DNA of 64,000 bases from assembly GCA_018266795.1 (NCBI GenBank), contig JAFDZV010000038.1:1-64000 (forward strand). The letters are read 5' to 3'. The stretch is from Bacteroidota bacterium (lineage in GTDB: Bacteria > Bacteroidota > Ignavibacteria > OLB7). Made by a program: the position numbers and the translations under genes. The notes below the pieces were generated by a model that was given only the letters and a program-made list of their open reading frames with translations, was not told where the DNA came from and searched no databases. Shown here one piece after another: positions 1 to 64,000 of this stretch (the first letter of the stretch is position 1; each line of letters opens with the position of its first letter).

Positions 1-3000
1 CGACAGGCGGCCGAGGGAGTCGTACTCGTAGCGGGTCGTCAGATTGAGATGGGTCGAATCGCCGAATGCAGCCACCTCGCGACGAAGCCTGCCGAATGCA
101 TCCATGTACCGTGCGAAAGCCACATGGTTCTCGTTCGTATCGATCTCACGGGAACAGAATCCGTAGAACTCCTGCCCGGAGATTCCAAGACTCGCAGGAC
201 TGCCGTATGCATAGCTCATCGCGCCCGAGGTGCCGTCCGCGTTGATCGTCTGCACGGGGCGGCCCAGGGCGTCGTAGACGGTCCGGACGGAGTCATGCTC
301 CGGATCCTTCGTCTTCGTCCGCCTCGCAAACCCCGTGTATGCATGGAGCGTGGTATCCACACGGGGCGTGGAGCCCTCGCCGCGGATGTCCGCCTGCACG
401 GAGAGGAGGCGCCAGTCCGCGCCGAGCCGGTTGCGCGCGGTGGCGCGGCGGGCGATATCCACGAGCGGGTTCCAGCGGCCGATGTTCGCGGAGTGAAGGG
501 AGTCATCCACCTTCGCGGTCACGCTGGTGGTAAGGGAATCATCGTTGTAGGAGTAGGCCAGCGTGTAGTCCGCGAGGCGGTTGATCTTCCGGAAGGTCCC
601 CTTCAGCATCAGCATGGGGCGCACGTCCGCGCCGTCGAACCCGCTCGCGAACTCCACGCGCGCATCGGGCGTGGAGACGTCCAGCAGCACGCCGAGCTGC
701 GCGCCGGCGCCGAGCGCCAGCAGACTGCTCTTCACGGAGGTGAGGTCCACATCCAGATAGAAGCCGCCGGCCACGGGGCTGCTCTGGAGCGTGCGCCCCG
801 GATGCTTCTCGTGCGCAACGGACCCGCCGCCGCCACCGCCGCCCCCCGTGGTGCAGCCGAAGAGATAGGTCTTCGTGAGGCTCAACGCCGGAAAGGTGAC
901 CTTCAGCGTGACGCATTCGCCGATCACCGATGTGACGAAGAGGCGCAGCCTGGCGCTGTCCAGGCTCACGATGGATTGCGTGTTCGGCGGCAGCACGGGG
1001 ATGCTCAGCGAGCCCTCCGCCGGCCCCTGCCAGATGTAGGGAATCGGCGATGTGCAGAGTGCCTGCACCGTGCGCCCCCCTCCCTTCTCGTGCGTCCGGC
1101 CGCACTCCGGGCACGCCGGCGCCACGTGCGAGGGATCGTCCGCGAAGAGCGACCCCCATGCGTGCACGTTCTCCGTCTGCGAGGCGTAGGTGATCCCGTC
1201 CCCGAGGTTGCAGTCCACGGTGTCGTGGTTGAGCACGTACTGCGTAAGGCCGTAGCCCTCGCTGGAGTCGCGCCCGGTTACATCCTCCAGATAGACGGTG
1301 TCCGGACTCTGGAAGTCGCCGGGATGCCAGACGGTGCGCACGCGGCCGTCGGCATCGTACTCCACGCGGGAGTACCAGCCGTTGGCGTCGCGCGTGCCGG
1401 TCACCTGGCCGAAGTAGCTCCGCTCCACATACTGGCTGATCACGCTCGTATCGATGCCGCCGCCGGTTGCATACCTGCGGACCATGCTCCTGGTGGCCAT
1501 CGGCTCCTCCGTCATGTTGCCGAAGAGCGCGCCGGCCAGGGTCACAGGACGAACGGAGTCGTTGTTGGCAAGCATCCCCGAGGTGATTACCGGGTCCGGA
1601 CCACCAACGCTGTCGTTGCTGAACGTGTATATGTTACTGAAGCTCTGGCGGGTCTCCGCGCCGTTCACGTTGCGGGAGTAGACCGGCAGGCGCTGCACGT
1701 ACCCATAGTCCGCCGCCTTGAACGCCGCGCTTCCGCCGTCCGCGATGATGCTGTCCGCAAGCTTCAGGCCGTACTCCGTGTAGGAAAGGGGATCGCCGGG
1801 ATCGTGCGTCGTTCGGTAGAGCGTGGCCTTCCCCTGGAGGATGTGCCCGGCTGCGTTCTTCAGGATGGTCCGCGTGGGAAGCCCGCCGACCGGTGCGACG
1901 CGCAGACGCTCCGTCTCCGTGGTCGTGGTGGTCACGAGGATCCGGGGATCGTACATGGCCTGCTCCCAGCGCATATGCGCGATCGCCGTATCGATTGCAC
2001 GCAATGAGTCCCAGCGTGCCAGCATCGCGAACTTGTTCAGCCACACGCGTGTGAGCGTGGCCGTGGTGTCGAAGTACGGCAGATGCGCCACCGTCTGCTC
2101 GATCGTGGTGATCACGCCGCCGGTGGCGGGGTTGCGGACCGTGGTGGCCGTACCGAACGCGTCCAGCCCGAAGATCTGGCGGAGGGTCAGCTCCGGGCCG
2201 TAGCGCCGCGCCGTATCGATTGTATAGTCCATGCTGGTCCAGGACTTCAGCAGCCCGTTCACGGAGGTCTTCTGCGCCGTATCCAGGATCAGGAACGGTG
2301 TGCCGAACCGCGCGGTGGCGATGTTGTACGTGCTTCCCCATGCCGACATGGAGGTGGTGCTGGGGCTGGCGCTGGTCCAGCTCTCCGTCACCGTGGTGTC
2401 GCCGGCGCCGGTGGTGGTGGTCCGGTAGTTCGACGTGTAGAACGGCGGCGGCAGCTTGGGCGCAAGCGATGGGAGCGGGAAGCGGCGGTAGAGCTGCTCG
2501 GTGCTCACGGTATCGTGCGAGACCTCGTCCATCCGGTAGTGCGTGGAGCTCTCCGCGAACGTGGTGCCCGATGTATAGCTGAACCGGAAGTGATCGCTGG
2601 TGAGCGTGGTGCCGCCGGCATCGGCCTTCCAGAGGATGCCGGCCACGTTGGTCAGCTTCGCGGCATCGGTCATGGTGCCGTCGTTGTAGACACTCAACGT
2701 GTCGCCATTACCGCTCGACGTGAGATAGAGGCTCTCGTTGGAACCGATTGCATAGGAAAGGTCGCACTGCTTCCTGAAGTAATCCACCGTGTAGCGCGCG
2801 TCGGGCTCCGTCACCGAGCGCAGGCGATAGTTGCGCAGCGCGATCGTCACGCCGGACTGCGGGAAGCCGAAGTTCACGTACCGGCGCTCGTACGGCTCGT
2901 AGGTGAAGTCCGTCCTGCGTCCCTCGGGATCGATGATCTCGGTGACATAGCCCAGATAGGACTTGTAGAGATCGGCCGTGGTGTCGTTGTAGTTGGCGAG

Positions 3001-4251
3001 TACGCCGGCGGTGCCCATGTAGCCGTTCCCTGCGATCGGCATCCAGTCCGTCTCCGTGCCGTGCCCGCTCGGCATCACCACCCCGAACTTCACCTTCGTG
3101 CTCCTGCCGAACGCCTCGATCGTCATGGAGTTGATGCCGTACGTAACGTTCATGCCGGCGTCATACGATCCGATGAACAGGGCCCGCCCGCGTGAGGAGT
3201 CCGAGTTGTACTGGCCGGAGATCCCCGGAACCGCCGTCGGATAGTGCCGCGATCGATCCAGCGACATCAGCCGGCCGGTGCCGCCGTTGATCTCCTCCAG
3301 GTAGAACATCGTCGGCCCGCCCCAATATCCACCGCAGCGTGTCTCGTCCTGGAAGTAGGCCTGGCCGAACGGGATGATCCACTCGCGGAACACGTACTCC
3401 AGCCCGTCGCCCGGATAGTAGCGCACCACGCGGGGCGTGATCGGCCAACGGTTATAGTCATCCTCCGGAAGGCGCTGCCGGATCTCCTGCATCCAGTACG
3501 TGGAGTCGAACTCCACGATCGCATAGCCGCGGGAGTTGGCCTCCATCGGGAGATAGTATCCGGAGTAGATCTGCCTGCGCCGGTCCGCGGAGGTATCCTC
3601 GCTCCTCTCGGTGGCGCGCGTCAGTTCCAGGATGCTTCCATCCGAACGGAGCAGACGGATATTGTCCACGAAGGTATTCCCGACGGCCGTCTCGGCACCG
3701 TAGGCGCCGAAGTCGATCATCCGGTTGGAGAAGTCGTAGCCGTCCATCGCCCAGATGAGATCCTTGTCCTTCAGCGTATCCATCTCGGGATCTTCGCTGT
3801 TCAGCTTCGAGTGGGGATCGCAGACGAAGTGCGTGCTTGTTCCCAGCGCCTGCACCGCGAAGCCGTTCACCCCCAGCAGCCACGCCGGCCGGTTCTGATG
3901 GAACTTCTCCCAGCCCGCATACGGGTTGCCGAAATACCCGTCCGGCGCATGATGCGCAACCACGTAGCGCCGGAACGCCGTGAACCCCACGGAACCGCAG
4001 TAGTTGAGCGAGGTCTCCAACTGATAGCCGCTCTTGGACCACTTCGCGATCGGATAGCTGTAGCTGACGTTGCCGTTGGATTCGGAGACGATCAGCTTTC
4101 CATCGATGGAGAGCGTCTTCCCCTGCGCGAAGCCGCGCTCGTCGTACATGTCCTGCGCCTTCTTCAGGGAGAAGACATCGGAGCCGTACTGTGCATGGAG
4201 TGCGGCAACACAGAGAAGAAGCGCGGCAATGAACGAAGTGAGGGTACGCAT
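1..4251 (-). CDS. RHS/YD-repeat protein, C-terminus beyond the window edge
   Basis: An uninterrupted minus-strand reading frame starts at ATG 4251 and is still open at base 1 (at least 1417 codons). The N-terminus is a signal peptide ending near LHAQ. The rest is rich in Y/D/G: near the left edge it reads TRYEYDSLGRLS and YMDAFGRLRREV, the typical YD (RHS) repeat, which in the family wraps into a beta-cage shell. Around 800-1140 are two copies of a small insert carrying HEK..GRT, one with a CPEC pair and one near a poly-Gly run (FGCTTGGGGGG). The variable C-terminus, where RHS proteins often carry toxins, is outside the window. No frameshift was seen at the points checked (near 4250, 1100, 900, 120 and 60). 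Export by Sec is inferred. The high-GC antisense frames are shadows. Confidence 0.85.
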   Translation of the reverse strand, partial: MRTLTSFIAALLLCVAALHAQYGSDVFSLKKAQDMYDERGFAQGKTLSIDGKLIVSESNGNVSYSYPIAKWSKSGYQLETSLNYCGSVGFTAFRRYVVAHHAPDGYFGNPYAGWEKFHQNRPAWLLGVNGFAVQALGTSTHFVCDPHSKLNSEDPEMDTLKDKDLIWAMDGYDFSNRMIDFGAYGAETAVGNTFVDNIRLLRSDGSILELTRATERSEDTSADRRRQIYSGYYLPMEANSRGYAIVEFDSTYWMQEIRQRLPEDDYNRWPITPRVVRYYPGDGLEYVFREWIIPFGQAYFQDETRCGGYWGGPTMFYLEEINGGTGRLMSLDRSRHYPTAVPGISGQYNSDSSRGRALFIGSYDAGMNVTYGINSMTIEAFGRSTKVKFGVVMPSGHGTETDWMPIAGNGYMGTAGVLANYNDTTADLYKSYLGYVTEIIDPEGRRTDFTYEPYERRYVNFGFPQSGVTIALRNYRLRSVTEPDARYTVDYFRKQCDLSYAIGSNESLYLTSSGNGDTLSVYNDGTMTDAAKLTNVAGILWKADAGGTTLTSDHFRFSYTSGTTFAESSTHYRMDEVSHDTVSTEQLYRRFPLPSLAPKLPPPFYTSNYRTTTTGAGDTTVTESWTSASPSTTSMSAWGSTYNIATARFGTPFLILDTAQKTSVNGLLKSWTSMDYTIDTARRYGPELTLRQIFGLDAFGTATTVRNPATGGVITTIEQTVAHLPYFDTTATLTRVWLNKFAMLARWDSLRAIDTAIAHMRWEQAMYDPRILVTTTTTETERLRVAPVGGLPTRTILKNAAGHILQGKATLYRTTHDPGDPLSYTEYGLKLADSIIADGGSAAFKAADYGYVQRLPVYSRNVNGAETRQSFSNIYTFSNDSVGGPDPVITSGMLANNDSVRPVTLAGALFGNMTEEPMATRSMVRRYATGGGIDTSVISQYVERSYFGQVTGTRDANGWYSRVEYDADGRVRTVWHPGDFQSPDTVYLEDVTGRDSSEGYGLTQYVLNHDTVDCNLGDGITYASQTENVHAWGSLFADDPSHVAPACPECGRTHEKGGGRTVQALCTSPIPYIWQGPAEGSLSIPVLPPNTQSIVSLDSARLRLFVTSVIGECVTLKVTFPALSLTKTYLFGCTTGGGGGGGGSVAHEKHPGRTLQSSPVAGGFYLDVDLTSVKSSLLALGAGAQLGVLLDVSTPDARVEFASGFDGADVRPMLMLKGTFRKINRLADYTLAYSYNDDSLTTSVTAKVDDSLHSANIGRWNPLVDIARRATARNRLGADWRLLSVQADIRGEGSTPRVDTTLHAYTGFARRTKTKDPEHDSVRTVYDALGRPVQTINADGTSGAMSYAYGSPASLGISGQEFYGFCSREIDTNENHVAFARYMDAFGRLRREVAAFGDSTHLNLTTRYEYDSLGRLS

Positions 4252-4316
4252 GGGGGAGTCGTTAGTCGTCAGTAGTACGCCCCGCTGTGCGGGGCTTTGG
4301 TCAGTAGTCAGTTGTT
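4252..4316. repeat. Heptamer repeat (TAGTCAG type) flanking a GC hairpin
   Basis: Two short arms of 7-bp repeats (about 4258-4276 and 4300-4315; words like GTCAGTA, GTTAGTC) enclose the hairpin GCCCCGCTGTGCGGGGC at about 4279-4295. The block lies just upstream of the RHS start at 4251 and belongs to the dispersed heptamer family described under findings. Confidence 0.6.
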
Positions 4317-4393
4317 CGCAGGGCTTCGGTCTTCGTACGTGGGTCTTGGTGCCTGGGTCTGGGTCATTGCGACAGGAGGCGCCTTGCACTTCG

Positions 4394-4457
4394 GCATAAC
4401 TCATAACGCGTCACCCATAACTCACTCATCACCCACAACTCATCACGTCTCTCACAT
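4394..4457. repeat. Heptamer repeat array (CATAACT type)
   Basis: CAT or a close variant recurs at 4395, 4402, 4409 and 4416. After a 4-nt slip it recurs at 4427, 4434, 4441 and 4455, so the period is 7 bp. Words include CATAACT and CATCACC. The array abuts the stop codon of the upstream minus-strand gene (4458-4460). Confidence 0.7.
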
Positions 4458-5435
4458 CTACCTCGTCACCACAACCGGATATCGTCCCACGATGCTTCCG
4501 TTGCGGACGATGCGGAGAACGTAGTAGCCGCTTGCGAGCCGGCTCACGTCCAACGTGCGGAGAAGGCTTTGGCCGGCTGCGATATCGGCATCGAAGCGGG
4601 CGGCAACGGCGCCGTTGACTCCCACCACCTGAACCTGATAGCGGCCGGTCTCCAGGCGTGTGGCGGCGAGATCGGCGGTGGTGCTTGCGGGGTTCGGCAC
4701 AACGCGCACCATCGGTGCGGGAGCACCGCCGCGCTTCACGGTGCGCGATGAGTCCGGCGCCTGGATCACCAGGTCCACCGGCATCAATTCCCAGCTCGTA
4801 CGGCCGGAAAGATCACGCGAGGCGGGGTCGACCACCTCGATCTCCGGACGCATCTGCATGGCCACGAAGGGAGTGTACTGGAACACTCCAACCGAAGCGA
4901 TGTCCAGCGTGGAAAGGGTGTCCAGGCCGTGCTGCCCGAAGAGCAACACCATGCGCGTGGTGTCGTGCGCCTGATCGCCAACGCCGGTGCGCCCCATCAG
5001 CGTGAGGAAGATGTCCGTGAGGGTATCGCCGTTGAAGCGCGTGAACGCGGCCGATCCGGTGAGTCCCTCCCACTCCGGATAGGTGATGCGCGTGAAGGAG
5101 CGCTTCAGAGAATCGGGGATCGGATCCAGGCAGGGATCCACGGTGTCCGAGCCGGCGCCGGCCGCGGGCCTTCCCCAGACGATCACGCGCGGCAGCAGGT
5201 GAAACGAGCCGTCGCGAGCCCCCCATACGGTGTCGGGATGGCAGTCGAAGTTAAGGTTGCCCGTATAGAGCACCATCATGCCGGCGTGCACGGAATCGGC
5301 GGGAGGGACATCGTTTCCCGGAGTCTGCGCGGCCGCCCGCGGCGCAAGCACGCCGGCAAGGAGCAGCACAAGCAACGCGCACGCGGCGCGGTTGGTATGG
5401 GATCTGTTGTGTCTCATGTCGTAGTAACGATTCAT
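4458..5435 (-). CDS. Secreted protein with T9SS C-terminal sorting domain
   Basis: A protein of 325 aa from ATG 5435 (an in-frame ATG at 5417 is the alternative). A signal peptide of the form ALLVLLLAGVLAPRAAAQ is followed by a region with no family I recognise (residues about 40-230). The end is a type A T9SS sorting domain: a proline/asparagine entry motif RVVPNPAS, then Ig-like strands ending GYYVLRIVRNG and a basic tail. Such domains direct export through the type IX system and surface attachment. The first 62 residues of the longer open frame (to 5621) have shadow-like composition and were excluded. It lies upstream of the RHS gene on the same strand. Confidence 0.8.
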   Translation of the reverse strand: MNRYYDMRHNRSHTNRAACALLVLLLAGVLAPRAAAQTPGNDVPPADSVHAGMMVLYTGNLNFDCHPDTVWGARDGSFHLLPRVIVWGRPAAGAGSDTVDPCLDPIPDSLKRSFTRITYPEWEGLTGSAAFTRFNGDTLTDIFLTLMGRTGVGDQAHDTTRMVLLFGQHGLDTLSTLDIASVGVFQYTPFVAMQMRPEIEVVDPASRDLSGRTSWELMPVDLVIQAPDSSRTVKRGGAPAPMVRVVPNPASTTADLAATRLETGRYQVQVVGVNGAVAARFDADIAAGQSLLRTLDVSRLASGYYVLRIVRNGSIVGRYPVVVTR

Positions 5436-6120
5436 CCGGAAGGCTCCCGGCAGTATACAATCAGGCATAACGTTCCCGGCCCCGAACTTCATCGGCGCAG
5501 CGGAGCATTCATCGGCCACGCAGGTACCCGCACGGCCCGCATGCCGAAAGCGACGGGCGCAGGATGCACCGCCGCCGATGCAGCGGGAACATATCGGCAC
5601 CGGCACCGGAGAGCGACGCATGGGGCTGCAACCGTGGCATGGTCAGCCCGCGGAGCAGCAGAACGCTCACCGGCGATATTGTTCCGCCCACGCAACCGGC
5701 GCGCGCGGAATTCGATTATCAGCAGGGCATGTGGCGAGAACGGCGGCGCGATCTGTGGGAAGTCGTACGGGGGAATGCGCCGTTCCCGTTGGTGATTATC
5801 ACGAGGATATCAACGAATGCGAAATACGTGTATACGGATGTAATACGCAAGTGATTTTCATACCATGCATGAATTTTTTCGGTCGCGCCCGGCGTGCCGC
5901 CCGGCATGGCGCGGCCTCGCGGTGCGTGAGCCGCCGGAAGGATCCGGGCGTCACGGCCGATCCCTCGGCGCACGAGGCCGGCTTCAACAGTCGGCACTCT
6001 CCGCGCAGCGTACCATTCGGCTTCGCCGCGCCCCACCGGTGACGAGAACGTGGAGTACCCAACGATATCGGCAATCGCGATCGGCAATCGGATCCCCGGC
6101 CGTTACAACCTGTGTTACGG
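5436..6120. other. Long non-coding stretch before tRNA-Glu
   Basis: No reading frame here has convincing protein-like composition, and those present are short and arginine-rich. A lower-GC patch at about 5790-5880 lies upstream of the minus-strand gene at 5435 and probably holds its control region, but I could not identify a clear promoter. Confidence 0.5.
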
Positions 6121-6152
6121 TTGCACGCAAACGGCCGGACGCACTATCTTTG
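6121..6152 (+). promoter_or_regulatory. Bacteroidota-type promoter of tRNA-Glu
   Basis: TTG at 6121-6123, a 21-bp spacer, then TATCTTTG at 6145-6152, a perfect match to the -33/-7 consensus (TTG, TAnnTTTG) of Bacteroidota housekeeping sigma factors. The tRNA begins 30 bp downstream of the box. Confidence 0.8.
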
Positions 6153-6182
6153 CGATCCCCCTGCGCGTGCGCACGGGGAACT

Positions 6183-6254
6183 GCACCCATCGACTAGTGG
6201 TTAGGTCGCCACTCTTTCAAGGTGGTAGCACGGGTTCGAATCCCGTTGGGTGTA
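6183..6254 (+). tRNA. tRNA-Glu (TTC)
   Basis: A complete cloverleaf was folded by eye. The acceptor stem GCACCCA pairs with TGGGTGT (one G-T pair), and a 4-bp D stem is present. The anticodon stem carries loop CTTTCAA with anticodon TTC at 6216-6218, and the T arm contains GGTTCGAATCC. The discriminator base is A and CCA is not encoded. Confidence 0.95.
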
Positions 6255-6378
6255 CTCAGAGCTTACCGTTGCTTTCCCTTCATTACCCGCCATCGCCAGT
6301 AAAACAGCCCCTTCCAGGGCGGCTCCCAGGCTCAAGACACTTCCCACGCCATGCCCCGACGTGGGGCAAACAAGGTTT

Positions 6379-6402
6379 TTTCTTACCCCGTTTCTTACCC
6401 CC
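6379..6402. repeat. Tandem 12-bp direct repeat near the tRNA
   Basis: Two copies of TTTCTTACCCCS in tandem about 125 bp downstream of tRNA-Glu and just before a possible integrase remnant. Paired direct repeats at this position could be integrase arm-binding sites; that is inference only. Confidence 0.35.
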
Positions 6403-6431
6403 GTCGTATCCTGCGCTCCACATGACGGGGG

Positions 6432-6650
6432 ATGGCTATGCGAATGACATTCTGCCTGCGTAACGCGGCGGCCAAGCAGGAGACCGCGATTGCCGGTTAC
6501 GTCCACTGGACCACGCCGGCCGGGTACCATCAGCAGAAACGTACGTCGCGGGGCGATCCGGATACCCTTGCACGGATCGCGGTGAAGGTCCGGGAACGGC
6601 GGAGCAGGATCACGGAGCAGGAGCAGGAGCAGCACCCGGCACCATCTCCC
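6432..6650 (+). pseudogene. Possible remnant of a tyrosine integrase N-terminus
   Basis: The frame starting MAMRMTFCLRNAAAKQETAI loosely resembles the arm-binding domain that begins Bacteroidota phage-type integrases (xxFYLRxxxxxKETPI). It then loses sense and runs antisense into a real gene. Its place beside a tRNA fits an integration site. No catalytic R..HxxR..Y residues are present. The resemblance is weak, and chance is a serious alternative. Confidence 0.25.
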
Positions 6651-6748
6651 AGGCCGGCAGGGATTGAGCAGGGCCCGCACGAGAACGGGCGCCCTCCATC
6701 GGATCGGCGCCCGTGTTTCTACGTCCCCGTGTATGGATCAGCGTCTTG

Positions 6749-7159
6749 TTACTGCAGCCCCCACGGCGGGATTACCAGTGTGGAGGAACCGTCCGGGATG
6801 AAGCTTCGGCAATAGCCTTCACCGGGCGCGATATGGCCGCCGCAACCGGGTGCAACGCTCACAATCTGGTTGCCTTGCGAATCGAATACGGCAGGCGTGC
6901 CAGTGCCGGCCGTGGGGAGCGTGATCCCCTGACCGCACGGGTTACTCACGATACCCGTTTCATCAACACACCAGTAGTCAGTGCCGCAACAGCGGTATGA
7001 TATGGTCCAGTAGTTGTACTGCGTGTTGTGGTCGATTATGAATTCGGAGCAACCGTCTGCACCCTTGAAATACCACTCTTCGATGTTGGCCCGCACTTCG
7101 CCGCCGATGGCGATCAACAGCGCCGCTCCGAACACGGCGAATAGAATGATTCTTTTCAT
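6749..7159 (-). CDS. Small Cys-containing secreted protein (paralogue of next gene)
   Basis: A protein of 136 aa starting MKRIILFAVFGAALL, with a signal peptide cleaved near VRA. Its C-terminal third (PAVFDSQGNQIVSVAPGCGG) matches the neighbouring protein (PATFDGAGNLICTVAPGTGG), so the two are tandem paralogues. It carries about eight cysteines in the mature part. The gap to the upstream gene is 19 bp and the three minus-strand genes from 8195 probably form one transcript. The family is not recognised. Confidence 0.7.
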   Translation of the reverse strand: MKRIILFAVFGAALLIAIGGEVRANIEEWYFKGADGCSEFIIDHNTQYNYWTISYRCCGTDYWCVDETGIVSNPCGQGITLPTAGTGTPAVFDSQGNQIVSVAPGCGGHIAPGEGYCRSFIPDGSSTLVIPPWGLQ

Positions 7160-7178
7160 GGCGTTGAACTCAGATTGG

Positions 7179-7586
7179 TTAGTGTAAGTCGCCGAGAATA
7201 CTTGCAGTGACCATGAGAATAGTCCCGCTATCCGCCGCGAAACAGACGCCGCCACTGCTCGAAGGCGAATACACTCCGCCGGTGCCCGGTGCCACGGTGC
7301 AAATAAGATTGCCGGCGCCATCGAATGTCGCGGGCATCGGGTTTCCGTCGGATATGACCATTCCGTGTCCACCGCAATCCCAACCACGATCCAGCCAGTG
7401 ACACGGGTCTGAATCATCGCAATCGCGCGTGATCCACTTCACGCAACCATTGTCAAGCGTGATCTTGATGTAGTCGAAGCAGCTAGCGCCGTTCTCGGCT
7501 CGGTTCCGTTCAATCGTGGTTGCGTAGATGGATGCAGTGGATAGGCATAACAAGGCAGCGACCATAAGGCCGGCAAGGATCTTCAT
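7179..7586 (-). CDS. Small secreted protein, tandem paralogue
   Basis: A protein of 135 aa with a clear signal peptide (MKILAGLMVAALLCLSTASIYA). The mature part contains paired cysteines (CFDYIK, GCVKWITRDCDD) and the shared segment PATFDGAGNLICTVAPG. It is the middle gene of a three-gene minus-strand set. The function is not recognised. Secretion is inferred from the leader only, as there is no T9SS sorting domain. Confidence 0.7.
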   Translation of the reverse strand: MKILAGLMVAALLCLSTASIYATTIERNRAENGASCFDYIKITLDNGCVKWITRDCDDSDPCHWLDRGWDCGGHGMVISDGNPMPATFDGAGNLICTVAPGTGGVYSPSSSGGVCFAADSGTILMVTASILGDLH

Positions 7587-7607
7587 AGTTGTGTTCCCGT
7601 AGTGGCG

Positions 7608-8195
7608 TTAATGAATGTTGTTCGTCTTGCTCGGATCAATTTCTACCATTGTCAGACGCTCCGTTGCAAGCATCTCCGGTTCAGGTACTGCCTTGATCTG
7701 AAGATAGACGCGGCGCCCGCTGAACCTGGAGAGGTCCACCATGAACGAGTTTCCCATCAGGGTATCCATCGGCCGCTGCGTGTTGCACCATATCCCGGAA
7801 AGTCCCTTTGCAAGCGCCTCACCGTTTGCAGCATCGATCAGAGTAAGATCACACGACCAATGCACACAACAGCGCCTTTCACCTCGTGGCATGGAAACGA
7901 GGTGCAGGACACTGCTTATGTCCCCAGTAATTCGCGCACCTGTGGATACGGTAAACGGTTTGGTAGCAAATGTGCGGAACACTACAAACGACGATTTTGC
8001 CTCCTCGAAGGCAAGCGGTGTTGATTGCTGGCCGCTTACCAACACTGCTCTAATAGTGGCATTCATCATCCCGAGAGCATTTGCATACTCGATTCGTGTA
8101 GCCTTAACCGGCGTCTTGCCGGTTGTCTGAGCATGCATATGGACGTATGCAAGCATCAGAAGCAAGGCCGCGGCGAATGCTGGTGATCGCCTCAT
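7608..8195 (-). CDS. Secreted protein of unknown function
   Basis: A protein of 195 aa from ATG 8195, chosen because a strong ribosome-binding site (GGAGG) lies about 10 nt upstream and a signal peptide follows (MRRSPAFAAALLLMLAYVHMHA). The mature part is compact, with a CCVHWSC motif and a predicted beta-rich fold. It is the first gene of the three-gene set with the paralogous small proteins. A -7 box (TATGTTTG) lies about 45 bp upstream. The family is not recognised. The 209-residue extension upstream in the same frame lacks protein-like composition. Confidence 0.75.
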   Translation of the reverse strand: MRRSPAFAAALLLMLAYVHMHAQTTGKTPVKATRIEYANALGMMNATIRAVLVSGQQSTPLAFEEAKSSFVVFRTFATKPFTVSTGARITGDISSVLHLVSMPRGERRCCVHWSCDLTLIDAANGEALAKGLSGIWCNTQRPMDTLMGNSFMVDLSRFSGRRVYLQIKAVPEPEMLATERLTMVEIDPSKTNNIH

Positions 8196-8239
8196 AACAC
8201 ATCCTCCGATCAAGTGAACAATGGCGGCGGGAGGTGCCG

Positions 8240-8247
8240 CAAACATA
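8240..8247 (-). promoter_or_regulatory. -7 box upstream of the small secreted gene set
   Basis: Read on the minus strand this is TATGTTTG, a full match to TAnnTTTG. No good TTG lies at the expected distance, so only half the promoter is supported. The leader would be about 35-40 nt and would include the GGAGG site. Confidence 0.5.
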
Positions 8248-9079
8248 CGTGTGTGGAACAGTAACGGCGGGAACATACGGTAAAGGTTGGGGCATGTCAA
8301 GCGGCGGCCGGTTACAAGGCAACGAGTACCCATTTGGGTGCACCTGATAGGACGGGCCGTTGGAAACGACGGCCTTTTCCGCTTCCCCGGAACCCAAACG
8401 GCTGCCGCCCGACATCGCAAGGACCTCCTCGAGCGTTGCGATCCGATTCCTCCCCTCGTCATAAAACCGTTTGTCCGGATGGTCACGCCAGCCGGCGTTG
8501 GGTGAACATCGATCGGTGCATTCCCGCAGCGGCCGCGAGATCGGAAACGAGGGAGACGCCACCCCATGCGCAGCGCGTGATGTCCGTGTCCGCCGTCTCC
8601 AGCTCCGCCAACCGGCGCCGCAGCCCGCACTGCCGCCACGTGCATGACTCTTCGAGACGCCGAAGGAGTCCGGCTCAAGCACCTCTCCGGCATACGTCCC
8701 ATTCTCGTTCTTCCCATCCGCATACTCCCATCCACGTTCAACAAACATTCTCCCGTCCCACTTCGTTCCCGGTGAACTTCGGAGGCTTCCGGCTCTCTGG
8801 TTCTCGAACACACCGGGCGCACCGAGCAGATAACCGGCCGACATCATGACGCTCAGGTCGAGCGCGCCCCTGCATCCGTGCCGAGTGCAGTGGGAACCGA
8901 TCCGTTATACTCCCTTCCGTGGCATCGCGGTGTTGGGCACCGCCATCCGGACGCGGGGGCCGGATACAATTCAGGCCCACCGCGCTTCGTGCCTGTGATT
9001 GCAGCCCCGCCGACCAATAGAACCTCGGAGGATGCGCCCCTGCCTCCCGATCGAACCCGCCCCCTCCCGCTCGTATCCC
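8248..9079. other. Non-coding or decayed stretch before the ArsR gene
   Basis: More than 800 bp with no intact gene. The minus strand holds protein-like fragments in different frames (see the pseudogene at 8499-8770). The rest shows nothing I can name. Confidence 0.5.
8499..8770 (-). pseudogene. Possible degraded coding fragment
   Basis: Two plausible peptide stretches sit in different minus-strand frames. One reads RMFVERGWEYADGKNENGTY (about 8650-8760). The other reads LAELETADTDITRCAWGGVS and ends DLAAAAGMHRSMFTQRRLA before a stop near 8500; its tail faintly resembles an AraC-type helix-turn-helix. A frameshift between them would explain the pattern. No family is identified. Confidence 0.2.
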
Positions 9080-9109
9080 TTGACACGTATATACCCGTAG
9101 AAGTATATT
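9080..9109 (+). promoter_or_regulatory. Promoter with overlapping operator for the arsR-type gene
   Basis: TTGACA (9080-9085), 18 bp, TATATT (9104-9109): a near-perfect sigma-70 pattern. ATATAC (9089-9094) and GTATAT (9103-9108) form an inverted repeat with an 8-bp spacer overlapping the -10 box, placed for autorepression by the regulator. The -10 begins 12 bp before the ATG at 9116, so the transcript may be leaderless. Confidence 0.65.
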
Positions 9110-9115
9110 AGATGC

Positions 9116-9484
9116 ATGGAATCCGTGTTCGACATCATCGCAGAGCCGAACCGCCGCGCGATATTGAGCCTTCTGGTCTCCTCACAACAATCGGTTGGAG
9201 AGATCGGGCGTCAACTTCGCATGCCGCAGCCCACCGTCTCCAAGCACCTGCGGGTGCTGCGGGATGCCGGCTTCGTTGAATCCACGGTGGACGCACAGCG
9301 CCGTCTCTACCGGCTGAAGCCCGAACCTCTGCAGGAGGTGGACGCCTGGCTGGCGCCGTTCCGCCGGTTCTGGTCAGCTCACGTCGATGCTCTCGAACGC
9401 TATCTGGACCGCATGGACGAATCCACATCAACAAAGAAACGGCGCGGCCCGGGCCGCCGACGTGACAAAGGAGAAACGAAATGA
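9116..9484 (+). CDS. ArsR-family winged-helix regulator
   Basis: A protein of 122 aa. The N-terminus FDIIAEPNRRAILSLL and the recognition region IGRQLRMPQPTVSKHLRVLR (residues about 32-51) are diagnostic of ArsR/SmtB-type repressors. The metal-binding ELCVCD motif is absent, so it is probably not a metal sensor. The C-terminus is a basic tail. This subgroup commonly sits next to SRPBCC (AHSA1) and VOC genes, as here. It overlaps the next gene by ATGA. A palindrome in its promoter suggests autoregulation. Confidence 0.9.
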   Translation: MESVFDIIAEPNRRAILSLLVSSQQSVGEIGRQLRMPQPTVSKHLRVLRDAGFVESTVDAQRRLYRLKPEPLQEVDAWLAPFRRFWSAHVDALERYLDRMDESTSTKKRRGPGRRRDKGETK

Positions 9485-9873
9485 AGATCAAAGTGACCAG
9501 CGTATATGTGGACGATCAGGAGAAGGCCCTGCACTTCTATACGGAGGTACTGGGGCTTGCCAAGAAGACCGACGTCAGCAACGGCCCATTCCGCTGGCTG
9601 ACCGTGGCCTCGCCCGAAGAGCCGGAGGGCACGGAGCTGCAGCTTGCGCTGAACGACAACCCGGCTGCCAGGGCGTATCAGCAGGCGATATTCCAACAGG
9701 GCCAACCCGCGATCATGTTCTTCACCGACGACATCAACGGGGACTACGAGCGGATCAAGGCCGGCGGCGCCGAATTCACGATGCCCCCCACGGACGTGAC
9801 CGGCTCCACCATTGCGATGCTGAACGACAGCTGCGGCAATCTTGTTCAGCTCACCCAGCTCGCACGCTATTGA
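9481..9873 (+). CDS. VOC (glyoxalase/bleomycin-resistance) family protein
   Basis: A protein of 130 aa starting MKIKVTSVYVDDQEKALHFY, the first beta-alpha-beta unit of a VOC fold. It continues with FYTEVLGLAKK and a second half ending MLNDSCGNLVQLTQ. VOC proteins are metal-dependent enzymes or drug-binding proteins, and the substrate cannot be read from sequence. It is translationally coupled to the ArsR gene (ATGA overlap) and followed by an SRPBCC gene, so the three are probably one operon. Confidence 0.88.
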   Translation: MKIKVTSVYVDDQEKALHFYTEVLGLAKKTDVSNGPFRWLTVASPEEPEGTELQLALNDNPAARAYQQAIFQQGQPAIMFFTDDINGDYERIKAGGAEFTMPPTDVTGSTIAMLNDSCGNLVQLTQLARY

Positions 9874-9937
9874 CAATCGGTCGATTGTGTGCGATGCTGC
9901 GGACGGTTCAACAACAGCGGAGCATTGGGAGAACACG

Positions 9938-10504
9938 ATGATCAATCGCGAGCAGTACAGACCGGGTCCGGCCGGCGGTGCACAGGTAGGTAAGGACGGA
10001 GAGAACTGGACACTCGTTCTCGTCAGAGAACTGCGCCACTCGCCAGAGAAGGTCTGGCAGGCGCTTACCGACCCGGCTCACCTGAGCGAGTGGGCTCCCT
10101 TCGATGCCGACGGAAACCTGGGTACGGCCGGCGCCACGGTGAATCTCACCACGGTGGGAGCGGCCACGCCGTATGTCAGCGAGACAATGGTGACGCAGGC
10201 GGACGCTCCCAACGTGCTCGTGTACAACTGGGGTGGCAACGATGTCCGCTGGGAACTCGAGGCCGTTGATGCGGGGACGCGCCTGACGCTCTGGACCAGC
10301 ATCAATCGCCGCTTCATCTCCATGGGCGCAGCCGGATGGCACATCTGTTTCGATGTTCTGGATCACCTTCTCAGCGGAACACCAGTCGGCCGCATCGTTG
10401 GCGGCGATGCGTTGATGTTCGACGGCTGGCAGCGGCTGAACGCCGAGTACGCAGAGCAGTTCGGCGTTCAGCCTCCCAGCTGGACAGCCGGCCCGGGAGC
10501 ATGA
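9938..10504 (+). CDS. SRPBCC/AHSA1-type START-like domain protein
   Basis: A protein of 188 aa from ATG 9938, preceded by GGGAGAA. The motif RELRHSPEKVWQALTDPAHL, followed by SEWAPFD and a C-terminal helix with GWHICFDVLDHLL, identifies the Aha1-like SRPBCC ligand-binding fold. These proteins bind hydrophobic molecules, and the ligand here is unknown. It is third in the ArsR-led cluster, 64 bp after the VOC gene. The longer frame from 9842 overlaps the VOC gene and lacks an RBS. Confidence 0.85.
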   Translation: MINREQYRPGPAGGAQVGKDGENWTLVLVRELRHSPEKVWQALTDPAHLSEWAPFDADGNLGTAGATVNLTTVGAATPYVSETMVTQADAPNVLVYNWGGNDVRWELEAVDAGTRLTLWTSINRRFISMGAAGWHICFDVLDHLLSGTPVGRIVGGDALMFDGWQRLNAEYAEQFGVQPPSWTAGPGA

Positions 10505-10512
10505 CAGTTCCT

Positions 10513-10550
10513 ATCAATACCGGGTTGCATCCCATCAATACCGGGTTGCA
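10513..10550. repeat. Two-copy 17-bp direct repeat
   Basis: ATCAATACCGGGTTGCA occurs at 10513-10529 and again at 10534-10550 (period 21 bp, two helical turns) between the SRPBCC and DUF1801 genes. It could be a local duplication or a tandem binding site. Confidence 0.7.
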
Positions 10551-10652
10551 CCGGCCGGCCTACAGACCTTGCAGCGCGCGATGTCGGGAACTTCGGACGC
10601 TGCGAAGGAGCGGTCCTGCCGTGCAGGTGAACTATCGCGAACTATTCAGGAT

Positions 10653-11093
10653 ATGAACATGAGCAAGTCGAACGCGAGCCAAAGCCCGTCGGCATCGGAA
10701 CTCATCTCGCAACGTATCGCCGAGCTCGGAGACTGGCGCGCGGAAACGCTCAGCAGGATGCGCGCGCTCATCCAGGAGGCGGATCCGGATGTTGTCGAGG
10801 AGTGGAAGTGGGTGAAGCCAACGCGTCCGGGCACCCCGATCTGGTCGCACGACGGCATCATCTGCACCGGCGAATCCTACAAGAGCGTCGTGAAGCTTAC
10901 CTTCGCGAAGGGGGCGTCGCTGAACGATCCGGCCGGTCTCTTCAACTCCAGTCTCGACGGAAACGTTCGCCGGGCGATCGACATCCACGAAGGAGAGAAC
11001 GTTGACGCGTCCGCCTTCAAGGCGCTCGTTCGGCAGGCTGTCGCCCTCAACAGTTCCGGCAGGCCGAAGCCTTCGAAGAAGGCGAAGGGCTGA
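10653..11093 (+). CDS. DUF1801 (YdhG-like) family protein
   Basis: A protein of 146 aa from ATG 10653 (10659 also possible). The sequence IQEADPDVVEEWKWVKPTRP, then GIICTGESYKSVVKLTFAKGA and DGNVRRAIDIHEGENVDASA, is characteristic of DUF1801 proteins, small alpha/beta proteins of the frataxin-like/YdhG group. The exact role is unknown. It follows the ArsR-VOC-SRPBCC genes, a common neighbourhood for this family. The C-terminus is Lys-rich. Confidence 0.82.
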   Translation: MNMSKSNASQSPSASELISQRIAELGDWRAETLSRMRALIQEADPDVVEEWKWVKPTRPGTPIWSHDGIICTGESYKSVVKLTFAKGASLNDPAGLFNSSLDGNVRRAIDIHEGENVDASAFKALVRQAVALNSSGRPKPSKKAKG

Positions 11094-11185
11094 GGGATTC
11101 CCCTGAACGGCTCTCAGCACCCGCAACTCGTCACATCTGCGCGCGCTCCGATTCGCGCCCGCCCCCCTCTCCCGCATCAAGACCC

Positions 11186-13426
11186 ATGACCGAGTTCATC
11201 TCCATCCGCGGCGCGCGCGAAAACAATCTGAAGGACGTCACGCTCCGGATTCCCAAGCGCAGGCTCACGATCTTCACCGGCGTATCGGGCTCGGGGAAAT
11301 CGTCGATCGTGTTCGACACGCTGGCCACGGAGGCGCAGCGCCAGCTCTACGAGAACTTCTCGCTCTTCATCCGCAACTTCCTCCCCAAGTACCCGCAGCC
11401 GGACGCCGACGCGATCGAGAACCTTCCGATGGCCGTGATCGTGGACCAGAAGCGGCTTGGCGGCGGATCGCATTCCACCGTCGGGACGGTGACGGACATC
11501 CATAGTGTGCTGCGCCTGCTCTTCTCGCGAGCCGGAGAACCATCGGCGGGAGGTGCGATCGCCTATTCGTTCAACGATCCGCGCGGCGCGTGCCCGGAGT
11601 GCGGCGGCCTCGGGAAGAAGATCGGCGTGGTCTCGGACGATTTCATCGACATGAGCAAGTCGCTCAATGAAGGCGCGGTGCAGGTTCCGTTCTTCAACGA
11701 CTGGGATGTGCAGGCGTATGCGCTGAGCGGCTTCTTCGACAACGACAAGAAGCTCGGCACGTTCACGGCGGAAGAGATGGATCTGCTGCTGCACGGCAAG
11801 GACCGCAAGTTCAAGGCGCAGTTCGGCGGGAAGACCATCAACCTCACCTACGCCGGCATTATCGCCAAGATCGAGCGCTCCTACGTGCAGCGCGACATCA
11901 AGACGCTCAGCGAACGCACGCAGAAGGCGGTGATGCCCTACCTCAAGCCGCGCGAATGCCCGCTGTGCAAGGGGGCGCGCCTGAGTCCCGCCGCGCTCGC
12001 GAGCAGGATCAACGGCTGCAACATCGCCGATCTGTCGTCGCTCGAAATCGGCGAGCTGCTGAAGGTGGTGCGCACGATCAGGGAGCCCAAGGCCGGCCCG
12101 ATGGTGCATGCGCTCACCGAACGGCTGCAGGCAGTCGTCGATATCGGGCTCGAATACCTGAGTCTGAACCGGGAAACGGACACGCTCTCCGGCGGGGAGT
12201 CGCAGCGCGTACGGATGGTGAAGCACCTCGGCTCGAGTCTCGTGGATGTGATGTACATCTTCGACGAACCGAGCGTGGGCCTTCACCCGCGCGATGTGCA
12301 CCGCCTCAATGAGCTGCTCGGCAAGCTGCGCGACAAGGGAAACACGGTGATCGTGGTGGAGCACGACCCCGCCGTCATCGAAGCCGCCGATCACATCGTG
12401 GACGTTGGGCCGGGCGCCGGGAGCGGCGGCGGGACGATCGTCTTCGAAGGCACGTACGAAAAACTTCTCACGTCCGGAACACTTACCGGCCGCCATCTCA
12501 GGCAGGCGCTGCCGATCAAGAAGGACACGCGCAAACCCACCGGCCGGCTGCGCATCGAGAACGCACGCGCGAACAACCTGAAGAACATCTCCGTGGATAT
12601 TCCCACGGGCGTGCTCACCGTAGTGACCGGCGTCGCGGGTTCCGGGAAGAGCTCGCTCATCAACCAGGTGTTCCTCCTGCAGCATCCCAACGCGATCGTG
12701 ATCGATCAATCTGCCGTCGGGGCGTCCACGCGCAGCAACCCCGCAACGTACACCGGCGTGATGGACGATCTGCGCAAGGCGTTCGCGTCGGCAAACAAGG
12801 TGGACGCGGGACTGTTCAGCTTCAACTCCAAGGGTGCATGCGAGGCGTGCAACGGCTCGGGAGTGGTCTACACCGATCTCGCCTTTCTCGATGCGTTCAA
12901 ATCACCGTGCGAAGTATGCCAGGGCCGCCGCTTCAAGGATGATGTTCTGGCCTACAAGCTCGATGGAAAGTCCATCAGCGACGTGCTTGCGATGACGGTG
13001 GCACAGGCGGTGGAGCTGTTCGAGAAGCGCAAGGAGATCCTGCGCAAGCTGCAGGCGATGCACGACGTCGGCCTCGCATACCTCACGCTGGGCCAACCGC
13101 TCAGCACGCTCTCCGGCGGCGAGTGCCAGCGCATCAAGCTGGCCAGCGAGTTGCACAAGGATGGCAGCGTCTACGTGATGGATGAACCGACGACCGGATT
13201 GCACATGTCCGATATCGCGCATCTGCTGGCGATCGTCGATCGCCTGGTGGACGGCGGGAACACCGCGATCGTGATCGAACACAACCTCGACGTGATTCGC
13301 AGCGCGGATTGGATCATCGATCTCGGGCCGGAGGGGGGAAGCAAGGGGGGCGAGGTAGTGTTCGAGGGGACGCCGGCAGAGCTGGCGAAAGCGAAGCGCT
13401 CCCTGACCGGGCGGTATCTGCGGTAG
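11186..13426 (+). CDS. Short UvrA-family ABC ATPase
   Basis: A protein of 746 aa, shorter than canonical UvrA (about 940). Two ABC ATPase modules are complete. The first has Walker [10 protein letters not shown] (about 32-40), zinc pairs CPECG and CPLCKG, signature LSGGESQR and a [11 protein letters not shown] segment. The second has [15 protein letters not shown] and [14 protein letters not shown] and [11 protein letters not shown]. The length fits class III UvrA paralogues (DrrC-like), which lack the UvrB-binding region and are linked to drug or DNA-damage tolerance rather than standard excision repair. No uvrB is nearby. It stands alone on the plus strand. Confidence 0.88.
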
Positions 13427-13592
13427 CGCTCTCCATAGCGGCGGCGTCACGGTAATAGAGTGCCGCTCCGATAATCGCAGCGCCGCCCCGGACGTGCCGG
13501 GACGGCGCTCGCAGAACAGCATGGCTGGCAGACCGTATTGGCGGAAGCGGATGCACCAATCAGCAGTGCATGCGCATGTTGGGCCTGATGCT

Positions 13593-13614
13593 ATCGCGGA
13601 GTGTACTCCGCAAT
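13593..13614. repeat. Dispersed palindrome, copy 1
   Basis: An inverted repeat with arms ATCGCGGAGT/ACTCCGCAAT (one mismatch) between two convergent genes, followed at once by a second palindrome CTCCGTCCGGAG. It is related to copies at 22108, 34031, 45018 and 54354. Confidence 0.75.
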
Positions 13615-13647
13615 CTCCGTCCGGAGCACAGAGCCCGCTCGCCCGCC

Positions 13648-16473
13648 CTATCGCACAAGCTGGAGCCTCCGGCTCAGCACACCACTTCCCGTCTCAAGAC
13701 GGTAGAGATACGTGCCGCTTGCTACTGCACGGCCGTTGTGGTCGGTGCCGTCCCACATCACCGTGTGATCCCCGCAGCTCAATCCTTCGCTCATCACCAG
13801 CAGACGCACCAGCACGCCGCGGAGATCGTAGATCCCGATCCGCACGTCCCCGCTCTCCGGAAGATGGTACGCGATCGTAACGGCGCCGCTCGATGGATTC
13901 GGCTGCGCGCTCAGACGGTAGCCCGCATCCGCTAGGGCGCTCGATCCGCCCGGCGCTGCCGGCTTCGTCACGCCGCCGCCATCGCCACCACCGCCGCCAT
14001 CACCGGCATCGGGTGCTACCGGGAAGTGCAACACGAACCCGACCCCGCCGTCATCACCTCCCTGCTGCACCACATCGTACGTGAACGCATCGTCCTCACC
14101 AACACCGGGCCCTGCATAGCTGAACGTGACGTCCACCACGTCCTCCTCGCCGGGCGCAAGCGTCATGCCCCCGATCGATGCATCCTCGCTCGTGACAGTC
14201 ACCGTCCCGTCGCCGTTGTCCACGACGCCCGTGCCGATACTCCCCCCGGCATGCCACAACGCATACAGACCGTTCAAAGCAACCTGCACGCTCCCCTGGC
14301 TGATGATCGGGTTGATACCCTGCTCCTCCAGCGGCACACTCAACGACAGACCAACCGTCAACGGTGCTCCGGTCATGTTCCGCACGATCGCATGCTTCAC
14401 GTGCCCAGGATCGCCCGGCAGCATCTCGGCCGCGCTCACGTTCACCTCGTTCCGCCATGCGATGTTGTTGTTGTTCCGGGTGTTCTGCTCCGTGTTCGCC
14501 GTCTCGGCGAACGACATCGGATCATCGTCCGATTCGATCCGCGCCAGGAAGGAGTAGGTTGATTGCGTCTCGCCGTAGAGCGCGGAGTTCGGCGGCGTCC
14601 AGGGAAGCTCGGCGACGTAGTTCTCGCCGGGATCGAGCGCCGGTATGGTGACGGTGCCTGCGAGGTCGCCGTAGAGATGGCCGTCGAGCGGATTGACGTC
14701 GTTGACCCAGTGCGCGGGCCACCCGGTGTTGGTGGCGCTCTTGCTCCAGTACACCTTCAGCGTTGCGGCGGGACTTGCCTCACCGCTGAGATTGTCCACC
14801 ATCACGTAGAGGTAGTTCGGCGATCCGTTGAAGACCGGGTTCTGGTGCTCGCCCTCATGCTCATAGATCGACCCAACGGCGCGCGAGCCGACAACGTTGT
14901 CCTGGCTGGTGCGGAGCCATATCGCCTCGCTCTTCCAGATATGCGCTGCATCCATGTTCGGCTCGCCGCCGATATCCGGAACGGACGCACCGATGATACC
15001 GTATCGGCCATCGTTGAGGCCGAGATTGACGATGTTGCCGATCTGTGTCTCACGCAGGCAGAGGGCGTGCGTTGCGGTGGCCGGCGTGGCGGTAGCAGGC
15101 AACGATATCCAGCGCGACCCCACGGGCGTCACCACGCTCGACACGGAATTCTCGTCCTCCCATGAAGTTGATGTTACCGTCAGCGGTTCCTGGTAGCAGG
15201 GCGCATTCCCGTTGGCATCGGTCTTGACGAGATAAAGATCGAGATCGGTGCTGCTCCCCTTCACTGAACTGGAATGTCCGCCGAGGGCATACCCATCGGA
15301 GATCTGGATCGCCATCGCGGCGCTGACATTGCCCCCTGAGCGGCCGCCATAGGCCCGGGAAAAGATCACCCCTCCGGCATTGTCCACTTTCAACAGGCCG
15401 GCCATCTCACGCGTCGGGAATCCATTGATGTAGGCTGCAACAACGTACTCTCCTCCAAGCGTCTGCTGCACGTCCCATCCGCTCACCCCTTCATTAGGGA
15501 TCGTGGACTGGTAGGACTTCGCCCACTGCAGCGTACCGTTCGCGGCTGTCTTGATCAGCAGAAGCGCCGTCTGAGCTCCCTCCACGTATCCTGCAACGAT
15601 ATATCCGCCGTCACTCGTCTGCTGCACCGATGTGCCGGTGGCATGATTGTAGGTTTTGCTCCATTGAACAGCGCCCGAGTTATCCGTCTTGATCAGATAT
15701 ACCTGCCCGCCGGCGGCGCTGAAGCTGCGCGTGTATCCCGTGACAATGTACCCGCCATCGGAGGTTTGTCGCACGTAGTAGCCTTTTTCGTGATCCAGTC
15801 CACCGTACGTGCGGCTCCATTGCATGGCTCCGTTCCTGTCCAGCTTCACGAGGTAGACATCGTTCAATCGAGCTGCGGAGAAACTGGAGCCGGCAATGAT
15901 ATATCCCTGGTCGCTCGTCTGCTGAATCGAGTATCCGATATCGGCGTTTGTGGTGCCATATCTGAAGGACCATTGCCTGTTGCCGGTCCCGTCAATCTTG
16001 ACCACGTATATGTCTGCCGAGCTTGTCGGTTGCTGATCGCTTTTTCCCGATCGAAAATTGTAATTACCGAGCACGACATATCCGCCGTCTCTGGTTCTCT
16101 TGATGTCCGTACCGTCAACATCAACGCCAGGCACGCCGTACGTCTTCGACCATTGGAACGCACCATCGGACCTGGTTTTCACCACATAGATATTTTGCTT
16201 GCTCAGGCCGAAACTGGTGGTTGTACCCACCATGACATATCCATTGTCGGCTGCGCGGTCAAGCGGATGGCATCGCATGTAATAGCTGATCGTGAACGCG
16301 TCGGTTGTAAAATCATCACCGGTTCCTCCATATGTCTTTTGGAAGGAATATACCCCGGCAAGCTTCGGTAGAACGAGCTGTGCCGTTGCCGGTGTGACGG
16401 CCATGCAAAGAGCGCACAGCGCGGCCAGGACGCACGGCAGCAGGTTGCTGCGCATGCAACGCAAATCAGGCAT
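13648..16473 (-). CDS. Beta-propeller-repeat protein exported by T9SS
   Basis: A protein of 941 aa from ATG 16473, with RBS AAGGAGGC upstream. The signal peptide runs to TPATAQ. Residues about 25-430 hold seven or more repeats with the pattern QQTSDGGYIVAG followed by VYLIKTDNSGAVQWSKTYGG, typical of a lipoprotein-type beta-propeller. Then come an Ig/CARDB-like region (about 480-800) and a Gly-rich linker. The end is a FlgD-Ig-like T9SS domain starting QPNPSSGAV and closing GTYLYRLETGSGVLSRR. It is likely released to or attached at the cell surface; no enzymatic motif is seen. The first 114 residues of the longer frame are excluded. Confidence 0.85.
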   Translation of the reverse strand: MPDLRCMRSNLLPCVLAALCALCMAVTPATAQLVLPKLAGVYSFQKTYGGTGDDFTTDAFTISYYMRCHPLDRAADNGYVMVGTTTSFGLSKQNIYVVKTRSDGAFQWSKTYGVPGVDVDGTDIKRTRDGGYVVLGNYNFRSGKSDQQPTSSADIYVVKIDGTGNRQWSFRYGTTNADIGYSIQQTSDQGYIIAGSSFSAARLNDVYLVKLDRNGAMQWSRTYGGLDHEKGYYVRQTSDGGYIVTGYTRSFSAAGGQVYLIKTDNSGAVQWSKTYNHATGTSVQQTSDGGYIVAGYVEGAQTALLLIKTAANGTLQWAKSYQSTIPNEGVSGWDVQQTLGGEYVVAAYINGFPTREMAGLLKVDNAGGVIFSRAYGGRSGGNVSAAMAIQISDGYALGGHSSSVKGSSTDLDLYLVKTDANGNAPCYQEPLTVTSTSWEDENSVSSVVTPVGSRWISLPATATPATATHALCLRETQIGNIVNLGLNDGRYGIIGASVPDIGGEPNMDAAHIWKSEAIWLRTSQDNVVGSRAVGSIYEHEGEHQNPVFNGSPNYLYVMVDNLSGEASPAATLKVYWSKSATNTGWPAHWVNDVNPLDGHLYGDLAGTVTIPALDPGENYVAELPWTPPNSALYGETQSTYSFLARIESDDDPMSFAETANTEQNTRNNNNIAWRNEVNVSAAEMLPGDPGHVKHAIVRNMTGAPLTVGLSLSVPLEEQGINPIISQGSVQVALNGLYALWHAGGSIGTGVVDNGDGTVTVTSEDASIGGMTLAPGEEDVVDVTFSYAGPGVGEDDAFTYDVVQQGGDDGGVGFVLHFPVAPDAGDGGGGGDGGGVTKPAAPGGSSALADAGYRLSAQPNPSSGAVTIAYHLPESGDVRIGIYDLRGVLVRLLVMSEGLSCGDHTVMWDGTDHNGRAVASGTYLYRLETGSGVLSRRLQLVR

Positions 16474-17058
16474 TTCTGCCTCCTTCAATTGGGTGTGTGT
16501 TGGTTCTATGAGCTCGGCACGGCGGCGGCCCAGTGCAATGCCATGCGCTGCACGTGACGCACAGTGCCGGGTATCGACGCGAACGTTGAGAACAATGAAT
16601 TGCTGGCCGTGACTGCCAGCACAGCATGAGGTAGTTGTGACCGGATTTCTGGTGGCATTCTCGGAGACTCCGCCGGGCACGCAGCATTGTCTCCTTCGGG
16701 CTGCATGGGACGGCAGTGCGGATGCGTTCGGAGAGATCACGCACCGCGAGATGCACTTGGGAACCACGTGCAACTTAGCCCGCGGGCGATGCGGATACAT
16801 GAACCGCGACGCCAATTCTGCTGGGCCTGCGGTGTGGCCCGCCGTACCACGAGCGGTGGTAATTCATGGGCCCGAACTCCCATGCGGCGTATACAATCGG
16901 CTACGGCACGAGGCGGTATATCATCGTGGCGGGGGAATGTCGAGATGCGGCGGCGGACGAAGCGGGCGCGGAAGAAACCGCTCGCACTGTTGGAAGATAC
17001 AGAGAGAGCGAGCCGGTGCCCCGGTCTCGCGATGGAGCCGGGGTTCCTCACGGGAATG
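16474..17058. other. Non-coding stretch upstream of the beta-propeller gene
   Basis: About 585 bp without a convincing reading frame on either strand. It should contain the promoter of the minus-strand gene starting at 16473, but I see no clear TTG/TAnnTTTG pair. Confidence 0.4.
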
Positions 17059-17102
17059 CGCAACAACAAAAAGCCGCGACGATCGATCCGATCTCGCGGC
17101 TT
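17059..17102 (-). terminator. Rho-independent terminator of the HMA lipoprotein gene
   Basis: On the minus strand a 9-bp perfect stem (AAGCCGCGA/TCGCGGCTT, 17094-17102 and 17071-17079) is followed by TTTTTGTTGTTG. It lies 40 bp after the stop at 17142. Confidence 0.85.
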
Positions 17103-17141
17103 GCATTGCCATCGTGCGCACCACTCATGCGGCTGTGAAGA

Positions 17142-17567
17142 CTACTGCTTCTTTTCCTTGCAGCACTCCGGAAGCTTTGCGTAGGCGGCGGGGTCGCGCT
17201 GCACACTCTTCGTGGAATAGCCGACGCCGGCGATCGTCTGTTCGATCTGCCTGCGGGTATCCGGCGTGTTGTTGGCCACCTTCACGAAGACGGTCTTCGT
17301 GTCCACATCCACCTTCACGTCCTGCGCCTCGCTTACTCCCTTCACACCCTTCGTGATCGCCGCGGCACAGGTCTCGCACTGCATCGTGGGAACGGCGATC
17401 GTCATCACGTGGGGATCGTTCACATCCATCAGCGGCGCGGAGACGTGACTCTCCTTCGGGGCGTCGGCCTTCGGGGCGTCGGCCTTCGGGGCGTCGGCCT
17501 TCGAGCCGCCGCAGGCACCGACTGCCACGGCGCAGGCAAGCATGGCTCCAATCATTGACAGCTTCAC
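17142..17567 (-). CDS. Lipoprotein with heavy-metal-associated (HMA) domain
   Basis: A protein of 141 aa. The start is GTG 17567 with AAGGAG 10 nt upstream; ATG at 17555 is possible. A lipobox (AVAVGAC) at residues about 13-19 indicates a lipidated protein. A linker KADAP repeated three times is followed by an HMA fold with metal site MQCETC (an MxCxxC motif) and a C-terminal ECCKEKK. HMA proteins carry Cu(I) or similar soft metals, and the extra Cys pair could add a ligand. The fold also resembles mercury/copper chaperones. It is monocistronic, with its own terminator. Confidence 0.85.
   Translation of the reverse strand: MKLSMIGAMLACAVAVGACGGSKADAPKADAPKADAPKESHVSAPLMDVNDPHVMTIAVPTMQCETCAAAITKGVKGVSEAQDVKVDVDTKTVFVKVANNTPDTRRQIEQTIAGVGYSTKSVQRDPAAYAKLPECCKEKKQ
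17456..17504. repeat. 15-bp tandem repeat inside the HMA gene
   Basis: Three in-frame copies of a 15-bp unit (GGCCTTCGGGGCGTC and rotations) encode the KADAP linker repeats. It could change copy number by slippage without a frameshift. Confidence 0.8.
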
Positions 17568-17923
17568 GGCGGTATTTCTCCTTATGTTTGAAATGTTTGA
17601 AGTGCCTGATCTCTTCCCATCCCCTCGGTCTCGAGGGCCTCGCATGCACCGGATGCCACGCTTCGATGCCACAATTCCGAATCGGACGCATCGAACCGGC
17701 GGGGACCGGCGCGGTGACGCAAATATCATGAATGAATCGGAATAGTATCTTCTCATCCGTTGCTCGACGGATGACGTTCGGAATGCCGTTCTGTTGTGCG
17801 GAGAACTCCCGGCACGCGCGCCGGCAGGCGGGCAGCGGCATGCACAGCCGGTGCGTTCCGGCCGGGAAAGGGGCGGGAGGAGGCTCACGATGAACCTGAC
17901 AACGACAATCGGAGAACGAAGCG
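17568..17923. other. Divergent intergenic region
   Basis: A 356-bp gap between the divergent HMA lipoprotein and the small acidic protein. A minus-strand GATATTTG (one mismatch to TAnnTTTG) near 17720 could serve the HMA gene, but there is no matching TTG. No other structure is recognised. Confidence 0.4.
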
Positions 17924-18280
17924 ATGCCTGAGATCACGCGGATATTGACGGACGATCATGGAATGATCACGCATCTGGTAACCGAGGAGGAAGACCGCCT
18001 TTCGGTTGAGGAGCTGGCGCAGAAGCTGGACGAAGGGGAGGATTACTACATCACGCTCGGCGAGGGGAAGCGCTACACGATTACGCTGATTGCCGATGAC
18101 GGACATCTTGCCCCGACGATAGACGATCCGGACGGCGTGCACACGATCTGGGATCTCCCGCAGGAGGAGGACCCGGCGGAGCGCGAGATCCCGGAGACGT
18201 TCGACGATATCGAGGAACTTGGCGAGTTCGGTGAGGACGAGCACTCGGAGCCGATTCGTCCCCCGGATGAAATTGAATGA
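17924..18280 (+). CDS. Small acidic protein, DUF3892-like N-terminus
   Basis: A protein of 118 aa with GGAG 13 nt upstream of ATG. The N-terminal half (ITRILTDDHGMITHLVTEEE, then LSVEELAQKL and DYYITLGEGKRYTI) resembles DUF3892-type short domains. The C-terminal half is highly acidic (Asp/Glu about one third) and probably disordered. It lies immediately before the FtsB/DivIC-like gene. The function is unknown and the family match is tentative. Confidence 0.65.
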   Translation: MPEITRILTDDHGMITHLVTEEEDRLSVEELAQKLDEGEDYYITLGEGKRYTITLIADDGHLAPTIDDPDGVHTIWDLPQEEDPAEREIPETFDDIEELGEFGEDEHSEPIRPPDEIE

Positions 18281-18284
18281 ACCC

Positions 18285-18605
18285 ATGCGCATCACGTTTC
18301 TGAACCGTCTCTTCCGCAAGCGCCCTCTCTCGCTTCGGCGCAAGGTAGTCTACGCACTGATCGCGGCGCTTCCAATCCTCGCGATCTTCACCTTCGGCAA
18401 TCGCGGCCTGCTGAAGCGCATGCAACTGGAAAGGCAGGCCGCCACGGTGCGCGAGCAGCTGTATCGCGACCGGGCGACGAGCGATTCGCTCCGCGCGGAG
18501 ATCACGCGGATGAAGAACGACACTACGGTGATCGAGCGTCTTGCGCGCGAACGGTACGGCATGGTCCGGCCGGGCGAAACGATCTATCATGTCGACGAAC
18601 AATGA
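18285..18605 (+). CDS. Septum formation initiator, FtsB/DivIC family
   Basis: A protein of 106 aa from ATG 18285 (ATG 18267, overlapping the previous gene, is the alternative). Order: basic N-terminus, one membrane helix (VVYALIAALPILAIFTF), a coiled coil (LKRMQLERQAATVREQLYRD), then the conserved ERLARERYGMVRPGETIY. The last motif marks the FtsB/DivIC family of bitopic division proteins that join FtsL and FtsQ at the septum. Its stop overlaps the start of the ROK gene. Confidence 0.85.
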   Translation: MRITFLNRLFRKRPLSLRRKVVYALIAALPILAIFTFGNRGLLKRMQLERQAATVREQLYRDRATSDSLRAEITRMKNDTTVIERLARERYGMVRPGETIYHVDEQ

Positions 18606-19555
18606 CACATCGCGAAGCGATAGGTGTCGACGTAGGCGGCACCACAATCAAGTTCGGCATCGTTCGCGATGATGGAACGGTTCGCGGCCATCACGCACTC
18701 CCCACGGAAGCGGAGCGCGGTCCGGAGGGCGTTCTGGATCGCATCGCACGCGGCATCGGTACGCTGCTCGAAACACCACACCACTCGATATCCGGCATCG
18801 GGCTGGGCGTGCCCGGCGTCATCAACAACAGCGGCGAGGTCTGCTACCCGCCCAACTTCCCCGGATGGGAGGTCGTGCCGGTGGCGGATCGCCTCGGAGC
18901 GATCCTCGGCACGGAGCTCCCGATTGCGGTGGAGAACGACGCGAACGCCGCGGCGTTCGCGGAGGCGCATGCCGGAAGCGGACACGGCGCCGGAAGCTTC
19001 CTCTACATCACCCTCGGCACCGGCGTTGGCGGCTGCATCATCCACGGCGGCCGGATATGGCGCGGCGAAGCAGGCGGCGCCGGAGAGGTGGGGCATATCA
19101 GCGTGGACATGAACGGCCATCCATGCAACTGCGGCTCGCGCGGATGCGTGGAGGCATATATCGGACAGCGATACATGACCGCGATCGCGGCGGAACGGCT
19201 CCGGACGAACGCCGGCTCCAGGCTGCATCTGATGATGGCACACGGCGCGGCGCTGAGCCCGGAGCTGATCGACCGGGCAGCCGACGCCGGCGACGCGTTC
19301 GCGCGCCGGTTCCTGGAAGAGATGGGAGAGATCCTGGGCGCCGCGCTCGCCTCCGCACTGAACATGCTGGACTTCCATCTGGTGATCGCCGGCGGCGGAA
19401 TGGCGCGCTCTGCATGGCTGCTCGATGCCGCGCACTGCTCCATGCGCTCGCGCGTTCTCCGCTCCATCGGCAACCGCGCGGAGCTTCGCACCGCACGCTT
19501 CGGCAACGATGCCGGCATCATCGGTGCGGGACTGATGACGCTGATCGAGTTCTGA
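18602..19555 (+). CDS. ROK-family sugar kinase (glucokinase-like)
   Basis: A protein of 317 aa. Phosphate-1 motif GVDVGGTTIKFGIV lies at residues 8-21, and ENDANAAAFAE and GTGVGGCI follow. The ROK zinc motif CNCGSRGCVEAY is intact, with the preceding EVGHISVD helix. ROK kinases phosphorylate glucose, N-acetylglucosamine or related sugars, and no DNA-binding domain is present, so this is an enzyme and not a repressor. Glucokinase is the likeliest role. It is translationally coupled to the FtsB/DivIC-like gene by a 4-bp overlap. Confidence 0.9.
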   Translation: MTHREAIGVDVGGTTIKFGIVRDDGTVRGHHALPTEAERGPEGVLDRIARGIGTLLETPHHSISGIGLGVPGVINNSGEVCYPPNFPGWEVVPVADRLGAILGTELPIAVENDANAAAFAEAHAGSGHGAGSFLYITLGTGVGGCIIHGGRIWRGEAGGAGEVGHISVDMNGHPCNCGSRGCVEAYIGQRYMTAIAAERLRTNAGSRLHLMMAHGAALSPELIDRAADAGDAFARRFLEEMGEILGAALASALNMLDFHLVIAGGGMARSAWLLDAAHCSMRSRVLRSIGNRAELRTARFGNDAGIIGAGLMTLIEF

Positions 19556-19562
19556 GAGGCGT

Positions 19563-19709
19563 GATGAGGTATGATTGATGAGGTATGGGTGATGAGAGAC
19601 GCACAGGGTGATTTCCCAAATCTGTCCATCACGCATCACCCGTCACTCATGTATTGAGACCGTATGAGGGATGGGCACCGCCACATCTCTCATATCTCAT
19701 AGTTCATAT
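19563..19709. repeat. Heptamer repeat array with inverted arms
   Basis: ATG recurs at 19564, 19571, 19578, 19585 and 19592. On the opposite sense CAT recurs at 19627, 19634 and 19648 (with CGT at 19641), and then at 19684, 19691, 19698 and 19705. Spacing is exactly 7 bp within each run. The left run is the reverse complement type of the two right runs, so the arms could pair. It fills the gap before the Lgt-like gene. Confidence 0.85.
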
Positions 19710-19723
19710 TTTTCCAGCCCGCC

Positions 19724-20509
19724 TTGTCCTTCCCGCTCTATATCGATCTCTTCGGCCTGCGGCTGCACCCGCATCCACTGTTCGAGATGATTGCCTACAC
19801 TGCGGGCTTTCAGCTCTATCTCCGCACGCGGCATCGCTGGCAGCACGCTCCGATTCCGCTCGAGAAGAATCTGTGGATCGTGGTGGCCTGCGTCTTCGGC
19901 GCACTTGTCGGCTCGCATCTCCTCAACATTGCGGAGATGCCGGGCGACTATCTCGCCCACCGCACGGAGTTTTCCTACTGGCTCGCCGGCAAGACGATCG
20001 TTGGCGGGTTGATCGGGGGCTGGGCCGGCGTGGAGCTGGCGAAGCGGATCGTCGGGGTGCGCTATGCAACCGGGGACGCATACGTGTTCCCGCTGATCGT
20101 GGGAACGGCGATCGGGCGCATCGGATGCTTCCTCACCGGCCTGGAGGATGCGACGTACGGCACGCCGACCGCGCTTCCGTGGGGTGTGGATTTCGGCGAC
20201 GGCATCGCACGCCACCCGACGCAGCTCTATGAGATGCTCTTCGTGCTCGCCGTTGGGCTCTATCTCCGGCATCGAAGCAGGCGGCCGTATGCGAACGGTT
20301 ATCTCTTCCGATTCTACATGTTCGCCTACTTTCTCTTCCGCTTCGCGGTGGAGTTCCTGAAGCCGCACACGGATACGTATCTTGGCCTGAGCGCCATTCA
20401 GATCGCATCACTCGCCGCTGCGCTCTTCTGCGCGCGCATCTTCCTGCCGGCTTCCGCCGTCGGCCCTGCGCAGCCTGCCGGAGAGGGAGTTCCGGCCGAT
20501 CGTGATTGA
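19724..20509 (+). CDS. Divergent Lgt-like (prolipoprotein diacylglyceryl transferase family) membrane protein
   Basis: A protein of 261 aa with a TTG start. About seven membrane segments are interspersed with Lgt landmarks: a GRIGCFLTG block (canonical Lgt GRIGNFINGE), a RHPTQLYE block (canonical RHPSQLYE) and a late YLFRFYMFAYFLFRF helix. In the signature both Asn residues and the Glu are replaced (Cys, Thr, Leu), positions important in E. coli Lgt. So although it is clearly homologous, it probably does not do standard lipoprotein acylation. The next gene is a radical SAM enzyme of a lipid-acting family. A canonical lgt is not in this window. Confidence 0.82.
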   Translation: MSFPLYIDLFGLRLHPHPLFEMIAYTAGFQLYLRTRHRWQHAPIPLEKNLWIVVACVFGALVGSHLLNIAEMPGDYLAHRTEFSYWLAGKTIVGGLIGGWAGVELAKRIVGVRYATGDAYVFPLIVGTAIGRIGCFLTGLEDATYGTPTALPWGVDFGDGIARHPTQLYEMLFVLAVGLYLRHRSRRPYANGYLFRFYMFAYFLFRFAVEFLKPHTDTYLGLSAIQIASLAAALFCARIFLPASAVGPAQPAGEGVPADRD

Positions 20510-20566
20510 TTCCCCATACGCGGAACGTTTCCATCCGGCACATTCTCAACGCACCCGAGGCTGCCA

Positions 20567-22006
20567 ATGGCTGATCGCCCCTATCTCTTCTACGAACTGA
20601 CCAACAGCATCTGCTCCACATGCCTTCGCAGAGTGGAGGCCAAGATCGTGCTCCAGGATGGCCGCGTCTACATGCACAAGTACTGTCCGGTGCACAGACA
20701 CGAGCGCGTCCTCATCTCCAGCGATGCGGAGTACTACGAGCTTACGCGCCGTTTCATGAAGCCGGGCCAGTTGCCGAAGAAGTTCAACACCCCCACGCTC
20801 TACGGCTGCCCGTACGACTGCGGCCTCTGCCCCGATCACGAGCAGCACAGCTGCCTTACGCTGGTAGAGATCACCGACGGCTGCAACCTGACCTGCCCGA
20901 TCTGCTACGCCGAGTCGTCGCCGCAGCGCATGCAGCATCGCTCGCTGGAGCAGATCGCCTTCATGCTGGATGCCGTGGTGAAGAACGAGGGCGAGCCGGA
21001 CGTGGTGCAGATCTCCGGCGGCGAGCCGACGCTGCATCCGGACTTCTTCACCGTGCTGGAGATGGCGAAGGAGCGGCCGATCAAGCATCTGATGGTGAAC
21101 ACGAACGGCATCAGGATTGCGCAGGATGAGGAGTTCGCGCGACGCCTGGCGGACTACATGCCCGGCTTCGAGATCTACCTGCAGTTCGATTCGCTGCACG
21201 ACGAGGCGATCCATGAACTGCGCGGCGCGGACCTGCTTGCCATCCGCATGCGCGCGCTGGAACGGTTGAACCGCTACAACATCTCCACCACGCTCGTGGT
21301 GACGCTGAAGAAGGGATTGAACGATGGTGAGATCGGCGCCATCATCGACTTCGCGCTCCGGCAGCGATGCGTGCGCGGCGTCACCTTCCAGCCGGTGCAG
21401 GTCGCGGGCCGCACCCGGGAGTTCGATCCCGCACAGGACCGCCTGACGCTTGGCGAAGTCCGGCAGGGCATCCTCTCGCAGACGAACGTCTTCAAGCCGG
21501 AGGATGTGATCCCGGTGCCATGCCATCCGGACTGCATCGCCATGGCGTACGCGATCAAGGTCGGCAACGAGGTGATGCCCCTCACCGGCATGGTGGATTC
21601 CTCCATCCTGCTTCAGTCCGAAGGGAGCACCATCGTCTACGAACAGCATCCCGCCCTTCGCGACTATCTGTTCAAACTCTTCTCCACGTCGCACTCGCCG
21701 GAGTCGGCGGAATACTCCCTGAAGCAACTCCTCTGCTGCATCCCGCTTGCAAGCGTGCCGGAGGGGTTCGGCTACGACAACATCTTCCGCGTGATCATCA
21801 TGCAGTTCCTCGATCCGTACAACTTCGATGTGCGGAGCGTGAAGCGATCGTGCGTGCACATCGTGCATCCGGATGGGCGCATCATCCCCTTCGATACGTA
21901 CAACATCTTCTATCGCGACGATCGCGAGGCATACACCCGCAGGCTCCAGGAGGCGCATCGGCCGGTGACGATCGAACCGCTGGAACACCTTCCGGTGATA
22001 TCATGA
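20567..22006 (+). CDS. Radical SAM protein of COG1964 / tetraether lipid synthase-like type
   Basis: A protein of 479 aa. Cys layout in order: C16-x2-C19 with C40 (CSTC, YCPVH; rubredoxin-like); C81-x3-C85-x2-C88 with C96 (auxiliary Fe-S); radical SAM C106-x3-C110-x2-C113 (DGCNLTCPICY); SAM-binding SGGEP at 150-154; late cysteines C319, C323, C390, C391, C429. This architecture is that of COG1964, whose characterised archaeal member (MJ0619, Tes) joins isoprenoid lipid tails into membrane-spanning tetraethers. A bacterial member could couple fatty-acid tails or act on another lipid. The adjoining Lgt-like gene is 57 bp upstream. Family assignment is from motif memory and the substrate is inference. 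Confidence 0.82.
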   Translation: MADRPYLFYELTNSICSTCLRRVEAKIVLQDGRVYMHKYCPVHRHERVLISSDAEYYELTRRFMKPGQLPKKFNTPTLYGCPYDCGLCPDHEQHSCLTLVEITDGCNLTCPICYAESSPQRMQHRSLEQIAFMLDAVVKNEGEPDVVQISGGEPTLHPDFFTVLEMAKERPIKHLMVNTNGIRIAQDEEFARRLADYMPGFEIYLQFDSLHDEAIHELRGADLLAIRMRALERLNRYNISTTLVVTLKKGLNDGEIGAIIDFALRQRCVRGVTFQPVQVAGRTREFDPAQDRLTLGEVRQGILSQTNVFKPEDVIPVPCHPDCIAMAYAIKVGNEVMPLTGMVDSSILLQSEGSTIVYEQHPALRDYLFKLFSTSHSPESAEYSLKQLLCCIPLASVPEGFGYDNIFRVIIMQFLDPYNFDVRSVKRSCVHIVHPDGRIIPFDTYNIFYRDDREAYTRRLQEAHRPVTIEPLEHLPVIS

Positions 22007-22107
22007 GCCCGCGGGATGAGCCGGGCACCGCTCCGGCACATCACTGCGAGTGCACATCTTCGCACGTTGGGCCCGAGTTGCGCTCAGGCCCCTTCCTCCG
22101 GACGGAG

Positions 22108-22129
22108 ATCGCGGAGTACACTCCGCGAT
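22108..22129. repeat. Dispersed palindrome, copy 2
   Basis: A perfect inverted repeat, arms ATCGCGGAGT/ACTCCGCGAT with a 2-nt loop, preceded by the CTCCGGACGGAG palindrome seen also at copy 1. Confidence 0.8.
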
Positions 22130-22242
22130 AACACAGCGGGACGTATCACGGATCAATCCTTTCTGTACCTGGAGTGATCTTCCGTTTCCGGCCGCCGGTC
22201 CCCCCCACGATGCAGGCCGGGCCAATCACAGACAGTAGTTCA

Positions 22243-22566
22243 ATGAGCGAGACGCCACAATTGGAAAGCGACCCGGATCTTCCGTTCGAGGAGGAGGCCG
22301 CAAAGAAGAAATCGCACATGCTTCCGGGATGCCTTACCGGCGGCATGCTCTACGCCGCCGCGTTCGGCGCGTGGGTGGTCAGCACCGCAGGCTATCAATC
22401 CGTTGTGGGATCCGTACTCTGCTGGGCGCCGGCGGCGGTATTCGGTGGGGTCATCTTCTATCAGGCCGCAGTTCTGAAACGGCGCGGCTTCATTCAGGGG
22501 GTGCTGATCGCGGTGGGCATCGGTCTGCTGATGTTCGGACTCTGCGTCGGGCTCCTGTCCGCGTAG
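22243..22566 (+). CDS. Small membrane protein of unknown function
   Basis: A protein of 107 aa from ATG 22243. An acidic cytoplasm-like N-terminus (residues 1-25) leads to three predicted membrane helices: GGMLYAAAFGAWVV, VVGSVLCWAPAAVFGGVIFY and GVLIAVGIGLLMFGLCVGLL. No family is recognised. It lies 236 bp after the radical SAM gene, with a palindromic repeat between, so it may or may not belong to that unit. It precedes the photolyase gene by 89 bp. Confidence 0.6.
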   Translation: MSETPQLESDPDLPFEEEAAKKKSHMLPGCLTGGMLYAAAFGAWVVSTAGYQSVVGSVLCWAPAAVFGGVIFYQAAVLKRRGFIQGVLIAVGIGLLMFGLCVGLLSA

Positions 22567-22655
22567 GGAAGGATTGCCGCAAGCGCGTGCGGCCCGGCCC
22601 CGGCTCTCTTCACGTCGGAACGGCAGCCGCAACCACTGAATACCAACGGGACTCG

Positions 22656-24101
22656 ATGAAGTACAACCGCACGCTCTGCTGGATTCGTCGCGACCTGCGT
22701 CTTCGCGATCACACGGCGCTGGCGGCCGCGTGCAGCGCGTCGCGCGAGGTCGCGGTGGCGTTCGTGTTCGACACCACCATTCTCGAGGGCCTGGCCGATC
22801 GGGACGATCGCCGCGTAACGTTCATCCATCGATCGCTCGCGGAGCTGGATGCCGAGCTGCGGAAGCGCGGCTCGATGCTGATCGTGCGGCGCGGCGATCC
22901 GCGCTCCGAGATACCGGCGCTCGCAGCCGAGTTGAACGCGGAGGCGGTGTTCGCAAATCACGATTACGAACCCGATGCACTGCATCGCGATGCGGCGGTG
23001 GCTGCGAGCCTTGCCGCCGCAGGCCGCACGCTTCATACCTGGAAGGACCAGGTGGTGTTCGAGAAGACGGAGATCGCAACCGATGCGGGAACGGCGTTCC
23101 GCGTCTTCACGCCGTATATGCGCGCGTGGCTTGCCCGTCTGGAGTCGGCGGAGGCGGAGATGCTCCGTGATCGCGCGCCCGATCTTGCGAGTCTCGCGCC
23201 GGCCCACCTGCTGGAGGGAGCGTGCCATCGATGGGAGCTGACGGATATCGGCTTCAGTCCGGCGGCGCTCTGGCTGGAACCCGGCGAGCGCGCCGCATGG
23301 AGACGGCTGGACGCCTTCATGGAGCGCATCCCGGCCTACGGAGAGATGCGCGACCTCCCTTCGGTTGATGGTACGTCCGGCCTCTCCGCGCATCTGCGCT
23401 TCGGCACGATCTCGATCCGCGAACTGGTGCGGCGCGCACGAGCGGCCGCGGCGGGCGAAGCGGGCAGCGGCGGGAGCGGTGCGGGCAAGTGGCTGAGCGA
23501 ACTGATATGGCGGGAGTTCTACGGGATGATCCTCGCCTGCTTTCCGCACGTGGTGAACCGCGCGTTCAAACCGGAGTTCGATGCACTCGAGTGGCCGGGC
23601 CGCGACGATCACTTCGAGGCATGGTGCGCCGGATGCACCGGCTATCCGATCGTGGACGCGGCGATGCGCCTGCTGCGCGAGACAGGCTGGATGCACAACC
23701 GGCTGCGGATGGTGGCCGCATCGTTCCTGACGAAGGATCTGCTGGTGAACTATCGCCGCGGCGAGGCCTGGTTTGCACGGCACCTGCTGGACTTCGAGCT
23801 CGCATCGAACAACGGAGGCTGGCAGTGGTGTGCGTCCACCGGGTGCGACGCGCAGCCGTGGTTCCGCATCTTCAATCCGCTGTTGCAGTCGGAGAAGTTC
23901 GATCCGGAGGGTGCGTTCATCCGGAGGCATCTCCCGGAACTGCGCGGCTTCTCCGCGAAGAAGGTTCACTGGCCGGCCGGCGCGGATCTGTTCGATCAAC
24001 AGAGCGCGGGATGCATCATCGGCGAGGACTATCCGGCTCCGATCGTGGATCACGGAACGCAGCGGGAACGCGCGCTCCGGATGTACAAGGCCGTGAAATA
24101 G
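22656..24101 (+). CDS. phrB: Deoxyribodipyrimidine photolyase (class I CPD type)
   Basis: A protein of 481 aa from ATG 22656. The N-terminal antenna-binding Rossmann domain starts LCWIRRDLRLRDHTALAAA. The C-terminal FAD domain contains GTISIRELVRR, WREFYGMIL, TGYPIVDAAMRLLRETGWMH, NRLRMVAASFLTKDLL, and the strongly conserved NNGGWQWCASTGCDAQPWFR with FNP. These show an intact light-driven cyclobutane dimer repair enzyme, cytosolic and monomeric in the family. The length matches (about 470-480). In-frame sequence before 22656 overlaps the upstream gene and is a shadow. Confidence 0.93.
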   Translation: MKYNRTLCWIRRDLRLRDHTALAAACSASREVAVAFVFDTTILEGLADRDDRRVTFIHRSLAELDAELRKRGSMLIVRRGDPRSEIPALAAELNAEAVFANHDYEPDALHRDAAVAASLAAAGRTLHTWKDQVVFEKTEIATDAGTAFRVFTPYMRAWLARLESAEAEMLRDRAPDLASLAPAHLLEGACHRWELTDIGFSPAALWLEPGERAAWRRLDAFMERIPAYGEMRDLPSVDGTSGLSAHLRFGTISIRELVRRARAAAAGEAGSGGSGAGKWLSELIWREFYGMILACFPHVVNRAFKPEFDALEWPGRDDHFEAWCAGCTGYPIVDAAMRLLRETGWMHNRLRMVAASFLTKDLLVNYRRGEAWFARHLLDFELASNNGGWQWCASTGCDAQPWFRIFNPLLQSEKFDPEGAFIRRHLPELRGFSAKKVHWPAGADLFDQQSAGCIIGEDYPAPIVDHGTQRERALRMYKAVK

Positions 24102-24110
24102 CCGGCTCCC

Positions 24111-24141
24111 TTGTCCCGGGTAACCTGCCGGTGTATGTTCG
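24111..24141 (+). promoter_or_regulatory. Promoter of the 24147 lipoprotein gene
   Basis: TTG (24111-24113), 20 bp, TATGTTCG (24134-24141): one mismatch to the Bacteroidota consensus. The ATG at 24147 begins 13 bp from the start of the -7 box, so the message may be leaderless. Confidence 0.55.
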
Positions 24142-24146
24142 GTACG

Positions 24147-24536
24147 ATGAGGCAATCCCGATTCAGATCGATGCTGCTCGTGCTCGCCGCGGCGTGGTGC
24201 GGCTGCGTGCAGGGGAATGGAAACGATGGCGCGGCTCCCGACATTCGCGGACGCATCACCGGTGTGATCGTTGCGCCGGAGAGAATGCGGCGGGAACGGA
24301 TTGCCGGGTTCCTGAAAGTGGAAGGCGCGCAGTCCGGCACGCGCTACAGCCGTGCCGCAGTTACGATCACGGACACGACGGTTCTGCTCGGCGCCGATTC
24401 CCTCAGCGATCATCCCGCCGGCTTCGGCCGGCTCCATGAAGGCGACAGCGTGGAGGCATGGTTCATCGGGCGGGCGACAGGCTCATTCCCGCCGCAGGCA
24501 ACCGCGGCGCGCCTGCGCGTTATCGCCCTTCGGTAG
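24147..24536 (+). CDS. Putative lipoprotein, DUF3221-like
   Basis: A protein of 129 aa from ATG 24147. The N-terminus MRQSRFRSMLLVLAAAWCGC looks like a lipoprotein leader with Cys as the acylation site. The mature part (DIRGRITGVIVAPERMRRER, then AAVTITDTTVLLG and DSVEAWFIG) resembles small YobA/DUF3221-type OB-fold domains. The role is unknown. It is preceded directly by a plausible promoter with almost no leader. The match to DUF3221 is tentative. Confidence 0.65.
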   Translation: MRQSRFRSMLLVLAAAWCGCVQGNGNDGAAPDIRGRITGVIVAPERMRRERIAGFLKVEGAQSGTRYSRAAVTITDTTVLLGADSLSDHPAGFGRLHEGDSVEAWFIGRATGSFPPQATAARLRVIALR

Positions 24537-24693
24537 GTGGCTGTCGGCCGATGAGCCTGATTCCTGCCCGGTGTGGCGCCGGGCACACGGCACCGGGAAC
24601 CGCGGCTCGCCGCGGGCGAGCGTACAAGGAACCAGTCCCATGGCCGCGCAAGGCCATTGATTGTGTGATCGGCCATTTGGCAGGACCCCTTTC

Positions 24694-25671
24694 ATGAATC
24701 ACGACGCGATCGTTCTGGGAATCGACGGAGGCGGCACGCGAACCCGCGCACTGCTTGCCGGCAGCAGTGGAAGCATTCTCGGCAACGGTCTGGGAGGCCC
24801 TTCGAACTATCAGGCGGTGGGCCTGGAGTGCGCCCGCGAGAGCATCGCCGAGGCGGTGAGCAGCGCCTGGCACGCGGCCGGCCTTCCCCCCGGCCGCGCC
24901 GATGCTGCATTCCTTGGCTTGGCCGGCGTTACCTCCGGAACGGATCGCTCCACGATCGAAGCGCTGGCCAGAGAGTTGGGCATGGCCGGGCATGTGGGCG
25001 TGGATCACGATATCCGCACCGCACTTGCCGGCGGCATTCCAGGCCGCGCGGGCCTTGCTCTCGTTGCAGGTACCGGCTCCTCATGCTACGGCCGTACGGC
25101 CGATGGGCGCTCGTGGCGGGCCGGAGGCTGGGGACATGTGCTTGATGACGTTGGGAGCGGTTACTGGTTCGGCGTGCGCGGCCTTGCAGCTGCCGTGCGC
25201 CATCTCGATGGAAGAGCCGCATCCACGGTGCTGAGCCGAACGCTGCTGGAGCATCTCGGCATCAGTGACCCCGAGACGATCCTGCATCTGATGGGAACGA
25301 ACGGGCTGAGCCGCTGGGAGATCGCGGCGCTGGCACCACTGGTGATCGATGCAGCCCTTGCCGGAGACGATGCGGCGAGCAACATCGTTCGCGATGGTGC
25401 GGCCGAGCTTGCGCTGATGGCATGGGCCGTTGCCGGACGACTGGAACTGACGGAGCCCGAGGTGATGCTCACCGGTGGCCTTGCAGAGAACGGCATGTAT
25501 CGCACACGCGTGGCGGAGGCTCTTGCCGCGCTCATGCCGTCGGCCCGGATGGTACGGCCGCTCCTTCCGCCGGCGGCCGGAGCGGCGCTCCTGGCACTGG
25601 AGCTCATGAACCGCCATGCCGATCCCGATGTGATCGGACGCATGGCACAGGGGCTGCAGCAGGCCGGATGA
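24694..25671 (+). CDS. BadF/BadG-family ATPase, N-acetylglucosamine kinase-like
   Basis: A protein of 325 aa from ATG 24694, with AGGA 12 nt upstream. Phosphate-1 motif LGIDGGGTRTRALLAG (residues 8-23), then LGLAGVTSGTDR, VDHDIRTALAGG, VAGTGSSCYG and GGWGHVLDDVGSGYWFG, and adenosine motif VMLTGGLAEN. These define the BadF/BadG/BcrA/BcrD-type ASKHA fold. The single-domain size and the GGWG..LDD..SGYW block match N-acetylglucosamine kinases and not the Fe-S activator proteins. It is followed by a cupin phosphoglucose isomerase, supporting a sugar-phosphate role. Confidence 0.88.
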   Translation: MNHDAIVLGIDGGGTRTRALLAGSSGSILGNGLGGPSNYQAVGLECARESIAEAVSSAWHAAGLPPGRADAAFLGLAGVTSGTDRSTIEALARELGMAGHVGVDHDIRTALAGGIPGRAGLALVAGTGSSCYGRTADGRSWRAGGWGHVLDDVGSGYWFGVRGLAAAVRHLDGRAASTVLSRTLLEHLGISDPETILHLMGTNGLSRWEIAALAPLVIDAALAGDDAASNIVRDGAAELALMAWAVAGRLELTEPEVMLTGGLAENGMYRTRVAEALAALMPSARMVRPLLPPAAGAALLALELMNRHADPDVIGRMAQGLQQAG

Positions 25672-25747
25672 AGCCCGCAGCCGGATGAACCTTCGGCATC
25701 GCAGGCCATCGCCCCGGCACACCTCCCAACATTCAATAGCGGAACCA

Positions 25748-26308
25748 ATGCTCAACCCGGCAGACCTTCTCACAAGCTTCGATCCGGAAACGGGCGTCAT
25801 CGATGGCGCGCTTCGATCCGAACGCTGCCTGAGCGATCTTCGCGGCATCTTCCACGACGCTGACGCGTACGCGGCCGCTCTGGCCGATGGCGATCCGCTG
25901 GTGTACTACACGTATGCCGTGGAGCCGGCGGACGGACCGGGCGATCTCTACTACGCCATCGGGACAATTCTTCCGGGGCGCATCGGCGATGAATACTACA
26001 TGACCAAGGGGCATCTCCACACCTGGAGGCCGGCGGCGGAGTTCTACATCGGCCTCCGCGGCAGCGGGCTCATGCTGCTGGAGGATGAGGCCACGGGCGA
26101 ATCGCATCTTGTGCCGCTGGAGCCGAACGGCGCCGTGTACGTCCCCGGATCCACCGCACATCGCACCATCAATACCGGCGACGAACCGCTGACCTACCTC
26201 GGCATCTATCCCGCGCGCGCCGGCCACGACTACGCCGCAATCGCCGAGCGCGGCTTCTCCACGATCGTGACCTGCGTTGATGGACGGCCGGTGGCGAGAC
26301 GGGTATGA
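25748..26308 (+). CDS. Cupin-type glucose-6-phosphate isomerase
   Basis: A protein of 186 aa from ATG 25748. It carries the archaeal-type PGI cupin signature: TKGHLHTWRPAAEFYIGLRG, with the His pair and Glu as metal ligands, and PGSTAHRTINTGDEPL with the later His. The family interconverts glucose-6-phosphate and fructose-6-phosphate using Fe or another divalent metal and is unrelated to the usual bacterial Pgi. The nearby GlcNAc-kinase-like and ROK genes supply sugar phosphates. The length is typical (about 185-190). Confidence 0.88.
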   Translation: MLNPADLLTSFDPETGVIDGALRSERCLSDLRGIFHDADAYAAALADGDPLVYYTYAVEPADGPGDLYYAIGTILPGRIGDEYYMTKGHLHTWRPAAEFYIGLRGSGLMLLEDEATGESHLVPLEPNGAVYVPGSTAHRTINTGDEPLTYLGIYPARAGHDYAAIAERGFSTIVTCVDGRPVARRV

Positions 26309-26388
26309 GTGATGGGTGTTGCGTAATGGGCGGCACACGGAATACCTCGTAACTCTCTGCACCCATAACTCATATTTCATATTTCATC
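26303..26388. repeat. Heptamer repeat array with inverted arms
   Basis: ATG at 26305, 26312 and 26326 (TTG at 26319), and opposite-sense CAT at 26364, 26371, 26378 and 26385, all in exact 7-bp steps. The left arm begins at the stop codon of the isomerase gene, and the right arm ends 8 bp before the next start. Confidence 0.85.
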
Positions 26389-26395
26389 GTTATTA

Positions 26396-26764
26396 TTGGC
26401 CACGTTGCGTCGAGCACTGACCATACTCGCCCTCTTCACGTTTGCAATCTATGCCAACGGCATCGTTGCAATCTGGTCCTGCTACTACGCCGCGTCGGAT
26501 GCGATTGCGGCCGTTCACTGTGTGAACCGATCCAACCCGTGCTGCCACGGCAAGTGCTATGTAAGCCGGCTTGCCTGCAACACGCAGTCCGGCTCCGCGC
26601 CATCATCGGCGACCTCCACGCTCAAGCTTTCTCCATACGTAATCCAGAGCGGTGAAGAGATTCCCGCACCGGCGCCGGTACCCGCACCACATCGCGATGC
26701 CGACACCGATACACGCGCCGGCACTCCTCGCGCGATCGACCATCCACCTCCCTTCCTCGCCTGA
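26396..26764 (+). CDS. Small exported Cys-rich protein (CVNR...GKC type)
   Basis: A protein of 122 aa; the only starts are TTG (26396 or 26405), so the exact N-terminus is uncertain. A hydrophobic leader (ALTILALFTFAIYANGIVAI) is followed by HCVNRSNPCCHGKCYVSRL, a motif known from small Bacteroidota envelope proteins found near metal-related outer-membrane genes, then a Pro-rich tail. The function is unknown; metal binding by the cysteines is inference. The next gene also has a Cys cluster at its mature N-terminus. Confidence 0.6.
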   Translation: MATLRRALTILALFTFAIYANGIVAIWSCYYAASDAIAAVHCVNRSNPCCHGKCYVSRLACNTQSGSAPSSATSTLKLSPYVIQSGEEIPAPAPVPAPHRDADTDTRAGTPRAIDHPPPFLA

Positions 26765-26961
26765 CATCTCTCCGTTGCCGCGCGCCGGATCAACCGGTCC
26801 GCCGGCATTCATCATCCGTCACCCGCACAACGCAGCCGGCGGCAGCCGTCACGTTGCCGCGTCGTGCACTGTCCATTGGTGGCCGTGCCGCCGCGGGAGC
26901 GAACGTCCGCACTGCCTGCCGATGCGTTGGGCTTTCCCGTCAACTCTCACGGAGATGTTCC

Positions 26962-27975
26962 ATGTCTCACCCCTTCCTCATGCGTGTGGTCTTCGCAGCG
27001 GCAGCGATCCTTGCCGCTTCCCCGGCGACATCGATCGCATGCGACTTCTGCGGCTGCCTCCTCGGCATCAATCCCTACTATACCCTCTCCGATCGAATCA
27101 CGCTCACGATGTTGTGGCAGCAGGCGATGCATCCGGCCGGCGGCTTCGGCATCAACGGCCCGCATCTGAAAATCGCGGCGGGCGCCTTCGGCACCGGCTA
27201 TGCGGCGCTCTTCTCCGCCGGCGCTCCGCGGCTGTATCACGGCGGATCGATCGAGTCCACGGTTCCCACCTACGAAAGCCGCGGCACGGTGGAGATCGCA
27301 ATGGAGCACCACTTCGGCGATCACCTGATGGCCACCGGCATCCTGCCGCTGATGCTCCTCGACGAACGTGGGGACCGCCTGCTGAGCGTTCGCGGGATCG
27401 GCGATCCATCGCTGTTGATTCACTACGTTGCGGCCTTCGATCTCGCCCCCGGCACAAGGGCCACGCTCCTGGCCGGCGCGGGAGCGGATATCCCGCTCGG
27501 CTCGGACAATCTGGTCGATGCGCGCGGCGTGCGGCTGGATCCTCGGCTGCAGCCCGGGAGCGGCACGGCCGATCTCCTCGGCAATCTGCGCGGGATACTT
27601 CAGAAGGAGAAGTGGACGCTTGCCGTGGACGTTCTGGGCCGCATGAACGGTGTGAACTCCTATGGTGACCGCATCGGAAGCTCGCTCGGTGTAACCATGG
27701 ACGTAAGCCGCGACATCGTGCGAAGCAACCAGGATCTGTTCGCAATCGTTGGAACCGCCGGACTGCGAAGCGAGATGGCCGCAACCGATCGCATTCATGG
27801 AACGGTGGACCCGGCATCCGGATTCACCGCCGCCTATGCAAAGCTTGGCACGCAGTTGGTCTACAGCGATCTGCGCCTTACGTTCACCGCGTTGATTCCG
27901 GTATACGACCACCGCGCTCCCGGCGGCGATTCCGAAGGGACGCGCATCGCCGCAGGCGCCGGCTTCGAATTCTGA
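26962..27975 (+). CDS. Outer-membrane beta-barrel-like protein with N-terminal CDxCGC
   Basis: A protein of 337 aa from ATG 26962, with GGAG 10 nt upstream. The signal peptide ends ATSIA. The mature N-terminus CDFCGCLLGINPYY recalls the CDxCGC motif of a Bacteroidota outer-membrane family often called transporter-like. The rest is alternating beta strand with Gly/aromatic pattern, ending in Phe (AGAGFEF), as beta-barrels do. No enzyme motif is seen. Together with the preceding Cys-rich protein and the following lipoprotein it looks like an envelope operon, possibly metal-related (inference). Confidence 0.7.
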   Translation: MSHPFLMRVVFAAAAILAASPATSIACDFCGCLLGINPYYTLSDRITLTMLWQQAMHPAGGFGINGPHLKIAAGAFGTGYAALFSAGAPRLYHGGSIESTVPTYESRGTVEIAMEHHFGDHLMATGILPLMLLDERGDRLLSVRGIGDPSLLIHYVAAFDLAPGTRATLLAGAGADIPLGSDNLVDARGVRLDPRLQPGSGTADLLGNLRGILQKEKWTLAVDVLGRMNGVNSYGDRIGSSLGVTMDVSRDIVRSNQDLFAIVGTAGLRSEMAATDRIHGTVDPASGFTAAYAKLGTQLVYSDLRLTFTALIPVYDHRAPGGDSEGTRIAAGAGFEF

Positions 27976-28009
27976 CCCCAGACAATCCAACACTCAAACG
28001 GACGATACC

Positions 28010-29014
28010 ATGATCCCACATCACTGTTTCAGATATACCGTGCTGGCGATCGCGGCTGCGATCGGATTCGCCGGGTGCTCCAGCGTGACGGACAACCCCG
28101 CCACCACCGGAACCATTACGATCACGCAGAAGCTGCTCCCGCAGATAGACAGCAACGCCGTCTACCAGCTCTGGTTCAGCTACCCGAAGACGAGCACACA
28201 GTCCAAGAACCCCCGCTTCGATCACGGCGACGCGGCCTATGTCAGCGTTGGGCGGTTTACCGTTGCGGCGGACGGATCGCTGGCCGGCCTTGACGGGAAG
28301 CCTGCAACGTTCACGTTCCCGTCGTCGCTTACGCCGGGGCTCGTTGCGGACGTGATCCTCACCGTGGAGCCGAAGGTCAAGACGGACACGCTTCCGGGCG
28401 CGCGCCTGATCTCCGGAACGTTCACCGGCACGGCATCGCTTGGGACTGCCACGCTGGCATTGAATGGTGACGATGCGTTCGGCGACCCGATGGGCACGAT
28501 CGGCACCGGCTATGCCGCGCTCGAAACCCCCACCACGGCAACCGATACGGACTTCGCCTCCGGCATCTGGTTCGTGAAGCCGGATGGAAGTACGATGGCC
28601 CCGGGCCTGACGCTCCCGGTACTCCCGATCTCCGACGAGAACCCCCTCTGGCACTACGAGGCCTGGACGGTAACCGGAAGCGGCAGCTCGCTGCAGTACA
28701 CGAAGCTTGGATCGTTCCTCGATCCGGCGAAGGCGGACAGCGACGGCGCAGGCCCGCAGGCCGGCCCGAACACATCCAGCGCGTTCGCCTATCCCGGCCA
28801 GGACTTCATCACCGGCAGCACCACGCCGATCCATCTGAACGACGGCGCGCACGGCGTTGCGGTCTCGCTCGAACCGGATGGCATCCTCACACGCCGCCCG
28901 ACCCTGGTGCTTGTGAGCGCCGGATCCATTCCTGCTGCAACCGCTCGCCTGCAGGCGTTCCCGCTCTCCGCGAACGCAAGCCTCCCGACGATGAGCATCA
29001 GCCTTACACGCTGA
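28010..29014 (+). CDS. Putative lipoprotein of unknown function
   Basis: A protein of 334 aa from ATG 28010. The leader YTVLAIAAAIGFAGCSS has a lipobox (FAGC). The mature protein has a YQLWFSYPKT... YVSVGRFTVAADGSLAG pattern like the C-terminal domain of RskA-type anti-sigma proteins, though here in an exported setting, then a long beta-rich region. It begins 35 bp after the barrel gene, so the two are likely co-transcribed. The function is not assigned. Confidence 0.7.
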   Translation: MIPHHCFRYTVLAIAAAIGFAGCSSVTDNPATTGTITITQKLLPQIDSNAVYQLWFSYPKTSTQSKNPRFDHGDAAYVSVGRFTVAADGSLAGLDGKPATFTFPSSLTPGLVADVILTVEPKVKTDTLPGARLISGTFTGTASLGTATLALNGDDAFGDPMGTIGTGYAALETPTTATDTDFASGIWFVKPDGSTMAPGLTLPVLPISDENPLWHYEAWTVTGSGSSLQYTKLGSFLDPAKADSDGAGPQAGPNTSSAFAYPGQDFITGSTTPIHLNDGAHGVAVSLEPDGILTRRPTLVLVSAGSIPAATARLQAFPLSANASLPTMSISLTR

Positions 29015-29040
29015 CCGGCGATCGGCCGGGACGAATAACG

Positions 29041-29082
29041 AACGCGGCTCCGGCGATCATCGGCGATCGTTGGAGCCGCGTT
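29041..29082. terminator. Bidirectional hairpin between convergent genes
   Basis: Perfect 11-bp arms AACGCGGCTCC/GGAGCCGCGTT around a 20-nt loop, placed between the ends of convergent genes (29014 and 29252). There is no long T run on either strand, so its strength as a terminator is uncertain. Confidence 0.6.
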
Positions 29083-29251
29083 ACAATATCGGGTTCCGGC
29101 AGCGAGACCCGCCGATGCGCGGCGCTGCCTGCCGATCGTGCACGGGTTCACCGACTGCAGCTCGTGCGCCCGTCGGCCGGATCTTCCCGCAGCCGATGCT
29201 CCCGCCTGCGGGAACGGCCGTCCGTGCGATGTATCGCACTGCGAGATATCC

Positions 29252-29902
29252 CTACCGGGTGGTTACCCAGTTGTCCCCCATGAGGCTCTGCACGGGAAGT
29301 TCGAAGCGGCCGGAGATTCGTTTGCGATCTCCCTTCGCATCCAGGCTGTAGGCATCGATCGTGAAGGAACCACGGATCACGTCATCGGCCATGCTCGTCA
29401 CATTCACCTCGCCGCTCCCGCCGTTCCAGTCGCCCCGATAGATGGTGAACGCCTTCCCTCCCTTCCCCTTGCCGGTATACATTGCAGAGAACATCGTGGC
29501 ATGCGTGGTGTCGTACTCTCCCTCCATCGGAAGGCCGGTGCTCGGTTCGCCGCCTCGCCTGGAGAGCGAGTCCACGACGATCCGATGTTCGCCGACAGTG
29601 CCCGGAAGGCGGATCATGCAGGAGGAGATGATGCCGTCCGGCCCCAGGCGCGCGGTGGAATCGCGCTGCCAGCGCCCCTGGATGTATACCTGCCCGTCGA
29701 TGACATAGGCAACCGCCCGCGCGGAACGGCTTTGCCCTTCGATCTCGATCGTGAAGCGGTTCGTGTCCAGCCGGATGATACCGTCGTGCGAGCCCGATGA
29801 ATCGGCTCCCGTTGTGCGGCCATCGCGCAACGGGCTCGGCTGTGCCGCAAGAATGCCGCACGCCATTATCAGCGCAAGGGCGCCGAGGAACAATGCTCTC
29901 AT
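29252..29902 (-). CDS. Secreted protein of unknown function
   Basis: A protein of 216 aa from ATG 29902, with signal peptide MRALFLGALALIMACGILAA. The mature part is beta-rich (FTIEIEGQSRSARAVAYVID, then GDWNGGSGEVNVTSMADDVI and GSFTIDAYSLDAKGDRKRIS), with a pattern seen in small lipocalin- or DUF-like periplasmic proteins, but I do not recognise a family. The Cys in the leader (MACG) could in principle be a lipidation site. It stands alone on the minus strand; the 97 residues before 29902 in frame are shadow. Confidence 0.65.
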   Translation of the reverse strand: MRALFLGALALIMACGILAAQPSPLRDGRTTGADSSGSHDGIIRLDTNRFTIEIEGQSRSARAVAYVIDGQVYIQGRWQRDSTARLGPDGIISSCMIRLPGTVGEHRIVVDSLSRRGGEPSTGLPMEGEYDTTHATMFSAMYTGKGKGGKAFTIYRGDWNGGSGEVNVTSMADDVIRGSFTIDAYSLDAKGDRKRISGRFELPVQSLMGDNWVTTR

Positions 29903-30268
29903 TAGGGTGTGTCCTGAGTATTCAATAGATGTCCGCTCCCGGCCGGCGGCGCCCGCTTCCGGCGTGCCGCACCGCGGCTCTGCCACGAGCACGGCGAGGC
30001 GGCACGATGAGATGAACGGCGCGCGTTGTCCGGGTTCTCTCATGAAGCCGGCCGACACATTCGAATCGCCGCGAGTTCGGCAACCGAATGGGCAGTTCAA
30101 CCGGCGGTCATGTCCGCTACCTGCAATCGCGATCGCGACGATGCAACTGTGGCGGAACTCCCGCCCATGCCCCCAACGACACGGGCGAAGCACGCGAATA
30201 TACGAAGCCGGGGAGCATCGGCGTTATCTCCGGCCATGCGCCCGGCAGCGGAGTGATGCGCGCCGCGC
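29903..30268. other. Divergent intergenic region
   Basis: A gap between the minus-strand secreted gene and the plus-strand cupin gene. Nothing recognisable apart from the -7 box at its right edge. Confidence 0.4.
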
Positions 30269-30276
30269 TATCTTTG
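30269..30276 (+). promoter_or_regulatory. -7 box before the cupin gene
   Basis: TATCTTTG, a perfect TAnnTTTG and identical to the tRNA-Glu box. No TTG lies 19-21 bp upstream, so the -33 part is unsupported. The leader to ATG 30308 would be about 27 nt. Confidence 0.5.
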
Positions 30277-30307
30277 CTCCCACGTGATTCAATCAACCAA
30301 TCCGTTC

Positions 30308-30700
30308 ATGAGCAACTACGTAACCAGACCGATTCCCGCGGAGCAACCGCCTACCAGACATGTCACGCGCCCGTGGGGGAGGTTTGCGCAGTGGGCCTTC
30401 AACGAGGAGGTGACAGCCAGCATGATGACCGTTGAGCCCGGGCAGCGTCTGAGTCTGCAGTCGCACACGGGGCGCGCCGAACTTTGGATTGCATTGGATG
30501 AAGGGGCGATCGTGGAGATCGACGACGTGATCCACCATCCGAAGCCGGGTGACGAGCTCTGGATCCCGGCCAACGCGCGCCACCGGCTGTCGAGCGGAGG
30601 CGAACGGGTCCGCGTGCTGGAGATCGCGTTCGGCAACTGGCAGCAGGAGGATATCACCCGCTACGCCGATGACTACCACCGTCCTGCCGAGGGAGAGTAG
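30308..30700 (+). CDS. Single-domain cupin, type II mannose-6-phosphate isomerase-like
   Basis: A protein of 130 aa from ATG 30308 (GTG at 30284 is possible but too close to the presumed transcription start). The core TRPWGRFAQWAFNEEVTASM, with VEPGQRLSLQSHTGRAELWI and PGDELWIPANARHRLSSGG, matches the cupin domain of type II phosphomannose isomerase / GDP-mannose pyrophosphorylase enzymes, with His and Glu metal ligands. Here it occurs alone. The next gene, 4 bp downstream, is a class I-like phosphomannose isomerase, so both probably act in mannose-fructose phosphate interconversion or its control. Confidence 0.82.
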   Translation: MSNYVTRPIPAEQPPTRHVTRPWGRFAQWAFNEEVTASMMTVEPGQRLSLQSHTGRAELWIALDEGAIVEIDDVIHHPKPGDELWIPANARHRLSSGGERVRVLEIAFGNWQQEDITRYADDYHRPAEGE

Positions 30701-30704
30701 CGGA

Positions 30705-32519
30705 TTGAACAGCGATCACTCCACGCCTTTCGAGGGCGAACGGCTGCCGCAGAGTGCGGCGTTACGAAAGACCGAACAGTACCTGGCGCCGCTTGTTCAC
30801 CCGCGCTGCGCACTGGGTGATTACGACATCTACCCGGCCTTCCCCGTGGGGGGCGGTCTGATCGATACCGGCTTCGAATCGCTGGCGCGCCGCATTACGG
30901 GCGAACGAACGGTTGTGATGGACGGCTACGGCGGCGTTCTCTGGGAGGCGTTTCGGGAGCGGCTGGACGCCGCGCTCCGGGCTGTCGGGGTTCGGGCATC
31001 GTGGCACTGCGTGCATGATGCGCTGCTGGATGAGGAGGAGATAGCGCGAAGGATTTCTCCGTTTCTCGGCGGCGACGATCCACTCTGGGGTACACGGTTC
31101 ACCGGAGAACTGCGCCGTTTCTTCAGCGCCGAACGTCTTGCCGGCATCGTTCCCCCGGACGATGCCGGGCTTGCGATCCTGTACGGCACGGGCGCCGCGC
31201 TCGCCGGATGGCAGGGAAGCCTCTTCTATCTGGACGTGCCGAAGAACGAGATTCAATTCCGCTCGCGTGCCGGCAGCATCACCAACCTGGGCGCACGCAC
31301 GCCGGCCGGCGCGAAGGAGGCCTACAAGCGGTTCTACTTCGTGGACTGGCCCGCACTGAACCGGCATCGCGCGGAGATTCAGGAGCGCATCGATGTGATC
31401 GTGGACACGCAGCGCCCGGACCATCCGGTCTGGATGCGTGGGAGCGATCTGCGCGAGGCACTTGGAGCGATGAGCCGCAACTACTTCCGCGCCCGGCCCT
31501 GGTTCGAACCCGGGCCCTGGGGCGGCCAGTGGATCAGGAACAGAATGCACGGCCTTGCGAAGGACGTGCCGAACTATGCATGGTCGTTCGAGCTGATCTC
31601 GCCGGAGAACGGGCTGATGATCGAGAGCAGCGGGCTGCTGCTGGAGACCCAGTTCGATGCGCTGATGATAGCCGCGCACGAGCGTGTGCTGGGGCATGCG
31701 GCCGAGCGCTTCGGCCTGGAGTTCCCCATCCGCTTCGACTTCCTGGATACGGTGGCGGGCGGCAATCTCTCGGTGCAATGCCATCCGAGGCCGGAGTATA
31801 TCCGGCGGGAGTTCGGCGAGAGCTTCACGCAGGACGAGACCTACTACATCCTGGACTGCACGCCCGGAGCCCGCGTGTTTCTTGGCTTCCGGGAGGATAT
31901 CGATCCCGAACAATTCCGCGCGGAGCTGGAGCGAAGCCATCGCGAGGGCCTGGAGATCGATATCGAGCGCTTCGTGAACACGGAGCCCGCCGCGCGAGGC
32001 GATCTGTTCCTGATCCCCAACGGCACTATTCACTGCTCGGGCGCCGGGAACCTCGTGCTGGAGATCTCTGCAACGCCCTACATCTTCACCTTCAAGATGT
32101 ACGACTGGATGCGGCGCGACCTGGAAGGGAACCTTCGCCCGCTCAACATCCGCCGGGCGTTCGAGAATCTCTACTTCGAGCGGCGCGGCGCGCGCGTTCG
32201 CGAGGAACTGGTGTCGCGGCCGCATACCATCGAGGAGGGGAAGGACTGGCGTGTGGTGCACCTCCCAACACATCCGGCCCAGTTCTACGACGTGCATCGT
32301 CTGGAGTTCGCAACCGGCATCGACGTTCCAACCCACAACCAGTGTCACGTCATGATGCTGGTGGAAGGAACGTCGGTGATCCTGGAGACCGCGAACGGAA
32401 TGCGCGCGCGGTTCAATCATGCCGAGACGTTCGTGATTCCCGCCGCGGCCGGCAGCTACCGGCTGATCAACCAGGGCACGGAACCGGCAAAGGTGGTGAA
32501 GGCGTTCGTGAAGAGTTAG
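30705..32519 (+). CDS. Class I mannose-6-phosphate isomerase-like protein
   Basis: A protein of 604 aa starting at TTG 30705, with GGGAGAG about 10 nt upstream and 4 bp after the previous stop; the frame before this belongs to the cupin gene's shadow. The central motif GGNLSVQCHPRPEYIRREFG, then DETYYILDCTPGARVFLGF and a late cupin (HNQCHVMMLVEGTSVILETA), are class I phosphomannose isomerase landmarks, including zinc-ligand His/Glu positions. It is longer than ManA (about 320-390): residues about 70-300 are an unusual insertion with a P-loop-free nucleotide-kinase-like look. The stop codon lies inside the first unit of a heptamer array. Confidence 0.78.
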   Translation: MNSDHSTPFEGERLPQSAALRKTEQYLAPLVHPRCALGDYDIYPAFPVGGGLIDTGFESLARRITGERTVVMDGYGGVLWEAFRERLDAALRAVGVRASWHCVHDALLDEEEIARRISPFLGGDDPLWGTRFTGELRRFFSAERLAGIVPPDDAGLAILYGTGAALAGWQGSLFYLDVPKNEIQFRSRAGSITNLGARTPAGAKEAYKRFYFVDWPALNRHRAEIQERIDVIVDTQRPDHPVWMRGSDLREALGAMSRNYFRARPWFEPGPWGGQWIRNRMHGLAKDVPNYAWSFELISPENGLMIESSGLLLETQFDALMIAAHERVLGHAAERFGLEFPIRFDFLDTVAGGNLSVQCHPRPEYIRREFGESFTQDETYYILDCTPGARVFLGFREDIDPEQFRAELERSHREGLEIDIERFVNTEPAARGDLFLIPNGTIHCSGAGNLVLEISATPYIFTFKMYDWMRRDLEGNLRPLNIRRAFENLYFERRGARVREELVSRPHTIEEGKDWRVVHLPTHPAQFYDVHRLEFATGIDVPTHNQCHVMMLVEGTSVILETANGMRARFNHAETFVIPAAAGSYRLINQGTEPAKVVKAFVKS

Positions 32520-32620
32520 TGGTTAGTGGTTAGTGGTTAGTGGTTAGTGGTTAGTGGTTAGTGGTTAGTGGTTAGTGGTTAGTGGTTAGTGGTTAGTGGT
32601 TAGTGGTTAGTGGTTAGTGA
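32516..32620. repeat. Perfect heptamer tandem array (TTAGTGG)n
   Basis: About 15 head-to-tail copies of TTAGTGG, nearly all perfect. The first copy contains the TAG stop of the isomerase gene (32517-32519). Its purity suggests recent expansion and likely length variation. Confidence 0.95.
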
Positions 32621-32661
32621 AAAATGCATCAACTACTGACTACGAACAACTGGCTAGAACA

Positions 32662-32781
32662 TATCTCATAAACATCTGGGCTGCCATTCTGAGGGAGCAA
32701 AGCAACCGAAGAATCTCGCCGTTTCTGACTCACAGGGATCCTTCGCTGCGCTCAGGATGACCGTCAGGTAGTTATGAGATA
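32662..32781. mobile_element. MITE-like palindromic element
   Basis: Terminal inverted repeats TATCTCATAA (32662-32671) and TTATGAGATA (32772-32781) enclose about 100 bp. The interior is itself imperfectly palindromic: ATTCTGAGGGAGC...GAAGAATC on the left against GATCCTTCG...CTCAGGATGAC on the right. This interior resembles a palindromic repeat common in several bacterial phyla. No coding capacity. Confidence 0.65.
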
Positions 32782-32786
32782 GCTTC

Positions 32787-32821
32787 TACCAACTACTGAC
32801 TACTGACGAATAACTACTGAC
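32787..32821. repeat. Heptamer array (TACTGAC type), inverted relative to 32516
   Basis: Five units in exact 7-bp steps at 32787, 32794, 32801, 32808 and 32815 (TACCAAC, TACTGAC, TACTGAC, GAATAAC, TACTGAC). The reverse complement of the left array (CCACTAA and rotations) is related, so the two arrays flank the MITE-like element as inverted arms. Confidence 0.8.
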
Positions 32822-32928
32822 GGCCCTTCTCCCGCCGCGTCAGTATTCATTACATGCGTATCTTCGCCCCCGGCCGCCGGGGTGTCCCCTGCGGCATGAT
32901 TCAGAGAAGGAAAACGTTGATCGTTACC

Positions 32929-33807
32929 ATGTCGGAGAATAGCTCGTACGGACTGCTGAAGGGAAAGCGCGGAATCGTGTTCGGTCCTCTGGACGAGAGC
33001 AGCATCGGCTGGCAGATAGCGCTGGCGGCTCATCGCGAGGGGGCCCGGCTCGCCATCTCCAACGTTGGCGTTGCGCTTCGCGTCGGGAAGGTGCGCGAGC
33101 TTGCGGAGCTCTGCGACAACGCTCCGGTGTATGCATGCGACGCAACGAACAACGAGGAACTGGATGCGATGTTCGCGCAGGTTGTTTCGGAGTTCGGCCC
33201 GGTGGACTTCATCGTTCACTCCATCGGCATGTCGCAGAACATCCGGAAGGGGCTCTCCTACGACAGGCTGAACTACGACTGGTTCATCCGCACGCTGGAT
33301 GTGAGCGCGCTCTCGCTTCACCGCGTGGTGACGGCCGCGCTCCGGCACGATGCCATCGCCGACGGCGCAAGCATCGTTGCCATGACCTACATCGCATCGC
33401 AACGCAACTACTCCACCTACTCCGACATGGGGGATGCGAAGGCGCTGCTGGAATCGGTAACGCGCAGCCTTGGGCCCCATCTGGCGAAGCGCCGCATCCG
33501 CATCAACACCGTATCGCAAAGCCCCACCTACACGCGCGCCGGGAGCGGCATCGAGAACTTCGACAAGATGTTCGACTTCGCCGATCGCGTGGCGCCGCTG
33601 GGAAACGCATCGGCCGAGGAGTGCGGGGATTATGTGGTGACGCTCCTGAGCGACCTCACGCGCAAGGTCACGATGCAGAACCTCTTCCACGACGGAGGCT
33701 ACAGCGCCATGGGGATGACCATCCCCCTCCTCTCCCTCTTCCACACCGCTCTGCAGGATGACGATCTCACGCGCGCGGCCGGCCTGGAGCCGAGGAAGGA
33801 GAAATAG
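32929..33807 (+). CDS. fabI: Enoyl-[acyl-carrier-protein] reductase (NADH)
   Basis: A protein of 292 aa from ATG 32929, with AGAAGGAAA upstream. A short-chain dehydrogenase fold of FabI type: VFGPLDESSIGWQIALAAHR binds NADH, DFIVHSIGMSQNIRKG follows, and the catalytic region YIASQRNYSTYSDMGDAKA carries the FabI Tyr-x6-Tyr-x6-Lys arrangement. The family reduces trans-2-enoyl-ACP in the last step of each fatty-acid elongation round and is the target of triclosan. The length is slightly above the usual 255-265 because of a longer C-terminus. The 25 in-frame residues before 32929 were excluded for lack of a ribosome site. Confidence 0.92.
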   Translation: MSENSSYGLLKGKRGIVFGPLDESSIGWQIALAAHREGARLAISNVGVALRVGKVRELAELCDNAPVYACDATNNEELDAMFAQVVSEFGPVDFIVHSIGMSQNIRKGLSYDRLNYDWFIRTLDVSALSLHRVVTAALRHDAIADGASIVAMTYIASQRNYSTYSDMGDAKALLESVTRSLGPHLAKRRIRINTVSQSPTYTRAGSGIENFDKMFDFADRVAPLGNASAEECGDYVVTLLSDLTRKVTMQNLFHDGGYSAMGMTIPLLSLFHTALQDDDLTRAAGLEPRKEK

Positions 33808-33819
33808 GCTCCTCGCCCT

Positions 33820-34015
33820 CCAGGGGCTCACGCCCCTGGCTGATACCTGCCGCCCCTTGCGGGCTCGCGTTCCGTTCGATGGCACCCCCGTTGCCCAGGG
33901 CTTGCGCCCTGGGCTGATGCCTGCCGCCCCTTGCGGGGCTCGTGATTCATTCGGCGCATCACGTTCCAGGGGCTCACGCCCCTGGCTGACTTCTGTCGCT
34001 CCTTCGGGGCTCGCG
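33820..34015. repeat. Three-unit double-hairpin (REP-like) cluster
   Basis: Three units of about 50 bp at 33820, 33894 and 33966 (period about 73). Each has hairpin A (CCAGGGGCTCACGCCCCTGG or variant), linker GGCTGATxCCTG, and hairpin B (CCGCCCCTTGCGGGGCTCG or variant). Compensating changes in unit 2 (CCAGGGCTTGCGCCCTGG) keep the stem, so structure is under selection or copies derive from a structured source. Confidence 0.8.
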
Positions 34016-34030
34016 AGCGCAACAGCCGAA

Positions 34031-34052
34031 GGTCCGGAGTAAACTCCGGACC
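34031..34052. repeat. Dispersed palindrome, copy 3
   Basis: GGTCCGGAGT/ACTCCGGACC, perfect 10-bp arms with a 2-nt loop, directly after the REP-like cluster. Confidence 0.75.
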
Positions 34053-34139
34053 AACGAATCGGGTGATCGCCCCGCAGCATGCAGACCTTTGACATCTGTT
34101 TCTGCCGAGCACGACGAACCAGGTCCCGAGCACGTCCCC

Positions 34140-34174
34140 CACCCAACCGACCACTGACTACTGACCACCAACAA
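34140..34174. repeat. Short heptamer array (CTGACTA type)
   Basis: CCGACCA, CTGACTA, CTGACCA and CCAACAA in consecutive 7-bp steps from about 34147, upstream of the AdaA-AlkA gene. Related to the arrays at 32787 and 58306. Confidence 0.6.
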
Positions 34175-34230
34175 ACGTCCATGTCCGAAAACGGCGAGAT
34201 CGGGAACGCGCCGCCCCGTATACTTGCCGC

Positions 34231-35709
34231 ATGCTTCCCGATGACGATATCTGCTACAGGGCGCTGGTGACGCGCGATGCCCGGTTCGACGGGCTCTTCT
34301 TCACATGCGTCACCACCACGGGAATCTTCTGCCGTCCGGTCTGTCCGGCGCCGACGCCGAAGCGCGAGAACTGCCGCTTCACAGCAAGCGCCGCCGCAGC
34401 GTTCGAAGCCGGCTTCCGGCCCTGCCTGCGCTGTCTGCCGGAGAAGGCGCCCAGCATCACGCGCGCCGAGGGAGGCACCTCCGTCGTTGAGCGTGCGCTG
34501 GCGCTGATCAACGCAGGGGCGCTGGACGAGGGGAGCATTGCCGATCTGGCATCGGAACTCGGCGTGGCGGAGCGCCACCTGCGCCGTCTCTTCACGAAGG
34601 AACTGGGCGTCTCCCCGATATCCGTGGTGCAGACACGCCGCCTCCTCTTCGCGAAGCAGTTGCTGGACGAGACGTCGCTGCCGATCGTTCAGGTAGCGCT
34701 CGGCGCCGGCTTCAAGAGCCTACGGCGGTTCAACGATGTGATCCGCACAACGTACCGGCGCTCGCCGCGCGAGCTTCGCAGGCATGCGCACCGGGCGCCG
34801 GCAGGAACCGGTATCACGCTGAAGCTGCCGTACGTGGCGCCGTACGACTGGAGCGCGCTGATCGGCTTCCTGGCGCCCCGCGCAATCCCCGGCGTGGAGT
34901 CCGTAACGCACGAACGCTATGCGCGCACGATCGAGCTGGACGGACATCACGGCATGGTGGAGGTGGCGCCGTGCGCCGATGAGCATGCGCTGCAGGCAAC
35001 GATTGCCTTTCCGGATGTGGCGGCGCTGGTGCGGATCGTGGACCGCCTGCGCGCCCAGTTCGATCTGGGGGCGAACGCTCCGGAGATCGCCGCACATCTT
35101 GCGCGCGATCCCCGTCTGAAGGGATCCGCGCGGCGGCGGCCCGGGCTGCGCGTTCCGGGCGCGTGGGATCGATTCGAGCTTGCAGTGCGCGCCATCCTGG
35201 GTCAGCAGGTGAGCGTTGCGGCGGCAACCACGCTCGCAGGGCGCATCGTTCGCGCGTTCGGCAGGCCGCTCCAGATGGATGGCGACGCGGCGGCGCGCTT
35301 CGGCCTGACCCATCTCTTCCCGACGCCGGAGAACCTTGCCGATGCGGACCTTGCCGGCATCGGCCTCACGCGGGCACGTGCGGAGACCGTGCGGGCATTC
35401 GCGGCCGCCGTTGCGCACGATCCCGCGCTGCTGCGCGATCCCGCCCACATGACCGACTGCGCCGTGCAACGCCTTACGTCGCTCCCCGGCATCGGCCGCT
35501 GGACCGCACAGTATATCTCGATGCGTGCGCTCCGCCAGCCCGATGCATTCCCCGCAACCGATCTCTGGATCAAACGCGCCATCGAAGCAACCGAGGGGCA
35601 CGTAACGCCGAAGCGCTGCATCGAGATCGCGGAGGCGTGGCGACCCTGGAGAGCATATGCAGCATTCCATCTCTGGTCCATGATCGGAGAGAACACAAAC
35701 GAGGGATAA
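34231..35709 (+). CDS. AdaA-AlkA fusion: transcription activator / DNA-3-methyladenine glycosylase
   Basis: A protein of 492 aa in three parts. Residues 1-80: Ada zinc domain with FCRPVCPAP and RPCLRCLPE, supplying the four Cys that bind zinc and accept methyl from phosphotriesters. Residues about 85-185: AraC-type DNA-binding helices (IADLASELGVAERHLRRLFT, then VALGAGFKSLRRFNDVIRTT). Residues about 195-492: AlkA N-domain and HhH-GPD glycosylase with LPGIGRWTAQYISMR and the catalytic Asp in FPATDLW. It senses alkyl damage, activates repair genes and excises 3-methyladenine. A TATACTTG box starts 12 bp before ATG. ogt follows directly. Confidence 0.93.
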   Translation: MLPDDDICYRALVTRDARFDGLFFTCVTTTGIFCRPVCPAPTPKRENCRFTASAAAAFEAGFRPCLRCLPEKAPSITRAEGGTSVVERALALINAGALDEGSIADLASELGVAERHLRRLFTKELGVSPISVVQTRRLLFAKQLLDETSLPIVQVALGAGFKSLRRFNDVIRTTYRRSPRELRRHAHRAPAGTGITLKLPYVAPYDWSALIGFLAPRAIPGVESVTHERYARTIELDGHHGMVEVAPCADEHALQATIAFPDVAALVRIVDRLRAQFDLGANAPEIAAHLARDPRLKGSARRRPGLRVPGAWDRFELAVRAILGQQVSVAAATTLAGRIVRAFGRPLQMDGDAAARFGLTHLFPTPENLADADLAGIGLTRARAETVRAFAAAVAHDPALLRDPAHMTDCAVQRLTSLPGIGRWTAQYISMRALRQPDAFPATDLWIKRAIEATEGHVTPKRCIEIAEAWRPWRAYAAFHLWSMIGENTNEG

Positions 35710-35713
35710 CGTG

Positions 35714-36286
35714 ATGAGTACGAAGGAGCTTCTGTTCGATACGATTCAATCGCCGGTGGGGCCGCTGACAATCGTGAGCGACGGCACGAGCATCGTTACG
35801 CTCGAGTTCGGAAGCCACGAAGGCCGGATGGAGAAGATGCTGGAGTCCCGCTTCGGTGCGATAACGATGCGTAAGCAGAGCGATCCGCTTGGCGGCGCGT
35901 CCGCTCTGGAAGCGTATCTCGCAGGCGAGTTGAACGCGCTGGACCCGCTCCCCGTCGATCCGGGAGGCACGCCGTTCCAGCAGAAGGTATGGCGCGCGCT
36001 TCGCGCCATTCCCGTTGGGCATGCAATCTCCTATGCGGAGCTGGCGACGATGGTGGAGCAGCCGACGGCCTATCGCGCCGTCGGGAATGCGAACTCGCGC
36101 AACCCGATCGCGATCGCGATTCCCTGCCATCGCGTGATCGGCTCCAGCGCGGCGCTGACCGGCTACGCCGGAGGGCTGGACCGCAAGCGATGGCTGCTGG
36201 AGCACGAGGGGTTCAATCGATCCGCCTTCGCCGCCTCCGAGCGCGAGCGCCGGCATCATGGAACGGAGCCGATCGCGTTCTTCTGA
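35714..36286 (+). CDS. ogt: Methylated-DNA-[protein]-cysteine S-methyltransferase
   Basis: A protein of 190 aa from ATG 35714 (GTG 35711 adjoins it), 4 bp after the AdaA-AlkA gene. The active-site motif IPCHRVIGSS carries the acceptor Cys. Upstream are the arginine-finger/helix-turn-helix region FQQKVWRALRAIPVGHAISY and GNANSRNPIAI, and a GYAGGLDRKRWLLEHE end. It repairs O6-methylguanine by suicide transfer. With its neighbour it forms a two-gene adaptive-response operon that splits Ada between AdaA (on AlkA) and this protein. Confidence 0.92.
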   Translation: MSTKELLFDTIQSPVGPLTIVSDGTSIVTLEFGSHEGRMEKMLESRFGAITMRKQSDPLGGASALEAYLAGELNALDPLPVDPGGTPFQQKVWRALRAIPVGHAISYAELATMVEQPTAYRAVGNANSRNPIAIAIPCHRVIGSSAALTGYAGGLDRKRWLLEHEGFNRSAFAASERERRHHGTEPIAFF

Positions 36287-36339
36287 TCATGGTTATCTGC
36301 TACGGAACATCGTGATGATTCGGCGTGCAGGGAATCAGC

Positions 36340-36446
36340 GGGTCATCCCGAACGAGGTGAGCGATCCTGCCGGTACAGGGCCGGATGAAGTCGGATGATC
36401 TGCGTCAGGACCCTTCGCCCGATCGGAATCGGACCCAGGGTGACAC
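36340..36446. mobile_element. MITE-like imperfect palindrome
   Basis: The left end GGGTCATCCCGAACGAGGTG and a right end that reads GTCACCCTGGGTCCGATTCC on the opposite strand form a long imperfect inverted repeat of about 105 bp. It has no coding potential. It shares GTCATCC ends with the element at 32662. Confidence 0.5.
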
Positions 36447-36547
36447 CCCGGTTGTTCCATGCCGAGGGATACCTTGACAGAATCGGGATTGATGTTCTCG
36501 CAACGTCCCCGCGTTGGCCGTTCACATCCATTACGCATCGGCCGGCA

Positions 36548-39500
36548 TTACCGCACAGTCACCTTCGCGCTGATGATGTCGCGATCGGTCCGCACCACAA
36601 CCAGGTAGACTCCGGCAGCGAGATTGTCCGCCGGCACCGCGTAGCGCCCGCGGTATGCGGCCGGCAGCGGCACATGATAGAGCTCCCGCCCAAGCAGATC
36701 GTACACCATCAACTCCGCGTCCGACGGGCGCGGCAGATGCAACTGCACCATGAACTCGCCGCTCGCGGGATTCGGATAGACATCGATATGTCCCGGAGCC
36801 GCGGCAACTCCGGGCTCCGCGTCCGGAACGGCCGCAACGTAGTCCGTCACGTGGAACTGGTAGTTCAACTGGCTGCCGAACTCCGCGGAGAACTCCCGCA
36901 CCACCTCACCGGTCAGCTCATAGATCAGCCGGCCGGAGCCGCGTCCCGAACCGCTGTGATAGTAGTAGTAGAGGCCATCGTTGCCGGAATCCTTCAGCGT
37001 GAACTGATAGCAGCCGTCGGGAAGATTCAACGTGTCGCGATAGCGCGTGTTGTTGGCAAGCGATGAACGGTTGAGCATCACCGCGCCGGTAACCGCATCG
37101 GTCACCGTGTAGCTGGTCTCGGAGCCCTTGTTGTTGGTGTTGATCTCCACGATCACGCGATCGTGCAGCCCGTCAACCGGCGCCTGCACGGATTCCGCAG
37201 TATCGTTCAGATGATACTGGTCGCTCACACCGTTCACGCTTGCGATGACGGCGCGGAACGGCGCCGCGACTCCGGTATCCTGAGCGAACGATGCAAGCGA
37301 GATATCCGCGGACTCCGTGAACGCCAGGCTTCCGCTCCAGCGATAGAGGCTCTGCGCCCTCCCCACGCCGCCGTAAAGGATGTCCACGGTGGTGATCGGC
37401 GTGGTGCCGTTGTTGCGGAGCGTGATGGCGGGAGCGCCGCAGCTCGGATTGTTGCGGCGGTAGACCGGCCCGTCGTTCGGCGAGATGATCCGCTCGATGG
37501 AGGCATCCAGCGCGAAGTTCGGAGGGCCGTACGTGATGAGCTGCGTGGCCACCTCCACACGAGGCGTGTCCAGCGGCGTGCCCATTGTGTACGGCTCAAC
37601 GTTGTAATCCAGCGTGTATGTTCCTCCGGGCTTCACCTTCTCCGAGAGTTCCACATCGAACGTCTGCACCGGCGTGCCCGGACAGAAGTTGGCGCGCGAG
37701 CGAACCCAGTCTCCTCCCTGCGGGAAGATCGGCGAAAGCCCGCAGTCATCACGCCAGAGAAGCCGCGAGAACACCGGCTCGTCATCGAGCAGGATCGTGT
37801 GCTGCTTCGGGCAGTAGGAGGCGCAGTTGTTCGCGTCGCTCCCCAGCCCCACGCTCCGCACCTTCAACCGCACATTCGCCGCGTCCTGCGGGATGGCCAG
37901 TTGCAGCGGTTTCAGATCCTCCTCGATCGAGCGCGCGGCGCCGTACGTGAACGTTCCGTTCCAGAGATTGGTCACCGAGATCGGATCGCGCGCGGGGATG
38001 CCGGGATAGAAGTCGAAGGCAACGTCCACGAGTGCGCTCACGGCATCCAGCTGCAGTTGAACCGAGTCGTGCAGCAGCGGCAGATAGTCCGTCACATCGT
38101 AGGTCCACGTATAGCCATCGCCCAGATTCACCCCGGTGCCGAACGGCATCGTAAGGCGCCCGAGCTCGTAACGCTCCGGGCGGACACGGTGCCATGTTGC
38201 CGTCCAGCTCTCCTGATGAATCACCGTGTCCGGCTGCGAAGCCATCGTATCGAGCGGCGTGCCGTTTTTCGCGAAGCGATAGTGGCGCACATCGGGAGGC
38301 CACACCAGCATCGTGTCGTTCGCCATCGCGGAGTCCCCCTCCTGCCGGTATCGCACCACGGGAATCGGGTCCAGCGGTATCGAGTCCAGAACGATCGTGG
38401 TGTCGTAGCGCGTGGCGTACGTTCCCTGTTCGAAGATCACGTTCGGGCGCCAGTTCCACCGGGCCGTGTTCATGAACTGCGTCGCGTTGTCCGACGGGAA
38501 GAAGCGCATCGCACCGGTGAACGTTGCATCGTTTCCGCGGCCGCTGGCATCCTTCGTGCCGAGCGGCGAGTACTGCTCCAGCGGATAGTATGCCACCAGA
38601 TCGTCGCTGAACGGATGGTAGATCCCGAGGGCCGGATGCCTGATCCGCGGATCGATCCCCATCCAGCCGCGAATCGTTGCCGAGGGGATCTCGCGTTTCC
38701 ATATCGCGACGCCGGTGATGCTGTCCGCGATGCTCGCGCCGCGATCCACGATCGGCGCCCCGACACGCAGCCGCGCAAGCCCGTTGAGCGTGCGGGATAT
38801 CAGGCGCACCTGTTTCACCATATAGCCGTCCATGTAGATCCGGATACGCGAGTGGCGCAGGTTCTTCGTGAAGGTCCAGTAGTGGTAGCCGCCGTCGTTC
38901 GGATAGCCGTTCAGATCCTTCCACACGTAATCGCCGGTGCAGAAGCGCCCGGCATCCCAGTAGAGAACGTTGTTCGTGCTGTCCACATACACCCGCACGA
39001 TCGGCCGGTTGAAGCGGTCCACACCTTCCAGCAGCACCTTGTGGAAGTCGCCGGGAAGAAGCGAGCCATGCGTCCAGAACGCGATCGTCATCTCGCTGTC
39101 GATCTCCGGAAAGGCGGAGGCCGGAACCTCCAGACCGGAGATGCCGGGAGCGGAGAAGAACATGTGCGGCGTTGTGCTGTAGACGCCCAGCGTCGTGTCC
39201 GTGGCGGTTCCATCCACACGCGTATCGATGCCGAGCGTATCGCCGTTGCGAAACGCCATGTCCACGATCAGGTTCTGCCCCGGCTTCCACTCGTAGTCGT
39301 AGAGGAACGGGATCACGTACCAGCCGGTATCGGGAAAGCTGAAGGTGGCGCGCGGCAGCACGGTGAACAGGTTTCCGGCCGAGTCGTGCACGCCCGCCTT
39401 CACGAAGTTCCGTTGATAGAGATAGAGCGGCAGCGAATCCTCCTTCGTGGTGCCGAGCGCAATGGAGACATCCTTCAACGTGGTGCCCAGACGTGCGACA

Positions 39501-40057
39501 TGGTAGCGGAGGCCGGTGATCCTGCCCGGCTTCAACCCCGCGGTATCCAGTTCGTAGGAGCGCCACATGAACTCGGAGCGGGCAGCGGAGGCGCTCCCCA
39601 GAAACGGCGCGGAGGAGAGCGTGATGCCGGTGCCGATGAGGGCGGTACGAACCGGCGCCAGCTCCTCGCGATGCGCGGTGATCTCCATCCGCCCAACCAA
39701 CTGCCACGACTGATGCCGGACGAATGCGAGCGAATCTATCGGCCTGCCGTTCACCGTGTACCGGTACGCCCTCTCCGCAACGGTATCCACGTGGGCCAGC
39801 GGGTCGATCAGCACGATGTGGTGCATGTCCGCCTTCTCGCCGCACGGTGAATTGTAGGGACACCGAACCGTGTAGCGCATCAGCACGCGTTCGTAGCGGC
39901 CGCCGCGCGGAGGCATCTTGAAGACGCCGAACGGATCGGACTCGTAGACGAATGTCTGCACGGAAACCGGTTCGCGCCGCTGCGCCAACGCGTCGGTATG
40001 CGGCATGAGAAACGCCGATACGAAGAGTAGAACCTGCAGTTGAACGCAACGTCGCAT
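36548..40057 (-). CDS. PNGase F-like T9SS protein with changed catalytic residues
   Basis: A protein of 1169 aa with a signal peptide ending DALA. The PNGase F N-domain start is near residues 45-90 (YERVLMRYTVRCPYNSPCGE). Then come a LamG-like insert (about 300-470) and the PNGase F C-domain (about 620-830) with ELGRLTMPFGTG, NCASYCPKQHTI and PQGGDWVRSRANFCPG. Ig-like repeats and a T9SS sorting domain (VYPNPASGEF...AAGVYLVVVRTDR) follow. In PNGase F the catalytic Asp60 follows Cys-Asp-Glu-Trp; here the site reads CGEKAD (Ala at the Asp position, although Asp follows). The Glu206 site CAEWC is CASYC. It is probably a binding protein, not an active amidase, and is a tandem paralogue of the 43793-40344 gene. 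Confidence 0.85.
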   Translation of the reverse strand: MRRCVQLQVLLFVSAFLMPHTDALAQRREPVSVQTFVYESDPFGVFKMPPRGGRYERVLMRYTVRCPYNSPCGEKADMHHIVLIDPLAHVDTVAERAYRYTVNGRPIDSLAFVRHQSWQLVGRMEITAHREELAPVRTALIGTGITLSSAPFLGSASAARSEFMWRSYELDTAGLKPGRITGLRYHVARLGTTLKDVSIALGTTKEDSLPLYLYQRNFVKAGVHDSAGNLFTVLPRATFSFPDTGWYVIPFLYDYEWKPGQNLIVDMAFRNGDTLGIDTRVDGTATDTTLGVYSTTPHMFFSAPGISGLEVPASAFPEIDSEMTIAFWTHGSLLPGDFHKVLLEGVDRFNRPIVRVYVDSTNNVLYWDAGRFCTGDYVWKDLNGYPNDGGYHYWTFTKNLRHSRIRIYMDGYMVKQVRLISRTLNGLARLRVGAPIVDRGASIADSITGVAIWKREIPSATIRGWMGIDPRIRHPALGIYHPFSDDLVAYYPLEQYSPLGTKDASGRGNDATFTGAMRFFPSDNATQFMNTARWNWRPNVIFEQGTYATRYDTTIVLDSIPLDPIPVVRYRQEGDSAMANDTMLVWPPDVRHYRFAKNGTPLDTMASQPDTVIHQESWTATWHRVRPERYELGRLTMPFGTGVNLGDGYTWTYDVTDYLPLLHDSVQLQLDAVSALVDVAFDFYPGIPARDPISVTNLWNGTFTYGAARSIEEDLKPLQLAIPQDAANVRLKVRSVGLGSDANNCASYCPKQHTILLDDEPVFSRLLWRDDCGLSPIFPQGGDWVRSRANFCPGTPVQTFDVELSEKVKPGGTYTLDYNVEPYTMGTPLDTPRVEVATQLITYGPPNFALDASIERIISPNDGPVYRRNNPSCGAPAITLRNNGTTPITTVDILYGGVGRAQSLYRWSGSLAFTESADISLASFAQDTGVAAPFRAVIASVNGVSDQYHLNDTAESVQAPVDGLHDRVIVEINTNNKGSETSYTVTDAVTGAVMLNRSSLANNTRYRDTLNLPDGCYQFTLKDSGNDGLYYYYHSGSGRGSGRLIYELTGEVVREFSAEFGSQLNYQFHVTDYVAAVPDAEPGVAAAPGHIDVYPNPASGEFMVQLHLPRPSDAELMVYDLLGRELYHVPLPAAYRGRYAVPADNLAAGVYLVVVRTDRDIISAKVTVR

Positions 40058-40246
40058 CCTGACTCCCGGAAATAAAACGAACAGCTCTCGAGCAGGGAGG
40101 TGCCGCGCGACCGCGGCGGTAGTACGAGTGGCCGCATGCTATGACCCGCAAGACAACCGGGGCGTTACATACGTGCCGTGCCTCACCGGACCGCGCACTC
40201 CCTGCCGGATGCAGAAGGATCGTGCACCCGCAACTCTTCAATCGAA

Positions 40247-40277
40247 GCGGGGCATGCGATCCCCTCGCATGCCCCGC
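40247..40277 (-). terminator. Strong hairpin after the PNGase F-like gene
   Basis: Perfect 13-bp arms GCGGGGCATGCGA/TCGCATGCCCCGC with a 5-nt loop, 67 bp beyond the stop at 40344 on the minus strand. The following sequence is only moderately T-rich. Confidence 0.65.
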
Positions 40278-40343
40278 CGGATTGAATGTCCATCGCTCTC
40301 GACGTTCCGCAGCACGGCGGCTCGATTGCAGTCGGGCCCGGAG

Positions 40344-43300
40344 TTATCGCACCACGATCTTCTTCGTAAGCGTCTCCGCTCCGGCCCGCACCGCCACCAG
40401 GTAGGCGCCGGACGGAAGCGAGCGAAGATCAACCGGGAACGATCCGTTGGTCACGTTCTTCAGCATCGCGTGATGAACGCTGTTGCCGAGCATGTCTGTA
40501 ACCGTGAGCTCCACACTCTGCGCGGCGCGCAGCCAGAGATTCACCGTGAACTCACCGTTCGTGGGATTGGGATACACCTCCATCCTGCTTCCATTCTCCT
40601 CGATGCCGGGAAGCGGCGCGTCCGCTGCGAGATCGAAGCCCACCGTGAACTGCTGGTAGATCTCGCCGCCGAAGTCCGCATTGAAGCTGCGGATGGTTGC
40701 GCCGTTGTCCGCGCGGCGGATACGCATGGAGCCGGTCCCCTGCGCGGTGTTCGCCCACCACGAAAGGCCATCGCCTCCAAGATCCACCAGCCGGAACTCG
40801 TAGCAGCCGTCGGGCAGCGTCAACGTATCGCGATAGTAGGTCTCGCCGTCAAGATTGCTCCGGTCCACCACAACGCGTCCGGTTACCGCATCCTTCAACT
40901 GATAGCTGTTCTCGGCGGGGCTGTCGTTGGTATGCAGCTCCAGATAGAACGTCTTCGGGAACACGGGCGGCACGTCGTACGTGGCGGTTGCGGTGTTGTT
41001 GTATTCATACTGGTCGTCGCCGCCGTTCGGCTTGCTTACCGTCACCGTGAACTGCCGGCCGGTTGCGCCGGACCACGAGATCTCACCCAGCTGCACATCC
41101 GCGCTCTCCATGAAATCGAGTTGCCCGGTCCAGTGATAGACCGACTGCGGAGCCCCCTGCACGCCGTACTGAATGTCCAGGCTCGTGAGCGGCGTGGAGC
41201 CCGTGTTGCGGATCGTGATGAGAGGATTGCTGCAGATCGGGTTCATCCGCTTGTACAGATCGGTCTTCCCCGGAGCCTTGATCTCCACAACGGCCGCGTC
41301 CAGCGTGAAGTTCGGCGGACCGTAGGTAACCAGCTGCGTCTCGATCTGGTAGTATGGCGTGCTTCCCTGGCCGTTCCAGGTGTACGGTGTGACGTTGTAG
41401 TCCAGTGTCACCGAATCACCGGGATGCACCCACGGCGTCAGCTCGAAGTTGTAGGTCCAGACCTCGGCGCCGGGGCACCAGTTGGAGCGGCTGTACACCC
41501 AGGTGCCTCCCTGCGGATACACCGGGTTGAGATTGCAGTTGTCGCGCCAGACGGTTTTCTGGAAACGGTTCGTGCCGTCGACGGTGATCGTGTGATCCTT
41601 CGCGCAGAACTCGGAGCAGTTCTCGTTGCCGCCGAAGCCGTGCCCGGTGGGCGTCACGCGGATACGGGTGTTGGCAGCGTTCTCCGGGATCTTCACGCGC
41701 AGCGGATGCAGGTAATCCTCGATGGACTTCGCACCGCCGTAGCCGAAGCCACCGTTCCAGAGATTGGTCACGGAGATCGGATCGCGCGGCGGTGTTCCCT
41801 TCACGAACTCGAACGTTACATCCACCAGTTCCTGCTGGTTGTATGCATTCAGATGTACCGTGTCGTGCAGCAACGGCCGGAAGTCGCTTACGTCGTACGT
41901 CCACGTGAACCCCTCGCCCAGGCTCAGGCCGTTGCCGTACGGTGTGATGTACCGGCCAAGCTCGAAGCGGTTCACGATCTCGAACTTCCGGAAGTAGGGC
42001 GTGCGGGTCTGATGGATCACGGAGTCCGGCGTGACGCGCGAGGAATCCGTTGCGGCCCCCTGCCTGTTGAATGCGTAGCGATTGAAGCCGGCCGGCCAAA
42101 CAGTGAGCACCTTGTCCGGGAGTGTGGAGTCCTGCGTGTTGCGATAGAGCACCACCTGCAGCGGATCGGCCTGCACGGAGTCCACGGCCACCGTGGTATC
42201 GTACGTGGAGGTGTACTTCCCCTGCTCGAAGACGATGTGCGGACGCTGAGCCGTGGGTGCCATGCCCGAATAGATCTCGGCGCCCGGCACGCTGTACGGC
42301 GCGGGAGGTCCGGTCATCGCGGCATCGAATCCGTTGCCGCTGGAGTCCGCCGCCACCAGCAGATTGTTTCCACCGAACTTGTAGTAGGCACGAAGGTTGG
42401 CACGGAACGGATGCGAGTTGTCCAGCTCGCGTCCCAGATAGCTCTTGATGGTGGTTGCGTCCAGTTCCGCATTCCAGACCGCGAACTCGTCCACGTTGCC
42501 GTCGTAGTTGCTGTCGCCGCTCGCGCCGGAGCCGATTCTGAATCTCGTGATGCCGCCCATCGGCTTCTTCTTGCTGCCGGTGGAGGTGAAGAGAACGCCG
42601 TTGAGATAGATCTTCATCGTCCCGGCCTTCACATTCTTCGTCACTGTCCAGTAGCTCCACTTCCCCTTGTAGTCCGTTGCGCTGGCGGCCTTGGAGAGAC
42701 GGTCGTACGCTCCGGCCGCGTTCCCCGCATCCCAGTAGACGGTGCCGTCGGACCATGGAAGATGCAGGTTCAGCACGCGCTGGCCATCCTTGTTCACGCC
42801 TTCGAAGATGCTCTGCTCCTGCGGCTGGTAGAGCGGATTGCCGTAGGCCCAGAAGCCGATCGTGATGGCGCTGTCGGCATTGTCGAAAACGTTCGCGGGA
42901 ACATCGATGTAGTCGCGCCCCTCGAAGTGAAGCGCCTGCTCCGGCGCGTTCTGGAAGCGGGCAAGCGCATGCCCCTGCGACGTCTCGAACGCGATCATCG
43001 TACCCGGCAGCGGCGTGGCCTGATCGTAGCTCACATCAACGGCGATGTTCGACGTGCCGTTCCATGTGAACGGCGTCGGGAAATCCAGGCGCTGCCATCC
43101 GGCGGGAAGTGCGATGTCGCGCAGATAGCAGGTCGTGAATCCATCGGTCTCGTAGGAGTTGGTTGTCAGCGAATCGCGCGTACTGGCCTTCATCCGGACC
43201 ATGAGATTCTTGATCACCTGCCCCCCCGTGGTCACGTTGAAGCGGATGCCGGTGACGTCGCCCGCCTTCAACCCGGCCGCCAGAAGCTCCGTCTTGCTCC

Positions 43301-43793
43301 AGAGAAACTGCATGCGCCCGCGCGGGCCATTGGTCAGCTGCATGGAATTGCCGAGCGGTGGGTTGGCGATCATCGCGGAGTCGAAGGAGGTGATACCGGT
43401 ACGCGTCACACCCACAAGCACGCGCGGGAAGTAGCGCCACGACGGCGTTCGCATGAAGGCGATGGAGTCGAGGACCTGGTTGTCCACACGGAAATGATAG
43501 GCGGTGTCGATGGTGGAATCCACCAGCCCGGTGTGCTGGAACAGGTAGATGTACATCAGATAATCCCACTCGCCGCACTGAGCATCCAGCGGGCATCGCA
43601 GCTTGTAGTGCATCAGCACCTTCTCGTAGCGTTCGCTCAGGGGCGGAAGCACGAAGCGGGCGTCCGACGGCGAACCGTAGGTGAAGGTCTGCACCACAAC
43701 GGAACTGCCAGGCTGGGCGTGAAGCGGATATGCAGACAGGACCGCGATCATCGCGACGAAGAACGCAAGGCGGCCGGTGGTAACACTGTTCAT
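40344..43793 (-). CDS. PNGase F-like peptide:N-glycanase with LamG insert, T9SS-secreted
   Basis: A protein of 1149 aa from ATG 43793. The signal peptide ends AYPLHAQ. The PNGase F N-domain has CGEWD with D77 at the position of catalytic Asp60. A LamG/concanavalin-like insert spans about 285-450 (GFWAYGN, DAGNAAGAYDR, WTVTKNVKAGTMKIYLNG). The fold resumes at FELGRYITPYGNG (about 610) and the C-domain contains CSEFC with E728 matching catalytic Glu206, then HTITVDG and PQGGTWVYSRSNWCPG. A T9SS domain (VYPNPTNGEF...SGAYLVAVRAGAE) closes it. PNGase F removes N-glycans from proteins. I could not place the third catalytic Glu (118). The substrate is inferred. Confidence 0.87.
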   Translation of the reverse strand: MNSVTTGRLAFFVAMIAVLSAYPLHAQPGSSVVVQTFTYGSPSDARFVLPPLSERYEKVLMHYKLRCPLDAQCGEWDYLMYIYLFQHTGLVDSTIDTAYHFRVDNQVLDSIAFMRTPSWRYFPRVLVGVTRTGITSFDSAMIANPPLGNSMQLTNGPRGRMQFLWSKTELLAAGLKAGDVTGIRFNVTTGGQVIKNLMVRMKASTRDSLTTNSYETDGFTTCYLRDIALPAGWQRLDFPTPFTWNGTSNIAVDVSYDQATPLPGTMIAFETSQGHALARFQNAPEQALHFEGRDYIDVPANVFDNADSAITIGFWAYGNPLYQPQEQSIFEGVNKDGQRVLNLHLPWSDGTVYWDAGNAAGAYDRLSKAASATDYKGKWSYWTVTKNVKAGTMKIYLNGVLFTSTGSKKKPMGGITRFRIGSGASGDSNYDGNVDEFAVWNAELDATTIKSYLGRELDNSHPFRANLRAYYKFGGNNLLVAADSSGNGFDAAMTGPPAPYSVPGAEIYSGMAPTAQRPHIVFEQGKYTSTYDTTVAVDSVQADPLQVVLYRNTQDSTLPDKVLTVWPAGFNRYAFNRQGAATDSSRVTPDSVIHQTRTPYFRKFEIVNRFELGRYITPYGNGLSLGEGFTWTYDVSDFRPLLHDTVHLNAYNQQELVDVTFEFVKGTPPRDPISVTNLWNGGFGYGGAKSIEDYLHPLRVKIPENAANTRIRVTPTGHGFGGNENCSEFCAKDHTITVDGTNRFQKTVWRDNCNLNPVYPQGGTWVYSRSNWCPGAEVWTYNFELTPWVHPGDSVTLDYNVTPYTWNGQGSTPYYQIETQLVTYGPPNFTLDAAVVEIKAPGKTDLYKRMNPICSNPLITIRNTGSTPLTSLDIQYGVQGAPQSVYHWTGQLDFMESADVQLGEISWSGATGRQFTVTVSKPNGGDDQYEYNNTATATYDVPPVFPKTFYLELHTNDSPAENSYQLKDAVTGRVVVDRSNLDGETYYRDTLTLPDGCYEFRLVDLGGDGLSWWANTAQGTGSMRIRRADNGATIRSFNADFGGEIYQQFTVGFDLAADAPLPGIEENGSRMEVYPNPTNGEFTVNLWLRAAQSVELTVTDMLGNSVHHAMLKNVTNGSFPVDLRSLPSGAYLVAVRAGAETLTKKIVVR

Positions 43794-44322
43794 TCCTGCT
43801 CTCGATACTGTATGGAATGAGAGAGCCTCCCGATTCGGTGGAGACGGAGGGAGGCGGACATTGGGTGCCGCGTTCGGGGCGGCGTCGGGCCTCAAGATGG
43901 GAAATCTTGGCGTGCGGGACAACGAGCATTGCGGACGGGTGGTGACTCGGTTTGCCGGAGCCCGTGCGCCGAATGGTTCGCACGGTGCTTGTTCACGTTG
44001 GACGTGCGCATGCTACCGACGGTTCGCGCCTGACGGCGCTTGCGATACCCGGCACTGATGCAGCCGGTCATGCCATCAAGCCGCGGAGCCGCGTACCATC
44101 GTGCCGATCGTTCACGCATATGCGTAATAATTGAGTATCGAACCAATGGGTGCAGCTACGTTATTTCCACACGGTTCGCACGGCGCATGTCTCCGGTAGC
44201 AGCGAACCGGCAGGTATTTGTTCAATGCATATATCACCGTTCCTATCGAACCGTGACGGTCCTGCGGCCTCCCGTCTGGCAGCAGGGTGAGGTAGGAGCT
44301 CTCAATGCCTGGAGGCAGAACC
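43794..44322. other. Divergent intergenic region
   Basis: 529 bp between the PNGase F-like gene (minus) and a lipoprotein gene (plus). No confident promoter, RNA or repeat was recognised. It is AT-richer near 44120-44260, as expected for control regions. Confidence 0.4.
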
Positions 44323-44982
44323 ATGCAACGATGGATTCGCACGCTCCTTCTCGCAGCAGCAGTGGCCAGCGGCTGCAACAAGTTGATCACGCCCACCTCC
44401 CCCGCACTGGGATGGGATCTGATCACCAACGGAGCATTCCTCCCCAACGATTCCCTGATCGCCCACGCCCCCGAAACACCCAATCTGGAGGAGGCCATGG
44501 CACCGCCCTGGATGCCGGCAACGGGAACGCCGCAGCTCGGCACGTGGAAGGGGAAGGACAGCATCCCCGGCGTCATCGAAATGTGGGGAAGCGCAAACAT
44601 TGGTGAAGGGGTGATGCAGGTACTCGGCACCCCGATCCGGAAGGGGCACCGCTACCGTGTGGAACTGGACGCTGAGTGGTACCCGCAGGATCCGATGAAC
44701 AACATCCGTCACGTGATCGTCCGATTCCTCGCATTCAACACGGTCCCGGCAAGCAGCGGGCATTGGCAGGAGAAGCATCCCGACGTGGCCGTTATCGGAT
44801 CGATCACCACGGGTGACAGTACCTGGCGGCATTTCACCGTGCCGGTCTGGACTGCCGATGCGGACTACATCGGTTTCGGGATGAACGCGGAGAACGAAGT
44901 GCAGGAGAACAACACGCCGTACAATCACTCGTGGGCCTTCTGCGACAACGTGGAGCTCATCGATCTGGGCACCGACCAGTAG
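44323..44982 (+). CDS. Putative lipoprotein with carbohydrate-binding-like fold
   Basis: A protein of 219 aa from ATG 44323, with GGAGG 8 nt upstream. Leader WIRTLLLAAAVASGCNK has a lipobox (ASGC). The mature part starts WDLITNGAF and has the layout of a CBM4/9 or GOLD-like beta-sandwich often found in such lipoproteins: LGTPIRKGHRYRVELDAEWY, HVIVRFLAFNT, DSTWRHFTVPVWTADADYIG and CDNVELIDL at the end. No catalytic residues are seen, so binding is likely. It is transcribed divergently from the PNGase F-like gene. Confidence 0.72.
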   Translation: MQRWIRTLLLAAAVASGCNKLITPTSPALGWDLITNGAFLPNDSLIAHAPETPNLEEAMAPPWMPATGTPQLGTWKGKDSIPGVIEMWGSANIGEGVMQVLGTPIRKGHRYRVELDAEWYPQDPMNNIRHVIVRFLAFNTVPASSGHWQEKHPDVAVIGSITTGDSTWRHFTVPVWTADADYIGFGMNAENEVQENNTPYNHSWAFCDNVELIDLGTDQ

Positions 44983-45017
44983 TCGAATCGACTCATGATA
45001 ACCACTGCGAAAACGAA

Positions 45018-45041
45018 GCGGCCGGAGATTACTCCGGCCGC
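45018..45041. repeat. Dispersed palindrome, copy 4
   Basis: GCGGCCGGAG, loop ATTA, CTCCGGCCGC: perfect 10-bp arms in the gap between two convergent genes (44982 and 45113). It may also end transcription. Confidence 0.7.
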
Positions 45042-45112
45042 ACCATGAGAAGGTTATGGGTATCATAGTTTCTCGCGCAGGCTGAAGACCCGCTGCTACA
45101 CGGTGCTGTCTC

Positions 45113-45583
45113 TCATCCCTGCTCCCGTTGCCGCGCATAGAAGATAAAGTCCGTCGATGCGGCCGTCCCGCCAAGCTCGCGGACGATGCGGGCAATCTGG
45201 CCGCGGTGGTAGGTGCCGTGATTGTTGATCTGCGTGAGGATGTCGCGCAGCGATGTGGCGAACTCCGCTCCCGCGATTGTGCGGTAGGTGAGCAGGTTGT
45301 CGATGCCCGCCTCGTTCAGCGTCCCGATGTATTCGCTCCACTCCGCGTGCACGGCGTTCAGCCGCTCCTCGCACTCCGCCAGCGACCACTCCGGCCAGAC
45401 GGTGAGCTGCGAGGTGTCGCCGCCGGAGATCCTGACAAGCCAGACGGAGCGCGCGGCAAGCAGGTGCCCCAGCAGGTGCAACGCTTCATTCGGTTCGGCA
45501 AGTCCGCGCAGCGATTCGATGGCGCGCAGCGTTGCCCAGCGATCGTACTCGAGGAAGTCGCGGCAGTACTCTGTGAAGGTCAT
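45113..45583 (-). CDS. DinB-family metal-dependent protein
   Basis: A protein of 156 aa. A four-helix DinB fold: N-terminal YDRWATLRAIESLRGL, then LHLLGHLLAARSVWLVRISG with the first metal His, and the C-terminal NNHGTYHRGQIARIVRELGG with the other His pair. The FYARQREQG ending resembles the conserved DYL..W tail. DinB/YfiT proteins bind a divalent metal and include thiol-dependent transferases; the substrate here is unknown. It stands alone, followed by an inverted-repeat element. Confidence 0.88.
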   Translation of the reverse strand: MTFTEYCRDFLEYDRWATLRAIESLRGLAEPNEALHLLGHLLAARSVWLVRISGGDTSQLTVWPEWSLAECEERLNAVHAEWSEYIGTLNEAGIDNLLTYRTIAGAEFATSLRDILTQINNHGTYHRGQIARIVRELGGTAASTDFIFYARQREQG

Positions 45584-45609
45584 GATCTCTCCTGAGTGGA
45601 CGTTCTAGC

Positions 45610-45729
45610 AGACTGTTGAACAACGTCATCTGCTACGTTGGCCTTCACATCCGCTCACTGCGACGTCCAAAAGCACGTCTCATTCGCGGCCGACTGGCCG
45701 TATTGCATCTGACTGTTGTTGAACAGTCT
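45610..45729. mobile_element. MITE-like inverted-repeat element
   Basis: AGACTGTTGAACAAC (45610-45624) and GTTGTTGAACAGTCT (45715-45729) are inverted copies with one mismatch, enclosing about 90 bp without coding potential. A related GTTGAACAAC string appears near 61427. Confidence 0.6.
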
Positions 45730-45756
45730 GTGGCAACGCAGTAAGTCAACAGGCGG

Positions 45757-46593
45757 CTAGGCAGCAACGCCGGTATCGGTGGATTCGAAGATCCTGTCCG
45801 CGCTCTTCGCAATGAAGCCCTGATACAGCCGGCCCGTTGCCGGATCCTCGTAGCGCCGCGCGAACTCGTGGTAGCAGGTGGGGATCACATGCATCTCCCC
45901 GCCGGCGAACTCCCAGCCGACGCGGTTCGCCATGATGGAGGATTGCTCCAGCAACTCTTCCGGCGTTCCCTTCACCTCGCCACCGGATGCGTTCAACGTG
46001 TAGCCGTTCGCCACCAGCCAGGCATTGAACTCCCCGATGGAGTTGAATGTGGAGAGAGCGTTGAGAAGCACGGTGAAGTGATTGGCCCGGATGCCGAACG
46101 CGGAGAGCCAGCCGGCGTATTCGGATTCCTCGAGCAGCCTCCTGTAGTCCGCGTAGGCAACGGGCTTCCAGGACGGTATCCTGGTAAAGAGTTCGGATGA
46201 GTTCTTCAGCGACGCGGGGATCTGCTCCACAAGCCCCCGCACGATACGCTGCAGCTGTGGGCTGAAGTCCTGGGTGATCAATTCCGAGATGAAGACATGC
46301 GGCAGTTCCTCCGCCGGCGGCGCAAAGGAGCGCGCGAAGAGCCGCTTCTTCTCGAAGTGATATTCGCCGCTCTCCGTGTAGCCAAGGCGCGTGAAGGTGG
46401 CGCCGAGCGAGTCCACGCCGATGGGATCCAGGTTGAACGTGCGGAAGGCGATGTGATCGTTCACGTAGCGCTCGCCGCGTGCCGCGAGCAGGTTGCAGAT
46501 CTCCGCCGCCGCAGGCGTAATGGAAGAGTAGTCGCGCCAGAAGAACTCGAGAAGCTGGTCGACGCCGGGGTTGCTCATCGTTGTTGCTGCCAT
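45757..46593 (-). CDS. DUF1338 family protein (2-oxoadipate dioxygenase/decarboxylase-like)
   Basis: A protein of 278 aa from ATG 46593 (46578 and 46638 also possible). Residues about 40-70 carry GERYVNDHIAFRTFNLDPIG with a metal His. Further on are FGIRANHFTVLLNALSTFN with a second His, and GGEMHVIPTCYHEFARRYED near the end. This is the VOC-like, Fe(II)-binding DUF1338 fold, whose characterised members (HglS/YdcJ) convert 2-oxoadipate to 2-hydroxyglutarate in lysine breakdown. The size matches short members. It lies 175 bp downstream of hisIE on the same strand; a link to histidine is not implied. Confidence 0.85.
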   Translation of the reverse strand: MAATTMSNPGVDQLLEFFWRDYSSITPAAAEICNLLAARGERYVNDHIAFRTFNLDPIGVDSLGATFTRLGYTESGEYHFEKKRLFARSFAPPAEELPHVFISELITQDFSPQLQRIVRGLVEQIPASLKNSSELFTRIPSWKPVAYADYRRLLEESEYAGWLSAFGIRANHFTVLLNALSTFNSIGEFNAWLVANGYTLNASGGEVKGTPEELLEQSSIMANRVGWEFAGGEMHVIPTCYHEFARRYEDPATGRLYQGFIAKSADRIFESTDTGVAA

Positions 46594-46768
46594 TGTCTGT
46601 GTCGGGTATTGAACGGCCAGCAACTTCGACAGCGGCATGCAATCTGTTCGTAAGAAGGTGTTCCCCGGGGAGCATCAACCCAGCGTGGCGGCGAGATGGG
46701 CGCCGCGACTGTTGCCGGACGTTCATATCCTTGGCACACCAGCCATTGCCGCGAGCAGAATGCATCGT

Positions 46769-47449
46769 TCAACCCGGCCCCATACGCCCCGCGAGCACGG
46801 CGCAGACATCGGAGAGAGAGATCCCGCACTGCTCGAAGAGCACGAGAAGGTGATAGAGGAGATCCGCGCTTTCGTTCCTCAACTCAGGGCTGTCACCCTT
46901 CATTGCTGCGATCACCGTCTCAACGGCCTCCTCCCCCACCTTCTGCGCGATGCGCGACGTCCCGGCCGTGAAGAGCGACGTGGTGTAGGAGCCTTCCGGC
47001 ATCGCCGCATGCCGCGCGGTGATTGTTCGCGTAAGCTCATCCAGTACGTCCCCCGGATGTTCGCGCCGCTCCTCACCGAAACATGTCCACGAGCCGTTGT
47101 GGCACACTGCACCGGCCGGACGGGCGCGAATGAGCAACGTGTCGTTGTCGCAGTCGGCGGCGATCGATTCCACTACGAGATAGTTTCCGGAGGTCTCCCC
47201 CTTGGTCCAGAGCCGCTCCTTCGAGCGGCTCCAGAACGTCACACGCCCGCCGGCAATCGTTGCCTCCAGCGCCTCGCGGTTCATGAAGCCGAGCATCAGC
47301 ACCTGATGGGTCACCGCATCCTGAACCACGGCCGGCAGCAGTCCGCCCATCTTATCGAAGTCCAGCAGTTCCGGGCTCGGCACGTTCGATGCTGTTGTAG
47401 GTTCCTGCGGCATTGGCCTGCTCCTGTTGGCTACGGTTTCCTGCGGCAT
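46769..47449 (-). CDS. hisIE: Bifunctional phosphoribosyl-AMP cyclohydrolase / phosphoribosyl-ATP pyrophosphatase
   Basis: A protein of 226 aa (ATG 47449, or 47413). HisI part, residues about 30-125: FWSRSKERLWTKGETSGN, DCDNDTLLIRA and the zinc Cys region CHNGSWTCF. HisE part, about 130-226: LDELTRTITARHA, KVGEEAVETVIAAMKG and ESADLLYHLLVL with the acidic metal-binding helices. It catalyses steps 2 and 3 of histidine synthesis. It starts 1 bp after hisF ends and is the last gene of the his operon. Confidence 0.95.
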   Translation of the reverse strand: MPQETVANRSRPMPQEPTTASNVPSPELLDFDKMGGLLPAVVQDAVTHQVLMLGFMNREALEATIAGGRVTFWSRSKERLWTKGETSGNYLVVESIAADCDNDTLLIRARPAGAVCHNGSWTCFGEERREHPGDVLDELTRTITARHAAMPEGSYTTSLFTAGTSRIAQKVGEEAVETVIAAMKGDSPELRNESADLLYHLLVLFEQCGISLSDVCAVLAGRMGPG

Positions 47450-47450
47450 G

Positions 47451-48224
47451 TCATTGAAGGCGCATCGGGATGCCCAGCGCGGCCAACCCCTGCTTCAGTT
47501 CGCGGAGGGTGACCGTGCCGTCGTGAAAGATGCTGGCCGCGAGCACGGCATCGGCATTCCCCTGGAGAAAGGCATCGGCAACGTGGCCAACGCTTCCGGC
47601 GCCGCCGGAGGCGATCACCGGAACGTTCACGGCCCGGGAGAGCGCGCGAAGCAGCTCGAGATCGTAGCCGGCCTGCATGCCGTCGCGATCCATCGATGTG
47701 GCCAGCAGCTCGCCGGCGCCGAGGCCAACGGCGCGCCTGGCCCACTCCACCGCCTCCAGTTCCGTCGGCTGGGAGCCGCCGCGAATCCAGACGTCCCAGC
47801 CGGCTTCCGGATCACCGGGACGGCGGCGGCGTGCATCGATCGCGGCAACCACGGCCTGGCTTCCAACACGCGCGGCCGCCTCGGAGAGCAGCTCCGGGCG
47901 AAGCACGGCCGCGGTATTGAACGATACCTTGTCCGCGCCGGCGGCAAGAGCGCTCGCAACCTCGTCCACCGTGGAGATGCCGCCTCCAACGGTGAACGGA
48001 ATCTGCACGGCGCGCGCAACGCGTTCGATGATATCGAAGAACGTACGCCGCCCCTCGCGCGAAGCGCTGATGTCCAGCAGTACAAGCTCGTCCGCCCCCT
48101 CGGCGCTGTACCGTTCGGCAAGCGCAACGGGATCGCCGGCATCGCGGATGTTTTCGAACTGAACTCCCTTCACCACGCGCCCATCCTTCACATCGAGGCA
48201 GGGAATGATCCGCCGAGCAAGCAT
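47451..48224 (-). CDS. hisF: Imidazole glycerol phosphate synthase, cyclase subunit
   Basis: A protein of 257 aa from ATG 48224. A (beta/alpha)8 barrel with [20 protein letters not shown] (catalytic Asp in CLDV), phosphate loops VGGGIST and SFNTAAV, and a second catalytic region [13 protein letters not shown]. It pairs with HisH, using its ammonia to form IGP and AICAR (step 5). It begins 4 bp after the hisA stop, with GGAGAAGGGG upstream inside hisA. Confidence 0.96.
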
Positions 48225-48228
48225 GCCG

Positions 48229-48966
48229 CTATTCCCCTTCTCCATGTGTCCGAACCCAGCCGGCCAGATCCTCCAGCGTAAGGCTCCCTTCGTAGATCGC
48301 CTTGCCGATCACGGCGCCCGCAACGCCCGCGGCGTCGAGCGCAGTGAGATCGTCCGTGCTCGAGATGCCGCCGGATGCGATGAACGAGAGCGACGGGAAC
48401 TCGTGCACCAGGCCGGCATAGAGGTCCACGTTCGGCCCGGCCAGCATGCCGTCGCGCACGATGTCCGTGCAGATCACGGTCTGGAGGCCAACTTCCGCCG
48501 CATATCCCACGAGTCCTGCGGGCGTTACCGGCACCATCTGCCGCCATCCTCTGGTGGCAACCTCGCCGTCGCGGAGGTCGAGGGCCACGGCGATCCTGGC
48601 GGCACCGAACTCCTCCACCCACTCCCGCAGCAACGACGGGTTCTCCGCGGCGACACTGCCAACAACGACGCGATCGGCGCCAAGCTCGATCAGCCGCTCG
48701 ATCTCGTCCACAGTTCTCACGCCGCCGCCAACCTCTCCGCTCACACCATCCAACGCGAGGATCTCCGCCAGTGTATCCCAGTTGGTCACGGTTCCGTCCG
48801 CGGCCCCCTCCAGATCCACGAGATGCAGGTAGCCGAATCCGGCTGCAGCGAACTCGCCGGCGGCGGCAAGCGGCGACTCGTGGTACACGGTTCGCGACGC
48901 ATACGAGCCCTGCCGAAGCCTGACCGCATGGCCGCCGTAGATGTCGATTGCAGGAATGATCAACAT
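48229..48966 (-). CDS. hisA: ProFAR isomerase
   Basis: A protein of 245 aa from ATG 48966, which lies inside the end of hisH (7-bp overlap). A barrel with [20 protein letters not shown], catalytic Asp in [29 protein letters not shown] (second Asp) and [11 protein letters not shown]. It converts ProFAR to PRFAR (step 4). The frame stays open far upstream, but that sequence is antisense-like shadow of hisH and hisB. Confidence 0.95.
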
Positions 48967-49547
48967 AGGCTGATGAAGTTTTCGAGAAGCCGCAGCCCGG
49001 CCGGGCCGGACTTCTCCGGATGAAATTGCACGCCGCGAATGTTGGCGCGCGTTACGGCGGCGGAGAATTCCACGCCGTAGATACCGGTGGCAACAGTTGC
49101 CGCACCGGGAGCCGCATAGTACGAATGAACGAAGTAGAAATATTCGCCCGACGGGATATCGCGGAAGAGCGGGTCCTCCACGGCCGGGTATACGCGGTTC
49201 CATCCGATCTGAGGCGTCCTCAACCCCGGCACGGCAAAGGGCTCCACGGTTCCCGGCACCAGGCCCAGACACGCCGTCTGGTTCTCCTGCGAGTAGTCGA
49301 ACATGAGCTGCATCCCCAGACAGATCCCGAGCAGCGGCGCCTCCAGCCCGCGCAGCCAGCCCTCCAGGCCGGATTCGGCGATGAGCCGCATGGCATTGCC
49401 GGCCGCGCCCACGCCGGGCAGGATCAGCTTCTCGGCACGATCCAGTTCCGCCGGCGACGACGAGATGAACGAACCGGCTCCAAGCCGATCGAGCGCATTC
49501 CGCACGGACCCGAAGTTGCCGGAACCGTAGTCGATGATGCCGATCAT
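48960..49547 (-). CDS. hisH: Imidazole glycerol phosphate synthase, glutaminase subunit
   Basis: A protein of 195 aa. A class I glutamine amidotransferase: GIIDYGSGNFGSVRNAL at the N-terminus, nucleophile Cys in LLGICLGMQLMFD, PQIGWN, and the His-Glu pair in GVQFHPEKS. It supplies ammonia to HisF. It overlaps hisB by 4 bp and hisA by 7 bp. Confidence 0.96.
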   Translation of the reverse strand: MIGIIDYGSGNFGSVRNALDRLGAGSFISSSPAELDRAEKLILPGVGAAGNAMRLIAESGLEGWLRGLEAPLLGICLGMQLMFDYSQENQTACLGLVPGTVEPFAVPGLRTPQIGWNRVYPAVEDPLFRDIPSGEYFYFVHSYYAAPGAATVATGIYGVEFSAAVTRANIRGVQFHPEKSGPAGLRLLENFISLC

Positions 49548-50641
49548 AGCACGCCCTTCGTGGTTGGAAGTCCGGAGCGCCCATCGCGCGCAACCGCCAT
49601 GCGGAGCGCGCGTGCAACGGCCTTGAAGATGGACTCGATCCTGTGATGATCGTTCCGTCCCGTTGCACTGATGTTGATGTTCGCGCGCATGCCGTCAGAA
49701 AACGCGCGGAAGAAATCCTCCACCAGTTCGGTGGGAAGCTCCCCAACCCGCTCGCGATCGAAGCGCGCATCGAACACCAGATAGGGCCGCCCGCCCAGAT
49801 CCAGCGCGGCCTGCGCCAGCGCCTCGTCCATCGGCAGCATGAAGCCGTACCGGCCGATACCCCGCTTGTCGCCGATGGCAAGCCGGATCGCCTCCCCGAG
49901 TGCCAGGCCGGTATCCTCCACGGTGTGATGCTCGTCGATATCGAGATCGCCGCGCGCATGTATCGTCATGTCGATCAGCGAGTGGCGCGCCAACTGTGCG
50001 AGCATGTGATCGAAGAAGCCGATGCCGGTGGCGATATCGTAGGCGCCGGTGCCGTCCAGCGCAAGCTCCACGGTGATCGCGGTCTCGCTGGTGACGCGCT
50101 CCACGCGGGCGGTGCGGCCGTCGCGAAGGATGTAGCCGCATGCCTCGCGGAAACTCCGCGCAACGAAATCGGCATCGCTCGCAACGTCCGGCTGCCCCGG
50201 TACCAGCCGGACGCCGCGGCATCCCAGGTTGCGGGCCAGGCCGATATCGGTCTCGCGATCGCCAAGCACGAAGGAACGTGCCATGTCCACCCGGTTCTCC
50301 GCCAGATAGTTCGCGAGCATGCCGGTCTTCGGCTTGCGGCACTCGCATCCCTGCCACTCACCATGCGGACAGATGAAGACATGGGCGAAGGAGATTCCCT
50401 CCCCTTCGAAGATGCGCATCATCTTGTCGTGGGGAAGGTCGAATCGCTCCTGCGGGAACGCCCGCGTTCCCAGATCGTCCTGATTGGTGACCATCACTGC
50501 CTCGAAGCCCGCCTCCAGCAAGGCGCGCATGCCGGCGATCGCCCCCGGTATCAGCTCGAGCTTCTCGAGCGAGTCGATGCGCTCATCGGGAGGTTCAACG
50601 ATCAGCGTTCCATCACGATCAACGAAGAGCACTTTCTTCAT
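49544..50641 (-). CDS. hisB: Bifunctional histidinol-phosphatase / imidazoleglycerol-phosphate dehydratase
   Basis: A protein of 365 aa from ATG 50641. N-terminal HAD phosphatase (about 1-165): FVDRDGTLIVEPP with the Asp nucleophile, MVTNQDDLG, zinc loop CPHGEWQGCECRKP and LGDRETDIGLA. C-terminal IGPD (about 170-365): FFDHMLAQLARHS, DEHHTVEDTGLALG and NDHHRIESIFKA, the metal-binding His clusters. It performs steps 6 and 8. The fused form as in enterobacteria removes the need for a separate hisN. 16 bp separate it from hisC. Confidence 0.95.
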   Translation of the reverse strand: MKKVLFVDRDGTLIVEPPDERIDSLEKLELIPGAIAGMRALLEAGFEAVMVTNQDDLGTRAFPQERFDLPHDKMMRIFEGEGISFAHVFICPHGEWQGCECRKPKTGMLANYLAENRVDMARSFVLGDRETDIGLARNLGCRGVRLVPGQPDVASDADFVARSFREACGYILRDGRTARVERVTSETAITVELALDGTGAYDIATGIGFFDHMLAQLARHSLIDMTIHARGDLDIDEHHTVEDTGLALGEAIRLAIGDKRGIGRYGFMLPMDEALAQAALDLGGRPYLVFDARFDRERVGELPTELVEDFFRAFSDGMRANINISATGRNDHHRIESIFKAVARALRMAVARDGRSGLPTTKGVL

Positions 50642-50657
50642 CCGGGAGTCTCCTTCT

Positions 50658-51722
50658 TCATGCATCGATCTCGAGGAGTGCATTCAACAACGCTGTATTC
50701 TCCGCCGGCGTGCCAACGGTTATGCGAAGCGCTCCGGCAAGCCCCGGCTCGCCGCTCCGGTCGCGCACAATCAGGCCCCGCTCGCGAAGCTCCGCATGCA
50801 CTGCCGCCGCGTTCGCAAACCGGACCAGAAGAAAGTTCGCATCGCTTGGATGAACGCAGAGCACGCCGCGCAGCTTCGCAAGGCCGGCGGCGAGGCGTTC
50901 GCGTTCGGCAACGATGGCCGCAACCTGAGCGCGCTCGCGCCCCACATCCTCCAGTGCGGCAAGCGCGGTGCACGCAACAAGCGAGCCCACGTTGTACGGC
51001 GGCTTCACATTCATCAGCCACGACACGATCCCGGGCTGCGCCACCGCATAGCCCAGACGCAGTCCCGCAAGCCCCCACGCCTTGGAGAGCGTGCGCAGCA
51101 CCACGAGGTTCGGGATGTCGTTCACCAGCGCTGCCATGCTGCCGCGCGACGCGAACTCGATGTAGGCCTCGTCCACGACAACGATGCAACCGGACCGTTC
51201 GCACAGCGCCAGGAGATCGTCCACCGCGAGAAGGTTGCCGGTTGGATTGTTGGGGGAGCAGCAGAAGATGAGCCTGGTTCTCTCCTCCACTGCGGAGAGC
51301 ATGGCGGGAAGATCCAGCCCGAAGGTTCCCTGCACAAGCGGAACGCCGCGCACGGCAATGTTGTTGAGCGCGGCGGCCACGCGATACATGCCGTAGGTAG
51401 GCTCGGCAACCAGGATCGCATCGCGCGCCGGCTCGCAGAAGATGCGCATCAGAAGATCGATCGCCTCGTCGGAACCGACGCCCACGAAGACGTTCTCCTG
51501 CCGTACGCCCACGAGCCCGGCCAGGCGCGCGCGCAACCGGTTCTGACGGGGATCGGGATAACGGTTCAACGCCGGCTCTCCGGCGGATGCATAGGGATTC
51601 TCGTTGGCATCGAGAAGGATGCCGGCGCTGTTGTCGTGCCGTGCGGCACGGTACGGCTCGAGAGCGCGGATGGATGGGCGCACCATCGCATCGATCGCCG
51701 AAGTGGTTGAAGCGGAACTCAT
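50658..51722 (-). CDS. hisC: Histidinol-phosphate aminotransferase
   Basis: A protein of 354 aa. PLP fold-type I enzyme: LLDANENPYASAGEPALNRY, VGVGSDEAIDLL, CSPNNPTGNLLAVDD, VVDEAYIEF and the PLP lysine in RTLSKAWGLAGLRLGY; a late Arg in ALRITVGT binds substrate phosphate/carboxylate. It carries out step 7. The start overlaps the hisD stop (ATGA). Confidence 0.95.
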   Translation of the reverse strand: MSSASTTSAIDAMVRPSIRALEPYRAARHDNSAGILLDANENPYASAGEPALNRYPDPRQNRLRARLAGLVGVRQENVFVGVGSDEAIDLLMRIFCEPARDAILVAEPTYGMYRVAAALNNIAVRGVPLVQGTFGLDLPAMLSAVEERTRLIFCCSPNNPTGNLLAVDDLLALCERSGCIVVVDEAYIEFASRGSMAALVNDIPNLVVLRTLSKAWGLAGLRLGYAVAQPGIVSWLMNVKPPYNVGSLVACTALAALEDVGRERAQVAAIVAERERLAAGLAKLRGVLCVHPSDANFLLVRFANAAAVHAELRERGLIVRDRSGEPGLAGALRITVGTPAENTALLNALLEIDA

Positions 51723-53029
51723 GACAGGCCCCCCTCGCGAAGGCGATCGATGCGCCTGGTGACGGCGCGGGCGTGCGCATCCAGCCCTTCGGCCCCGGCG
51801 AGCGCTGTGAGGGTTGGCGCAAGCGCCTCCAGACCGGACGCGGTGATGCGTTGAAAGGAGATGGACTTCTGAAAGCTCTCCACGGAGAGGCCGCTCTCCC
51901 AGCGGGCGGCGCCGCTGGTGGGGAGCGTGTGATTGGTGCCGGAGGCATAGTCACCGGCGGTTACCGGCGCCCACGGGCCAACGAACACGGAGCCGGCGCT
52001 TGTGATCGCGCGCAGGATCGGCTCCGGTTCCCGCACGTTCACGATGAGATGCTCAGGGCCGTACATGTTGGAGAAGCGGACGGCCTCGCTCATCGAGTCC
52101 GCAACGATAGCGTAGCTCCCTTCCAGCGCCTGGCTCACGATCGCGCGCCTGGAGAGCGTTCCAAGCTGGGCATCCAGCTCCCGAAGTGTTGCGGCGGCAA
52201 GCTCCGGACTGTCGGTAACCAACACCACATGCGCATCGGGATCGTGCTCCGCCTGCGAGAGAAGATCGGCGGCAACGAGAGCTGCATCCGCGGATGCATC
52301 CGCGAGCACCAGCAGTTCGGACGGTCCGGCCAGCAGGTCGATCGCGGCGCCCCGGGGATCGGCCGAGACCAGTTCCTTGGCTGCCGCCACGTACCGGTTC
52401 CCGGGCCCGAAGATCTTCTCCACCTTCGGCACGCTCTCGGTGCCGTACGCCATGGCAGCAACGGCCTGCGCGCCGCCGACGGCATACACTTCATCGATGC
52501 CGAGCGTCCCGGCCGCGACCAGAACGGCAGGATCCACGGTGCCGTCGCGACGCGGAGGGGAGCAGAGAACGATGCGGCTGCAGCCGGCCAGGATGGCGGG
52601 GATGCCGAGCATCAGGACGGTGGAGGGGAGCGGCGCGGAGCCGGCCGGAACGTAGAGTCCCACGCTCTCGATGGCGCGGCGCTCCCGCCAGCAGAGGACG
52701 CCCGGCATCGTCTCCACCGCGGGCTCCACCGCCAGTTGCGCGGAGTGGAACGCGCGGATATTCGCGGCCGCCGTGCGGATTGCATCGGCGAGCTCCGGCG
52801 ATGCGGCGGCGCGCGCATCGGCGAACGCCTCCGGTGCCACACGAATGCCTGCAAGATCCGCACCGTCGAATCGGAGCGTCAGCTCGCGGATCGCCGCATC
52901 ACCCCGTTCGCGCACGTCCGCCACGATGCCGCGCACGGCATCCACCGAGGTGCGATCGCTCACGCCGCCGCGCTCGACCAGGGGGCCGAGAGCGGCGGGG
53001 TCCAGATCGGAGAGCCGGAATGTCTTCAT
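51719..53029 (-). CDS. hisD: Histidinol dehydrogenase
   Basis: A protein of 436 aa from ATG 53029, overlapping the hisG stop by 4 bp. Landmarks: YVPAGSAPLPSTVLMLGIPA, GGAQAVAAMAYGTESVPKV, IFGPGNRYVAAAKELV, SQAEHDPDAHV (zinc/catalytic residues) and NHTLPTSGAARWESGLSV. It oxidises histidinol to histidine in two NAD-dependent steps (9 and 10). The long open frame extending to 53617 is shadow of hisG. Confidence 0.96.
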   Translation of the reverse strand: MKTFRLSDLDPAALGPLVERGGVSDRTSVDAVRGIVADVRERGDAAIRELTLRFDGADLAGIRVAPEAFADARAAASPELADAIRTAAANIRAFHSAQLAVEPAVETMPGVLCWRERRAIESVGLYVPAGSAPLPSTVLMLGIPAILAGCSRIVLCSPPRRDGTVDPAVLVAAGTLGIDEVYAVGGAQAVAAMAYGTESVPKVEKIFGPGNRYVAAAKELVSADPRGAAIDLLAGPSELLVLADASADAALVAADLLSQAEHDPDAHVVLVTDSPELAAATLRELDAQLGTLSRRAIVSQALEGSYAIVADSMSEAVRFSNMYGPEHLIVNVREPEPILRAITSAGSVFVGPWAPVTAGDYASGTNHTLPTSGAARWESGLSVESFQKSISFQRITASGLEALAPTLTALAGAEGLDAHARAVTRRIDRLREGGLS

Positions 53030-53901
53030 CGGATAATCGCCTCGATCGGTACAACAACGATGTCGCTGGCGCCAACGCCCTTCAGCTTCTCCATCACATC
53101 CCAGAACGCATCCTCGGCGATCACGGAGTGAACCGCCACCATTCCCTCCTCGGCAAGCGGAACCACGGTGGGGCTTTTGAGCGCGGGAATGATGGAGCGC
53201 AGTTCGTCCACGGCATCGCATGGCGCATTCATCATCAGATATCGGCGGCCGCGCGCCTCGAGACTCCCCTGGATGCGGATCATCAACCGGTCGAACAACT
53301 GCCGCTTGGCCGGATCGGACAGTACGTTCTCGTTGGCGATCAGCCGGGCCTGCGAGGTGAGCACGGTAAAGGCCGGATAGAGGCCGTTCAGCCGCGCAGT
53401 GGTGCCGGTGGAGACGAGATCGCAGATGGCATCGGCGATATCCAGCATCGGAGCAATCTCCACCGCACCGCTCAGCCGCACCACCTCGCACCCGATCCCC
53501 TCGGCCTCCAGGAAGCGAGAGGTGATCATGGGATACGTCGTGGCCAGGCGCCGGCCGTCCAGATCGCGAAGGGTACGAACCTCCGAGTGCTGTGGGAGGC
53601 AGATCATGAGCCGGCACACCCCGAAGCCGAGATCCAGCACGCGCTCCACACGCAGCCCCTTCTCCAGCACGGTGTTCTCGCCTACGATGCCGAGGTCGGC
53701 AACGCCGTCGTGTACATACTGCGGGATATCGTCATCCCGAAGCGCCAGAAGATCCAGCGGGAAGTTCCGGCACGGTGTGTACAGCGTCTGCTTCTGGCCG
53801 TCCAGTTCCAACCCGCATGCGCGAAGAAGGTCCAGCGAGTCCGACGTGAGCCGCCCGCTTTTCTGGATTGCGATCTTGATCCTGGTCTCACCCTGTTCCA
53901 T
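53026..53901 (-). CDS. hisG: ATP phosphoribosyltransferase, long form
   Basis: A protein of 291 aa. IKIAIQKSGRLTSDSLDLLR at the N-terminus, DLGIVGENTVLE, RLATTYPMITSRF, and the PRPP-binding loop DIADAICDLVSTGTTARLNG. Residues about 215-291 form the extra ACT-like regulatory domain of the long form (HisGL), so no HisZ partner is required and histidine feedback is expected. It commits PRPP and ATP to the pathway. A 16-bp palindrome overlaps its ribosome-binding site, 2 nt before ATG. Confidence 0.96.
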   Translation of the reverse strand: MEQGETRIKIAIQKSGRLTSDSLDLLRACGLELDGQKQTLYTPCRNFPLDLLALRDDDIPQYVHDGVADLGIVGENTVLEKGLRVERVLDLGFGVCRLMICLPQHSEVRTLRDLDGRRLATTYPMITSRFLEAEGIGCEVVRLSGAVEIAPMLDIADAICDLVSTGTTARLNGLYPAFTVLTSQARLIANENVLSDPAKRQLFDRLMIRIQGSLEARGRRYLMMNAPCDAVDELRSIIPALKSPTVVPLAEEGMVAVHSVIAEDAFWDVMEKLKGVGASDIVVVPIEAIIR

Positions 53902-53902
53902 T

Positions 53903-53918
53903 CTTTACCTCAGTAAAG
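53903..53918. promoter_or_regulatory. Operator copy O3, on the hisG ribosome-binding site
   Basis: CTTTACCTCAGTAAAG: arms CTTTAC/GTAAAG, loop CTCA. On the coding (minus) strand the GAGG Shine-Dalgarno of hisG sits in its centre and the ATG follows 2 nt later. It matches the two copies at 54271 and 54293. Confidence 0.75.
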
Positions 53919-53961
53919 TGATCGGCGCAAAAAAAAAGTCTGTCCGTCCCCGTTCGATTCT

Positions 53962-54249
53962 TCATGCCTCGTCGATCCGTTTCAGCATCAGGCGATATCC
54001 TCCGTTCCCCTCCTTCACCCAGCGGGCCACCCTCGCGATCGTGCGCGAGCTGAGGCCGGTACGCTCCTCGATCGCCTGGTAGGACTCCCCCGCCGCCAGC
54101 ATGCGCGCGGCCTGCCAGCGCTCCGCGAATTCCGCCAGCTCGTTTTCCGTGAGCAGGTCGCCAAGGAAGCGCTTGCACTCCTCCACCGACTTCAGGGACA
54201 CGATGGCCTGATAGAGCGCTCTGATATCACGAGGTTCCGCCTGCTTCAT
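53962..54249 (-). CDS. TrpR-superfamily repressor, YerC/YecD (HisR-like) type
   Basis: A protein of 95 aa. An all-helical TrpR fold: RDIRALYQAIVSLKSVEECK, FLGDLLTENELAEFAERWQA, then the helix-turn-helix ESYQAIEERTGLSSRTIARV and ARWVKEGNGGYRLM. This subgroup (YerC/YecD) has been predicted from comparative genomics to control histidine genes in some bacteria. Its location at the head of a complete his operon, and three matching palindromes around it, support the same role and autoregulation here. The effector, presumably histidine, is inferred. Confidence 0.9.
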   Translation of the reverse strand: MKQAEPRDIRALYQAIVSLKSVEECKRFLGDLLTENELAEFAERWQAARMLAAGESYQAIEERTGLSSRTIARVARWVKEGNGGYRLMLKRIDEA

Positions 54250-54270
54250 CCGTTCTCTCCGGGATTCTCA

Positions 54271-54286
54271 CTGTACTGAAGTAAAG
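54271..54286. promoter_or_regulatory. Operator copy O1, over the -7 box and start region
   Basis: CTGTACTGAAGTAAAG (its reverse complement is CTTTACTTCAGTACAG), 14 of 16 positions equal to O3. It overlaps the -7 box of the repressor promoter. Confidence 0.7.
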
Positions 54287-54313
54287 ATAGCACTTTACCT
54301 GAATACAGCGCAA
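54282..54313 (-). promoter_or_regulatory. Promoter of the his regulator and operon
   Basis: On the minus strand TTG (54313-54311), a 21-bp spacer, TATCTTTA (54289-54282). Same spacing as the tRNA-Glu promoter and one mismatch in the -7 box. The repressor start (54249) is 33 bp downstream. Confidence 0.75.
54293..54308. promoter_or_regulatory. Operator copy O2, in the promoter spacer
   Basis: CTTTACCTGAATACAG, 13 of 16 identical to O3. Its centre is 22 bp from that of O1, about two helical turns, so two repressor dimers could bind the same DNA face. Confidence 0.7.
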
Positions 54314-54353
54314 GTCGGGAATTCGAATTCGGTGAATGAACTCCGATATCACG

Positions 54354-54375
54354 ATCGCGGAGTAAACTCCGCGAT
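54354..54375. repeat. Dispersed palindrome, copy 5
   Basis: ATCGCGGAGT/ACTCCGCGAT with a 2-nt loop, identical to the copy at 22108 except the loop. It lies between the his promoter and the PriA terminator. Confidence 0.8.
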
Positions 54376-54381
54376 AACATC

Positions 54382-54421
54382 AAAAAAAAATGAGGAATGA
54401 AGACTGCCTTCACTCCTCATT
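54382..54421 (-). terminator. Rho-independent terminator of priA
   Basis: On the minus strand, stem AATGAGGAGTGAAG against CTTCATTCCTCATT (one G-T pair) with a short loop, followed directly by nine T. It lies about 20 bp after the priA stop. Confidence 0.85.
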
Positions 54422-54443
54422 CCCAATTCCTCGTTCCTTCTCC

Positions 54444-56987
54444 CTAGGTGAGCCCCTGGGCGTCCACATCCACGATCATCTGCACGGAGGGCCGGGATTC
54501 CCGGGTGTTGTATCGTTCAAGGGCATCCGCGAAGGCGGCGTAGAAGATCCGGCCGGCGGGATCGGCTGCCTTGCTGTTCTTGATCACGATCTGATAGCGG
54601 TAGAGATTCCGCAGCTTCGAGATCAGCGCGGCCGTCGGGCCCATGATGTCCAGTGCGGGGGAGCTGGCCGGGAGCAGCTTCCGGAACGCCTGTGCGTGAC
54701 GCTCGCTCTCGGCCTGATCCTCGGACCGGAACTCCACCACGATGAAGCGGGAGAACGGCGGATAGTTCAGCTCGCGGCGGGAATGGAGTTCCTCGTTGTA
54801 GAGCATCGCATAGTTTTTTGCGAGACTTGCCTGGATGGCCGGATGGTGCGGGTGCGCCGTCTGAATCACCACCTCCCCCTCCACATTGCTCCGGCGACCG
54901 GCGCGCCCGGCCACCTGCGTCAACAACTGATAGGTGCGCTCGCTTGCGCGGAAGTCCGGCAGCAGAAGCTGCGTGTCCGCGGAGATCACTCCCACGAGCG
55001 ATACGCGCGAGAAGTCCAGCCCCTTGGCAACCATCTGTGTGCCGAGCAGAATGTCCACCTCACCGTTGCCGAACGCCGTCAGCATTTTCCGATGCGCCCC
55101 CTTGCGCGACGTGGTATCCTGATCCATCCGGAGCAGGCGAGCCTCCGCAAGCTCCGCGGCCAGTTCCTCCTCCACCTTCTGCGTTCCAACACCCGGCTGG
55201 CGCAGATCGTGGTTGCCGCAGATCTCGCAGACGCGATCCACGGCGCGCTGATACCCGCAGTAGTGGCAATGCAGTTCCTCGCGCGACTTGTGATAGGTGA
55301 GCGTGACGGCACAATGCGGGCACATCGGTGAGTGCGAGCAGGCCATGCACTCCAGCCGGGTTGCAAACCCGCGACGGTTCTGGAGCAGGATCACCCCCTC
55401 GCGCCGCTCGATGCGCTCGCGGATATCCTTCAGCAGGCGGACGGAGAGCGTTCCCCGCATCAACCCCTGCTTGCGTGCGGTAACCGTATCCACGATGATG
55501 ATCTTCGGCTCGCGTGCATTGTCCACGCGCTCCGGCAGTTCCAGCAGGCCGTACTTCCCCCGCTCCACGTTGAAGTAGGATTCGATGGAAGGGGTGGCAG
55601 ATCCGAGTACCGCCACCGCTCCGGAGAGCTGCGCCCGCACGATTGCTGCGTCGCGGGCGTTGTATCGCGGCTGCGCATCGTACTGCTTGTAACTGGCCTC
55701 GTGCTCCTCGTCCACCACTACGACCCCGAGATCCCGCAACGGAGCGAAGAGTGCGGACCTCGCGCCGATCACCACGTCGCACGTCCCCTCGGCTGCGCGG
55801 CGCCAGCCGTCGAAGCGCTCCCCCGGCGACATGCGGCTGTGAAGCACCACCACGCGATCGCCGAAGACGCCAAGGAAGCGCTCCACCAGCTGCACCGTGA
55901 GCGTGATCTCCGGCACCAGCATCAGCGCGCGCCTGCCTCGCGAAACCGCATGCCGGATCGCCTCGATATAGACCTGCGTCTTTCCGGAGCCGGTGACACC
56001 ATGCAGAAGGAAGGTTCGGAACTCGCCCGCGTCGATCGCCGCGTTGATGGCGTCGATGGCATTCAGCTGCATCGCATTCGGAACGATCGCACGCCCGTTT
56101 ACGGTGCCGGCATCGATGGCGCCGAACGCTTCCTCCTCCGTCTCGATCGCCTCCGGCAGCAGCACCTCCTCACGCGTGATCGCGATCTCACCGATCTCCA
56201 CGGCTCCGCGCCCGTGAAGCCCCTTCAACGCAGAGTCCGAGGCACCAGACTCCCTGAGCACGTCGGCAGCAACCGAGAGCTGGTTCCCGGTTCGTGCCGC
56301 TCGGGCACTCAGTGCCAGAAGGATCGCAGCCTGCTTCGGCGCAAGGCGATCCAGTTCGTCGAACAACCGGCGCAGCCCTTCCTCGTCCGCCAGCAACTCC
56401 GGACTGATGCGAACTCCGCGCGCGGTTCGCGCCACGGTTCCCTTTGCATGAGTGGTGGTGCGGACGATCAGCGCCTTCTCCTCCAGCGCCGCGAGCTGTG
56501 CGTGCAGGCTGTCCGCACCGATCTTGCGCTGAAGGAAGGCGAGCGTAACGCCGCGCGGGTGATCGGCGAGGGCCGTGAGGATCGCTGCCTGCCGCGGCGC
56601 GGCGCGGCGAATCAGCGACACCTCCTCCATCACCTCCGGCCCCGCAAGCATCACGCGCTGCGACGACTCCGGAGTCATCCCCTGCGGCATCATGGAACGG
56701 AGCGTCTCGCCGAGCGGAGAGAGATAATAGCTGCTCATCCACTCCGCAAAGCGAAGCATCTCGGGGGTGAAGAGCGGAGTGTGATCCAGCAGGTCGATGA
56801 TGGCTCGGACCTTCTTCAGTTCGGTCTCGGCAAGCTCCTCAACAACGATGCCGGTAAGCGTGCGGCGGCCGAAGGGCACGGTTACACGCATCCCCACCAG
56901 ATCGAAATCGCGCCACTCCTCGGGAACGGAATAGGTGAAGCTCTTGAAGAGAGGCACCGGAAGAGCCACCTGAACGAAGTCTGCCAT
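54444..56987 (-). CDS. priA: Primosomal protein N' (replication restart helicase)
   Basis: A protein of 847 aa. Order: N-terminal 3'-DNA-binding domain (VALPVPLFKSFTYSVPEEWR), winged helix, helicase lobe with Walker A HGVTGSGKTQVY and DEEH, zinc module with four Cys pairs (CMACSHSPMCPHC, CHYCGY, CEICG), lobe 2 with LLGTQMVAKGLDFSRVSLVG and QVAGRAGRRSNVEGEV, and the C-terminal domain. It restarts stalled forks by loading the replisome. All key residues appear intact. A terminator follows. The start is 3 bp from the end of the upstream cupin gene, so the cupin and priA may share a transcript. Confidence 0.96.
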   Translation of the reverse strand: MADFVQVALPVPLFKSFTYSVPEEWRDFDLVGMRVTVPFGRRTLTGIVVEELAETELKKVRAIIDLLDHTPLFTPEMLRFAEWMSSYYLSPLGETLRSMMPQGMTPESSQRVMLAGPEVMEEVSLIRRAAPRQAAILTALADHPRGVTLAFLQRKIGADSLHAQLAALEEKALIVRTTTHAKGTVARTARGVRISPELLADEEGLRRLFDELDRLAPKQAAILLALSARAARTGNQLSVAADVLRESGASDSALKGLHGRGAVEIGEIAITREEVLLPEAIETEEEAFGAIDAGTVNGRAIVPNAMQLNAIDAINAAIDAGEFRTFLLHGVTGSGKTQVYIEAIRHAVSRGRRALMLVPEITLTVQLVERFLGVFGDRVVVLHSRMSPGERFDGWRRAAEGTCDVVIGARSALFAPLRDLGVVVVDEEHEASYKQYDAQPRYNARDAAIVRAQLSGAVAVLGSATPSIESYFNVERGKYGLLELPERVDNAREPKIIIVDTVTARKQGLMRGTLSVRLLKDIRERIERREGVILLQNRRGFATRLECMACSHSPMCPHCAVTLTYHKSREELHCHYCGYQRAVDRVCEICGNHDLRQPGVGTQKVEEELAAELAEARLLRMDQDTTSRKGAHRKMLTAFGNGEVDILLGTQMVAKGLDFSRVSLVGVISADTQLLLPDFRASERTYQLLTQVAGRAGRRSNVEGEVVIQTAHPHHPAIQASLAKNYAMLYNEELHSRRELNYPPFSRFIVVEFRSEDQAESERHAQAFRKLLPASSPALDIMGPTAALISKLRNLYRYQIVIKNSKAADPAGRIFYAAFADALERYNTRESRPSVQMIVDVDAQGLT

Positions 56988-56990
56988 GCG

Positions 56991-57362
56991 TTACTGCTCG
57001 TACGTGAACGCCCGGGCACCGGAACCGAAGGCGATCATCACCTCCGCTTCATCGGCGCCGATATTGATCGATCGATGCGGCACGCCTGCCGGAACAACCA
57101 CCACGTCTCCGGGGCGCTGCTCAACCGAGCGCCCGCCCACCACCTGCTCCACCAGACCGCGAAGCACCAGAAGAACCTCCTCGCAGTTGGCATGGCTGTG
57201 CAGCGCGTTGGAGCCGCCGGGCCGCATCGTCATGCGCCCCAGGGTCACCCCTTCCGCATTCCCCACATGGCTGCCGGCAAACCACTGCAGCGTTCCCCAC
57301 TCCTCGTTGATCGTTTCGATCGCGCTCGCGGGGAGCAGCGGAGTATCGTATGTCTTCTCCAT
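56991..57362 (-). CDS. Single-domain cupin protein
   Basis: A protein of 123 aa from ATG 57362. Cupin motif 1, GGSNALHSHANCEEVLLVLRG, has two His and Glu as metal ligands. Motif 2, PGDVVVVPAGVPHRSINIG, has the third His. It is a small metal-binding beta-barrel. The reaction or ligand cannot be told; such proteins include dioxygenases, isomerases and storage or sensor folds. It sits 3 bp upstream of priA and 52 bp after truA on the same strand, suggesting one transcript truA-cupin-priA. Confidence 0.85.
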   Translation of the reverse strand: MEKTYDTPLLPASAIETINEEWGTLQWFAGSHVGNAEGVTLGRMTMRPGGSNALHSHANCEEVLLVLRGLVEQVVGGRSVEQRPGDVVVVPAGVPHRSINIGADEAEVMIAFGSGARAFTYEQ

Positions 57363-57414
57363 CTGAGATTCAATCGGTTGTTGGTTCTCTGAAGCCGGTG
57401 CGCGCGCCGGGCCG

Positions 57415-58206
57415 TCACTGACGAAGCGGATCGCCGATCTGGAGCGCCGGCACCAGGGCTGCATGATACCGTTCCCCTCTGTAGATCACCTGATCCAGGA
57501 AGAGACCGGATGGCGGGGCGGTATTGTTCATCGGGACCAGTCCCGGCTGTTCCAGCGCCCCGGCGATCGCATCAACCGGGAGATCCCCGCGCCCTATCTC
57601 CACCAGCGTTCCAACGATGCGGCGCACCATCTTGCGCAGGAAGTGGCTGGCGCGGACGCGAATCAGGATCAGATCGCCGTGCTCCGCGATCTCCAGCGAT
57701 TCCACCAGCACGCTCATCGATCCCTCGTCGGGAAGCATGTCGGTGAAATCACGATAGTCATGCATGCCGGGCGCAGCAAGGGCTGCACGCCTCATCGCGC
57801 CGACGTTCAGCGTATCCTTCACCCACCAGACAAACGGCTTCCCGAACGCGGTGCGGCGCGTGGAGATCTGATAGGTATAACTGCGGCCGGCCGCGTCGTG
57901 GCGTGCGTGGAAGCGCCGGTCAACCGGCGCAACGGCGACCACGTTGATGTCCGCTGGAAGGTTGTCGTTGAAGCCGTAGACCAACCGGTCCAGCGGACGG
58001 TTCTCGCGGAGATCCACATGCGCCACCTGCGCAAGCGCGTGCACGCCGGCATCGGTGCGGCCGGAGCCGGTAAACTCGCCGACGTCGCCGAACGCGTCGC
58101 GCGCCGCCGCGATCAGGGCACCCTGAATGGTTCGCGCCCCCTGCTGCACCTGCCAGCCGGAGTAGCGCGTTCCATCGTATTCAATCAGAAGCTTGTAACG
58201 GGGCAT
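57415..58206 (-). CDS. truA: tRNA pseudouridine(38-40) synthase
   Basis: A protein of 263 aa. YKLLIEYDGTRYSGWQVQ at the N-terminus, catalytic Asp in FTGSGRTDAGVHALAQVAH, RFHARHDAAGRSYTYQI, and the late FLRKMVRRIVGTLVEIGRG. All are hallmarks of TruA, which makes pseudouridine in the anticodon arm of many tRNAs. The length is usual. It is first gene of the truA-cupin-priA set, divergent from the GH57 gene. Confidence 0.95.
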   Translation of the reverse strand: MPRYKLLIEYDGTRYSGWQVQQGARTIQGALIAAARDAFGDVGEFTGSGRTDAGVHALAQVAHVDLRENRPLDRLVYGFNDNLPADINVVAVAPVDRRFHARHDAAGRSYTYQISTRRTAFGKPFVWWVKDTLNVGAMRRAALAAPGMHDYRDFTDMLPDEGSMSVLVESLEIAEHGDLILIRVRASHFLRKMVRRIVGTLVEIGRGDLPVDAIAGALEQPGLVPMNNTAPPSGLFLDQVIYRGERYHAALVPALQIGDPLRQ

Positions 58207-58270
58207 GGGTCAAGATAGCAGATGGAACGCAGAGAGCGGACGCGGCGAGATGAAATGTGACAGGGGGCTG

Positions 58271-58340
58271 GTGGTCAGTTGTCAAGTGGTTAGTGGTTAG
58301 TGGACACTCACGGACTACTGACGACTGACTACTCCCATAC
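58271..58340. repeat. Heptamer repeat array with inverted arms
   Basis: The left arm has units at 58271, 58278, 58285, 58292 and 58299 (GTGGTCA, GTTGTCA, AGTGGTT, AGTGGTT, AGTGGAC). The right arm has units at 58306, 58313, 58320, 58327 and 58334 (ACTCACG, GACTACT, GACGACT, GACTACT, CCCATAC). Period 7 throughout; the arms are of opposite sense. It fills the divergent gap between truA and the GH57 gene. Confidence 0.85.
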
Positions 58341-58383
58341 GATCCGGCCACGCTCCAACAGCTTTCTTCCACTATCTTCCCTC

Positions 58384-60516
58384 ATGACTCTTCGCGTGGC
58401 ATTCATCTGGCATCAGCATCAACCGTATTACAAGGACGGCAACCGGTACCTGCTTCCATGGACGCGGCTCCATGCAACGAAGGATTACTACGACATCGCG
58501 GCGGCGCTCCAGGCCTATCCCGGGCTGCGGCAGACGATCAACGTTGCTCCGTCGCTGCTGCTGCAGCTGATCGACTACTGCGAGCACAATGCAACGGATG
58601 TGGCGCTGGAACTCTCGCGGCGGCCGGCAGCGGAGTTGAACGACGATGAGAAGGTGGAGATCCTTCGCTCGTTCTTCCTCTGCAATGTGGAGCGGATGAT
58701 CCTTCCCTATGAGCGCTATGCCGAGCTGTATCGGAACGGCAACCGCGACCGCAACGACATCGCCGGGCTTGCCGCTGCGGCCGCCGCATTCACGACGCAG
58801 GACTGGCTGGACCTCCAGGTGTGGTACAACCTGACGTGGATCGGCGAGTACTCCCGTTCGCACGAACCGTTCGCATCACTGCTCGGGAAGGGGCGCGACT
58901 TCACGGAGGAGGAGAAGCATTCGCTGCTGGACGCTGCAGGCGAGATCGTGGCGTCGGTGGTTCCAACGTACCGTTCGCTGCTGGAGAGCGGGCAGGCGGA
59001 ACTCTCGGTGACGCCGTTCTATCACCCCATTCTTCCTCTTCTCTGCGACAGCCGTTCGGCGCTCGAGGCAACGCCGGAGACCCCGTTACCGAATCATCAC
59101 ATCAGCTATCCGGAGGATGCGCGGGCGCAGATCCAGCGCGGCGCGAAACTCTTCGCGGACCTCTTCGGCCGCAGGCCGCACGGGATGTGGCCGAGCGAGG
59201 GGAGCGTGAGCGATGCCGCGATGGCGCTTGCAAGCGAGGCCGGGTTCGAGTGGGCTGCAACGGACGAGGAGATTCTGCGCGGCACGCTCGGCGAGGGCTG
59301 GCACGATCTGGCAACGTACTTCCCGCATCAGCTCACCACCCCGTTCGGCAAGCTCTGGATGCTCTTCCGCGATCACGAACTTTCGGACGCGATCGGCTTC
59401 GTCTACAGCGGCTGGGATCCCGACGCGGCCGCACACGACTTCTACAATCGCCTTCTGCACATCAGGTCGCGCATCGTGGAGGAGCTTGGCGAGGAACACC
59501 TTCGGTACGCGCTGGTGCCGGTGATCCTGGATGGCGAGAACTGTTGGGAGTTCTATCTCCACAATGGCCGCCCGTTTCTCGAGGCGCTCTACCGCCTGCT
59601 CTCGGAGTCGCAGGAGATCGGCACCACAACCGTACACGATGCATTGGCCGGAGCAACCGCCGGCGACGCACGGCATCTGCACCACTTGCGGGCGGGAAGC
59701 TGGGTTGGCGGAACCTTCAAGATCTGGATCGGGCACGAGGAGGACAACAGGGCATGGGATGCGCTGGCCGAGGCACGCGAGGCCCTGCTTGCGGCGCACG
59801 GCCGGCTGAGCCCGGATGCATTCGCCGCAGGCATGGAGGAGATCTATATCGCGGAAGGGTCCGATTGGTTCTGGTGGTTCGGCGATGAGAACATGGCGAG
59901 CAATCGGGATGACTTCGATGCGCTCTTCCGGATGCACTTGCGCGAAGTGTACCGAATCATCGGTACGGAGCCGCCGGAGCATCTCTCCGATCCGATCATG
60001 CAGTCCGGCCGGGTGTCGCGCGTGGTAAGCCAGGGCTCACGGATCTCGCCGGCGATGGACGGCGCGCGCGCGTCGAGCGGGACCTGGCAGGGAGCCGGCT
60101 GGTTCTCCATGAAGGAGGCCGGAGGAGCGATGCACCGCGCATCGGTCAGCGAACGGCGCATCCTGTTCGGTACCGACGGAACGCGACTCTATGTCCGCTT
60201 CGACACCTGGGCCCAGGTGTCGAAGGATCAGGAGATCCGGGTGATCGTGAGCGGAACGCGGTCGATCACCATCCGTGGATCGCATGCCCGGGTCGGCGTG
60301 GAGCATCAATGGAACGGAGCGCGCTCCGTGCATCTGGATGGCGTTGCCGTTGCGCAATTGGAGACCATGGACATCGCTCTGCCGCTGGCCCTCCTGTTCG
60401 ACGAGGCGCACCGGCCCGGGGCCGTGGGGATGCGCTGCGAACTGTACGACGGCGGCCGACTGACCGAATCGATGCCGGCGCAGGGAACGCTGCTCTGCCA
60501 ACTGGTCGCGGAGTAG
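58384..60516 (+). CDS. Glycoside hydrolase family 57 protein (alpha-amylase / glucan-transferase-like)
   Basis: A protein of 710 aa from ATG 58384. GH57 motifs: LRVAFIWHQHQPYY (motif 1), LSVTPFYHPILPLL (motif 2), GMWPSEGSVSD with the nucleophile Glu (motif 3), VILDGENCWEFY with the acid/base Asp (motif 4) and a late GSWVGGTFKIWIGHEEDNRAW (motif 5). A beta-sandwich C-terminal region (about 560-710) follows. GH57 enzymes act on alpha-1,4/1,6-glucans such as glycogen. No signal peptide is seen, so it is probably cytoplasmic. A weak TATCTTCC box lies 11 bp before ATG. Confidence 0.92.
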   Translation: MTLRVAFIWHQHQPYYKDGNRYLLPWTRLHATKDYYDIAAALQAYPGLRQTINVAPSLLLQLIDYCEHNATDVALELSRRPAAELNDDEKVEILRSFFLCNVERMILPYERYAELYRNGNRDRNDIAGLAAAAAAFTTQDWLDLQVWYNLTWIGEYSRSHEPFASLLGKGRDFTEEEKHSLLDAAGEIVASVVPTYRSLLESGQAELSVTPFYHPILPLLCDSRSALEATPETPLPNHHISYPEDARAQIQRGAKLFADLFGRRPHGMWPSEGSVSDAAMALASEAGFEWAATDEEILRGTLGEGWHDLATYFPHQLTTPFGKLWMLFRDHELSDAIGFVYSGWDPDAAAHDFYNRLLHIRSRIVEELGEEHLRYALVPVILDGENCWEFYLHNGRPFLEALYRLLSESQEIGTTTVHDALAGATAGDARHLHHLRAGSWVGGTFKIWIGHEEDNRAWDALAEAREALLAAHGRLSPDAFAAGMEEIYIAEGSDWFWWFGDENMASNRDDFDALFRMHLREVYRIIGTEPPEHLSDPIMQSGRVSRVVSQGSRISPAMDGARASSGTWQGAGWFSMKEAGGAMHRASVSERRILFGTDGTRLYVRFDTWAQVSKDQEIRVIVSGTRSITIRGSHARVGVEHQWNGARSVHLDGVAVAQLETMDIALPLALLFDEAHRPGAVGMRCELYDGGRLTESMPAQGTLLCQLVAE

Positions 60517-60691
60517 CCGCGGAGCACGACCGCCGGTCGTCGGGACGATGTGCCTCACGATGCACGCACGCGGCAGCGGGCAATTCACGTCCCCCTCTCC
60601 GGCATTCTTCCTTTGACGCCGTCATTGCCGTATGTTTATGCGCTCTATCCCCGCTTCCAGTCACACATTCAACTCCTGAATGGGGTCTCGT

Positions 60692-61420
60692 ATGAAGCGA
60701 CTCGTTTCGGTCTCTCTCCCGTTCGCGGTCCTGCTCTGTCTCGTGGCCGCGGTGCATGCACAGCCGGTCATCAAGTGCGGCGCGGACCTGGTGATGCATC
60801 AGTCCATGGTCTATCTGAACCCCAACATCACATGCACCGTCACGTTCGACGTTATCCAGGAAACACCAACCAATATCAGAATTCAGCTCAGCGACTCCAC
60901 ACCCGGCTCCGGTCTGCTGGTCGAGCAGACACGTACGAACCTGAGCCGGCTCACCTATACGCGTGATACATTCGGCGTGCGCCTCGTCTTCCACTACATG
61001 GTCGACGACAAGGTCTCCACGCACTACTGGAGAATGCCGAGCCCGGACACGGTGTTGATCGTAACGCCGTCGGTGGCACCAAAGGTGCGCGACTGCTACA
61101 CCGAGACACGTTCGCTGGACGTGGAGAAGAAGGAGGTAACGCTGGAAGGGAACGTGTTCACGTACGACAACGCGACGGCACCGGCGCGGATATCGGTTGA
61201 ACGCGTCTTCGATCCTACGGGCGAGCATACGCTGGTGATGGAGAACAACTATCCGCAACTGGACGGCGACATCCGCATGGCTTCCGGCATGTACGATCTG
61301 GCCAGATTCCAGGGAGCCATCGGCGCAGCGGATTCAACCGCCCTGAAGGGTTATCGTCTTTTCATCCGCTTCCATGTGATTCATCTGCACAAGGATTCGA
61401 GAAAGTACGAGGTGTTGTAA
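60692..61420 (+). CDS. Secreted protein of unknown function
   Basis: A protein of 242 aa from ATG 60692 (60680 also possible). The signal peptide MKRLVSVSLPFAVLLCLVAAVHAQ is clear. The mature part contains three or four Cys (KCGADLVMH, ITCTVTF, VRDCYTET) and is mostly beta-strand, with a repeated Thr/Val pattern and ending FIRFHVIHLHKDSRKYEVL. No family is recognised. A TATGTTTA element lies about 60 bp upstream. No sorting domain, so probably periplasmic. Confidence 0.68.
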   Translation: MKRLVSVSLPFAVLLCLVAAVHAQPVIKCGADLVMHQSMVYLNPNITCTVTFDVIQETPTNIRIQLSDSTPGSGLLVEQTRTNLSRLTYTRDTFGVRLVFHYMVDDKVSTHYWRMPSPDTVLIVTPSVAPKVRDCYTETRSLDVEKKEVTLEGNVFTYDNATAPARISVERVFDPTGEHTLVMENNYPQLDGDIRMASGMYDLARFQGAIGAADSTALKGYRLFIRFHVIHLHKDSRKYEVL

Positions 61421-61612
61421 AAGGCCGTTGAACAACCTCCGGCCCGATGCCGGAGCAGTGCGGGGACGGGAATTGTTCGTGGAGCCGGCCCGCCGGCACT
61501 CCGGCGCACCGTCACTCCGAGGCACCCCGGCCGGCTGCAACCGCGCGGCCGCGAGCACGATTCGTTCGGAGCTTTGTCACGGACCGGCGTCGGCCATTGA
61601 CCCGGGCTCCTG

Positions 61613-61620
61613 TATATTTG
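61613..61620 (+). promoter_or_regulatory. -7 box before the 61710 gene
   Basis: TATATTTG, a perfect TAnnTTTG. No TTG at the expected distance. The leader would be about 85 nt. Confidence 0.45.
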
Positions 61621-61709
61621 GCACCGGCGCCAGGTTCGCCGTGCCTTCCTCGCTTCCGCCGATCCGGCAAACTTGATCGAACTACTCCTCCAGTAACCAG
61701 GATCACGCC

Positions 61710-63758
61710 ATGCGACGTTTTCTACTCATCATGCTTGCGGTTATCCTCTGCAGTGTTGGAGCATTCGCCGGCTATGTGATGTGGGACTACGACCCCGACA
61801 ACGTCAGCCCGATGGTTGACGTGCCGAGCTACATGGCGCTGTTCGACAAGATGGTGAAGGAGCGTACGGCCGGCGGAACGTTCGGCACGCTGGACGATGC
61901 ACGCAAGCTGCGCGTGCTTGGTGATATTCTTGCATCGCACAACGGCGAGCCGGCCCGGGAGGTTGCTCTGTTCAAGGCGCGGGAGCTTCAGGACAAGGAG
62001 GCCGCGCTGGCATTGCTACGCCGGGATCTGAATTCGCTGCGCGACGAGCAATACGAGGTTGCGATTGCATCGATCGCAGCGCTCGGCACGCCGAAGGGGA
62101 ATGCGTTTCTGGATTCGCTCTACAAGAGTCTCCTTGCCGATCCGGCCGCGCATACGCCGCTGGGCGGCTACCGCACAAGCTCGCTCACGGTTGTGCGGGC
62201 TGAGCCGGACCTGAACTTCTCGTTCCGCGAACACAGCCGCAACGATGCGGACTACACAACCTCGAAGACGCGCGAGTCCGCTCTGTTCTTCCCTGCAGGC
62301 GCCGAGTATGTGATGGAGGTGCCGAACATGGACGATGTTATCGGGCGACTGAACGACTCACGCTTCATGAAGGCACTGGAGGGCAGCCCCGTTCCGAAGG
62401 ATGCTTGGCAGCTTCCGATGCTGAAGACGCTTGCATCGCTTCGCTCGCGACTGGGCGAGACGATGGGTTTCATGGCGCCCTATTTCTCCCCCGAACGATT
62501 CTTTCGCGACGGCACGATGCTGGCCAAGTACGGAAACGAGTACCTGATTGTCAGTTTCAAGGACAAGAATGTCTCGGTGGCGGAGACTCTGATCGACATC
62601 TTCAGCAAGCTCGGCAAGGATTTCGGCATCAAGCATTGGGAGGTGAACGGCGCCACGCTCTCATCGGTCGAGAACAGAAAGAGCGGCAAGACACTGAACT
62701 ACGCGGTGGTTGGCGACTACTTCGTTGCCTGTACGGACACGGGTCTGATCAGCCGCGCGGTGCGAACGTTCCAGACCGAGCACGAGAATTCGATGGCGAT
62801 CGATCCGCAGTTCGCGAAGCTGTACGGCGCGGTGGACCAGACCGGAGAACGCGACGTGTTTTTCGCATGGTTCAACCCGACAACCTATTTCGAGATCACC
62901 GGCTCCTCCAGCCCCGCCGCCCGCAGGCTCAGCGTGCTTGCCCGCACGCTGCACCGGCCGGTGCTGATGAACGACGGTGCGGCTCGCGCCGGTGCGCTGG
63001 CAGCGGCGTTCGGCGGCACGATGGGCTGGAGTGTTGTCAGCGGCGACGATCCGGACGCCGTATGGCGCTACATCGTGAACGTACGTTCGCTCGGAAAGAA
63101 TCCGATCGACTCGCTCGCACGGTTGGCGAAGATGGATATCGGCAGGCAGATCGTACCCTATCTCTCCCCGTCGTTCGCGCTGGGCTATGGCGGTGTCGAT
63201 CACCTGAAGCAGCCGTATGGTTATTCCAACACGTCATTCAACGTGCTGGCGGCAATCCCGCTTCGTTCCGCCCCGGCACGGTTCGACTCCACGCTACGCG
63301 TGCTGTTCGGCCGCATCACGTCGCTTGTCTACTCACCGGAAACGCTTCCCGGAACCGGCACCCGTCTCTGGATTGCCAGCGACACGACGACGAACGACAG
63401 CCTGATGCGCGAGCGCAGGCTGCAGCCCAGCTTTGCCGTGGTCAATAACACGCTGCTGATCACGTCCACACCGTCGCTGCTGCGCACGGGCGCCGCAGCG
63501 ATCCAGAACGCGCAGGGCGGAACGGGCTCCACCGATACCTACTTCAGTGGTTCGCTGGGTGTGGATGCGTTCGCCGCGAACGCCACGAAGTATCTCAAGA
63601 GCTATCTGCTCCGGAGAGATACCTATTCACCCGCGGAGATAAGCAGCCGGATCGATCCGCTCCGAAATGCATTCGGGCTGTACGATCGGATCGAGTGGAC
63701 GTTCAAGGTGGAGAATGGCCTGCGCCATGGCGACGGCAAACTGGTGGCGAAACGGTAG
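61710..63758 (+). CDS. Membrane-anchored protein, DUF3352-like
   Basis: A protein of 682 aa. An N-terminal membrane segment (MRRFLLIMLAVILCSVGAFAGYVMW) leads to a large extracytoplasmic region. Segments such as ALFFPAGAEYVMEVPNMDDV, then YLIVSFKDKNVSVAETLIDI and KTLNYAVVGDYFVACTDTGL, fit the DUF3352 pattern (repeat units that test how far a structure persists). The function is unknown. It is followed 14 bp later by another membrane-anchored gene, suggesting an operon. The match to DUF3352 is tentative. Confidence 0.7.
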   Translation: MRRFLLIMLAVILCSVGAFAGYVMWDYDPDNVSPMVDVPSYMALFDKMVKERTAGGTFGTLDDARKLRVLGDILASHNGEPAREVALFKARELQDKEAALALLRRDLNSLRDEQYEVAIASIAALGTPKGNAFLDSLYKSLLADPAAHTPLGGYRTSSLTVVRAEPDLNFSFREHSRNDADYTTSKTRESALFFPAGAEYVMEVPNMDDVIGRLNDSRFMKALEGSPVPKDAWQLPMLKTLASLRSRLGETMGFMAPYFSPERFFRDGTMLAKYGNEYLIVSFKDKNVSVAETLIDIFSKLGKDFGIKHWEVNGATLSSVENRKSGKTLNYAVVGDYFVACTDTGLISRAVRTFQTEHENSMAIDPQFAKLYGAVDQTGERDVFFAWFNPTTYFEITGSSSPAARRLSVLARTLHRPVLMNDGAARAGALAAAFGGTMGWSVVSGDDPDAVWRYIVNVRSLGKNPIDSLARLAKMDIGRQIVPYLSPSFALGYGGVDHLKQPYGYSNTSFNVLAAIPLRSAPARFDSTLRVLFGRITSLVYSPETLPGTGTRLWIASDTTTNDSLMRERRLQPSFAVVNNTLLITSTPSLLRTGAAAIQNAQGGTGSTDTYFSGSLGVDAFAANATKYLKSYLLRRDTYSPAEISSRIDPLRNAFGLYDRIEWTFKVENGLRHGDGKLVAKR

Positions 63759-63772
63759 CGGACGGTCGAGAC

Positions 63773-64000
63773 ATGCAAGAGACGAAGGCCGATACGAAAT
63801 CCCGTTCACTGCGGCGAATCATGATGCGTACCGGCATCTGGGCGGCCGTGGCGGCGGTGCTGGTTGTTGGAGGCATCTGGGGCTATCGTGCACTGGACTC
63901 CTCCCGGATGGACTTCGATGTGGCGTTCACCCCATCAACGATACCCGCGGACAACAGTTCCTCTGCGATTCTGGAGATCAAGCTCATCTCGCGCTTCGGC
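63773..64000 (+). CDS. Membrane-anchored protein, cut by the right edge
   Basis: An open frame of 76 codons from ATG 63773 to the window end without a stop. MQETKADTKSRSLRRIMMRT is followed by a membrane helix (GIWAAVAAVLVVGGIWGYRA). The extracytoplasmic start FDVAFTPSTIPADNSSSAIL resembles the first strand of an invasin-type Ig-like domain. It is the second gene after the DUF3352-like one, with a 14-bp gap. The function cannot be judged from this fragment. Confidence 0.7.
   Translation, partial: MQETKADTKSRSLRRIMMRTGIWAAVAAVLVVGGIWGYRALDSSRMDFDVAFTPSTIPADNSSSAILEIKLISRFG

Follow-up and report, generated by a model that had tools for sequence, protein, structure and literature searches.

Three gene families, an Lgt paralog, a Tes-type radical SAM (rSAM) enzyme and, in most cassettes, small membrane proteins, almost certainly travel together, and we suggest that this is most likely a system whose enzymes attach lipid to small membrane proteins of its own and afterwards alter them chemically. 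Both enzymes come from known superfamilies; no paper on the pair or on the small protein was found in the open-access literature, subscription papers lying outside the search, and within that literature the cassette looks like an undescribed system. Its representative in the window (the whole stretch of 64,000 nucleotides that was analyzed, from a member of the Bacteroidota) comprises the following features.

19724-20509, + strand: Lgt-like ORF, the Lgt paralog, with a TTG start and 261 aa (PF01790, AlphaFold2 model and residue comparison)
19991-20002, + strand: K90-T-I-V93 stretch, in place of the stretch around catalytic H103 in Escherichia coli Lgt
20114-20140, + strand: GRIGCFLTG signature, residues 131-139, in which R132 corresponds to E. 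coli R143
20567-22006, + strand: Tes-like rSAM enzyme of a distinct subfamily, 479 aa (7tol, 7TOM and clade)
20612-20695, + strand: rubredoxin-like metal site C16-x2-C19-x20-C40-x2-H43, in 81 of 81 covering sequences
20807-20839, + strand: N-terminal auxiliary cluster site C81-x3-C85-x2-C88 with H91, in 81 of 81 covering sequences
20882-20905, + strand: radical SAM CxxxCxxC site, C106-x3-C110-x2-C113 (PF04055), in 81 of 81 covering sequences
21521-21895, + strand: predicted C-terminal metal region with C319, C390, C391, C429 and D443, from the family alignment
22174-22566, + strand: third cassette gene, a small membrane protein found by profile match, with a likely start at ATG 22243 (107 aa)

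The original prediction had taken the two enzyme genes as a pair that may build or attach an unusual membrane-spanning or tail-linked lipid, an interpretation that is partly supported overall. Both genes are present as described, with the coordinates and the 57-bp gap between the Lgt-like ORF and the downstream rSAM ORF confirmed: the former matches the Pfam LGT family (PF01790, 96.1 bits against a cut-off of 24.9), and the latter matches Radical_SAM (PF04055, 97.8 bits) as well as the HMPTM zinc ribbon (PF23545, 58 bits). The two-gene unit is real, but it is larger than had been proposed, as the gene at 22174-22566, whose product is a small membrane protein bearing a conserved Cys, was missed as a third component and belongs to it too.

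The pairing of the two enzymes is far beyond chance and is no mere local coincidence. Among genome contigs, a scan found at least 549 relatives of the rSAM enzyme, and the best 80 of these (62-73% identity), from the Bacillota, Cyanobacteria, Planctomycetota, Acidobacteriota and Verrucomicrobiota, were taken for neighborhood reading. An Lgt-like gene was present in 75 of these 80 fetched stretches, mostly less than 200 nt from the rSAM gene and in many cases with an 8-nt overlap, and two of the five loci where it was absent begin less than 70 nt from a contig end. The gene was likewise present in a genus relative of the source genome (G001) and at 15 of 16 loci new to the analysis that were drawn additionally from Cyanobacteria and Paenibacillaceae. 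A Persicobacter plasmid (Bacteroidota) carries the three-gene order with overlapping genes, and divergent actinobacterial cassettes occur in Nonomuraea as well as on plasmids of two mycobacteria, Mycobacterium branderi and M. avium (plasmid records L119 2256-5449, L121 2126-5446 and L120 1093-4470, one of which is predicted to be mobilizable). Within a sample of 149 Acidobacteriota genomes, nine members of the rSAM subfamily and eleven other Tes-type homologs were read in their genomic context: the Lgt-like gene stood at all nine of the former (one as a partial frame) and at none of the latter (Fisher p=6e-6, although p-values here and below overstate the case since many loci belong to related species and are not independent). 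This comparison of neighborhoods across phyla strongly supports the functional pair that had been predicted, and the possibility that the adjacency is unique to one genome failed decisively, given that the pairing recurs throughout the multi-phylum scans.

Distances in the gene trees of the Lgt-like and rSAM proteins correlate with a Spearman coefficient of 0.82, compared to a mean of 0.66 for within-phylum shuffles, none of 500 of which reached the observed value; the pair therefore seems to have been inherited together as one unit. The cassette spans at least seven bacterial phyla, usually with its small Cys membrane proteins included, and its distribution is patchy, with occurrences in 8 of 194 cyanobacterial genomes, 15 of 104 genomes of the Paenibacillus chitinolyticus family and about 10 of the 149 Acidobacteriota genomes. 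Among 99 relatives of the source genome, only the source genome itself and its genus neighbor carry it.

Two side observations concern the partners. Four loci of the Planctomycetota (L031, L036, L050 and L077) have a subfamily rSAM gene with an Lgt-like protein of a different type (33-34% identity), which in L031 and L077 carries GRLACFVGGCCYG; here the rSAM gene comes first and the Lgt-like gene second, and between them are encoded from one to three small Cys proteins. Genomes of the same class as the source genome contain Tes-like genes (L013 6346-7824 and L014 6864-8321) that group with M. jannaschii Tes, and no Lgt-like neighbor was found at either of them.

By sequence, the closest solved structure to the rSAM enzyme is Tes/GDGT-MAS (MJ0619) of Methanocaldococcus jannaschii (PDB 7tol, E=3e-68). 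An AlphaFold2 model calculated with 51 family sequences (mean pLDDT 81, residues 351-397 at low confidence) shares the full-length fold of 7TOM (Z 42.9, rmsd 2.4, 402 residues), while the next fold follows at Z 19.5; the RiPP maturases SuiB and SkfB are among the matches after Tes (Z about 19). The rubredoxin-like set, the auxiliary Cys cluster and the CxxxCxxC site named in the original prediction were all located by residue, and the three sites are spaced as they are in Tes, where the rubredoxin set of the M. jannaschii protein reads C9X2C12X20C33X2H36 (PMC9433317). Tes binds phospholipids via acyl-chain pockets (PMC9433317). The C-terminal metal region is different. C319, C390, C391 and C429 are invariant in 82 subfamily sequences, and one Tes Cys position is Asp in all 82 (D443), with the other Cys kept or moved; this position is Cys in all other sampled relatives, both Tes-type and TrsS-like. 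It is Glu in the Persicobacter rSAM protein. Compared to Tes, the enzyme has Asp443 for a shared Cys, additional C390-C391 and C319, and an Lgt paralog as its partner; since C319 was found also in several relatives outside the subfamily, the distinguishing set consists of the C390-C391 pair and D443. The position of the labile Met439 of Tes is occupied by Met or Val/Ile/Leu in the subfamily, and the actinobacterial rSAM proteins (L119, L120) are devoid of the N-auxiliary Cys set.

In the gene tree the subfamily forms its own clade outside Tes, with a branch support of 100/100 and a long stem, and the rSAM protein scores 302 bits against the Tes equivalog NF045702, where the cut-off is 450. Assignment to the Tes equivalog is ruled out on these two grounds, so that the identity of a tetraether synthase, to which the enzyme had initially been likened, should not be assumed; given the altered C-terminal metal site, neither should Tes chemistry. 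The highest-scoring NCBIfam model is that of the TrsS radical SAM (seleno)protein (NF045646, 331 bits), again below the cut-off (490), and TrsS was rejected on this score and for its differing partners, as no methyltransferase adjoins the cassette rSAM gene. A TrsS-like rSAM gene of Mycolicibacterium (L097 3329-8369) sits beside genes for a methyltransferase, a second rSAM protein, CcdA and a disulfide oxidoreductase; the rSAM gene of the M. branderi cassette adjoins two genes for DUF3558 proteins. Mss (with Ger), a proposed bacterial acyl-tail-joining enzyme, is similar by description only (PMC13274423, PMC11868695); the available text of these sources links it to no Lgt paralog, and it is set apart here by description, not by sequence.

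Which bacterial Tes homologs make membrane-spanning lipids, and which make something else, is an open question. An earlier survey counted such homologs as possible brGDGT enzymes (PMC8941075). Because the subfamily described here differs from Tes in its clade, its partner and its metal ligands, counting its members as evidence for brGDGT production is probably wrong.

The Lgt paralog shares the fold of Lgt, its AlphaFold2 model (pLDDT 89.2) aligning with 5AZB at Z 14.1 (rmsd 4.7, 237 residues; next fold Z 7.1), and it retains equivalents of R143, E202, Y235 and R239, the residues that hold phosphatidylglycerol (PG) in E. coli Lgt (PMC4728403), as R132, E170, Y202 and R206. It differs from Lgt in scoring 50.4 bits against the TIGR00544 equivalog, below the cut-off of 118.9, in being additional to a housekeeping Lgt, and in the surroundings of the catalytic His. 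In E. coli, His103 of the HGGL motif has a catalytic role (PMC8689077, PMC4728403) and has been proposed to activate the thiol of the lipobox Cys (PMC8689077). A residue comparison with housekeeping Lgt places Val93 of the paralog at this position, and three residues before it stands K90, which is invariant in a 53-sequence family alignment; the actinobacterial proteins have Arg there, and none of 11 housekeeping Lgt sequences, all from cassette-carrying genomes, has Lys.

A housekeeping Lgt was present in all 30 genomes tested, and the paralog is therefore not needed for ordinary lipoproteins; that it stands in for a missing housekeeping Lgt was rejected on the same grounds, for the source genome as for the 30. 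The source genome holds two more PF01790 genes, one of them the housekeeping Lgt (C19, on L001), with Tyr at His103, Cys at Asn146 and the signature GRIGCQLAG. The GRIGCFLTG signature of the paralog is thus present as predicted, but its alteration is not unusual and makes a weak sign of new function, since the genome's own housekeeping Lgt shares the Cys and has Tyr for His103. Loss of His103 was also discarded as proof of inactivity, given that the housekeeping-type Lgt of several genomes is without this residue. The natural reading of these residues is that the donor site would be kept and the acceptor side changed, with PG probably serving as the donor. The other additional PF01790 protein of the source genome (C16, L003 1072-2490, a frame of 472 aa with the motif GRVGCLMVGCCHG) belongs neither to the housekeeping Lgt type nor to the cassette type.

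The third component was recognized with a small-protein profile trained on sequences from the Bacillota and Cyanobacteria only, with which the ORF at 22174-22566 came first (E=8.8e-6) among 746 ORFs in the window plus the G001 region; it gave no significant match in Pfam or NCBIfam. Its sequence runs from KRR through a transmembrane helix to GLLMFGL-C124-VGLLSA, and in general these proteins have a basic stretch followed by one transmembrane helix and the conserved Cys, beyond which about nine residues (median) remain; the median distance from the last basic residue to the Cys is 21 residues (IQR 19-22). Cassettes encode one to five such proteins (three at L012, three at L031, five at L070, and three tandem copies in G001), from genes placed after the rSAM gene, before the Lgt-like gene or between them. 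Two tandem small membrane proteins at L089 (6276-6596 and 6599-6928) carry the Cys motif where the first helix ends, not the last, as GVGLCG (SFLVGVGLCG) and SLGLCG. In M. branderi and M. avium the annotated small genes between the enzymes terminate in GLCTGLNP, GVCTGLNP, GICTGLNP or GYCTGLNP and a few further residues. An adjacent small protein was not seen at about 7 of 82 loci, in several acidobacterial cassettes and in the divergent cyanobacterial cassettes.

Near the pair the small ORFs are rich in the Cys: of those that lie on the same strand and have a transmembrane stretch at the C-terminus, 86 of 97 carry it, compared to 88 of 253 comparable ORFs from other parts of these loci (p=7e-21), in a comparison where Cys was not a selection criterion and the background includes spurious ORFs. 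Small proteins of types B and C were gathered partly by the presence of Cys, which does not affect this statistic. The arrangement of basic, hydrophobic and Cys elements is like that of a lipoprotein signal peptide, which comprises 16-26 residues (PMC8689077). Unlike canonical lipoproteins, the small proteins depart from the lipobox consensus [LV][ASTVI][GAS]C: the ORF in the window reads F-G-L-C, and the consensus around the Cys is N/F/L at -3, which are the residues found there in most cases, A/G/T at -2 and A/I/L/G at -1, with I or L frequent at this last position. Variation in number, position and sequence around a single conserved Cys is substrate-like, and from these patterns the small proteins look like substrates rather than enzyme subunits, with a copy number such as would be expected of substrates.

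We therefore propose, from the presence of a third component with a conserved Cys, that the likeliest product is a lipid-modified membrane protein and not a free lipid. The Lgt paralog would bind PG as Lgt does and load its diacylglyceryl onto the small protein's conserved Cys, which, about 21 residues past the last basic residue and at the outer end of the helix, would mimic a lipoprotein signal peptide with no usual lipobox. The rSAM enzyme, with its Tes fold and altered third auxiliary metal site, would then take a hydrogen from an acyl tail placed near SAM and link that tail to another tail or to the protein through a new C-C or C-S bond, so that the membrane microprotein would end up with a covalently modified lipid anchor. 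That the Cys is the acceptor we regard as an even proposition, and we are just as evenly divided on an action of the rSAM enzyme on lipid tails; the two steps jointly, diacylglyceryl transfer to Cys and tail modification by the rSAM enzyme, are put forward tentatively, at somewhat short of even chances. Against the scheme, the loss of the His base may point to a different acceptor or to no thiol chemistry. A more specific version, to which we give rather little credence, has the specialized Lgt lipidating the helix-end Cys with no signal-peptide cleavage and the Tes-type enzyme welding the tails together or onto either the protein or a further lipid, which would yield a membrane-spanning or tail-crosslinked lipoprotein.

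A pathway for free lipids, in which the rSAM enzyme couples or modifies the acyl tails of bulk phospholipid into membrane-spanning or tail-linked forms, the Lgt paralog passes diacylglyceryl from one glycerol-based lipid to another, and the small protein acts as a scaffold or lipid presenter, has in its favor the complete Tes fold of the rSAM model (Z 42.9), the binding of bacterial phospholipids by Tes (PMC9433317) and the proposal of brGDGT-type lipids as the product of bacterial Tes homologs (PMC8941075). We nevertheless consider it unlikely, if not lightly set aside, as the rSAM clade lies apart from Tes with a changed metal site, and as it leaves both the conserved Cys and the variation in copy number of the small proteins unexplained. 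To our knowledge, membrane-spanning lipids are not known from the Nostoc, Bacillus and Paenibacillus hosts, which also counts against it. A single modifying rSAM enzyme accompanied by one to five short proteins that share a conserved residue is reminiscent of RiPP clusters, and together with SuiB and SkfB among the next-best structural matches it invites a different explanation, namely that the rSAM enzyme matures the small protein itself, for example by cross-linking it through a thioether or a C-C bond at the Cys or close to it, with the Lgt paralog lipidating it, in the manner of a membrane-bound RiPP. This, too, we think unlikely: Tes is by far the nearest fold (Z 42.9 as opposed to 19.5), and a Cys that lies within a membrane helix or where it ends would be poorly reachable by a soluble peptide pocket.

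The top NCBIfam score of the rSAM protein, to TrsS at 331 bits, would suit a redox or metabolite enzyme of TrsS type that the Lgt-like protein just anchors or feeds, yet this score is under the 490-bit cut-off of TrsS, and two homologs partnered with a methyltransferase (from M. vanbaalenii and Salinirubellus) fall outside the rSAM clade, making such a role highly improbable. An ordinary Lgt in incidental adjacency would account for the fold shared with Lgt, but a separate housekeeping Lgt in every tested genome, and an adjacency retained in different phyla and confined to a single rSAM clade, reduce its probability almost to nothing; incidental adjacency as such is refuted by the neighborhood data (75/80; 9/9 as opposed to 0/11; 15/16).

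Through the cassette, a large bacterial rSAM subfamily gains a specific, testable partner and a candidate substrate, and an unnamed family of small proteins is added. If the lipid step holds true, protein lipidation would extend beyond the lipobox and would be joined to radical chemistry on lipid tails. Hosts of the cassette include cultivable organisms, among them Nostoc, Paenibacillus and relatives of Bacillus.

Two further genes of the window were noted by eye, both on the - strand. The first (13648-16815) encodes a long protein of repeated segments whose C-terminus resembles a type IX secretion sorting signal, and the second (17142-17888) is an ORF with the heavy-metal-binding-like motif MQCETCAAAI, preceded by a short repeated KADAP stretch.
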